A DNA stretch of 37,565 bases. Source: an uncultured Verrucomicrobiota bacterium. Lineage in GTDB: Bacteria > Verrucomicrobiota > Verrucomicrobiia > Opitutales > Opitutaceae. Below are positions 1 through 37,565 of this stretch, piece by piece (positions within the stretch are counted from its first letter, which is position 1; the number at the start of each line of letters is the position of its first letter). Position numbers and translations under genes: made by a program. Below the pieces are notes generated by a model. It ran no database searches, had not been told where the DNA came from, and saw nothing but the letters and a program-made list of their open reading frames with translations. Where the stretch lies: NCBI GenBank assembly GCA_903960515.1, contig CAJCBL010000207.1, forward strand, positions 1 to 37,565. Reading direction: 5' to 3'.

Positions 1-227
1 GCAGCCGCGGCCCGGGCACTGGAATCCGGGGGGAAGAAAAACCACGCAAGGAAGAAGACTCTTCTTTGAGCAATGAGGGAAGAAGATCGACCCAAGAAGA
101 GGTGACTTCCTGCCCGCCAGAAACAGGAGACTTCATGCCCGCCGCTTACATGCAGCCATCGGCACTATGGGAATAGGGCCGTCCATTTCGTCTTTGACAC
201 AGGAATCACGCGCCTAGTCAGTGAAAC

Positions 228-1946
228 TTGATTGCCCACTATTCAAACGCACCCGCATTGAAACCGTTTCTCCGTAGTCTCACGCGCCCGGGCCTCTGGT
301 TATTCATCCTCGTCGGGATGCTAGCCTTTATTCGTCTGCTCACGACGCATGTGAGGGTCTACTCACCCGAGTTCGGCCTGACCAAGTTCATCATTGTCGG
401 CCATGAATTCGATGACCGCGGTTTGGCTACCTTTCGGGTTACCCCGAAATTCATAGGCGAGAACGACCGCTGGGGCTTCGATGGGCAGCACTACGCCCAG
501 ATCGCGCTAGATCCATTGCTGCGCGATCCGCAACTGAAGACAGCGCTGGACAATCCGCCCCTCCGCTCACGCCGCATTCTGATGTCATGGCTCGCATGGC
601 TCGGCGGGCTGGGCCATCCTTCTTGGGTCCTCAATGCTTACGCATCCCTTAACCTCATCTTTTGGGTCGGCTTCGCCATCCTGCTGACCGTGCTTTTCCG
701 CCCTTTGGGCTGGGCTGGAGTTGCGGGGTTCTCCGCCCTGCTCATGACCTGTGGCATCATCGAGTCCATGGGTGGAGCTCTCACCGATTTTCCGGGCTTT
801 GTCCTGATGACCCTTGCTATGGTCGCTGGCGGCACCGGGGGTGCGGTGCTGCTGGCTCTGGCAGCGCTGACACGTGAGCCCAATATCATTGGGGTCATAG
901 CGCTGATGGACTACCGGCCGCCTTGGCTGCCCACGGCGAAGCGCAATCTGGTGCTTGGCCTTGTCGCCGGCGTCCCCCTGCTGGGATGGTGGGCATACGT
1001 AGTCTGGCGCTTCCCTCCCAATGGGGCTGTTGACGGTGGCAACATGAGCTGGCCGCTGCACGGCATACTGTGGAAACTCGCAGAGTTTCGCACTCACATC
1101 GCGAACGGGCGCATCCATCTGGACATGCTGTTTTCGGAAATCTACCGCAACGAGCGACTCCACGCCCTGCTCACTATCATCTCGGTACTGACCCAGTGCC
1201 TATATCTCGTTACCCACCGCGACTGGGACAACAGAATCTGGCGTGCAGGTGTGGTGTTTATTCCTTTCTTCCTGTGCATAGGCATCCCGGCTTGGGAAAG
1301 CCACTTCACAGTCACCCGTCACGCGCTTCCGATCACCCTCGCGTTCAATCTGATTTTGGCGATGCGCCCACGCCGCACTTGGCTGCTCTGGTTTATCCTG
1401 GGCAACTGCTTCGTGCCCTATGGGGTTAACTTGTTCGCGAATTACTATGGGCAGGCTGGCAGCCAGCCACCGGTCGAGCTCAAGGTCAGCCCCGCTCAGC
1501 CACAGAAGGTGCGATGCAGCGTTCGCTTTGCCGAAGGCTGGTCGGGCCAGGAATGGACCCCCACGCATTCTTGGCGCTGGGCCGTCGAGCAACAGACGAG
1601 CCTCACGCTCACCAACCCGACGGGAAGCGCAGTAGAAGGCAGTTTAGCCTTTGAGACGCGCTCCATCAGCGTGCAAAGACTAGACGTAAGAGTCCGCGGC
1701 GTGAATATCTGGAGCACTACTGCTGGAATCCGCACACAGACGGCCCATTCCACCCGTTTCCAGCTCCCGCCCGGGGATACTATTGTTACATTTGAAACCG
1801 ACCGCGCGCCCTTGCCGTTCAGCGGCCAAAACCGCGATACCCGCCACCTCTCCTTTACGGTGCAGGATCTCCGGCTCGAAATGACCCAGCCCTCGCCTGG
1901 TAATCCGGCGAGCACCGATCACGCGCCAGCCCAGCCTCTCCCATAG
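228..1946 (+). CDS. Polytopic membrane protein, GT-C glycosyltransferase-like
   Basis: This encodes about 572 residues. Hydrophobic segments start near residue 22 and continue through about residue 400, with a soluble, beta-rich C-terminal tail of roughly 150 residues. A conserved-looking acidic loop follows the first membrane segment: GFDGQHYAQIALDP at residues 83-96, then an ALDNP..RSRRIL stretch. This pattern is known in bacterial membrane proteins of the GT-C type linked to cell-surface glycopolymers; the acceptor and donor cannot be told from sequence. The chosen start is a TTG at 228, because no ATG in frame precedes the first membrane segment. A TTGACA lies at 194-199, so the leader may be very short. 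No neighbour shares its strand closely, so it appears to be transcribed alone. The fold class is fairly sure; the enzyme activity is an inference. Confidence 0.6.
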   Translation: MIAHYSNAPALKPFLRSLTRPGLWLFILVGMLAFIRLLTTHVRVYSPEFGLTKFIIVGHEFDDRGLATFRVTPKFIGENDRWGFDGQHYAQIALDPLLRDPQLKTALDNPPLRSRRILMSWLAWLGGLGHPSWVLNAYASLNLIFWVGFAILLTVLFRPLGWAGVAGFSALLMTCGIIESMGGALTDFPGFVLMTLAMVAGGTGGAVLLALAALTREPNIIGVIALMDYRPPWLPTAKRNLVLGLVAGVPLLGWWAYVVWRFPPNGAVDGGNMSWPLHGILWKLAEFRTHIANGRIHLDMLFSEIYRNERLHALLTIISVLTQCLYLVTHRDWDNRIWRAGVVFIPFFLCIGIPAWESHFTVTRHALPITLAFNLILAMRPRRTWLLWFILGNCFVPYGVNLFANYYGQAGSQPPVELKVSPAQPQKVRCSVRFAEGWSGQEWTPTHSWRWAVEQQTSLTLTNPTGSAVEGSLAFETRSISVQRLDVRVRGVNIWSTTAGIRTQTAHSTRFQLPPGDTIVTFETDRAPLPFSGQNRDTRHLSFTVQDLRLEMTQPSPGNPASTDHAPAQPLP

Positions 1947-2404
1947 GAGTCCAACCGAAACCGAGCCGTAAATCTGCGTCATCGAACCGGCGGCAGCACC
2001 GCACGGCCTCGCCCGACCATGGCAGCGGGCCTGACTGCAAGGTCCCAGCCGGTTCCATCCTCGCAATCATCCTCGCAGGGAACTCCACGACCAAATCCGA
2101 GACGGCCGCCGGCACAAGCCAAAGCAGTTCCCGATCGGCCACCCCGTGCGATTTGCAGCATCCGGTTGCCCACCCGATGAAACTCGTAGGCGCACGCCAC
2201 CATCCCCACTCCGAGTGCGCGACCACACTTGCAGCTCCATCCCTGCGTTGGCAAAGGCGGGGATGTGGATCGTAGCCACGGGAAATCCGCACACGCCACG
2301 AGACTTCCTACCGCCGCTTACACTCCCACGCGGCGCGCCCGGCGGACTCAATCCGGCTCGGGCACAAGGCGGCCCTCAAAAGTGGGGCCAGTTCGCCGCT
2401 CCCC
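1947..2404. other. Gap of about 460 bases with no convincing gene
   Basis: Open frames exist on both strands here, but they are rich in Arg, Pro, Gly and Cys, overlap one another and show no domain or signal-peptide pattern. They look like products of high GC content. I see no tRNA, strong terminator or recognised repeat. The stretch lies between the convergent ends of the membrane protein and the lysozyme-like gene. Confidence 0.5.
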
Positions 2405-2890
2405 CTACGGGCTGAGCACGATGCGCTCCATCGGTGAGCGATCCGGGATGCTGGCGGCGATCTTCGAACGTTCGAGATCGCGGGCTACGTTCAAGACACG
2501 CTGTGCGTACTGCCGGGTGCACAGCGGCACCCGGCCCGAAGTGACCGACCCGATGCCCGCATTCCACACCATCGCGATGTTGCGCGTGGTTACGGCAAAG
2601 CCCTGCCGGCGGAGTTGGGTGCAGATCCAATCGTAATGGGCGACTGCTACCTCGTCGGCCTGAGCCCGGATGAGCGCCTGATAGAACGGCTTGCGAGTGT
2701 GCATCCGCCATGTGGCACGGCGGAATTGATAAGCTCCCAGTTCACCGTGTGATCCCGGCTGCGAACTGTTGTGCGGGTTCTCGATCAGGTGAATGGCCTG
2801 AAGTGTTTCCCATCTTTCGGCGGCACTGAGGCTACCGCCAAAGCCAACCAGCAACACGGCCATCAGGAGTCGGATTCTTAGTCGGATCAT
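2405..2890 (-). CDS. Small secreted protein, lysozyme/transglycosylase-like
   Basis: The chosen ATG at 2890 gives 161 residues starting with a clear signal peptide: basic MIRLRIRLL, a hydrophobic stretch, and a likely cleavage after the Ala pair before ERW. The mature part holds an IHLIENP segment followed by PGSHGELGAYQFRRATW. An early glutamate followed by a G-x-x-G-x-Y-Q-F element resembles the catalytic Glu and core of lysozyme-fold transglycosylases, and the NIAMVWNAG segment further on fits the same fold. An action on peptidoglycan in the periplasm is therefore plausible. Length is short for a lytic transglycosylase, and I cannot name the family. An upstream ATG at 2923 would add 11 polar residues and weaken the signal peptide. 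It lies 90 bases downstream of the recombinase stop, so co-transcription is possible. Confidence 0.5.
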   Translation of the reverse strand: MIRLRIRLLMAVLLVGFGGSLSAAERWETLQAIHLIENPHNSSQPGSHGELGAYQFRRATWRMHTRKPFYQALIRAQADEVAVAHYDWICTQLRRQGFAVTTRNIAMVWNAGIGSVTSGRVPLCTRQYAQRVLNVARDLERSKIAASIPDRSPMERIVLSP

Positions 2891-3013
2891 AGGTGGTCTT
2901 TCTGTTCTGCGTTGCATGACCACTGGCTGGGGTGGTCACGGGCACTTCCCGCCTACTGCGGCGAGCGGGCGGACAACTAGCCACCGACCAAACTCGGACA
3001 AGCTGTAAGTTCC

Positions 3014-4033
3014 TCACCTACCCCGGGGATGGTAGCGAGAATGCAGGTCGGTGAGCCGCGTTGTCTCAACTGCGGTGTAGATTTGCGTGGTGCCAATATC
3101 GGCATGTCCCAGCATTTCTTGAATCGCTCGCAAATCCGCCCCACCGGCCAACAAGTGGGTGGCGAAAGAATGCCTAAGTAGATGGGGTTTAACACACTTC
3201 GGCAATCCCGCCTTGCGGGCATAGCCCTTGATCAAGGCCCAGATCGTCTTACGCGAAATCGCTTTCCCTCGCTCCGACAGGAAAAGAGCACTCCCAGTGC
3301 GCGGTTTGACCAGCCCCGGACGCCCCGCCGCCAAGTAGTCGGCCACCGCCAGAGCCGCGCTCCCGCCCACAGGCACCACGCGTTCCTTTGCCCCTTTTCC
3401 AAATACCCGCACAAACCCTTGCTGGAGGTCGATTTGTTGCAGGGCCAACCCGGCCAATTCGGAGACCCGCAGCCCGCTTGAGTAGAACAGCTCCAGCATC
3501 GCCCTGTCGCGCAGTCCGTGAGCAGTCCCGGAGACCGGTGCGGCGAGGAGGGTTTCCATGTCGGTTTCGCTCAGGGTCGCAGGCAGCCTCCGGCTGGTTT
3601 TCGGCCCCTGAACGAGCTCGGTAAAGTCCTGCTTGCAAACCGCTTCCTTCACTAGGTAGCGGGCCAGCATCCGCACGGCCGAGAGCTTCCGCCCCATGCT
3701 CGAGGTCGCCATTCCCTGCCGCGAGAGGCCATAGAGCCAGTCCGACACATGCGCGCCCACCACATCCGCCCAGTTTGTAATCTTCAGGGAAACCAGTACG
3801 TCGGCGAACTGCAACAGGTCGACCTGGTAGGCCGCAGTGGTGTTGCGAGACAGGCCGCGTTCCAACTGCAAATAGGCCAGAAAACCGTCCACAGGCTCGC
3901 GCAGACTCTCGGGCAAAGGCGGCTTCGGCGCGGGTTGGGAGCGCTTCGCCTCGCCGGTCTTGGCTACACGGTCCGGTCCTTGCCCCCGCGCGGGCGAGGC
4001 GGGCGGCGCAGGGTTCTTCTCTTCTCCGGGCAT
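3014..4033 (-). CDS. xerD: Tyrosine recombinase, XerC/XerD type
   Basis: This 339-residue protein has the full tyrosine-recombinase catalytic set: Arg189 in GLRVSEL, Lys213 in FGKGAKER, His284 and Arg287 in KPHLLRHSFATHLL, His310 in MLGHADIGTTQIY, and nucleophile Tyr319. Residues about 45-130 form the N-terminal SAM-like core-binding domain (FLAYLQLERGLSRNT). Xer proteins resolve chromosome dimers at dif sites near the septum. The length is about 40 residues over the usual 300 because of a Pro/Lys/Arg-rich N-terminal extension, which may be real or reflect a start further inside. The gene begins 23 bases after the infA stop, so the two are likely co-transcribed. XerD fits better than XerC by general resemblance (QEMLGHADIGTTQIYTAV), but the two cannot be separated firmly here. 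No integrated element is visible nearby, so this is more likely the housekeeping enzyme than a phage integrase. Confidence 0.88.
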   Translation of the reverse strand: MPGEEKNPAPPASPARGQGPDRVAKTGEAKRSQPAPKPPLPESLREPVDGFLAYLQLERGLSRNTTAAYQVDLLQFADVLVSLKITNWADVVGAHVSDWLYGLSRQGMATSSMGRKLSAVRMLARYLVKEAVCKQDFTELVQGPKTSRRLPATLSETDMETLLAAPVSGTAHGLRDRAMLELFYSSGLRVSELAGLALQQIDLQQGFVRVFGKGAKERVVPVGGSAALAVADYLAAGRPGLVKPRTGSALFLSERGKAISRKTIWALIKGYARKAGLPKCVKPHLLRHSFATHLLAGGADLRAIQEMLGHADIGTTQIYTAVETTRLTDLHSRYHPRGR

Positions 4034-4056
4034 TGCGACACCGCCCGGTGCGGCTA

Positions 4057-4317
4057 TCAGCGGCGACGGCGCATCGGAGGCATGCCGGCCGGAGCCTGCG
4101 TGCGCACGCGGTAGGTGATCCGAGCCTTCTCCAAGTCGTAGGGGCTCATCTCCATGCGGACCATGTCACCGGCCATGATCTTGATGAAATGCTTGCGCAG
4201 CTTCCCGGAAATGTGGGCCAGAACAGTGTGGCCGTTGGTAAGCTCCACCCGGAACATGGTGCCCGGGAGGACAGCGACGATCTTGCCTTCAACCTCAATG
4301 GATTTGCCGTCAGACAT
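4057..4317 (-). CDS. infA: Translation initiation factor IF-1
   Basis: The ATG at 4317 gives 86 residues. The sequence matches IF-1 along its whole OB fold: [68 protein letters not shown]-1 binds the ribosomal A site and helps IF-2 and IF-3 in start-codon selection. A short Pro/Met/Arg-rich tail (PPMRRRR) extends the usual 72 residues. Longer upstream reading frames exist but hold nothing conserved, and they cross a good promoter, so the internal start is preferred. The recombinase gene follows by 23 bases. Confidence 0.95.
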
Positions 4318-4391
4318 AGGTAGAGAACTCGGAGCGAAGAAGTGGGAGGGATTGCATGAGCGTCGAAGACAGGAACTTGCGGGAAAGCCAT

Positions 4392-4421
4392 TGAATGCCG
4401 CCGCGCAGCGGGGTAAGTCAA
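4392..4421 (-). promoter_or_regulatory. Probable sigma-70 promoter of infA
   Basis: On the minus strand a TTGACT (4416-4421) is followed after 18 bases by CATTCA (4392-4397). This would start transcription about 70 bases ahead of the infA ATG. The site overlaps the reading frame upstream of the tadA start at 4446, which supports that internal tadA start. It is a consensus match read by eye and untested. Confidence 0.4.
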
Positions 4422-4445
4422 GGCTCCAATCGCCCTCCACCACCG

Positions 4446-5009
4446 ATGCATCCCTCCGCCGACCTCTTGGAGTGCCCCTTTCCCAAGCTGCACCTGTCAC
4501 AACTCCTTCGCGACGACCGGTTCTTCATGAGCCTTGCCTTCAACCAGGCCATCGACGCTTGGCGCCAGGACGAGGTGCCCATCGGAGCCGTGATCGAATA
4601 CGGCGGCGATGTCATCGCTGCGGCCCACAATCAGGTGGAACACGCCGAGGACCCCACAGCCCACGCCGAAATGCTCGCCATCACCCAGGCTGCGCGCGCC
4701 CTTCGCAACTGGCGACTCAACGACGCCACCCTCTACGTCACCAAAGAACCCTGCCCCATGTGCTCGGGCGCCACCATCATGTCGCGGGTCAAGCGCGTAG
4801 TCTTCGCCGTGGGCGATCCCAAGATGGGCTGCCTGGGAGGCGCCACCGACCTCGCAGCCCTGCCGCGGGTAAACCACCGGCCGCTGCGCGAATCCGGAGT
4901 ACTGGAAACCGAATGCCGCGAACTCATCCAGGCCTACTTCCGCCTCAAGCGCACCGCCGTCCCCGAAGCGGATTCAACCGGCGTTAATTCCGCCCCCACC
5001 CCGGAATAA
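4446..5009 (+). CDS. tadA: tRNA-specific adenosine deaminase (TadA family)
   Basis: The 187-residue product is a zinc-dependent cytidine/deoxycytidylate deaminase-fold enzyme. HAEMLAI carries the zinc-binding His and the proton-shuttling Glu, and PCPMCSGA carries the two zinc-binding Cys. These with the N-terminal [17 protein letters not shown] and the [15 protein letters not shown] segment fit TadA, which converts A34 to inosine in the anticodon of tRNA-Arg(ACG). A free nucleoside or guanine deaminase is a less likely alternative. The ATG at 4446 is chosen because the frame upstream to 4395 overlaps the infA promoter and has no conserved residues. It is divergent from infA and followed about 100 bases later by the dismutase gene. 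Confidence 0.87.
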
Positions 5010-5106
5010 GCCCCGGTTTCGATTTCCCACCGTGGTTTGACGTCGCCGCCCTCTCGCGACACTCTCCGCCCCCGCAACCCGCGAAACACTGAACCGGAAA
5101 ACAACC

Positions 5107-5739
5107 ATGCCCTTCGAACTCCCGAAACTTCCCTACGCCTTCAACGCTCTCGAGCCGCACATCGACGCGCGCACGATGGAAATCCACTGGGGCAAGCATC
5201 ACCAGGCGTACATCACCAACGTCAACAACGCCCTCAAGGATCAGCCGGTCCTCGCCGCCCTGGACGTGCTCACCCTCATTGCCGACCTCTCGCAGGTCCC
5301 CGAGTCCATCCGTGGCGCGGTGCGCAACAACGCCGGAGGCCACGCCAACCACTCCTTCTTCTGGAACATCCTCGCTCCCGCCGCTGGCGGCGCGCCCAAG
5401 GGCCAGCTCGCCGCGGCGATCACGGCCACCTTCGGCAGCTTCGACAAACTGAAGGAGGAGTTCGCCAAGGCCGCCACCACCCGCTTCGGCTCCGGCTGGG
5501 CTTGGCTGGTGGTCACTGCCGACAAGAAGCTCTCCATCGGGTCCACCGCCAACCAGGACAGCCCGCTCATGGGCAAGGCCGTCGCCGGCATCGAGGGCAA
5601 ACCCGTCCTCGCCCTCGACGTCTGGGAGCACGCCTACTACCTCAACTACCAGAATCGCCGCCCCGACTACGTCGCTGCTTTCTGGAACGTTGTGAACTGG
5701 GACGCCGCCGAGGCCAACTACCTCGCCGCGCTGAAGTAA
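5107..5739 (+). CDS. sodA: Superoxide dismutase, Fe/Mn family (Mn-like)
   Basis: The 210-residue protein has normal family length. The four metal ligands are visible: His27 (EIHWGKHH), His82 ([10 protein letters not shown]), Asp171 and His175 ([13 protein letters not shown]). It converts superoxide to hydrogen peroxide and oxygen. Gly77-Gly78 together with Gln150 in [11 protein letters not shown] resembles the manganese form more than the iron form, whose outer-sphere Gln sits elsewhere, but cambialistic enzymes also exist. There is no signal peptide, so it is cytoplasmic. A TTGACG at 5037-5042 could be part of its own promoter, with a weak -10. Long antisense frames across this gene are GC artefacts. 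Confidence 0.93.
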
Positions 5740-5830
5740 GCGACGGGCGGGTACTGCCGGAGCCCCTCCTCCGCTGCCAAACGCTTGCCTGGAGGGCCGG
5801 GGCTCAACCGGCCTACCGCCCATCACGGAC

Positions 5831-5913
5831 GGCCACCTACTAAGTGGCCCTCCGCAGAGGGCCGATTTCAACCCGCACTCCGAGCTTCACGGAGCGCCAC
5901 TTACCAAAGTGGC
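5831..5913. repeat. Two related small hairpins downstream of sod
   Basis: The first palindrome is GGCCAC / GTGGCC (5831-5836 and 5844-5849) around a CTACTAA loop. It is followed directly by a second stem with arms GGCCCTC and GAGGGCC around a CGCA loop. The third, at 5896-5913, has arms GCCACTT and AAGTGGC and shares the core of the first. They fill the gap between the convergent sod and porin genes. They may end transcription or be copies of a small repeat family; there is no T-run typical of a terminator. Confidence 0.4.
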
Positions 5914-6027
5914 CTTCCCATGCCAGCCGATTGCCAAGCGGCTTTTCCGTTCCTCCGGGCACTGCTCATTGCGGATCGAGGTGCTCATACCACCTCGCGT
6001 TCAAGATGCGACGAATGACGAGTCCGT

Positions 6028-6053
6028 GTAGCAGGAGCGTGCTTGCATGCGCT
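6028..6053 (+). repeat. REP-like half element
   Basis: A single arm, reading GTAGCAGGAGCGTGCTTGCA and then TGCGC, matches the core of the REP-like family seen in full at 22819-22877 and 30604-30662, with a two-base insertion and one change. Its partner arm is absent or decayed. It sits just past the porin stop, the same position other copies take relative to genes. Confidence 0.5.
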
Positions 6054-6107
6054 AGCGCTTCATCTCGAGAGCGATCTGGAATCGGAATCCGCCTCCATGG
6101 TCAGGGC

Positions 6108-7544
6108 TCAGCGGAACAGTTGATACCGGATGCTCAACTGCAGTCGCTGGTCATCGCCAGTACTCCCGCTGCGCACCGTGCGAATGCCATAGAGGTACTC
6201 TAGGCCGATGGACAGGTCGGCGACCGGCGACCAGATCCAGTTGGCCTGAAAATAGTGGGCGTTCTCGTACGCAAATCCGCCCAACTCGGCCGGGCTCTCC
6301 ATCTCCGTGTAGCCGTAGGTGGCGATCGAACGCCACTGCGGCCCCCATTGATGCCGGTAGCTCAACATCCCGGTCCAGGCCGTAATGGTTTTGAGTCGAC
6401 CCGTGGCATCGACTATTCCCGCGCTGCCGCTTGGCAAATCCTGAATGAAGCGGCCGATACCATCGCCGTAGATGAAGTCCGCCATCAGGATATCCTGTCC
6501 CGTGGTCTTGAGCGCCCCGGAGAGATTTCCGCCCCACCCCACCTCCGTCTGGCCACCTCCGGAGGTAGTTTCGCAGGACAGGGCGCGAACAATGCCTCCC
6601 AGTTGCAGATGCCCCAACGGGCCTTCCCAGCGCCAGTGAGTCGCGATGTCCGGCATCACATTGCGAACAGTCGCTGCGGGCGGCAGGTGGCTCAGGTCGC
6701 CCTGCGGTTGCTCCATAGATACCGCCAACCGTTGGGCAGCGGAGACCAGGGGCAGCGTGAAGCGCACCTGGGCTGATCGGTTCGCGCCGGCCGTCGCCGG
6801 CCCCTCGAAATCGAGGGTATCGGGAACCACATCCGGATCGTAAAACACCGTCGAGGTCTGCCCGGCGGTGAAGTTCCGGAACTGCCCGTACAAGTGGCGC
6901 AGGCGGAAATCCATTGAGGGCTGAGCACTGTTGGCGAAGAAATCGCTCTCCGCATAGATCTTGAGCGAATCGCTGGCCGTAACCGCCGACTTCAACTCCA
7001 AGCTTAGGCGACTCTGCTTGGCTATGATCGTGAACTGCTCCCCCTTGCCGTAGGTGGCTTCGCCTTCGACCGGGATGCCCGAAGTCGCGAACCAGTTGGG
7101 GGTAGTGAGCTTCGTGGTATCCGCGATCATGTCCACCTTGGCATAGCCGCCGAACTTGATCCCGGTACGGGTGCCGGGAAGCTGCATGAAGCCCTTGTAG
7201 CTCGAATCCACCGGGGCGGGCTCCAGGCGCTTCGCAGCCTGTAGCCCCGTTGGTGTCGAGTCGCGCTGCGCCACCAGCGCCGGGCCCACAGCGGCGCTGT
7301 CACACGTTATCGGCGATTGAGTGCAGGGCGTCGAAGTTTGCTGCTCCAATGCGGCGATCCTGGTTTTGAGGTCCTGAATCGCCTGTTCCATCACGTGGAC
7401 GGACGCCTTCAGTTCGGCCAGTTCCCCCGCAGCCTCGGCGCGTGCTTGATCAGGCAGGATGCCCACCAGCACCGCGGTCAGGGCGATGGCTGCTACGCGC
7501 AAACGCCCAGCCGGTTTCCAGAGCCGGAAGAGCCAAGGGTTCAT
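6108..7544 (-). CDS. Outer-membrane porin, DcaP-like
   Basis: The chosen ATG at 7544 gives 478 residues. A signal peptide (basic start, hydrophobic stretch ending in QARAEA) is followed by a short coiled coil of about 30 residues (AELKASVHVMEQAIQDLKTRIAALEQQ). The remainder is alternating, aromatic-rich beta sequence ending in a strand QLSIRYQLF plus Arg. KFGGYAKVDMIADTT and FRLRHLYGQFRNFTAGQTSTVFYDPDVVPDTLDFEGP resemble DcaP-type porins, which are trimeric channels with an N-terminal coiled coil that let small acids through the outer membrane. The substrate is unknown. It follows a periplasmic binding protein and a receiver-like protein on the same strand, so it may belong to a small uptake or sensing unit. 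The frame upstream of 7544 has no conserved features. Confidence 0.72.
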   Translation of the reverse strand: MNPWLFRLWKPAGRLRVAAIALTAVLVGILPDQARAEAAGELAELKASVHVMEQAIQDLKTRIAALEQQTSTPCTQSPITCDSAAVGPALVAQRDSTPTGLQAAKRLEPAPVDSSYKGFMQLPGTRTGIKFGGYAKVDMIADTTKLTTPNWFATSGIPVEGEATYGKGEQFTIIAKQSRLSLELKSAVTASDSLKIYAESDFFANSAQPSMDFRLRHLYGQFRNFTAGQTSTVFYDPDVVPDTLDFEGPATAGANRSAQVRFTLPLVSAAQRLAVSMEQPQGDLSHLPPAATVRNVMPDIATHWRWEGPLGHLQLGGIVRALSCETTSGGGQTEVGWGGNLSGALKTTGQDILMADFIYGDGIGRFIQDLPSGSAGIVDATGRLKTITAWTGMLSYRHQWGPQWRSIATYGYTEMESPAELGGFAYENAHYFQANWIWSPVADLSIGLEYLYGIRTVRSGSTGDDQRLQLSIRYQLFR

Positions 7545-7782
7545 GCCGGCCCATGCAGCGAGGACCAATTGGCGTCCACGGCGAATAAGCGCACAGGGGC
7601 TGTACGCTGGAGCCTCCGCGGCTCCGCTCCGCCCCGACACCGCCAGCACCCCGGCGGTCGTTTTCCTGCACAGTGATAATTGAACCTTAATGACAGCGAT
7701 ACTCGAATAGTTGGACTCATCCCCTCGCACCTCCGGGCCACCGCAGCAACCAGCCGGCGACGACATCAAGCACCACAGACCG

Positions 7783-8619
7783 CTACTTGTCGTACTTCCC
7801 GTTCTGGAAATCCCGCAGCATCTCGTCATAGCGCCCGTTATCCTTCAATTTCTTCATCCCTCGCTCAAAGGCCTGGGCGAGTTGCTCGCCCCTCTCGGAG
7901 TTTTTGGGAAACACCACGAAGAGCTGTTTCGCCTTCCATGGAAGCGGATGCGTGGCGATTGCGGAAACCTGGTCCAGCGAAAAACCCTCGTGCAGGATCT
8001 TGGATGCGACCGTTTCGACTGCCGGGAAGATATCGATGCGCCCAGCCAAGAGCTTCTTGAAGTTCAGCACCTCGGTCGTCGCATAATCCAAAGTAAGCCC
8101 CAGCCCCTCCTGGTTGAGCGCCTCCATCTCATCTGCGGTCGCATAGCCCTGCATCAACCCGATCCGATACCCCTTGAGGTCCTCAACCTTCGCCCAGTCG
8201 AACGGCCGATCCTTCCGGTAGTAGAACCGCACAGTCAACGTGCCCAGCGGTGTCTCGGAAAACCGAACCATCTGTTCCCGGTTGGCGGTCTTCGAAAATG
8301 CCAGCGTTCCGTCCCGCTCCCCGTTGCCCACCAGCGTGATCGCGCGCTTCCAGGGGACAAAATCGTAGACCACCGTGAACCCTTCCAGGGCGAAGGCTTC
8401 CTCCACGAGATGCGACCACACCCCATGATGGGGCAGCGCCTCGGAGCAATACGGCGGATACTCTCCGTTCGCGAACCGGACAACTCCGGCACTGCGCGCG
8501 TCCGCGATGCAGCAGCACACCAAGATGACCGCCGCCAACCGGCCAACCCGACACGTCCAGCCGGAGGCCCCGAAACGAGGCGGATCGATGGCTCTGTTGG
8601 TTACTGTCTTCATGTGCAT
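7783..8619 (-). CDS. Periplasmic solute-binding protein (SBP family 3)
   Basis: The 278-residue product starts with a long basic region, then a hydrophobic stretch AAVILVCCCIADARSAG that reads as a signal peptide or, given its Cys residues, possibly a lipoprotein-like anchor. The mature protein shows the two-lobe type 3 pattern: VVRFANGEYPPYCSE, WSHLVEEAFALEGFTVVYDFVPWKRAI, DLKGYRIGLMQGYATADE and LDQVSAIATH. The family binds amino acids or other small polar ligands for ABC transport, or forms the sensor part of histidine kinases. No permease or ATPase gene is nearby, so a role outside ABC transport is likely. It starts 20 bases after the receiver-like gene and ends 238 bases before the porin start. 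Confidence 0.75.
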   Translation of the reverse strand: MHMKTVTNRAIDPPRFGASGWTCRVGRLAAVILVCCCIADARSAGVVRFANGEYPPYCSEALPHHGVWSHLVEEAFALEGFTVVYDFVPWKRAITLVGNGERDGTLAFSKTANREQMVRFSETPLGTLTVRFYYRKDRPFDWAKVEDLKGYRIGLMQGYATADEMEALNQEGLGLTLDYATTEVLNFKKLLAGRIDIFPAVETVASKILHEGFSLDQVSAIATHPLPWKAKQLFVVFPKNSERGEQLAQAFERGMKKLKDNGRYDEMLRDFQNGKYDK

Positions 8620-8639
8620 AGAGTCGGCGCCGGTGCGGG

Positions 8640-9152
8640 TTACTCGAGGGCTCCAGAGCGCATAAGCGCCCGATTCAGTGCTTCACCGAATCCCTGCATG
8701 CTGCAGGCCTTACTGTCGAGCCCCCGGAGTGCTCGATCCGTCAGTTTCTCGCGGCCGATCGCATCCCCACAACCATCACCGAGAATGAGGGTAAGATCCG
8801 GGCGGAGCCCATGGATCATCGCGGCCAGATCGAGACCGCGCATGCCGGGTATGGATAATTCAAACGTAACCGCATCGAACGTCCGCGGCCAACAGCACAA
8901 CACTTGGAGAGCGTCGGCCCCGCCTGCACATTCCCTCACCCGATAACCGAGCAACTGGAGCAACCCCGTTAGCACATTCCGCACGGCCAGCTTATCGTCC
9001 ACAATGTGCTCACCTGGCTTGTGCTCGATCTCCGCAGTCGCCTCCCGGGCAAAATGGAGGTAGCTCGAGGGTACAGTCCCCATCGAAACCGCCGCCATCA
9101 TCACGATGGGGGCAAGCGTGAGCCGACGAGATAGGGATCGTTGCAGTTGCAC
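8640..9152 (-). CDS. Degenerate response-regulator receiver protein with hydrophobic N-terminus
   Basis: The 170-residue product begins with a basic, hydrophobic segment (about residues 9-30, LTLAPIVMMAAVSMG) like the first membrane helix of a sensor kinase. From about residue 49 it becomes a receiver domain: HIVDDKLAVRNVLTGLLQLLGYRVRECAGGADAL, then SIPGMRGLDLAAMI and LRPDLTLILGDG. The expected phosphoacceptor Asp is replaced by Glu in TFELSIPGM, and the conserved Lys near the end is not obvious. No HAMP, DHp or ATPase domain lies between. It may be the remains of a hybrid kinase joined by an internal deletion, or a small membrane-tethered pseudo-receiver. It is probably co-transcribed with the binding protein, 20 bases downstream. 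Confidence 0.5.
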   Translation of the reverse strand: MQLQRSLSRRLTLAPIVMMAAVSMGTVPSSYLHFAREATAEIEHKPGEHIVDDKLAVRNVLTGLLQLLGYRVRECAGGADALQVLCCWPRTFDAVTFELSIPGMRGLDLAAMIHGLRPDLTLILGDGCGDAIGREKLTDRALRGLDSKACSMQGFGEALNRALMRSGALE

Positions 9153-9781
9153 CGGCAGGGGGTTGGGGATCTTCAGTAAGATACCGAGAGGAGTAGCGCA
9201 AACACAGGCACACTAACCGCTACCGTTTCGCAGCACGGTCGCGCCGCAGGTTCATAGCTGGAGGAGGGGAACAGCGGAAGGAGGTCAGGTTGAGGGAAGC
9301 CCATCAGCGCCGAATACGGTCAAGCCCTGCACTGCCTACAGGAAACTTCACTCACCGGATACCGGAATCACCGCGCGCTGCGAACCTAGTACCCACCAGG
9401 AACTGGGCAACCCGAAAGCAGGTTCGGCTCCGGCTACTGGGCACATCCCAGAAACCATTCAATTCAGGCGGTATCCCACGCTCCTAAGGGCAGGTGCTTC
9501 GGTGTCCTCCGTTGGAGCGGACCCTGCGTACGCACCCACCAGGGGCACCCTGAAGGCTGAAGTTCCGTTGCAGGGTCCTCGCTCGTCCACGGACACGCTC
9601 CGATTTCCCACCTTCAACCTTCAGCCCTCCCGAGTGCAGCCCTCTGCTTTCAGCCTTTCTGTAAGCGGCCCTGCACCACCTCCGGTGGAGAAGGATGCAG
9701 AGCCCCCAAGGTGGACGCTGGCACGGTCGCGGCCCACCCGCGCCCCACTGCAAGCGCGCCAGCCCTGCCTCCTGCTGCGGC
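9153..9781. other. Gap of about 630 bases with no convincing gene
   Basis: The short frames here lack conserved motifs and composition typical of genes in this window. The only structure I can support is a repeat copy at 9622-9661 and low-complexity words of the AAGGCTGAAG / CTTCAACCTTCAG type around it. The region separates the receiver-like gene from the tolB stop; any promoter of the receiver-like gene would lie in the left part. Confidence 0.5.
9622..9661 (+). repeat. Dispersed 40-base repeat, copy 1
   Basis: This stretch, ending in CTCTGCTTTCAGCCTTTCTG, matches the reverse complement of 13028-13067 at all but about six of 40 positions. Both copies sit in gaps between genes. It is not related to the GTAG-type REP family. 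Confidence 0.5.
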
Positions 9782-10969
9782 TCAGCGCTTGATGTAGTTG
9801 GCCTGCGAAACTTGGCCCAGTGAGGACGGGCTGATCGCCACCGGCGGCTTGGGGCTCTCGGTGTCTACAATCTTGATCTGGCGACCGTTGGCACCGCGGC
9901 TCGTGTAGAGAATATGGCGACCATCGGCGAGCCAGCACGACTCCACCGCATCCCCGCCCTTGGTGATGATCTGGCTCTGCCGCGTGCTCATGTCGTAGAT
10001 CGCAATCTGGAAACCGGAGCCCACCCCAGCAGTGAAGGCGATCATGTTGGTCTTCGCTCGGCTCCAGTCCGGCTCCGCGCAGTAGCCGCTGATGTTGGTG
10101 GGCACGGCAGACATCGCGCCGCCGGAGGCCGACATCGTGAAGAGCCCCGGGCGACCATTGCGGTCGGAGGTGAAGAGCAGGCGCCCACCGTCGGGCGACC
10201 ACACGGGGCTGGCCTCGATGCTGGGAGAATTGGTTACACGGCGGAACCCCTGCCCGCTGGCGCTGGCCACAAAGATCTCCTGGTTGCCACCGGCCGACAG
10301 CACCGCCGCCACGCGGCTGCCATCAGGGCTGAAGCGCGCGCCGCCATTTGTACCCTTGAAGCTGGCGAAGGTCGTCCGCTGGCCCGAGCTCGGAGTCATG
10401 ATGTAGATGTCGGGCGAGCCGGAGCGGAAGAAACTCGTGTAAATGATCCGGCTACCGTCCGGCGACCAGCGAGGCGAGAGCGCCTGAGCGTTGTCGTGAG
10501 TCACCTGCACCACCTCGCCAAAGAAAAGATCGGAGGTGTACACTTCGCGGTGACCAGTGCGCTCGCTGATGAAGGTGAGCTTGCCGGCGAAATACCCCGG
10601 CTTGCCGGTGATCTGCTGCACCGCGAGATCGGCCGCGCGGAAGAGCGCATTGCGGGTGCTGGTGCCGTTGGCGGTCTGATTGAACACGCTGCGCGCCGGC
10701 GTGCCGGTGGTGATCTCGACCCGCACCTGGTTGGCTCCCACCGAGGTGAAGTTGACCGTGTAGGCGGACCCCGAGGGAGCGAGACGGAAGGCGCCGTGGG
10801 TCTTGAAGGCCATCTGGGCGAGGCCGGCCAGCTCGGGTGAACCGGCGATACGGATGGCCTTGGTTTTCAATTGAGAGCCGTCGAGCTCGACGGTGAGCTC
10901 CTTGGTTTGGGCTACGGCCGAAGCCGCCAGCACACCGGCGAACACGAGAGAATAGAGAGTGCGAAACAT
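9782..10969 (-). CDS. tolB: TolB-like periplasmic beta-propeller protein
   Basis: The 395-residue product has a signal peptide (MFRTLYSLVFAGVLAASAVAQ), an N-terminal alpha/beta domain to about residue 135, and a C-terminal propeller made of repeated SPRWSPDGSRIIYTS-, GGARFSPDGSRVAAVLS- and SPVWSPDGGRLLFTS-type blades. TolB belongs to the Tol-Pal system, which holds the outer membrane to the cell wall during division. Order and length fit TolB, although tolQRA and pal are not next to it, so a TolB-like protein of other function is possible. It is divergent from mrp, with about 130 bases between the preferred starts. Confidence 0.8.
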   Translation of the reverse strand: MFRTLYSLVFAGVLAASAVAQTKELTVELDGSQLKTKAIRIAGSPELAGLAQMAFKTHGAFRLAPSGSAYTVNFTSVGANQVRVEITTGTPARSVFNQTANGTSTRNALFRAADLAVQQITGKPGYFAGKLTFISERTGHREVYTSDLFFGEVVQVTHDNAQALSPRWSPDGSRIIYTSFFRSGSPDIYIMTPSSGQRTTFASFKGTNGGARFSPDGSRVAAVLSAGGNQEIFVASASGQGFRRVTNSPSIEASPVWSPDGGRLLFTSDRNGRPGLFTMSASGGAMSAVPTNISGYCAEPDWSRAKTNMIAFTAGVGSGFQIAIYDMSTRQSQIITKGGDAVESCWLADGRHILYTSRGANGRQIKIVDTESPKPPVAISPSSLGQVSQANYIKR

Positions 10970-11099
10970 GGTTGGAAAATGGTCTGCAATGCCGCCGGCA
11001 AATTTGGTTTACACGACCTCCGGCGCCATCAAGGTGACTCCGCATATTCGCCGGCAGTTTGCAAGGCCGTTGAAGCCGGCCCAACGCAGCGCTCACACC

Positions 11100-12197
11100 G
11101 TGACTCCCGACGATCTCAAAGACCTTCTCAGGCATGTGAAATATCCCGGCTTCAGCCGCGACATCGTCTCCTTCGGCCTCGTACGCGCCGCCGCCCTCAT
11201 CGACGGCACCGCCCGCGTGGCCCTGCAGATCACCACTGCCGACCCTCAGGTGCCGCAACAACTCCGCCACGACATCGAGGCACTCCTGCGAGGCAAGCCC
11301 GGCGTGCGCGAGATCATGGTCGACATCGCCGTGGCAGCCCCGAAAGCGGCACTGCGGCCGGTGACAACGGCCGCCACCGCCGGGCCCGGGGCCCCCGCCG
11401 CGGGCGCCCCGCTCAAGGACGTGCGCACGATCATCGCCGTGGCCAGCGGCAAGGGCGGAGTGGGCAAGAGCACGGTGGCCGTGAACCTCGCCTGCGCCCT
11501 CGCCAGGGTACTCGCAGCCCAAGGACGCAAGGGAGTGGGCCTGATGGACTGCGACATCCACGGCCCCTCCGTTCCCCTGATGATGGGCCTGGCCGGCCAG
11601 CGCCCTGGCCTGCTCGCCGAGCAGCAGATGCTCGTGCCCCTCGAAGCCTTCGACGTGAAGGTCATGTCGATGGGCCTGCTCATCACCGAGGAAACACCGG
11701 TTGTTTGGCGCGGCCCGATGGTCACCTCGGCCATCCGCAATTTCATCCAGAACGTACTCTGGGGTGAGCTGGAGATCCTCGTGGTCGACCTGCCCCCGGG
11801 CACTGGAGACGCGCAGCTCACCCTCGCCCAGACGCTCCCGCTCAACGGTGCCCTGATTGTCACCACACCGCAGATGGCCGCCACCCAGGTGGCGACGCGC
11901 GGAGGCACCATGTTCAACCAGGTAAACGTGCCGATCCTCGGCGTAGCGGAAAACATGAGCTGGTTTGAGGATGCCGCCGGCACTCGCGTGGCGCTCTTTG
12001 GAGAAGGCGGCGGCGCCCGCACCGCCGAGCAGCTGGGCACCACCCTGCTCGGCCAGATCCCGCTCTTCCCCGAGATCCGCGCCGGCGGCGACGCCGGCAG
12101 GCCCATCGTCGTGGCCCAGCCCGGGCACCCGGCCTCCATCGCCTTCCTGGAGCTGGCCAAGGCCGTGCTGGCAAAATTGATCAGTGCCCAAGCCTAG
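11100..12197 (+). CDS. mrp: Mrp/NBP35-family iron-sulphur carrier ATPase
   Basis: The preferred GTG at 11100 gives 365 residues. Residues 1 to about 80 form a MIP18/DUF59 domain (VTPDDLKDLLRHVKYPGFSRDIVSFGLV). A P-loop NTPase follows with the deviant Walker A GKGGVGKST near residues 117-125, then GLMDCDIHGPSVPLMMG and VVDLPPGTGDAQLTL. The family carries and inserts Fe-S clusters. The C-terminal CxxC found in E. coli Mrp is missing: the site reads ENMSWFEDAAGTRVALFG, a variant also seen in some other phyla. An ATG at 10989 would add 37 unconserved residues that run through the region expected to hold the divergent promoters. A SufT-like gene follows 40 bases downstream. Confidence 0.9.
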   Translation: MTPDDLKDLLRHVKYPGFSRDIVSFGLVRAAALIDGTARVALQITTADPQVPQQLRHDIEALLRGKPGVREIMVDIAVAAPKAALRPVTTAATAGPGAPAAGAPLKDVRTIIAVASGKGGVGKSTVAVNLACALARVLAAQGRKGVGLMDCDIHGPSVPLMMGLAGQRPGLLAEQQMLVPLEAFDVKVMSMGLLITEETPVVWRGPMVTSAIRNFIQNVLWGELEILVVDLPPGTGDAQLTLAQTLPLNGALIVTTPQMAATQVATRGGTMFNQVNVPILGVAENMSWFEDAAGTRVALFGEGGGARTAEQLGTTLLGQIPLFPEIRAGGDAGRPIVVAQPGHPASIAFLELAKAVLAKLISAQA

Positions 12198-12237
12198 CTT
12201 TGACAGCGGCCCACGCAGCCCTAGCATCGCCCTTGAA

Positions 12238-12570
12238 ATGCAGCCAACCACCGAAGAGATCTTCGCGGCCTTGCGCACCTGTCGCGACCCGGAGATCCCC
12301 ATCAACCTCGTCGATCTGGGGTTGATTTATGGGGTGGAAATTGTCGCGCCGGCAAATGCGGCCGAGGGGGCCGATGTACAGGTCCGCCTCACCCTGACTT
12401 CCACGGGCTGTCCGATGTGCCACGCCATCGTCGGCGAGGTACAGCGCAAGTTGCAGTGCCTGCCCGGCGTCCGGGCCGTGCGAGTACAAATTGTTTGGGA
12501 GCCCACTTGGCATCCGGGCTTGATCAGTGCAGAAGGCCGCCGTCTGCTACAGCCGCAGCCCGCCTCCTGA
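12238..12570 (+). CDS. sufT: MIP18/DUF59-family Fe-S assembly protein, SufT-like
   Basis: The ATG at 12238 gives 110 residues, one DUF59 domain: DPEIPINLVDLGLIYGVEIV, then TLTSTGCPMCHAIVGEVQRKL and VQIVWEPTWHPGLISAEGRRLL. The Asp-Pro-Glu-Ile-Pro motif, the conserved Cys in TSTGCPM and the W-E-P-x-W segment match SufT-like proteins that help Fe-S cluster maturation. It follows mrp by 40 bases, a functionally fitting neighbour. The upstream frame to 12184 adds 18 unconserved residues. PaaD of phenylacetate degradation shares the fold, but no paa genes are present. Confidence 0.82.
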   Translation: MQPTTEEIFAALRTCRDPEIPINLVDLGLIYGVEIVAPANAAEGADVQVRLTLTSTGCPMCHAIVGEVQRKLQCLPGVRAVRVQIVWEPTWHPGLISAEGRRLLQPQPAS

Positions 12571-12583
12571 AGACCCCCCGCGC

Positions 12584-12955
12584 ATGAATCCCGCTCCCCG
12601 CCCACCCGAGAACCGCGACTTCGTAAAGCAGTCGAGTTTGTATCAGGAGTTTCTCGCCGAGCGTGAGGAGATTCTGAAGCACAAGTGGCTTGAGTCCGAG
12701 CGCCTCGGTTACGACATCGGCTTTGAGCGCGCGTTGCTGGACTGGATCCGCAAGCACCGCGACAACTGGCGCGCCAGCCGCCGTCCCCAACCCGGCCCCA
12801 CCATGGCCGCGATGACCGCCACCAGCGCTGTTGCTACTCTCGCCGGCGCCACAGCCAACGCCGTTACTACTCTTACTGGTGCCCCGGCCAGCGCCTTGAC
12901 TGCTCCGTCCACCACCACCCCCGCTTCGGGCGCCTCCGAACGGCGTACGGGCTAA
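12584..12955 (+). CDS. Small conserved-looking protein of unknown function
   Basis: The ATG at 12584 gives 123 residues. Residues 10-62 are charged and probably helical (QSSLYQEFLAEREEILKHKW, then LESERLGYDIGFERALLDWIRKHRDNWR). This resembles short uncharacterised proteins with an IGFERAL-type motif, possibly DUF4032, which I cannot confirm. The second half is a low-complexity Ala/Thr/Pro tail, probably disordered and likely variable between strains. It starts 13 bases after the SufT-like stop, so it reads as the third gene of the mrp operon. No membrane segment or signal peptide is present. Confidence 0.6.
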   Translation: MNPAPRPPENRDFVKQSSLYQEFLAEREEILKHKWLESERLGYDIGFERALLDWIRKHRDNWRASRRPQPGPTMAAMTATSAVATLAGATANAVTTLTGAPASALTAPSTTTPASGASERRTG

Positions 12956-13027
12956 GTTGCGACAACGCCATCGCCTACGCTTGCGGCCCTGCATCCTTCG
13001 CCACCGGCGTTGGTGTAGCGCGGCCTG

Positions 13028-13067
13028 CAGAAAGGCTGAAAGCAGAGAGCCCACCCCGGGAGGGCTC
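13028..13067 (-). repeat. Dispersed 40-base repeat, copy 2
   Basis: This is the inverted counterpart of 9622-9661. It also contains an AGAGCCC / GGGCTCT stem, so it could form a weak hairpin behind the mrp operon, but no T-run follows. Confidence 0.45.
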
Positions 13068-13257
13068 TTGTGTGAATGAGGCAACCGGAGCCAGTCCCTC
13101 GATGCGCGGGTACCGTGCAGGGAAACCTCAGCCTCCAGTTATCAGACTCCAGCGCCCCCCTGTAGGTGTTAGGCAAGGTCGGCCACTGCAATCGGGCTGA
13201 ATCGGCAGGGGCTGAGCAACCCTCCGCGCCAAAATTTCGCGCTCAGCGGCGCCCAAA

Positions 13258-13291
13258 ACGACGAAGGCCGTCCCGAAGGACGGCCTTTGTC
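13258..13291 (-). terminator. Rho-independent terminator after rpmG
   Basis: A perfect 10-bp stem (13264-13273 with 13278-13287) closes a loop that reads TTCG on the minus strand. It extends outward by CGAC/GTCG pairs around one mismatch, and a TTTT follows on the minus strand. It lies 30 bases past the rpmG stop and would end the nuoA - cyclase - rpmG unit. Confidence 0.85.
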
Positions 13292-13317
13292 GTATAAAGC
13301 TGGAAACGCTGTCGCGC

Positions 13318-13485
13318 TTACTTGATCTCCTTGTGGACCGTGTGGCGCTTGAGATGCGGATTGTACTTCTTCTTCTCGATGCGCTCGGTGACGGTCTTCT
13401 TGTTGCGGGTCGAGAGGTAACGAGACACCGGCTTGCCCAGTTTACGGGCTTCGGTGCACTCCAAAGTGACGAGTTCTTGTGCCAT
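13318..13485 (-). CDS. rpmG: 50S ribosomal protein L33
   Basis: The ATG at 13485 gives 55 residues: [19 protein letters not shown], then [24 protein letters not shown] and [12 protein letters not shown]. This is a normal-length L33. Only one Cys remains, so it is the zinc-free (C-minus) form. Upstream residues in the longer frame are not conserved. It follows the cyclase fusion by 77 bases on the same strand. Confidence 0.95.
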
Positions 13486-13562
13486 GGATGTGTTGGTTGA
13501 GGGCCCAAGGAACCATCGTGCCACGATCGCCGGCAAGATAATTCTTGCGGCCATCTTCCGGA

Positions 13563-14930
13563 CTAACCGTCGCGAGGCCCCACCTTGCGCTCGATCAAGG
13601 GCAGCATCACCCCCCGGCGGAACAGCGTCACCTGCCCCGTGCTGGAGGAAACCACGATCGACACGCAGTCGGTTGCCACCGACATCGCCGCACCCGCAGC
13701 GTGCCGGGAGCCCAACCCACCGGGCAGCGGATGCTCCACGTCGGCGGCCTGCAGCAGGCTGCCGGCCGAGCGCACCACTCCGTCGCCCCGGATGATGAAG
13801 GCCCCGTCGATCGACGAGAACTCCTTGATGGTCTCGTCCATGAACGGATTGAGGATGTTCTTGTCCTCATCCTTGTAACCGTAAAACGGGTTCATCACGA
13901 GCGGCTTGCTCATGCGCTCCACCTTGGCGGTGTCGCCCACCACGAAGAGGCAGCCCACCGGCCGGCCCTCGCGCCCCTCGGCCGAGAGCTCCGTGGCCAC
14001 CGCCAGCACCCGCTCCAACACCTCGGGCTTCACGTCCGGGGGCAGCAGGTCGGAGCGCCCGGAGAGCAGCGTCTGGAACTCCCGCTCCACGTCGACCACC
14101 ACGATGGTGTCAAACTGGTTACTGTCGGCGATACCGCCCACGCAACACAGGCGATCATTGAATTGGAACCACCCGCGAGAGAGCCCCACCAGCATCGCGC
14201 TGCGCAACTGGGCGAAGCGGCCGCTGGAGTAGGCCTTCACCTGGATGATCCTGGTGAACTTCTCCTGCAGCAGGTTGGCCTCGACGGCATCGCTGGTCAC
14301 CAGAGTGGTCGGTATGGCCGGGAACGGCTTCGAGAGGGCTGCGGTGCTGGTGCAGGTATCGCCGAATACGATCACTCCCTGGCAATCCGCCCCGCGGGCG
14401 ATGCGCTCGGCATGGCGCAGGATGGTGCGGTTCACGCGTCCTTGTTGCACCGGCACGGGTCGCTCGGCGATGCCGCCAAACCCGGAGCTGAGCAACTGGA
14501 ACGCCCCCTCGGCGGAGGGCGCAAAGACCAGTTTCTCGACAAACTCCCGGTCCTTGAGCAACCGGGCCACGGAGGCGAGCACCTTGAGGTAGTCGCGGGC
14601 TCGCTCGTCGGCGAGCAGCAGGATGATGAGCTGGATGTTCTCGTTTTCCTTTAGCCCATCATAACCGATACCGGCCTGGCTGCGCCCGACCGCCAGCAGG
14701 TAGCGGCGCTTCATCTTGGTGCGCACATGCGGCAGGGCAACGCCGTCGCCAAGGTAGGTGGTCATCGTGCTCTCCCGCTCCAGCAGGCTTTTGAGCAGGG
14801 TGTCGCGATTGAGCTCGCGGAACGGCTTGGCGGTGGCCTCCAGCAGTTCGCGCAGCGCCCCGGTGAGGTCGGTGCTCTGGAGGTCGATCACTCGCTTGCG
14901 GGTGAGGAACCTGTCGAGGCGCATGGTCAT
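13563..14930 (-). CDS. PTS EIIA / pyruvate-kinase-C-like / diadenylate cyclase fusion
   Basis: The 455-residue protein has three parts. Residues about 8-145 resemble a fructose/nitrogen-type PTS EIIA domain, with the phosphorylatable His68 kept in [11 protein letters not shown]. Residues about 165-265 resemble the C-terminal domain of pyruvate kinase ([46 protein letters not shown]). Residues about 300-450 form a DisA_N/DAC domain: DGA at 375-377, GLGSRH at 405-410, and [22 protein letters not shown] domains make cyclic di-AMP from two ATP. The usual RHR motif reads RHA here, as I recall for archaeal DacZ-type enzymes, which also carry a pyruvate-kinase-like domain. The EIIA part suggests control by phosphotransfer. 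It lies between nuoA (27 bases) and rpmG. Domain assignments rest on motif reading. Confidence 0.75.
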
Positions 14931-14957
14931 GGGCTCCGGTAGTCGGCGAATGGAGGC

Positions 14958-15335
14958 TTACCGCTCCCAGTCCAGCGCACCCTTTTTCACCTCGTAGAGG
15001 AGCCCGAGGACGAGCAGTCCCATGAAGCACAACGCCGGCAGCAGCACCGGCACGCCCCAGGCGAGAAACTCCCGGTAGATGAACGTCCAGGGCAGGAGGA
15101 ACACCACCTCGATGTCGAAGAGGATGAAAAGCAGCGCGGTGACAAAAAACTTCACCGAGAAACGGGGATGCACCTTGCCGGATACGGGCACGCCGCACTC
15201 GTAGGCGCTGTCCTTGATCGCGTTGTGGCGTCCGCGTTGTCCGAATATGTGGCTGGCGACAATGATCCCCACGCCCATGGCGGCGGCGAGGACGATTTGC
15301 ACAAGCACCGGCAGGTAGTCGGGGAGCGCGGACAT
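14958..15335 (-). CDS. nuoA: NADH-quinone oxidoreductase subunit A
   Basis: The 125-residue protein matches NuoA: a first membrane helix (VLVQIVLAAAMGVGIIVASHIFG), the conserved loop KDSAYECGVPVSGKVHPRFSVKFFVTALLFILFDIEVVFLLPW with its Cys and acidic residues, and a third helix ending in YEVKKGALDWER. NuoA is part of the membrane arm of complex I near the quinone site. In most genomes it is followed by nuoB; here the next gene is the EIIA-cyclase fusion, so nuoA is separated from other nuo genes within this window. Confidence 0.93.
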   Translation of the reverse strand: MSALPDYLPVLVQIVLAAAMGVGIIVASHIFGQRGRHNAIKDSAYECGVPVSGKVHPRFSVKFFVTALLFILFDIEVVFLLPWTFIYREFLAWGVPVLLPALCFMGLLVLGLLYEVKKGALDWER

Positions 15336-15353
15336 CGCTGGCTACTCTCCTGC

Positions 15354-15726
15354 CGGGCCCGGCAAACTCAAGGGCAATGTACGCTGGCGACGGCGAAGAA
15401 CCGGGAACTAGAAGAGAACGTTTGAAGGCGAAGTGCTGGGATTCGGGGATCAACCAGTGCCCCTCCTCCGATGCCGCCATCGCGCTGGCAGCAAACCGGG
15501 AGGGCCCGCTCCCGAGCCCCAAGTCCCACCCGGGCCGCCGGTTCACCAGCTTCCATCACCAGCCTTCGGCGCCTCCAACGGAAACCGTTTAGCCTCACGG
15601 CCGTGAGGGCAAACGGTTTGACTCCGCCACGCACAATGGCGCCCTCGCCCCCGGCGCACAGTGCCGAAACGGGGGCGAAATCCCCTTCCACTTTCACCCT
15701 CATTGTCTCCAGTTCTCAGAACGGCC
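15354..15726. other. Gap upstream of nuoA and tRNA-Tyr, no convincing gene
   Basis: Reading frames here are short and lack motifs. The region must hold the nuoA promoter (a TACATT lies on the minus strand about 40 bases from its start, with no clear -35), the large palindrome described separately and, at its right end, the tRNA promoter. Confidence 0.45.
15582..15619. repeat. 38-base near-perfect palindrome
   Basis: The sequence reads AAACCGTTT, two mismatched bases, CCTCACG, central GC, CGTGAGG, two bases, AAACGGTTT. It would form an 18-bp cruciform or RNA hairpin with a small internal bulge. It lies between divergent transcripts (nuoA left, tRNA right), so it is not placed to end a known transcript. 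It could be a binding site or a palindromic repeat. Confidence 0.6.
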
Positions 15727-15754
15727 TTGACCCGCGTGCGGCGAACCGCATTTT
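15727..15754 (+). promoter_or_regulatory. Probable promoter of tRNA-Tyr
   Basis: A TTGACC (15727-15732) is followed after 16 bases by CATTTT (15749-15754), 13 bases ahead of the tRNA 5' end. The spacing fits a stable RNA promoter, read by eye. Confidence 0.4.
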
Positions 15755-15767
15755 CCGGCACTTCTTC

Positions 15768-15853
15768 GGGGGTATCGCATAGCGGCAATTGCACTAGACT
15801 GTAAATCTGGCGACCAATGGTCTTCGATGGTTCGAGTCCATCTGCCCCCACCA
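15768..15853 (+). tRNA. tRNA-Tyr (GTA)
   Basis: The 86-base gene folds as a class II tRNA. The acceptor GGGGGTA (15768-15774) pairs with TGCCCCC (15843-15849), followed by discriminator A and an encoded CCA. A 3-bp D stem GCA/TGC is present. The anticodon stem CTAGA/TCTGG encloses CTGTAAA, giving anticodon GTA at 15801-15803. A long variable arm has GACC/GGTC, and the T arm is GATGG TTCGAGT CCATC. A long variable arm with GTA is the bacterial tyrosine pattern. Confidence 0.93.
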
Positions 15854-15930
15854 CTTTCCCTGGCAGCGCCGGGGCCCGCGCCAGGCGCGGAGCATCCCAG
15901 CCTTCACACCCGGCAATCACCGGCTCCCGT

Positions 15931-16350
15931 TCAAAATTCTGAGGGGATGATGACCGGCAGCACCTGGCGGCGGTTTCGCCGATACACGCGGAAATGCTGG
16001 TCGAGCGTGAACACCACCGCCCCATCGTGCAGTTCGCTCATTCGCACCAGGCAGGCATCCGCCAGCGACATCGGCTGGTCAGCGTAGGTTTCCATCAAGG
16101 AAAAAACCCGCTCGCGCTCGGCAGGGAGGTCGAAATCCAACCTCCAAGCACCGCTAGCAAGGCAGCGGCCGATTAGCGCGAGGCCGCCGGAAACCTCGGC
16201 CATCAGAAAGCAGGTTTCCGCCAGCACTGGCTCGCATATCAACAGAGGTGGAGTGAGGCTGCGCGCCTGTTCGACGGCCCATTCGTGGAAACGTTCACGG
16301 CGGTCGAGCAACGCCACCAGGACGCCGGTATCGGCGAGCACCGCACTCAT
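15931..16350 (-). CDS. vapC: PIN-domain toxin, VapC family
   Basis: The 139-residue protein has a PIN-domain acidic set: Asp7 (LADTGVLVALLD), Glu45 (EPVLAET), Asp98 (SLADACLV) and Asp117 (VFTLDQHF). PIN toxins are magnesium-dependent RNases that cut tRNA or rRNA. Its ATG overlaps the stop of the antitoxin gene by 4 bases, the usual coupling for these pairs. The stop lies 77 bases past the tRNA-Tyr 3' end, on the opposite strand. Confidence 0.85.
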   Translation of the reverse strand: MSAVLADTGVLVALLDRRERFHEWAVEQARSLTPPLLICEPVLAETCFLMAEVSGGLALIGRCLASGAWRLDFDLPAERERVFSLMETYADQPMSLADACLVRMSELHDGAVVFTLDQHFRVYRRNRRQVLPVIIPSEF

Positions 16351-16586
16351 TTGCGTCCAAAACCTTTCATGTGGTCAGGATTGTGGCCTCGGTCAGCCAG
16401 CTTGCCGTCCACCGCACCAATAGCGCTGCCCATCAGCTCGAACAGCGAAGGAGCGTCGAGAGTCTCCCGCAATTTCTCGTCCAAGGCTTCTCGCACTACA
16501 ACAGACTTCGCCACGCGGCGACGGGAGGCCATCCGTGCCAAACGGGCGGCGGTTTCGGGCGGCACCTTCAGAGAGATCGTCGGCAT
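16347..16586 (-). CDS. vapB: Ribbon-helix-helix antitoxin, VapB-like
   Basis: The 79-residue protein starts with a beta strand and two helices typical of ribbon-helix-helix (CopG/Arc-like) repressors: MPTISLKVPPETAARLARMA, then SRRRVAKSVVVREALDEKL. The C-terminal half should wrap the toxin (SLFELMGSAIGAVDGKLADRGHNPDHMKGFG). Such antitoxins repress their own promoter with the toxin as co-repressor. It overlaps vapC by 4 bases. Confidence 0.83.
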   Translation of the reverse strand: MPTISLKVPPETAARLARMASRRRVAKSVVVREALDEKLRETLDAPSLFELMGSAIGAVDGKLADRGHNPDHMKGFGRK

Positions 16587-16593
16587 GGCCGCG

Positions 16594-16604
16594 AGGTAAT
16601 ACCT
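16594..16604. promoter_or_regulatory. Candidate VapB operator
   Basis: An 11-base inverted repeat AGGTA-A-TACCT lies 8 bases upstream of the antitoxin ATG. A TTGACA on the minus strand (16616-16621) lies just behind it and could be the -35. Position and symmetry fit autoregulation by a ribbon-helix-helix dimer. Confidence 0.35.
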
Positions 16605-16705
16605 ACGGCGACACCTGTCAATACCCCCGGCTGTCCGGCTCGATGGTCCAGCGCGCTTGCCCCTGGTCGGGCGCCCGTCTTGAGTGGACTCTCGCTCCGG
16701 CCGGC

Positions 16706-19700
16706 ATGAACGAAAACCACGCCTACATCTTCGACGTCGAACAGCCCACCCAGTGGGTCTTCGACGGCAAACCCACCTGGATAGCAGGATGGTTCCTCTC
16801 CAAAACCGAAGCGGTGTTCTCGGACATCCGCGCAGTGATCGGCGGCCGCGCGTACCTTGGGGTATTCGGACTGCCGCACGAGCACATGGAAAAATGCCAC
16901 CGGGGGCGCTGCGGCCTGCCGCACGCCGGCTTCATCCTCCAGGTGTGCCCACCTCTTGGATCCACCGAGCTCCGGCTGGAGCTGCTCGATGCCGGCCGCA
17001 ACTGGGTGGAGATCTGGCGCACGCCCATCGAGGTGCGCCAGGGGCCCGCCACCCCGCCCCCCCTCGATGTCGAGTGCCTGCCGGCCATCTGGCGCGAACT
17101 CCTCCAGGCCCGTCGCGCCGATCCCACCACAGACCTCGCCCCCGCAGCCGACCGCCTCATCGAGGCGGCCGCGGCCGTCCCGCTCGACACTCTGCCCAAC
17201 CCGCCCTTCTTCGGCGCGCTGGAAAACCCGCTGCGCGTGGCCGGCACCCAGTTCGGCAAGATCCGCATCGAGGGGTGGTTGATCCACAAGGACCAGCGCA
17301 TCGTGCGCCTGCTCGGCAGCACCCATCCCAACGTGGAGAACACGATCCAGCACGAATTCCGTGAGCGTCCCGAGGCCGGCGAACTGTTTCCGGATCATCC
17401 CTACGCTCGCAAGTCGCAGTTCTTCGGCATGCTCGACCTTGAGGAGGGCGCGCCGAACCCGGTCTGCGTAAAAATCTTCGCCGAACTCGCCGACGGCTCC
17501 CGCCACCTCGTATGGGTGCGCCGGGTGTACCAGAAAACCTGCGCCCAGCAGGAGCGCCCGTTGCCCGAGTTCTCCGAGCGCCTGCTGCTGGATACCGGCC
17601 GAGCACTACTGGCCGCCGCCCGCCGCCGCGGAGTCCCCCTGGGGCCGCTCAAGCCGCTGTGGGCAGCCGCCAAGATCACCCGCGAAACCTTCCGGCGCGA
17701 CGCCCCCCTGGCCCTCGCCGCCCGCGCCCTCCCGTCGGGCGATCCCTACACCGCCTGGCAGCAGGCCAACCGCCTCGCCCCACGCCTGCTGGCAAAGATG
17801 CGCGAATCCGCGGCCGCGCTACAGGCCACCGGCCCGCGTTTCCTCCTTCTTATCGACGCCGCGGGCTGTCGCGGCGAGGAGCTCCAGCAGCTTGTCGCCT
17901 CGCTCTCCGCACAGCTCTACCCGCACTGGGAGGCCCGGCTGGTCATCTCCGCCGCTCCCCAGCCCGAGCTCGCCAACGCCCTGCGGGCCGAGCCGCGCTG
18001 CACCAGCGTCGTCCATGCCGGCGGCGCCGATTGCCTGCGCGCGCTCAACGCCGCCGCCCACGCCTCCACCGCCTCCTACCTCTCCCTGCTGCCCGGGCAC
18101 TCCCGCCTCTCGCCCGATGCCCTCCTGCACGCCGCCGAGGCCATCGCCCGCCGGCCCGACCTTGAGCTGGTCTACACCGACGAGGACCGGATGGATACCG
18201 CCGGGCGCCGTACCGCCCCCGCCTTCAAGCCCGACTGGAGCCCGGCCCTCGCCCTCTCCGGCCTCTTCCCCGGCCAGCTCAGCCTGGTGCGCCGCGAGCG
18301 CTTCGTAGCCCTCGGCTCCTTCCGTGTCGAGTATCCGGACATCCCCTGGTTCGACCTGCTGCTGCGCCTCGGCGACCGGCTCCCGGCCGGGAGCGTCGCC
18401 CACCTGCCCTTTGTTTGCCACCACAGCCGAGCCAACCGGCCGGATACCACCGATCTAGCCGCGCCCGCCGTAGAGCAGGCGCGCCAGGCGCTGGCCGAGG
18501 CGATGCAGCGCCGCCAGCTCGCCGCCTCGCCCTTCCTGCCCGAGGCCGCACACCAGCGCCGGCTCAATTTCCACCAGTTGCGCTGGGACCCTCTGCTGCT
18601 CGCGGCCAGCCCGGTCACCATCGTCATCCCCACCCGCGACAAGCTCCATCTTCTGCAAGAGTGCATCGAGCTTCTGGAGGAGACGGTGGACTGGCGCCAC
18701 GTGAAGCTGGTCATCGTGGACGACCACTCGCGCGACGCCGACGCCACCCGCTACCTCGCCCAAATCGTCCAGCGCACCGACCTACGCTGCACCGTCGTGC
18801 GCCCGGCCGACCCGCACGCACCGTTCAACTACTCGCATCTGGTCAACCTCGCCCTGCCCCACATCGACACGCCGCTGGTCCTGCACCTCAACAACGACGT
18901 CAACGCCCTGGAACGCGGCTGGCTGGAGGAGATGGTGGGCTGGTTCACTCAACCCGACGTGGGCGTGGTGGGCGCCAAGTTGCTCTACCCGGAGAAAACG
19001 CTCAACCACACCGGCATCGTCATCGGCCCGCACGAGGGTCTCGCGGATACCCCGCTGGTGAAGGCCGTCGAGCGCGAGGCACCGGTGATCTGGCACGCTG
19101 CCGCCCGCGAGGTCTCCGCGGTAACCGGAGCGTGCCTGATGACTCGCACCGAGCTGTACCGGCAACTCGGAGGCTTCGACGAGCGCGACTTCAGCGTTTC
19201 CTACAACGACGTAGACTACTGCCTGCGCGCCGTGGCCGCGGGCTGGCGGGTGGTCTACACCCCGCAGGCCAAGCTCATGCACTGGGGCAGCGCCACGCGC
19301 GGGGTCACCTTCGACGAGGCCGAGCACATCGCCTTCGTGCGCCGCCACCGGCAGGAGCGCGACCCGTACTTCAGCCGCCACCTGATGCTGGATGCACAGT
19401 TGCGCCCGCGCTGCCGCGGCGCCGCCAGTGCCCACACCGGCCGCGCCGGCCGGCTGCATGTGCTGCTGATCACGCACAACCTCAACCTCGAGGGCGCGCC
19501 GCTCTTCCTGCTCGAATACGCCACGCACCTGGTGCGCTCGGCCGGCTTCGAGATCACCGTGGTCTCCAACGAGGAGGGCCCCCTGCGCACGCGCTACGAG
19601 GAGCTCGGCGCGAAGATCATCCTGGTGGACCGCCACCCCATCTACTCGGCGCAGAACGAGGCCCAGTTCCACGAGCGTATCGCCGCGGTGCGCGCCACGT

Positions 19701-20617
19701 TGCCCTTCGACCGGATCGACCTCGTGGTGTGCAACACCCTCGTGGGTTTCTGGGGCGTGCACCTCGCCAAACAGGCGGGAAAGCCCTCGCTGTTCTATAT
19801 CCACGAGAGCACTTCCGTGTACCGGTTCTATGAGCGCATGCTCCTGCGCCCCATGCACCGAGTGGCCGAGCAGGCGCTGGCCCAGGCCGACCGCACGCTC
19901 TTCCTGTGCGAGGCCACGCGCGCCTACTACGAGGACTGCAACCGCCACGGCAACTTCCGCATCGTGCGCAGCTGGATCGACCTCGAGGGCATCGAGCGCT
20001 TCAAGGCCGCCCACACCCGTGCAGATCTGCGCCGCAAATACGGGTTCCGCGACGACGAGACCATCATCGCCAACATCGGCACCGTGTGCGAGCGCAAGGG
20101 CCAGCACATCTTCATCCGCGCCATCGAGCACTTCAACCGCCACCACCGCGACGACGCCCGCCCGGTGCGCTTTGTCATGGTCGGGGCCCGCGCCGGCATC
20201 TACCTCGACTGGCTCACCGCCGACATCGAGCGGCTCGGGCTGACTAATCTCACCCTCATTCCCGAGACGCGCGAGGCCTACGACTTCTTCCTGCTGGCCG
20301 ACCTCTTCGTGTGTACCAGCTACGAGGAGTCGTTTCCCCGGGTGGTGATGGAGGCGATGGCCTTCCGTACCCCGATAGTGACGACCGACGTCCACGGTAT
20401 CCCGGAAATGGTGCGCCAGCGGGCCGAGGCCTATCTGGTGAAACCCGGCGAGGTCGAGGGGCTCTCGCGCATGATGCGCACCTGCCTGGCCAAGGAGCGC
20501 AGCGGCAAGTCGCTCACCCCCACGGCCTACTCGAAGGTGTTGCGCGCCTACGACCACCGCGAGGTACTGCCGCAGCACGTGGCCCTCGCCCGCGAGGTGG
20601 TGCTGGGCCACGAGTAA
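16706..20617 (+). CDS. Three-module glycosyltransferase (GT2-like, GT2, GT4)
   Basis: From the ATG at 16706 the protein has 1303 residues. Residues 1 to about 310 hold two similar beta-rich units (MNENHAYIFDVEQPTQWVFD and TQFGKIRIEGWLIHKDQ). From about 375 to 590 is a GT2-like module with YTDEDRMD and FKPDWSP, but the metal-binding DXD position reads LLPGHSRLSPDAL, so it is probably inactive. From about 635 to 880 is an apparently intact GT2 module: PVTIVIPTRD, LNNDV near 727-730, TGACLM, YNDVDYCLR and HWGSATRG. From about 915 on is a GT4 module with GTVCERKGQ, a TSYEESFPRVVMEAMAF nucleotide-binding motif and VTTDVHGIPEMV. It has no membrane segment. Such proteins build lipopolysaccharide or capsule chains at the cytoplasmic face. 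The GT39-like gene follows by 20 bases. Confidence 0.87.
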   Translation: MNENHAYIFDVEQPTQWVFDGKPTWIAGWFLSKTEAVFSDIRAVIGGRAYLGVFGLPHEHMEKCHRGRCGLPHAGFILQVCPPLGSTELRLELLDAGRNWVEIWRTPIEVRQGPATPPPLDVECLPAIWRELLQARRADPTTDLAPAADRLIEAAAAVPLDTLPNPPFFGALENPLRVAGTQFGKIRIEGWLIHKDQRIVRLLGSTHPNVENTIQHEFRERPEAGELFPDHPYARKSQFFGMLDLEEGAPNPVCVKIFAELADGSRHLVWVRRVYQKTCAQQERPLPEFSERLLLDTGRALLAAARRRGVPLGPLKPLWAAAKITRETFRRDAPLALAARALPSGDPYTAWQQANRLAPRLLAKMRESAAALQATGPRFLLLIDAAGCRGEELQQLVASLSAQLYPHWEARLVISAAPQPELANALRAEPRCTSVVHAGGADCLRALNAAAHASTASYLSLLPGHSRLSPDALLHAAEAIARRPDLELVYTDEDRMDTAGRRTAPAFKPDWSPALALSGLFPGQLSLVRRERFVALGSFRVEYPDIPWFDLLLRLGDRLPAGSVAHLPFVCHHSRANRPDTTDLAAPAVEQARQALAEAMQRRQLAASPFLPEAAHQRRLNFHQLRWDPLLLAASPVTIVIPTRDKLHLLQECIELLEETVDWRHVKLVIVDDHSRDADATRYLAQIVQRTDLRCTVVRPADPHAPFNYSHLVNLALPHIDTPLVLHLNNDVNALERGWLEEMVGWFTQPDVGVVGAKLLYPEKTLNHTGIVIGPHEGLADTPLVKAVEREAPVIWHAAAREVSAVTGACLMTRTELYRQLGGFDERDFSVSYNDVDYCLRAVAAGWRVVYTPQAKLMHWGSATRGVTFDEAEHIAFVRRHRQERDPYFSRHLMLDAQLRPRCRGAASAHTGRAGRLHVLLITHNLNLEGAPLFLLEYATHLVRSAGFEITVVSNEEGPLRTRYEELGAKIILVDRHPIYSAQNEAQFHERIAAVRATLPFDRIDLVVCNTLVGFWGVHLAKQAGKPSLFYIHESTSVYRFYERMLLRPMHRVAEQALAQADRTLFLCEATRAYYEDCNRHGNFRIVRSWIDLEGIERFKAAHTRADLRRKYGFRDDETIIANIGTVCERKGQHIFIRAIEHFNRHHRDDARPVRFVMVGARAGIYLDWLTADIERLGLTNLTLIPETREAYDFFLLADLFVCTSYEESFPRVVMEAMAFRTPIVTTDVHGIPEMVRQRAEAYLVKPGEVEGLSRMMRTCLAKERSGKSLTPTAYSKVLRAYDHREVLPQHVALAREVVLGHE

Positions 20618-20637
20618 ACCACGCCCAGCACTCAACG

Positions 20638-22761
20638 ATGAGCACGAACCATCCATCCACTGCGCCAGTCGCTCGCCCGTGGGAGACCTGGTTCGCCCTG
20701 CTGCTGCTTGCCGCCGCCCTTGGGTGGTTCGGCTGGGCCGTATCCCGCGGCTGGAGCAACGGCAACCTGCCCGGTTGCGAGTTCCGCCAGGCCCAGACGG
20801 CGATCTCCGCCCATTTCATCCAGCAGGAGGCCAGCTTCGCCCTCGACTACCCCACTCCGGTGCTCGGCAAGCCATGGTCGATACCGATGGAGTATCCGCT
20901 CTACCAGTGGTGCGCGGTCACCCTCAGCGTCTCCACCGGCATGCCGCTGGTACAGGCCGGTCGCGCGGTGTCGCTGACCTGCTTCCTGCTGGCGCTGCCC
21001 GCCATCGGACTGCTCCTCAAGCGCATCGGCCTCGGCGCTGCGCCGTGCCTCGTAGCCATCGCCCTGCTACTCACGTGTCCGCTGCACATCTTCTACGCCC
21101 GCTCGTTCCTTATCGAGACGATGGCCCTTATGGCGGCGCTGTGGTTTGTCGCCGCCTTTGTCGAAACCCTGCGCACCCGCCGCGTGGCCTGGCTGCTGGT
21201 CGCCAGCCTGGCCGGTGCGGTGGCCGGTACGGTGAAAGTGACGACCTTCATCCTCTACCTGGTCCCGGCGGCGGCCTGGGGCGGCTGGTGCCTGCTGCGC
21301 ACCTGGCGCGAGCGCTCCGGTTCCTGGCTACCGGTCGCCGCTGTGCTCGGCTGGGGGCTGGGCTGCGTGGTGGTGCCGTGCCTCGCCACCGTAGCCTGGA
21401 CCGAGTTTGCCGATGCGGTGAAAGCGCAGAACCCCAACGGCGCCTTCCTGGCCTCCGGCAACATGACAGGGTTCAACTTCGGCCTGGGCGACTTCAACCT
21501 GCGTTTCTCCGCCGAAGCCTGGACTGCGATGCTCCGCGTATGGCAGCACGGGATATTTCCCCTGCCGGCTATCGCCGCGATAGTGGCTGTAGCCGCGCTC
21601 TGGGGTGGGCGGTGGCGCTGGCCGGCGCTGGCCAGCGCGGGCCTCTTTCTGCTGGCTCAGGTCGTCTTCCCTCTGCTCTACGCCTGGCATGAGTACTACT
21701 TCGTGGCCAACGCCGCGCTGCTGGTGCTGGCCGCCGGCTTCACGCTCGCCGGTCTGTGGGAATTGCCGCGATACCGCTGGGCCGCGTGGCCGGCCTGCCT
21801 GGCCCTGGCCGCCCTCCATGTTGGTGGTTTTCTGCACTATTACCTCCCCACGCAATCGCTGGTGAGCAATGGCGGTACTGGACTTACCAACATCATCAGC
21901 GAGCTCACCTACGCCCGCGAAATCCTCGTGATCGCCGGTGAGGACTGGGATTCGTCCACTCCGTTCTTCGCGCGTCGCCGCGCGCTGATGATCCGCCGCA
22001 ACACCGAAACCGACTGGCCGGCCATCGAAAAGGCCTTCGCCAACCTTCACGATGAGTATGTCAGCGCCCTGCTGCTCACGGGCGACCAGCGGGGGAACAC
22101 CGAACTGCTCTCCCGCGCCGTGCGTATTCTAGGTATAGATCCGCGGCCGGTGTTTGAGTATCGGGACACCACCGTCTACCTCCATCGCACCATCATCGAC
22201 TCGATCTCTACCGACATCCGCGTGGAGAACTACGCCGGGGTGATGTGGCACCCAACCCTCATCGGGAGCGTCGAGAAACGCAGCCTCACCGGCAGCGAGA
22301 TCGCCACCTCAACCCTGCGTGAGCGCGACCGTCTCATCTTCTCGATGATGAAGCCCGAGCCGGTGCGGTTCTTCTCCCAGTTCGGCGCAGGAACCTCGTC
22401 GCTCGATGATCGCCGCATCTTCAACGCTAACCCGCTCACCCGGCTCTGGTTTCATGCGCCGGCCGGAACCGTCCGTTGTATCGTCGAGTTCGGGATGATG
22501 GCGGGCGCCTACACCAATCCCGCCGCCGCCAGCGACGGCGCCGAGCTGCGAATCTCGGAAGTGCGGCCCGACGGCAGCCCGCGTCAGTTGTTCTCCCGCA
22601 CAATCAACCCCCGCGACATCCGGGCCGACCGTGGTACCCTGCGCGAGGAGTTCCCCCTCGCTCTCATGGCCGACACCGAACTCCTCCTCGAGATGCTTCC
22701 GGGCCCGGCCAACAACGGCGCCTACGACTGGACCTACCTCGCCGGGTTCGAGCTCCACTGA
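20638..22761 (+). CDS. Membrane glycosyltransferase, GT39/ArnT-like
   Basis: The 707-residue protein has about ten to twelve membrane segments in its first 420 residues and a soluble C-terminal part. The first outside loop carries NLPGCEFRQAQTAISAHFI (residues 43-61), with the acidic residue expected for lipid-phosphate-sugar-dependent GT-C enzymes; a second acidic site is FYARSFLIET at 152-161. Such enzymes move a sugar from an undecaprenyl or similar carrier to a lipid or protein in the periplasm. It starts 20 bases after the three-module transferase, so the two likely work on one surface polymer. A paralogue lies opposite at 23020-24610. The substrate is unknown. Confidence 0.78.
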   Translation: MSTNHPSTAPVARPWETWFALLLLAAALGWFGWAVSRGWSNGNLPGCEFRQAQTAISAHFIQQEASFALDYPTPVLGKPWSIPMEYPLYQWCAVTLSVSTGMPLVQAGRAVSLTCFLLALPAIGLLLKRIGLGAAPCLVAIALLLTCPLHIFYARSFLIETMALMAALWFVAAFVETLRTRRVAWLLVASLAGAVAGTVKVTTFILYLVPAAAWGGWCLLRTWRERSGSWLPVAAVLGWGLGCVVVPCLATVAWTEFADAVKAQNPNGAFLASGNMTGFNFGLGDFNLRFSAEAWTAMLRVWQHGIFPLPAIAAIVAVAALWGGRWRWPALASAGLFLLAQVVFPLLYAWHEYYFVANAALLVLAAGFTLAGLWELPRYRWAAWPACLALAALHVGGFLHYYLPTQSLVSNGGTGLTNIISELTYAREILVIAGEDWDSSTPFFARRRALMIRRNTETDWPAIEKAFANLHDEYVSALLLTGDQRGNTELLSRAVRILGIDPRPVFEYRDTTVYLHRTIIDSISTDIRVENYAGVMWHPTLIGSVEKRSLTGSEIATSTLRERDRLIFSMMKPEPVRFFSQFGAGTSSLDDRRIFNANPLTRLWFHAPAGTVRCIVEFGMMAGAYTNPAAASDGAELRISEVRPDGSPRQLFSRTINPRDIRADRGTLREEFPLALMADTELLLEMLPGPANNGAYDWTYLAGFELH

Positions 22762-22770
22762 TCCGTAACC

Positions 22771-22889
22771 ATGCAATCGTACCGCTTTGCGCTCTGGCGG
22801 TGCACGAACTTGTCCTGCCGTAGGAGCGTGCTTGCACGCGATCTGCGCTCTGAATCGCATGCAAGCACGCTCCTACGAATGAATCGCTA
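22771..22889. repeat. Composite REP-like repeat, copy A (perfect-type hairpin 22819-22877)
   Basis: The left part (ATGCAATCGTACCGCTTTGC, then GCTCTGG) is followed by a hairpin with arms of 23 bases, core GTAGGAGCGTGCTTGCACGC and its inverted copy, one mismatch, and a 13-base loop. The whole unit recurs at 32731-32852. It lies between the convergent GT39-like gene and its truncated paralogue and could end both transcripts. Confidence 0.85.
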
Positions 22890-23019
22890 CGGCTGATTCC
22901 GGGCCTCCTTCAAGCTGAGGCGAATTTGGAGGCAGTGTATGGGAGTGCTTGCACGCGAAGTCCTCATTTTGAGGGCGATCAGCGCTGACCGCAGCGCCGT
23001 CACAGGAATGCCACTCATT

Positions 23020-24610
23020 TCACCGAACCTCGAAGCGGTCCAGCAGTGCCCAGCCATAAGCCGCATTGCCGGTAGGCCCAGGCAGGGTACGAAACACGAT
23101 TTCCCCGGCCGCTCCCGCCGGCAGCTGCAGCACCCGCTCCCTCGGCCCTCGCTCGCGCTCCGGCAGGTCGATCCCGATCCAGTCGTCGAGCAGCACCGTA
23201 GGCACCCCAAGAGGCGGGCGCAGCTCCACCAGAAAACGGACCCCGGAGAACCCGCCCTTGGCGAAAGCGCCAGAGAACACCCGATACGCCAGCGACACCG
23301 ATCGCGCTCCCGCAGACACCTCGAAATAGAGCTCCGTAGGCACATGGGCCATGAAGACGCGCCGCCCGGCATCGTTGAGCAGCCAGAAGCCATACGGCAG
23401 CACGCCCCGCACCGGCGTGGGCCTCAGGTCGCGCAGCGAGCCGCCGAAGCGCAGCGCCCCGAGCTCCTGCACCTCGCGCGAGCCGGCCACAAACCAGCCC
23501 CCGTCGCAGAGCCGCACCCCGGGAGGACTGGAGTCGCTGCGCAGGATGGAGGCCATGCGCTGGTAATCGGTTTCGGCCACGTACACCACCGCCCGCCCAT
23601 CCACCTCGAACAACGGCTTCGGATAGAGGGCAAAATCGCGCACACGCTGCGCGATCAGCCCCGGACGGTCCTTCGACGTTCCGCCAAAGACTACCAGCGC
23701 CACGTGCTCGTCGCGAAGCAACCGGATGTTCGCCTCCACCGCCTCCGGGGCGAGGGCGAGCTGCGCCTCCGGAATCATCAGAGCCCTGCGCTTCGCGTAG
23801 TACGGGAGTTCCGATGACCAGTCGGTGCCATGCACCACGATCACGTCACCGGGCACGGTGAGCTGCTCGATCTCCAGGGCGAGCGCGTCGGCGCCCACGA
23901 AGGGCTGGGTTTGTGGGCCGAAATACTCGCGGTGGTAGATCAGTCCTTGGCCAAGCAGCAGTGCCACAAAACTGGCGACTCCGCACCAGCGCCTCCACCC
24001 CCGCCCCTCCGCCAACCCCAGAGCCACCAGCCCTGCGGCCACGGCGAGGAATCCCGCTGTAGCGTAGTGGTAGTAGTCATGGATCCGATTGAGGTTGATG
24101 AATACCAGCGGTCCGGCGGCGAACCCGGCAAGCCCCGCCAGCGCCGGCCAGCGCCAGCGCGCCGGGGTCCAGCACAGTCCCAGCCCTGTGGCGACCATCG
24201 CCCACCACGGCATTGCGGTGCGGCACCAGTGCCCGGCGATCTCAGCCCAGAACGCCGGGTCGAAGCGCTCGGCCAGGGCGCCGAAGTTGAAGGAGGCGAG
24301 ATTGCCCGAGAGCAGGAACGCCGCCATCGGGTTCTCCGCCTTGATACGGTCGGCCAGCCCCACCCAGGCCAGACCAAGGAGCAGCGGCGGCGCTGCGACA
24401 AGCAGCCCGCGGCCCGCCACCGTCACCAGGACTCGGCCACGAGTACCCGGTTGCGCCCGCCACACATCCGCGAGCAGCGCCAGCGCCAAGGGCACCAGAA
24501 AGAGCGCCCAGGTGGTCCCCTTCACCAAAGCGGCCAGCGTCCCGGCCAGCCAAGCACCCAGCATCCAGCCGGCCCGCCCCGGCGCACCGGCAAGCCCGAA
24601 CCGAGGAGGT
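23020..24610 (-). pseudogene. N-terminally truncated paralogue of the GT39-like gene
   Basis: From about residue 182 of the 707-residue neighbour onward, this frame matches it to the end: LAGTLAALVKGTTWALFLVP, KAENPMAAFLLSGNLASFNFG, YYAKRRALMIPE, RPGLIAQRVRDFALYPKPLFEVDGRAVVYVAET, and LPGPTGNAAYGWALLDRFEV. The first 180 residues, with the acidic catalytic loops, are missing. Similarity stops near 24610, about 75 bases from the start of the divergent kinase gene. The frame stays open to 24792 but becomes Arg/Pro-rich and antisense to the kinase. The first usable in-frame ATG is at 24564, giving 514 residues. The frame itself has no stop or shift, so the loss is recent or the remnant is still kept. 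I read it as a 5'-deleted pseudogene; a shortened, still expressed protein cannot be ruled out. Confidence 0.7.
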
Positions 24611-24686
24611 CGGGGTCTCGGAACAAAACGGTCAACCCGGGGCCCGGCGTACCGATAGAAGGGGCAACTGGGCGTGCGCCCGGCCC

Positions 24687-26327
24687 ATGAAACTCGAAAC
24701 TCGCCTGACGGTCCTGCTCGGCTCACTGCTCGCGGTCTTCCTCGCCGCGCTGTGCGGACTCCACGCTGTGCAGCGCCGTGGCACCAACGCACTGCGCTCC
24801 GATATCGCTGCCGACAAAACCCGCAATCTCGCCCGCTTGGTCGAGCTCGACGGCAGCCCCTTGGAGCGCTTCGTGGCCGACTTCACCCAATGGGACGAAC
24901 TCTGCGATTTCGTGGCCCGCCCCGACGAGAAATGGGCTGAGGTCAACGTGCAGCAAACCCTGGCCATGTGGAAATTCCACGCCGCTTGGGTGTTCGATCT
25001 CGAGGGACGGGTAATCCACCGCACCCTGCGGCCCCCGTTCGAAGTCGGAGACCTCTCCGATTTCCCCTCCACCGAGTTGCGCGCGGCACTCTGCCGGGCC
25101 ACCCCGGGACATTTCTATGCCGATACGCCACGCGGCCTGCTGGAGGTCCGCACCTCCCCCATCCATCCCTCCGACGATGCCCGGCTCTCGGAGCCGCCGC
25201 GCGGGTGGGTCTTCGCCGCCCGCCTCTGGACCGCCGATACACTCACCCAACTCGCAGGGCTCGCCGACAGCACTCTCACCCTGGTGCCAGCGAGCGCGTC
25301 CCTTGAGGCCCCAGACGCCGCCACAATCGGCGTCCGGCATCCGCTCCCCGACTGGCAGGGCCGCCCGCTCCACTCCCTGACCTTGCGCCACAGCAGCGCG
25401 CTGCTGGCCCAGATGATTGAATACGACAGCAACGAGCTTCTGTTCTACCTGCTCAGCGGTTGCGCATTCATGGCGGTGACCGGCTGGTTCCTGCATCGCT
25501 GGGTACGGCTGCCCCTGCGCACCATCGGCGAGAGCCTGCTGCACAGCGATCCCGCGCGGGTTGCCCCCTTGCTGCACCGCAACGACGAGTTCGCCCACAT
25601 CGCTACGATGATCCGCACCGCCGGGGAGCAGCGACTCGCCCTGCGCCGCGAAGTCGCCGACCGCACCTACGCAGTGCAAGGGTTGCGCCACGCCATCGCC
25701 GAACGCTCCCGGCTGGGGCGCGACCTGCACGATGGGGTCATCCAGTCGATCTACGCCGTGGGCCTCACGCTCCAAGGGTTGAGCCCCGCGCTGCCCCCGG
25801 CCTCAGCCGAGGCCGCGCGCCGGTTGACAACCTGCGTGGATGCCCTCAACCGCGTGATCGCCGAACTGCGCCGCCATATCGCTGGCCTGGAGACGGATCC
25901 GACCCCCAAAGCCAGCCTCACCGCCGACCTGCAGCGCCTGGTGGAGGAGCTGCAACCCGTGCGCGCCGTGGACTACCGGGTGGACCTCGACCCGCTCGTC
26001 GCGGCGGCCATCCCGCCCGACTCCATTGCGCAACTTCTCCTGATCGCCCGCGAAGCCCTCAGCAATGCCCTGCGCCACAGCCAGGCCGGCCGCATCGCCC
26101 TGCGACTGGCCACCGAGAACGGCGAAGCGGTATTCACCATCGAGGACAACGGCTGCGGCTTCGAGGTAGGCCCGGCCACTCATCGCGGCCATGGACTCGA
26201 CAACATGACCCGCCGCGCCGAGGAGATCGGCGCGGTGCTGCTGATCGACTCGGGCGCCGGCAGGGGCACCCGCCTGCGCGTAGAGCTGCCAGCAGAAGCG
26301 GCGCAGCCGCTCCCGCCCGAATCCTAA
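24687..26327 (+). CDS. Sensor histidine kinase, CHASE4-like sensor, NarX/DesK class
   Basis: The 546-residue protein has a first membrane helix at about 7-27 and a periplasmic region to about 250, with FVADFTQWDELCDFV resembling CHASE4 sensors. A second helix lies at about 251-270, a HAMP region follows, then a HisKA_3 dimerisation helix with phospho-His348 in RDLHDGVIQSIYAVGL, and an ATPase domain (REALSNALRHSQA, FTIEDNGCGFEVG, HRGHGLDNMTRRAEEIGA). It should sense an outside signal and phosphorylate the response regulator 19 bases downstream. Minor-pilin genes follow, which suggests, but does not prove, a surface-related output. Confidence 0.88.
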   Translation: MKLETRLTVLLGSLLAVFLAALCGLHAVQRRGTNALRSDIAADKTRNLARLVELDGSPLERFVADFTQWDELCDFVARPDEKWAEVNVQQTLAMWKFHAAWVFDLEGRVIHRTLRPPFEVGDLSDFPSTELRAALCRATPGHFYADTPRGLLEVRTSPIHPSDDARLSEPPRGWVFAARLWTADTLTQLAGLADSTLTLVPASASLEAPDAATIGVRHPLPDWQGRPLHSLTLRHSSALLAQMIEYDSNELLFYLLSGCAFMAVTGWFLHRWVRLPLRTIGESLLHSDPARVAPLLHRNDEFAHIATMIRTAGEQRLALRREVADRTYAVQGLRHAIAERSRLGRDLHDGVIQSIYAVGLTLQGLSPALPPASAEAARRLTTCVDALNRVIAELRRHIAGLETDPTPKASLTADLQRLVEELQPVRAVDYRVDLDPLVAAAIPPDSIAQLLLIAREALSNALRHSQAGRIALRLATENGEAVFTIEDNGCGFEVGPATHRGHGLDNMTRRAEEIGAVLLIDSGAGRGTRLRVELPAEAAQPLPPES

Positions 26328-26346
26328 CCCCCGCCGCCCTCCACCC

Positions 26347-27006
26347 ATGCCCGCCACCCGCCCCATCCGCGTACTCATCGTCGACGACAGCGAACTGGTC
26401 CGCCTGGGCCTGCGAACCCTGCTCGGTGCGTATCCGGCGGTCACCGTCGTTGGCGAAACCGACTCGGCCGCCGGCGCTCGCCACGAGCTCGCTCTGCTCT
26501 CCCCCGATCTGGTGCTGCTCGACCTGCGACTGCCCGACGGCGACGGTTGCCAGGTGTGCCGGGAGATCCTGCGCGACCACTCCACCTGCCGCGTGCTCAT
26601 ACTCAGCTCACAGGCCGATGCCGGCACCGTATCCGAGGCGATCACCGCCGGGGCCCACGGCTATCTGCTCAAGGACATCAACGGGCCCGCCTTGGTGCAG
26701 GCGATTGTCGAGGTGGCCGCCGGGCGCACCGTACTCGCCCCGTCCATCACCACGCAGGTGCTGGCGATGATGCGCAACAGCCAGCAGCAGGAAACCCTGC
26801 GCAAGCGCTACGATTCTCTTTCCGGCCAGGAGCAGCGGGTGCTCGCGCTGGTGGCCCAGGGGCTGACCAACAAAGAGGTGGCCTCGGAGCTCGGGCTTAG
26901 TGAAAAAACCGTCAAGAACTACCTGAGCAATCTTTTCACAAAACTTCACCTTTCCCGCCGCTCGCAGGCGGTCGCGTTCTACGCTGAGGTAAAACCCAGA
27001 GACTAG
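26347..27006 (+). CDS. Response regulator, NarL/FixJ family
   Basis: The 219-residue protein has a receiver domain (acidic pair near residues 13-14, phosphoacceptor Asp59 in LLDLRLPDGDG, Lys109 in GYLLKDI) and a C-terminal LuxR-type helix-turn-helix at about 150-212 (LSGQEQRVLALVAQGLTNKE, VASELGLSEKTVKNYLSNLF). It is a DNA-binding transcription regulator and the obvious partner of the kinase 19 bases upstream. Confidence 0.92.
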   Translation: MPATRPIRVLIVDDSELVRLGLRTLLGAYPAVTVVGETDSAAGARHELALLSPDLVLLDLRLPDGDGCQVCREILRDHSTCRVLILSSQADAGTVSEAITAGAHGYLLKDINGPALVQAIVEVAAGRTVLAPSITTQVLAMMRNSQQQETLRKRYDSLSGQEQRVLALVAQGLTNKEVASELGLSEKTVKNYLSNLFTKLHLSRRSQAVAFYAEVKPRD

Positions 27007-27033
27007 CCCCGGGGTTCTCCTCAGGACTACCAG

Positions 27034-27049
27034 CCCTGACCGGTCAGGG
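27034..27049. promoter_or_regulatory. Perfect 16-base palindrome between regulator and pilin genes
   Basis: CCCTGACCGGTCAGGG is perfectly self-complementary. It lies 28 bases past the regulator stop and 57 before the first pilin ATG. It could be an operator for the NarL-type regulator or a short transcription-pausing hairpin; no T-run follows it. Confidence 0.35.
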
Positions 27050-27106
27050 GCCGAAACCCGGCATCCGCCAGTTACGGAAACGGGGCCGGAACACGATAGT
27101 GGAGGC

Positions 27107-27580
27107 ATGCAAAAGCAGCACTCCACCGCACGCTCCCAGAAAGGCTTCACCCTCGTGGAGGTGATGGTCTCCGGCCTGGTGCTGGTCATGATCTTCCTCG
27201 GCGCGCTGGGAGCCCTGCAACAGGGCTTCCGAATGATCGATACAGCGCGCAACACCACGCTGGCCTCGCAGATCATCCAGAGCGAAATCGAGGATCTGCG
27301 GCTCAAGTCGTGGGCCGTACTCTGCGCCGTACCGGCACAGTCCCAGCTCGACATCGCCGGGAGCGTTGGCCGCGGCCTGGCCACTGCCGAGAGCACGGCC
27401 CTCGCCCAGCGCTTCACAGCTATACGCAGGGTCGCCGACGTGGCTGACCGCGGAGGCAACCTCAAGCGCGTGACCATCACCATCTCGTGGACCGACTCCT
27501 CCGGCATCAGCCACACCCGCAGTTATGAGACTCTCTTCGGGCACTTCGGCCTCACCGACTATTTCGTAGCCACCCACTGA
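27107..27580 (+). CDS. Type IV minor pilin, PilV/GspI-like
   Basis: The 157-residue product starts with a prepilin leader: a charged 12-residue lead, then KGFTLVEVMVSGLVLVMIFLGALGALQQG, with peptidase cut expected after Gly13 and Glu18 at position 5 of the mature protein. The remainder is short and soluble. Minor pilins start pilus or pseudopilus assembly. It opens a cluster of three genes with gaps of 8 and 14 bases. Placement as PilV rests on order and size. Confidence 0.8.
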   Translation: MQKQHSTARSQKGFTLVEVMVSGLVLVMIFLGALGALQQGFRMIDTARNTTLASQIIQSEIEDLRLKSWAVLCAVPAQSQLDIAGSVGRGLATAESTALAQRFTAIRRVADVADRGGNLKRVTITISWTDSSGISHTRSYETLFGHFGLTDYFVATH

Positions 27581-27588
27581 TACCCGCC

Positions 27589-28122
27589 ATGAAAACCAAG
27601 TCCCGCCAAGGCATGACCCTCGTAGAGCTGATCGTTGCCACCTCGCTCAGCGCCGCGCTGCTCAGTGCGGTTATGGGCACCTTCATCGCCATCGGTAAAA
27701 GCTCAATCCGCCTCGCCGCCTATTCCGATATGGAGCAATCCACCTCCCGTGGGCTTGAGCAACTCGGCCGGGAACTGCGCATGACGCAGTCGATCACCAC
27801 CCCCTCCGGGTCGCCGATCACCCAAGTGAATCTGGGCATCCCCAACGCCGCTGGCACCATCACCCCCGTCGAGTACCGCCTCAACTCCGCCACCCGCACC
27901 TTGGTGCGCACGGTGGGAACGACCCGCACCACACTCATAGGCGACATCCAAGCCGGTTCCTTCGGGTTCCTGCGTTACGACCTCGCCGGGGCTGCAGCAA
28001 CCAACGACTTCGGCACCAACCAGATCCAAATCTCGATGACGATCGCCCCAAGCACCAGCGGGCTGGTCGCCGCCACCACCAAACGGGTCGTCTCCGCCCG
28101 CTTTGTTCTGCGCAACCGTTAA
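27589..28122 (+). CDS. Type IV minor pilin, PilW/GspJ-like
   Basis: The 177-residue product has a prepilin leader QGMTLVELIVATSLSAALLSAVMGTFIAIG with a Glu at mature position 5. MEQSTSRGLEQLGRELRMTQSI then resembles PilW/GspJ proteins, followed by a small beta-rich domain. It is the second gene of the minor-pilin cluster. Confidence 0.78.
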   Translation: MKTKSRQGMTLVELIVATSLSAALLSAVMGTFIAIGKSSIRLAAYSDMEQSTSRGLEQLGRELRMTQSITTPSGSPITQVNLGIPNAAGTITPVEYRLNSATRTLVRTVGTTRTTLIGDIQAGSFGFLRYDLAGAAATNDFGTNQIQISMTIAPSTSGLVAATTKRVVSARFVLRNR

Positions 28123-28136
28123 CCCGCCCCATACCC

Positions 28137-29612
28137 ATGAATATCCATGATCATCGCCAGAAGGGGTCCGCACTACTCGTAGCCCTAGTTCTGGGCCTCG
28201 CCCTGGCCATCACCGCAGGCAGCTTCTTGTCGCTCGCCCTCAACACGCTCAACACCACCAATCGGAGCTTCCACTACAACACCGCCTTCAACCTCGCCGA
28301 GTCCGGATTGGAGGAGGCCATGTGGGCGCTCAACAACAACGACTGGACCAAGCGCAACTGGCAGGAGAGCGGCCAGAGTATGGTGCTCACCGGCAGCTTC
28401 ACGTCGCCCGACATCACCTCCGTAAACGGCGTGCGCGGCTACTTCAACGTGGTGGTTCAACAGGCTTCCGGCGGTGCGCCCACCATCACCGCCGAGGGTG
28501 TAGTCGAACAGAAGAATTACGGCAGCACCATCCACAGGCAGCTTCGAGTGAGCGCCCGCAACAGCAACCTCTTCATGCCCCCCTTCACCGCCATCACCAG
28601 CCTCATCCTCAACGGAGGACAGATCGACAGCTACCGCATGGCCGAGGGCAACTACTCCACTGCACCGCGCCGCTATGAAACCACCATCGCCAGCCCAGCA
28701 ATCGCGATCAACGACGTGTCCATCGGTGCCCCCGCCGACATCTACGGCTACGTCACCGTTGGCGTAGGCTCCGACCATTCCGCCGCCTACCTCAACACCA
28801 TCAAAGGAACAGTCCAAGGCAGCAGCACAGAAACCGTCGCCGGTGCAGCCGGCGTCTTGGGCAGCAACACCAACAACTTCATCGACACCAACCGCATCGC
28901 CTACGATTTCACCCAGGACTTCCCGATGCCCGCCGCCCCTACAGCCGCCTTCCTTGACACCCTGCCCTCTGCCGACGGCAATAATATGATCATCCTCGGC
29001 GACCCCACTGGAGCCACCACCAAGCGCTACCAGCTTACCAACTACAGCGTGCCCAATGGCAAGACCCTCCTCATCGTGGGTCCAGTTGAAATCAAGTCCC
29101 TCGTCGGTCTCAAAATGGCAGGCCAAGCCGCGATCACTGTGCTCAGCGGCACCTTCACCATCCCGGCAAGTGGAAACGGCAACAACGCGGTGGCCGCAAA
29201 AACATACACCTCCACCAACGCCTCGGCCACGATCTACGCCTACGGGGACCTGGAAATCTCCGGCAATAGCGCCCTCTCCGGCGGCACCATCCCAGGTACC
29301 AACGTCAGCACCAACCCCACCAAACTCCAGATCATGGGTATGGCTCCGGCCAGCCAAGCCTTTAGTACCGTGGGGAACGGCAAACTTGCCGCTGCCGTCT
29401 ACGCCCCTCACGCAAACATGACCTTCGGTGGCGGAGGCTCCAGCGGCTGCTTCGCCGGTGCCGCCGTAGCCAACACAATCACCGTCAATGGTACCGGCTA
29501 CAACATCCGCTACCCCGAGGAGATGGCCGACATGAACACCGCCACCACCTACAAGATCTCCCGCTGGCTGGACTTGGTCGATCGCACCACTTGGTACGCC
29601 TTCGGCAACTGA
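28137..29612 (+). CDS. PilX-like minor pilin with large beta-rich C-terminal domain
   Basis: The 491-residue product starts with KGSALLVALVLGLALAITAG, a PilX-type N-terminus without the position-5 Glu, followed by a long helix typical of the PilX_N pattern (NTAFNLAESGLEEAMWALN). Residues about 150-491 are Gly, Thr, Ala and Asn rich and beta-structured. They end in a segment SGCFAGAAVANTITVNGTGYNIRYPEEM, similar to C-terminal domains of large pilus-tip proteins (possibly DUF7305). PilX-like proteins are far shorter in Pseudomonas (about 170 residues), so the added domain may act as an adhesin. It ends the pilin cluster, and rnpB is convergent with it. Confidence 0.75.
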   Translation: MNIHDHRQKGSALLVALVLGLALAITAGSFLSLALNTLNTTNRSFHYNTAFNLAESGLEEAMWALNNNDWTKRNWQESGQSMVLTGSFTSPDITSVNGVRGYFNVVVQQASGGAPTITAEGVVEQKNYGSTIHRQLRVSARNSNLFMPPFTAITSLILNGGQIDSYRMAEGNYSTAPRRYETTIASPAIAINDVSIGAPADIYGYVTVGVGSDHSAAYLNTIKGTVQGSSTETVAGAAGVLGSNTNNFIDTNRIAYDFTQDFPMPAAPTAAFLDTLPSADGNNMIILGDPTGATTKRYQLTNYSVPNGKTLLIVGPVEIKSLVGLKMAGQAAITVLSGTFTIPASGNGNNAVAAKTYTSTNASATIYAYGDLEISGNSALSGGTIPGTNVSTNPTKLQIMGMAPASQAFSTVGNGKLAAAVYAPHANMTFGGGGSSGCFAGAAVANTITVNGTGYNIRYPEEMADMNTATTYKISRWLDLVDRTTWYAFGN

Positions 29613-29629
29613 GCTATAAGCATTCTACC

Positions 29630-29697
29630 GGAGAGTGCTTGCAGGCGATCCCTCGGTCCGCTGATCGGCAAGCTATCGCGAGCAAGCTCGCTCCTAC
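29630..29697. repeat. Degenerate REP-like hairpin
   Basis: The left arm is GGAGAGTGCTTGCAGGCGAT and the right arm GAGCAAGCTCGCTCCTAC, preceded by ATCGC. The right arm differs from the local family consensus at the central bases and instead equals the core known from Pseudomonas REP elements. It lies just past the PilX-like stop. Confidence 0.6.
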
Positions 29698-29717
29698 AAC
29701 AAGCCCCGGTCTCGAAC

Positions 29718-29761
29718 GGGGAAAACGAAGAACCCCGGCGGTTGTCCCGCCGGGGTTCTTC
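29718..29761 (-). terminator. Terminator of rnpB
   Basis: A perfect 15-bp stem (29727-29741 with 29747-29761) closes a 5-base loop. On the minus strand it is followed by GTTTTCCCC. It lies 30 bases past the 3' end of RNase P RNA. It could also slow transcripts from the convergent pilin genes. Confidence 0.82.
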
Positions 29762-29791
29762 ATATCCGCCGGCTCTTGGCGGGAAAAAGAA

Positions 29792-30224
29792 GGTTTCGGA
29801 GCCTGTAAGCCAGATTTTGTCCCCGGCCTTGCGGCCGTGGCGCATCCATTTTTCTCGCGCCCCTTGCGGAGCACGCCCGGGGCTGCGACCGCCGGCCTAT
29901 GCCGACCGCGCGCTCCGGGTGCGACCTACCCGGGACGTACCGACGGGCCATCGCGTCCCCTATTTGGCCTTGCACCGGGTTGGGTTTCTCGTGCCACCGA
30001 CGTCACCGTCGGCGCGGTGGGCTCTTACCCCACCTTTTCACTATCACCCCTCGATCGGACGAGCGTGAGCCCGTCTTGGACCAAGGGGCTACTTGTTTTC
30101 TGTGATACTATCCGTCGCGCCGCCTTGAAACGACGCGCCCCCGCTTGCGAAGGGAACCCTGCCCTGTGGTGTCTGGACTTTCCTCTCAGTTCAAAGAACG
30201 GAGCGAATGCGCGGCTCCGAAACC
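29792..30224 (-). ncRNA. rnpB: RNase P RNA (bacterial type A)
   Basis: The catalytic RNA of RNase P, which trims tRNA 5' leaders. On the minus strand the conserved GAGGAAAGTCC (30175-30185), CACAGGGCAGGGT (30156-30168), GGTAAGAGCCCACCG and the 3' element ACAAAATCTGGCTTACAGGC are all present. The ends pair perfectly over 12 bases (P1: GGTTTCGGAGCC at 30213-30224 with its complement at 29792-29803), which sets the coordinates and gives about 433 bases. A promoter and a terminator flank it. Confidence 0.93.
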
Positions 30225-30230
30225 GCGCGC

Positions 30231-30258
30231 ACCCTACGGCCCACCCCACCCGCAGCAA
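30231..30258 (-). promoter_or_regulatory. Probable promoter of rnpB
   Basis: On the minus strand TTGCTG (30253-30258), 16 bases, then TAGGGT (30231-30236), 6 bases before the P1 5' end. Read by eye. Confidence 0.4.
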
Positions 30259-30406
30259 TCGCCAAAGCGAGCCGCCCGAAGGATCGTTGCCCGCAAGCCT
30301 TGTGCGAGAGTAGCGCCGGGCCGGGACAGGCTCACGCCCTGGAACATTTCCCGCCGACTCACTTCCCGCCTCACTTCCCGCCTCGCTCCCTTGCGAGATG
30401 GATTGG

Positions 30407-30662
30407 GCACCCACGCAAAACCGGCCGGTCTCCGCGCCTACCCTACGAACAGGAGTGTCTGACCGTTCTGTCGTAGGAGCGTGCTTGCACGCGAATCCAA
30501 ACGCCCTTCCCTCCTCGCCACCGGGGGAAATCGATCCAGCACCCACGCAATACCGGCCGGAGTCCGCGCCTACCCTACGAACAGGAGTGTCTGACCGTTC
30601 TGTCGTAGGAGCGTGCTTGCACGCGATCTGCGCTTGGATTCGCGTGCAAGCACGCTCCTACG
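30407..30662 (+). repeat. 88-base direct duplication carrying REP arms, with one full REP hairpin
   Basis: Copies at 30407-30494 and 30539-30626 differ at only a few positions (for example GCAAAACC against GCAATACC). Each ends in one REP arm. Copy 1 stops after the first arm and runs into unrelated sequence. Copy 2 continues into a perfect 23-bp hairpin (30604-30626 with 30640-30662) with a 13-base loop. It lies just past the tatD stop. A smaller tandem TCACTTCCCGCC repeat lies at about 30358-30381. Confidence 0.85.
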
Positions 30663-30723
30663 GTAGGCACCGGAGGCAGGACACTGTCCCAGCCCAAAGC
30701 GGTGCGGATGGCATGCGCACCGC

Positions 30724-31536
30724 TTAGCCGAGCCCGAAGAAGGCCCGGGCGTTGGCAGTAGTCCGATCGGCCAGCTCCGCGAGCGGCACGCCCAGTTCCT
30801 GCGCGGCACGGGCAGCGGTGAGTGCTACATGGGCGGGCTCGTTGGGTTTGCCCCGGTGCGGCTCGGGAGTGAGGTAGGGTGAGTCGGTCTCCACCATCAG
30901 CCGGTCCAGGCCCTGGGCGCGCAACGCCGCGCGCACATTCTCCGCCGTCTTGTAGGTTATGATACCGGTAAACGACCCCCGGCCGCCGCGCGCGAGCAGC
31001 GTGAGCATCTCCGCCTCGCCCTCGGAGAAACAGTGATAGACCACGCGCGACCAGTCGAAGCCGGAGGCGTCGATCTCCGCCACGCTCTCGGCAAAAGCCC
31101 CGCGGGAATGCACCACCACCGGCCCGCGAGTGCGCTTGGCAAGCTCAAGCTGGGCGCGAAACGCCGCGCGCTGCCAAGCGAAGATGCGCTGGGCCGCCTC
31201 CATGTCTCCCTTGGGCAGGTGGAAACGGTCGAGCCCGCACTCGCCCAGGCCGCAGGCGGCGTGGGGCCCGGAAAAATACGGCTCGAGCTGGGCCAAGGCC
31301 GCCTCCCAATTCTCGTCGACAGAACACGGATGCAGCCCGGCCGTGTAGGCGATGCCCCCGCCCCACTGCGGGGCGAGGTCGCGGTACAGCCGCCAGTCCT
31401 GCGGTTCGGTGCCAACAGCCACGATCTGCCCCACGCCGGCCTGCCGCGCACGCTCGAGCACAGAGGGCAGTTCGCCCTTGTGGTAGAAGCGGTCCAGGTG
31501 GGCGTGGGTGTCGATCAACTGCGGCAAAGCGGACAT
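30724..31536 (-). CDS. tatD: TatD-family metal-dependent hydrolase (DNase)
   Basis: The ATG at 31536 gives 270 residues. Metal ligands of the amidohydrolase fold are visible: LIDTHAHLD near the start, [25 protein letters not shown] and [10 protein letters not shown], and [10 protein letters not shown] is typical of TatD. Family members are 3'-5' DNases involved in repair of oxidative DNA damage or in RNA quality control. The upstream frame to 31758 is not conserved. It is divergent from trxB by 160 bases. Confidence 0.88.
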
Positions 31537-31696
31537 GCCGGAATGCAGTCGCTGCGGTTCGCGCTTGGCAACGGGGAAGCGGCGCGTGCGTCGCCGACTT
31601 CTGGACCTCACGGGGCGCCACGGTCTTTGCGCTTGCCGCAGGTTGGCCTGCTCCGTTGCGTCGACCTCTTTGTCCACACCCACAGCCGCACCCGCC

Positions 31697-32647
31697 ATGT
31701 CCACGCCCACCACCATCGAGAACGTCGTCATTGTCGGCACCGGTTGCGCCGGTCTCACCGCCGCAGTCTACACCGCGCGCGCCGGCCTGGCCCCGCTGGT
31801 GCTCGAAGGCTCCCAGCCCGGCGGCCAGCTCACCACGACCTCGGAGGTGGAGAACTTCCCCGGCTTCGAGCACGGAATCGACGGATACACGCTTACCGAC
31901 TCCATGCGCAAGCAGGCCGCCCGCTTCGGGGCACGCTACGAGAGCGGCCTGGTCGAGTCGGTCAATTTCTCCGGCGAACTCAAGGTGCTGCGCACCGGCG
32001 ACCGCGAGATCCACGCCCGCGCCGTGATCATCGCTACCGGGGCCGCGCCGCGCCTGCTCGGGCTGGCCAATGAGATGGCGTTCTTCGGCGGCAAGGGAGT
32101 GACCACCTGCGCCACCTGCGACGGCGCCTTCTACCGCGGCATGGAGGTGATCGTGGTGGGCGGCGGCGACTCCGCCTGCGAGGAGGCGCTCTTCCTCACC
32201 CGCTTCGCCTCGAAGGTGACCCTCGTGCACCGGCGCGACTCCCTGCGTGCATCCAAGATCATGCAACAGCGGATGCTCGAGCACCCGAAGGTGAGCCCGG
32301 CCTGGGACAGCGCCGTGGCCGAGATCGTGGGCGATGCTCAGGGCAACGTAGCCGGCGTGAAGCTCAAGAATCTGAAGACAGGCGCGGTAACCGAGGTGCC
32401 CTGCAAAGGCATCTTCGTGGCCATCGGCCACCAGCCCAACACGCGCCCCTTCGCCAGCGCCGTGGATACCGACGAGGCCGGATACATCGTGCCCGAGTCC
32501 GGCAGCCAGGTGCGCACGAACATCCCGGGGGTATTCGTGGCGGGCGACTGCGCCGACCATGTCTACCGCCAGGCGATCACCGCTGCGGGCATGGGCTGCC
32601 AGGCCGCCATCGAGACCGAACGCTGGCTGGCCGAGCACGGCGCCTGA
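31697..32647 (+). CDS. trxB: Thioredoxin reductase
   Basis: The 316-residue protein has an FAD-binding N-terminus ([21 protein letters not shown]), the redox-active CATCDGAF with Cys138 and Cys141, an NADPH site ([14 protein letters not shown]) and the C-terminal [26 protein letters not shown]. It reduces thioredoxin with NADPH. The usual Pro of GSGPAG is Cys17 here. The ATG at 31697 fits family length; the upstream frame is Arg/Cys-rich and unconserved. Confidence 0.93.
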
Positions 32648-32663
32648 GGCGCAGGCATTCCGT

Positions 32664-32852
32664 CGTAGATGCGTGCGTGCACGCAATCACCTCCGTGTAG
32701 GAGGGTGCTTGCACGCACTAAGGCGTGACAATGCAATCGTACCGCTTTGCGCTCTGGCAGTGCCCGGACTCCGGTGTCCGTCGTAGATGCGTGCTTGCAC
32801 GCGATCTGCGCTCTGAATCGCGTGCAAGCAGGCTCCTACGAATGAATGGTTA
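32664..32852. repeat. REP-like cluster: two direct half-arms plus composite copy B
   Basis: Two half-arms in the same direction lie at 32664-32685 and 32696-32716. Copy B of the composite repeat follows: the ATGCAATCGTACCGCTTTGC block from 32731, then a hairpin at 32782-32840 with 23-base arms and two or three mismatches. It lies just past the trxB stop. A small stem CGTCGC / GCGACG (32865-32880) follows. Confidence 0.82.
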
Positions 32853-32944
32853 CGACTAAGGAGCCGTCGCGGAAGCGACGCGGTATTAGTCCCCCCATTC
32901 CCGGCGCGAATCCGGCCGAGCCCCGAGGTAAGAGCAGCTCATAG

Positions 32945-32963
32945 ACTTGGAATGATTCTAAGT
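32945..32963. promoter_or_regulatory. Fur/PerR-type operator
   Basis: TTGGAAT-G-ATTCTAA (32947-32961) is a 7-1-7 inverted repeat with one mismatch, extended by CTTAG-like flanks, and closely like the PerR consensus TTATAATNATTATAA. It lies 53 bases ahead of the Fur-family ATG, so autoregulation is likely. A partial CTTGAAACTAAG follows it. Confidence 0.65.
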
Positions 32964-33015
32964 TCTTCTTGAAACTAAGTCCCAATCCAGCTCCCCTCCC
33001 GCCGCCACTACCGCG

Positions 33016-33489
33016 ATGTCCACCACGACCACCAACTCCGACTCCCTCACCCTGCGCCTCGCCGGGAGCGGACTGCGCGCCACCCCTCAGCGCGAGATAG
33101 TCTACCTAGTCCTCTTGGAGCGCCGCGACCACCCGACCGCCGACGAGCTCTTCGCCCGTGTGAAGCTTCGGATGCCCACCATCTCCTTGGCCACCGTTTA
33201 CAACTGCCTAGAGGCCCTCGTGCAGTGCGCTCTGGTGAAGCAGGTCAATTTCGAGCGCGAGCCCACCCGCTACTGCTCGAATCTTACCGAGCACGCGCAC
33301 TTTATCGATACCGCAACCGGAGAGATCATCGATATCTCCATGACCCCGGAATACATCGCTCGGCTCAAGGAGGCGCTCCCTCCCGGCTTCGCCATGGACG
33401 AGGTTGAACTCAACTTCCGCGGCTCCGCGGCTGCCTCGGCCCTAAATATTCCTGCCACTTCCGGCCAACCCGGCCCCATCCCTGCTTAA
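33016..33489 (+). CDS. Fur-family transcription regulator without structural zinc cysteines
   Basis: The 157-residue protein has the Fur winged helix ([50 protein letters not shown]). Metal-site residues matching PerR are His39, His93, His95 and Asp106; the PerR Asp85 position is Cys87. The two CxxC zinc motifs are absent: the first reads HFIDTATGE, and the C-terminus has none. It probably senses iron, haem or peroxide and, from its place 71 bases ahead of sufC, controls Fe-S assembly. A PerR-like box precedes it. Fur, PerR or Irr cannot be chosen from sequence alone. Confidence 0.82.
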
Positions 33490-33560
33490 GTGCCTGCGAC
33501 GATAGCACGTTCACGCCCACCGTTTCTCCTTCACTCCCTTTCTCCCTCAGTCCCTTTCCC

Positions 33561-34331
33561 ATGAACGCCCTCGAGATCAACGACCTCCACATCAACATCG
33601 CCGAAAAGCCGATCGTCAAAGGCCTCACACTCACGGTCCGCAAAGGCGAGGTGCACGCCATCATGGGGCCCAACGGCACCGGCAAGAGCACCTTGGCCAA
33701 GGCCATCGCCGGCCACCCCGACTACGAGATCACCTCGGGCAGCGTGCTGCTCGACGGCCGCAATATCCTGGAAATGGAGCCCGATGAGCGCGCCCGCGCC
33801 GGCCTCTTCCTGGCCTTCCAGTATCCCTGCGAGATCCCCGGTGTATCCATCGCCAACTTCCTTCGCGCCGCCTCCCAGGCCCGCCTGCCCGAGGGCGAGG
33901 AGATCGACGCCACCGCCTACTACAAGCGCCTCTACTCCAAGATGGACGCCCTCAAGATCGACCGGAAGTTCACCGCCCGCTCGGTCAACGAAGGCTTCTC
34001 CGGCGGCGAAAAGAAACGCTGCGAGATCCTCCAGATGGCCATGCTTGAACCGTCCTACGCCGTCATGGACGAAACCGACTCCGGCCTCGACATCGATGCT
34101 CTCAAGATCGTGGCCGAAGGCGTCAACGCCCTGCGCGGTCCCAAGCTCGGCGTACTGCTCATCACCCACTACCAACGCCTCCTCGACTACATCGTGCCCG
34201 ATTTCGTCCACGTGATGTGGGACGGGCGCATCGTGAAAAGTGGTGACAAGTCCCTCGCCCTCGAACTCGAGGCCAAGGGCTACGACTGGGTGAAGGCCGA
34301 GTTCGCCGCCACCACCGCCGCCGCCAAGTAG
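33561..34331 (+). CDS. sufC: Fe-S cluster assembly ATPase SufC
   Basis: The 256-residue protein is an ABC ATPase: Walker [10 protein letters not shown] (36-44), Q-loop FQYPCEIPG, signature FSGGEKKR (146-153) and Walker [20 protein letters not shown] and DETDSGLD are typical of SufC, which drives the SufBCD scaffold that builds Fe-S clusters in the cytoplasm. It is followed by sufB after 80 bases. Confidence 0.95.
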
Positions 34332-34411
34332 GACCGGTCTCCGACCGGTTCATCCCGCGCCCCCCTCATCCACTTCGCCTTCCCTCCTCCACTCCGTCCC
34401 CAAGGGCCACC

Positions 34412-35869
34412 ATGAGCTCCACTCCCGATTCCGAAGCCACCATCGTCCCAACCGAGGATACCACCGAGGTTAGTCCTGTCACCGGCATCGATCAGGCCGT
34501 GGGCGACTTCACCTACGATGTGAAGTACAACTTCGACGCCGGCACCGGCCTCAACGCCGCCACCATCGACTACATCAGCGCGGCCAAGAAGGAGGCGGAG
34601 TGGATCCGCGAGTTCCGCCACAAGGCGCTGAAGAAGTTCGAGTCGATGCCTCTGCCCACCCACTGGGCCACCAAGGATCTCGAGAACATCGATTTCCAAA
34701 AAATCCGCTACTACCTCGCCCAGGGCCAGAAGCCGAAGCGCTCCTGGGAGGATGTGCCCGACGACATCAAGAAGACTTTCGAGCGCCTTGGTATCCCCGA
34801 ACAGGAGCGCAAGTTCCTGGCCGGCGTCGAGGCCCAGTTCGACTCCGAGGCCGCGTACTCGAACATCAAGGAGGCCGTCCAGAAACAGGGCGTGATCTTC
34901 ATGAACTCGACCCAGGCCCTGCGCGAGCACCCGGAGATCTTCCGCAAGTGGTTCGGCAAGGTCATCCCGGTATCCGACAACAAGTTCTCGGCGCTCAACA
35001 GCGCCGTGTTCTCCGGGGGCTCCTTCATCTACGTGCCGCCCGGCATCAAGGTCACTCATCCGCTCCAGGCCTATTTCCGCATCAACGCGGAGAACTTCGG
35101 CCAGTTCGAGCGCACCCTCATCATCGTGGACGAGGGCAGCGAGGTCACCTACATGGAAGGCTGCACCGCCCCGAAGTTCACCACCTCCACGCTGCACAGC
35201 GCGGTGGTGGAGCTCGTGGCCCTCAAGGGCGCGAAGATCCAATACATCACCGTCCAGAACTGGGCGCCCAACGTCTTCAATCTCGTAACCAAGCGCGGCC
35301 TCGCCATGGAGAACGCCGAGATCAAGTGGATCGACTGCAACATCGGCTCGCGACTCACCATGAAGTACCCGGGCGTGGTGCTCAAGGGCGAGGGTGCCCG
35401 CGGCGAAGTCATCTCCATCGCCCTGGCCAACGACGGCCAGCACCAAGATACCGGGGCGAAGATGGTCCACGCCGCCAACAACACCACCTCCACGGTCATC
35501 TCCAAGTCGATCTCCGTGGGCGAGGGCCGGGCGACGTATCGCGGTGTCGTACACATCCCCAAGCACCTCAAGGGATGCAAGAACAACACCGAGTGCGACG
35601 CCCTCCTGATCAACACCACCAGCCGCACCGACACGTATCCGGCGATCACCGTTAAGGGTGGCGACAACTACACCCAGCACGAGGCCAGCGTGACCAAGGT
35701 CAGCGAGGAGCAAATCTTCTACATGCAGCAGCGCGGCCTCACCGAGGCCGAGGCGATGAGTCTGGCGGTGAACGGCTTCGTCAACGACCTCGTGCGCCAG
35801 TTCCCGATGGAGTACTCGGTGGAGCTCAAGCGGCTCATCGACCTCGAAATGGAAGGAAGCGTCGGCTAA
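34412..35869 (+). CDS. sufB: Fe-S cluster assembly scaffold SufB
   Basis: The 485-residue protein matches SufB through its full length: [21 protein letters not shown] near the start, the beta-helix core ([24 protein letters not shown]), and Cys395 in [12 protein letters not shown], which matches the conserved Cys of the scaffold. The C-terminus [20 protein letters not shown] is typical. It forms a scaffold with SufC and SufD. Confidence 0.95.
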
Positions 35870-35878
35870 CGACGACCC

Positions 35879-36040
35879 ATTGCCGATTTGCGCTTGCCGA
35901 TTTTCGATTCCGAACGGCAGCGCACCGGCAACCGCCTAACCACCGACTGCACACCTCCGATCCGCGATCCCAACCCGCCGCCCAAGCCACGAGTCGGCCG
36001 CGTTCCGCCAATCGCAAATCGGCAATCCAAAATCGAAAAT
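35879..36040. repeat. Interleaved inverted repeats between sufB and sufD
   Basis: ATTGCCGATTTGCG at 35879-35892 has a perfect inverted copy at 36013-36026, and ATTTTCGATT at 35900-35909 has one at 36031-36040. The pairs are interleaved (A B ... A' B'), so they cannot form one nested hairpin. The 177-base gap holds no gene. Confidence 0.7.
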
Positions 36041-36046
36041 TTCCCG

Positions 36047-37396
36047 ATGTCCTCCGCCTCCCTCGCTCCCGCCGCCTCCATCGCCCCCGAGCCGGCCCTC
36101 ATCGCCCCCGCCGCCTTCGCAGCCGTCTCCGCCAAGCTCGGACACCTTCCCGCCTGGTGGACCGACCTCAAGCGCCGCGCCTGGGCCCACCACCTCGAGC
36201 TGCCGCTGCCGCGGCGCACCGACGAGCTCTGGCGCTTCTCCAGTATCCAGGGCCTGCGCTTGGCCGAGCCCTTCCCTCTCGCCGCCCCCGCATCCTCGGA
36301 GATCGTCGCCGCCCTGGTCGCCCGCTCCAACCTCGTCGAGCAAAAGACCGCACAGGCGATCTACGTCAACGACGTGCGCATCTCCCAGGAGTCCCTGCCC
36401 GACCACCTCGTAAAGGCCGGCGTGATCTTCGACTCCATCGAGAACGCCGTACTTCGCCACCCCTCTCTCATCCAGGCGCACTTCATGGCGCAGGACTCCG
36501 CCCTCGGCTCCCAGAAGCTCACCTCGCTGCACCGCGCGCTCACCACCGGCGGAGCCTTCATCTATGTGCCCAAGGGCGTGGAGGTGAACCTGCCGCTGGT
36601 CGTGTATCACTGGTCCTCCGGCACCCGCTCAGCCGTCTTCCCCCACACCCTCGTCGTGGCCGAGGACAACGCGAAGATCACCGTTGTCGAGTTCCGCCAG
36701 TCCGCCTCGGATACCGACACCACCTTCTCCGCCGGCGTCAACGACCTCTACGCCGGCCCCGGCGCCCAGGTCACCTTCGTCTCAGGACAACGCCTGAGCC
36801 GCTCGTCCCTGGGTTTTCAGGGCAACGAGACCGTGGTACAGCGCGATGGCCGCGTGCTCTCTCTCGGCCTCCAACTCGGCGGCCGCCAGGTGCGCACCGA
36901 GAGCCACAGCCGCCTCCAAGGCCCCGGCTCGTTCAGCCAGATGCTTTCGCTGGCCGTGGCCCACGGCGACCAGGAGTTCGACCAACGCACACTGCAGTCG
37001 CACCAAGTTCCGCACACCGGCTCCGACCTGCTCTACAAGAACGCCCTCTTCGACCAGGCCCGCACGATCTTCTCCGGTCTCATCGTCGTGGATGCGGGTG
37101 CTCAAAAGACGGATGCTTACCAGAGCAACCGCAACCTCCTCTGCTCGCCCGACGCCGAGTCCAACTCGCTGCCCGGCCTGGAGATCGAGGCCAACGACGT
37201 GCGCTGCACCCATGGAGCCACCAACGGCAAGATCGACGACGAGCAGATGTTCTATCTCGCCGCCCGCGGCATCTCCAAGCCCGTGGCCGAGGAGCTGCTG
37301 GTCTTCGGCTTCTTCGAGGAAGTGCTCGAGAAGCTCGAGAACGAGCATCTTCGCGGCGTGCTGAGGGAGCTGATCCAGTCGAAGTTCGCCAAGTAG
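36047..37396 (+). CDS. sufD: Fe-S cluster assembly protein SufD
   Basis: The ATG at 36047 gives 449 residues. The central beta-helix (GGAFIYVPKGVEVNLPLVVYHWSSG) and the C-terminal DVRCTHGATNGKIDDEQMFYLAARGI with His389 are diagnostic; that His is needed for iron entry in E. coli SufD. It completes the sufC-sufB-sufD order. Neither SufS nor SufU is seen before the window ends, so the cysteine desulphurase lies elsewhere or beyond. Upstream in-frame sequence is repeat DNA. Confidence 0.93.
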   Translation: MSSASLAPAASIAPEPALIAPAAFAAVSAKLGHLPAWWTDLKRRAWAHHLELPLPRRTDELWRFSSIQGLRLAEPFPLAAPASSEIVAALVARSNLVEQKTAQAIYVNDVRISQESLPDHLVKAGVIFDSIENAVLRHPSLIQAHFMAQDSALGSQKLTSLHRALTTGGAFIYVPKGVEVNLPLVVYHWSSGTRSAVFPHTLVVAEDNAKITVVEFRQSASDTDTTFSAGVNDLYAGPGAQVTFVSGQRLSRSSLGFQGNETVVQRDGRVLSLGLQLGGRQVRTESHSRLQGPGSFSQMLSLAVAHGDQEFDQRTLQSHQVPHTGSDLLYKNALFDQARTIFSGLIVVDAGAQKTDAYQSNRNLLCSPDAESNSLPGLEIEANDVRCTHGATNGKIDDEQMFYLAARGISKPVAEELLVFGFFEEVLEKLENEHLRGVLRELIQSKFAK

Positions 37397-37515
37397 TAGC
37401 GGGGAGCGGGTCGCGAGTAGCGGGGATCCGGATGCCCTCGCTACACCGCCCGCTCTGCTTTCCGTTCTTTTCCCGGTAGCGAAGCTCGCAAGAGTTTCGT
37501 CCGACCGCCTTCTTT

Positions 37516-37565
37516 TGTAGGAGCGTGCTTGCACGCGATCTGTGCTCAGAATCGCGTGCAAGCAC
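37516..37565. repeat. REP-like hairpin cut by window end
   Basis: The left arm TGTAGGAGCGTGCTTGCACG, the loop, and the first 15 or so bases of the right arm are present. It lies about 120 bases past the sufD stop. Confidence 0.8.

What the first reader, a model, noticed from the sequence alone, without database searches (positions are those of the whole stretch)
13563..14930. EIIA phosphotransfer domain fused to a DacZ-like diadenylate cyclase
One protein joins a PTS EIIA domain with its His68 intact, a pyruvate-kinase-C-like domain, and a cyclic di-AMP cyclase domain with DGA and GSRH motifs. Cyclic di-AMP cyclases in most bacteria are CdaA or DisA. The pyruvate-kinase-like plus DAC pair recalls archaeal DacZ. 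The EIIA part would let sugar or nitrogen phosphotransfer state control the second messenger. The RHA variant in place of RHR is worth a biochemical look.
Basis: partly seen in the sequence, partly recalled or inferred. Interest (0 to 1): 0.7.

Follow-up and report, generated by a model that had tools for sequence, protein, structure and literature searches.

The report
PTS-linked cyclic di-AMP synthase
A bacterium's only detected enzyme for making the signal molecule cyclic di-AMP carries a built-in domain of the sugar/nitrogen phosphate relay, an arrangement shared by nearly all its examined relatives that would tie this signal to the cell's carbon and energy state, though no one has shown here that it does.

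Summary
ORF 13563-14930 (-), 455 aa, is EIIA (PtsN-like) + DacZ_P (pyruvate-kinase-C-like) + DAC, by Pfam and by an AlphaFold model matched to solved structures. Of 57 genomes (this one and 56 relatives), 52 have a DAC over the cut-off, each with the EIIA part: 49 in one frame, 3 split by contig ends or frame. The nearest named record is Opitutaceae.

His68 is kept in 70 of 73 distinct fusion proteins. The genome also encodes EI, HPr, HprK, a PgpH-type domain and a c-di-AMP riboswitch. At 8 scanned riboswitches the next gene is an amino-acid-permease-family protein (4; one tested matches K+ importer KimA), Kup (1) or Band_7 (3, this genome's included). Best reading: a DacZ-type cyclase tuned through EIIA, acting on K+ homeostasis. 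Phospho-control is inferred; natural experiments are mixed. RHA is no oddity: haloarchaeal DacZ also lacks that Arg.

The class is probably known: an open paper lists Opitutae 'DacD' cyclases. Found here: sole-cyclase status, relay and riboswitch context, and a nuoA-cyclase gene pair in 47 of 52 genomes.

The parts
13563..14930 (-). EIIA-DacZ_P-DAC fusion gene (probable DacD-class diadenylate cyclase), 455 aa
   Evidence: conserved across the order
14466..14924 (-). EIIA domain (residues about 3-155), IIANtr fold
   Evidence: Pfam 27-148; VIA-align Z 20.9 to IIANtr 1a6j, 147 aligned, 2.0 A
14727..14729 (-). His68 codon, predicted phosphoacceptor
   Evidence: alignment to PtsN chains; H in 70 of 73 distinct rows
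14070..14429 (-). DacZ_P domain (residues 168-287), pyruvate-kinase-C-like fold
   Evidence: Pfam; Z 14.6 to pyruvate kinase 5wrp residues 345-472, 121 aligned, 2.9 A
13608..13985 (-). DAC catalytic domain (residues 316-441)
   Evidence: Pfam; Z 14 to 16 to CdaA and DisA
13800..13808 (-). DGA motif (D375-A377)
   Evidence: D and G in 73 of 73, A in 68 of 73; aligned with CdaA DGA
13698..13718 (-). GLGSRHA motif (G405-A411)
   Evidence: R409, H410 in 73 of 73; aligned with CdaA LGTRHR
14958..15335 (-). nuoA homolog (complex I chain 3), directly upstream, 27 nt gap; co-transcription inferred
   Evidence: Pfam PF00507 5.9e-29; linkage in 47 of 52 DAC-positive genomes

Best explanation
It is the only detected cyclic di-AMP synthase of this Opitutaceae-like bacterium: a DacZ-type cyclase (PK_C-like domain + DAC) with a PtsN-type EIIA domain at its N-terminus. 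Two DAC domains meet to join two ATP into c-di-AMP (inferred from fold and catalytic residues). PEP, EI and HPr phosphorylate His68 of EIIA (inferred from the conserved His and the encoded relay; that HprK could damp it through HPr Ser is recalled knowledge of other bacteria). The phosphorylation state, perhaps with a ligand of the PK_C-like domain, changes the cyclase's arrangement and rate (inferred). c-di-AMP then acts on a riboswitch, which in some relatives precedes K+ importer genes (riboswitch and gene order shown; regulation inferred), and a PgpH-type enzyme removes it (domain shown). Direction is a guess: since unphosphorylated PtsN turns on K+ uptake through KdpD (PMC9239096), and c-di-AMP shuts K+ import, I lean to phosphorylated EIIA raising c-di-AMP.
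For: Three domains by sequence and fold. One DAC hit in this genome; of 57 genomes 52 have a DAC over the cut-off and all 52 show the EIIA part, 49 in one frame, G033 and G047 split over contigs, G032 over two frames. Catalytic D, G, R, H in 73 of 73, His68 in 70 of 73, Pro67 in 73 of 73. HPr hits in 55 of 57, EI 53 of 57, HprK 52 of 57, all three in G000; the G000 HPr has GIHARP and a Ser in GKSIMG. 7TM-HD (PgpH-type) domain in G000. c-di-AMP riboswitch in 10 of 57, G000 included; of the next ORFs at 8 of these 10, 4 are AA_permease_2, 1 is Kup, 3 are Band_7 (G000's among them); one permease was compared and matches KimA at 6e-61. Two other EIIA genes of G000 flank two CorA genes and a P-type cation ATPase.
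Against: No experiment. His and relay do not track each other: G042 keeps His68 with no EI, HPr or HprK hit; G039, G194, G219 have EI but Y or S at 68. The residue opposite a His of E. coli IIANtr is Tyr114 in 70 of 73. Riboswitch in only 10 of 57 (strict filters), and in G000 it precedes Band_7, not a K+ importer. EIIA conservation (0.61 mean) is like DacZ_P (0.62) and below DAC (0.81). The second Glu of the SEE motif is Ser in 72 of 73. pTM 0.58: domain placement is not trustworthy. PtsN's inhibition of TrkA (recalled) would point to the opposite direction of control. G000 is 96.8% complete in 379 contigs, so a second cyclase could be missed.
Confidence: 0.6

Rival explanations
1. The EIIA domain is a docking or dimerisation module that works without phosphotransfer: it binds partners such as transporters or kinases and places the cyclase beside them.
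For: G042 keeps the whole fusion without EI or HPr hits; three proteins lost the His but kept the domain. Tyr stands opposite a His of E. coli IIANtr in 70 of 73. Elsewhere in the phylum EIIA is fused to an amino acid permease and to Zn-ribbon proteins.
Against: His68 kept in 70 of 73 and Pro67 in 73 of 73, across proteins down to about 32% identity, which is hard to explain without phosphorylation.
Confidence: 0.22
2. The PK_C-like DacZ_P domain is the main sensor, through a small ligand, and EIIA is minor.
For: DacZ_P sits before DAC also in the EIIA-less proteins L018, L103, L108; the PK_C fold binds fructose-1,6-bisphosphate in pyruvate kinase (PMC6741144, passages).
Against: EIIA has stayed with the cyclase in all 52 DAC-positive genomes of 57. 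In G042 DacZ_P is not recognised by Pfam at E 0.01 while EIIA is. No ligand site was examined.
Confidence: 0.12
3. The DAC domain is inactive or makes another product.
For: The third Arg of RHR and the second Glu of the SEE motif are absent.
Against: The same Arg is absent from annotated haloarchaeal DacZ, a family whose H. volcanii member makes c-di-AMP in vitro (PMC6741144, abstract). D, G, R, H are invariant in 73 rows. A c-di-AMP riboswitch is in the same genome, which shows no other DAC hit.
Confidence: 0.06

Closest known systems
DacD class of diadenylate cyclases (named in the Fig. A1 legend of PMC6741144, which cites Corrigan and Gruendling 2013 for its classes)
   Same: Its five listed representatives are Lacunisphaera limnophila, a Puniceicoccaceae bacterium, Coraliomargarita sp., a Verrucomicrobia bacterium and an Opitutae bacterium; Lacunisphaera is in Opitutaceae and Coraliomargarita in Opitutia, as is the nearest named relative here.
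   Different: The domain definition of DacD was not seen: the 2013 review is not held. That DacD means EIIA-DAC is my inference from the member list.
DacZ / CdaZ (archaeal)
   Same: PK_C-like domain before DAC; 34% identity over 199 columns to an annotated Haladaptatus DacZ; RHx without the third Arg.
   Different: Extra N-terminal EIIA domain; bacterial; NCBIfam DacZ score 116.5 against a cut-off of 430.
PtsN / EIIA-Ntr
   Same: IIANtr fold, Z 20.9; His68 in place.
   Different: Not free-standing but fused to a cyclase; Tyr114 opposite a His of E. coli IIANtr.
CdaA and DisA
   Same: DAC fold, DGA and RH motifs.
   Different: Pfam shows EIIA and DacZ_P instead of their other parts; third Arg and second Glu differ.

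Membership tests
Diadenylate cyclase (DAC, PF02457) | DAC domain over the curated cut-off | tested here: met
   72 bits against 27
Diadenylate cyclase (DAC, PF02457) | Conserved DGA and RH residues | tested here: met
   D, G, R, H in 73 of 73 rows, window included
[quoted passage not shown]
   third Arg is A, SEE is SSS in the window; haloarchaeal DacZ departs at the same two places, so this does not exclude it from DAC
Diadenylate cyclase (DAC, PF02457) | Makes c-di-AMP from ATP | not testable with these tools
   needs an assay
DacZ | PK_C-like N-terminal domain before DAC | tested here: met
   DacZ_P over cut-off; fold Z 14.6 to a pyruvate kinase C-terminal domain
DacZ | NCBIfam equivalog cut-off for DacZ (NF041371) | tested here: not met
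   116.5 of 430 bits; so DacZ-like, not that equivalog
DacD class | Cyclase of Opitutae, as the listed representatives are | tested here: met
   nearest named relative is an Opitutaceae MAG, 87%; member list and taxonomy
DacD class | The class's own domain definition | not tested
   source review not held
PTS EIIA (PF00359) | Domain over cut-off with the phosphoacceptor His | tested here: met
   76.6 of 27 bits; His68 aligned
PTS EIIA (PF00359) | EI and HPr in the same genome | tested here: met
PTS EIIA (PF00359) | Is phosphorylated by HPr | not testable with these tools
   needs an assay

The most novel reading that the evidence does not exclude
In a whole bacterial order the PTS phosphorelay is the direct input to c-di-AMP: PEP/HPr phosphorylation of the fused EIIA sets the only cyclase, which sets K+ balance, and the cyclase is made from one transcript with the complex I subunit NuoA, so carbon/energy state, respiration and K+ are tied in one circuit.
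Probability: 0.35. Interest if true: 0.72.

Novelty: new member of a known kind. Interest (0 to 1): 0.48.

Why it matters
How diadenylate cyclases are controlled is, as far as I know, largely open (recalled, not searched). PtsN acts on K+ systems in proteobacteria (PMC9239096, passages) and c-di-AMP on K+ importers in others (PMC10284832, abstract start); here both kinds of domain sit in one polypeptide that is the only detected cyclase in nearly all genomes of the order examined. EI, HPr, PEP and one enzyme would be enough to test a direct PTS-to-c-di-AMP link in vitro.

Tried and rejected
RHA as an unusual catalytic variant: rejected.

A simple coupling of His68 to EI/HPr presence: looked at in the four informative genomes (G039, G042, G194, G219), not found. 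Covariation of His68 with Tyr114: not found.

L103's 840-aa frame looked like a new fusion; I judged its first 500 or so residues to be open upstream frame, and the rest is DacZ_P-DAC.

nuoA linkage as proof of function: weakened, because an mrp homolog also stays in the flank in 17 of 39 loci.

Anti-phage defence: no PADLOC hit at E 0.01.

Novelty: searches showed no paper that I recognised as an experimental study of an EIIA-cyclase fusion; some searches listed only 20 of 25, 20 of 37 and 20 of 22 papers, and I judged by title and abstract start. Three papers I asked for are not held; the library lacks most subscription papers.

Not done: dimer modelling, ligand search in DacZ_P, fold searches of single domains, nuoA paralog phylogeny.

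Full report
What is there. The ORF 13563-14930 (-) encodes 455 aa from an ATG. Pfam finds PTS_EIIA_2 (27-148), DacZ_P (168-287) and DAC (316-441), all over cut-off, with PK_C itself below cut-off. An AlphaFold model from 59 of the 73 distinct full-length fusion proteins (alignment A1) has mean pLDDT 85.6 and pTM 0.58, so single domains are usable and their arrangement is not. The domains match IIANtr (Z 20.9), DisA and CdaA (Z about 14 to 16) and the C-terminal domain of pyruvate kinase (Z 14.6).

How widespread. The nearest named record is an Opitutaceae MAG, 87% identical; its contig length (54,860) equals that of G002:C191, so it is probably the same contig. The 'relatives' searches cover 57 genomes, this one (G000) included. 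Of these, 52 have a DAC over the cut-off, and in each of the 52 the EIIA part is found: in 49 in one frame with the cyclase; in G033 and G047 the two parts lie on separate contigs, so the fusion is inferred; in G032 they lie in two overlapping frames. G000 has one DAC hit only; one genome, G024, shows a second, below the cut-off. In a phylum sample of 288 genomes (G000 included) DacZ_P is in 46: 25 of the same family, 16 others of the same order, 5 elsewhere; two order genomes (G054, G191) are listed without a hit, and 222 further no-match genomes are not listed. Of the 5 outside the order, three of one family span the EIIA part too (L102, L104, L105; Pfam checked on L105), one lacks it (L103), one is cut by the contig start (L106). 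G216 has a second, EIIA-less copy (L108). A tree of 40 DacZ_P-DAC rows (36 of the 73 fusion rows, three EIIA-less rows and L106) puts the fusions and L106 on one side of a branch with support 97/89; the program warned of long branches and the root is a midpoint, so a single fusion event is only likely.

Residues. The 73 distinct rows are those that span query residues 10 or less to 400 or more, the window included and its copy L001 dropped; EIIA-less or cut proteins (L018, L103, L106, L108, L116, L117/L069, L075) are not among them. H68 is in 70, D375, G376, R409 and H410 in 73, A377 in 68, A411 in 66. Two annotated haloarchaeal DacZ have GLGTRHH, so the missing third Arg is shared with DacZ. 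The second Glu of the (V/I)SEE motif of other DACs (motif from PMC7288161, passages) is Ser in 72 of 73 and Thr in one. Tyr114 stands opposite a His of E. coli IIANtr in 70 of 73; that this His is the second active-site His is recalled.

The circuit. G000 encodes stand-alone EI and HPr, a second EIIA-HPr-EI protein beside an EIIC-EIIB sugar transporter, and HprK. HPr has GIHARP and a Ser in GKSIMG (that these are the EI and HprK sites is recalled). Over the 57 genomes the tallies are HPr 55, EI 53, HprK 52. G000 has a PgpH-type 7TM-HD domain and one c-di-AMP riboswitch over its gathering score, ahead of a Band_7 protein. Riboswitches are in 10 of 57 genomes; I gave Pfam the following large ORF at 8 of the 10: 4 AA_permease_2, 1 Kup, 3 Band_7; at the other 2 (L151, L152) I saw no clear ORF. 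One of the four permeases was compared with solved structures and matched KimA, 6e-61. KimA is inactivated by c-di-AMP in B. subtilis (PMC10284832, abstract start in the listing). In G000 two other EIIA genes flank two CorA genes and a P-type cation ATPase.

Against. His68 and the relay do not rise and fall together: G042 has no EI, HPr or HprK hit and keeps His; G039, G194 and G219 have EI and lost His. Four genomes are few, and G042 is small (0.9 Mb, 93% complete). The riboswitch is missing from most of the 57, though the search used strict filters. The analogy for the direction of control is double-edged: unphosphorylated PtsN activates kdp through KdpD (PMC9239096, passages), while its recalled inhibition of TrkA points the other way.

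nuoA. A nuoA homolog ends 27 nt before the cyclase ATG. By the coordinates, compared by eye, it directly precedes the cyclase (or its EIIA piece) on the same strand, within about 250 nt of the matched stretches, in 37 of 37 family genomes and 10 of 15 other DAC-positive genomes; the five without are G038, G040, G042 (no nuoA hit), G039 and G049 (hit elsewhere, weak in G049); in G048 the adjacent hit is weak and partial. By phmmer, 27 of 39 flank loci show it (the 39 include EIIA-less and other-class loci). In G006, a one-contig genome, the only nuoA hit (3,669 kb) is 282 kb from the only nuoD hit (3,386 kb), so nuoA there lies with the cyclase and not with nuoD. G000 also has a second nuoA inside a nuo cluster. 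Whether this linkage is functional is open.

Known or new. PMC6741144 (abstract, section 16 and passages seen) places DacZ and DacY/CdaZ in one family with some bacterial members and lists a DacD class with five Opitutae or Verrucomicrobia representatives. The 2013 review of the classes is not held. I therefore file this as a member of a known kind. I recognised no experimental study in the listings.

Verdict. Real, conserved and well placed for a PTS-to-c-di-AMP link; control by phosphorylation is inference.

Noticed in passing
window 14958-15335 and relatives L082-L121: A nuoA homolog forms a tight pair with the cyclase gene in 47 of 52 DAC-positive genomes, 282 kb away from the only nuoD hit in G006.
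   Followed up: partly
L148 (G000:C272:14000-26000): Cluster of EIIA, P-type cation ATPase, CorA, CorA, EIIA: EIIA modules beside cation transporters.
   Followed up: partly
L104:8882-10717: Amino acid permease with a C-terminal EIIA domain, in the same neighbourhood as an EIIA-DacZ cyclase elsewhere in the phylum.
   Followed up: partly
L143:2191-4402: c-di-AMP riboswitch followed by a 644-aa Band_7/SPFH protein; same arrangement at L155 and L158. A Band_7 target for c-di-AMP would be unusual as far as I recall.
   Followed up: partly
L108:6738-7637: G216 carries a second, EIIA-less DacZ-type cyclase on a very long branch.
   Followed up: partly
window 16535-20617: 1360-aa frame with family 2 and group 1/family 4 glycosyltransferase domains in one protein.
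   Followed up: no
window 3014-4033: Phage integrase family recombinase.
   Followed up: no
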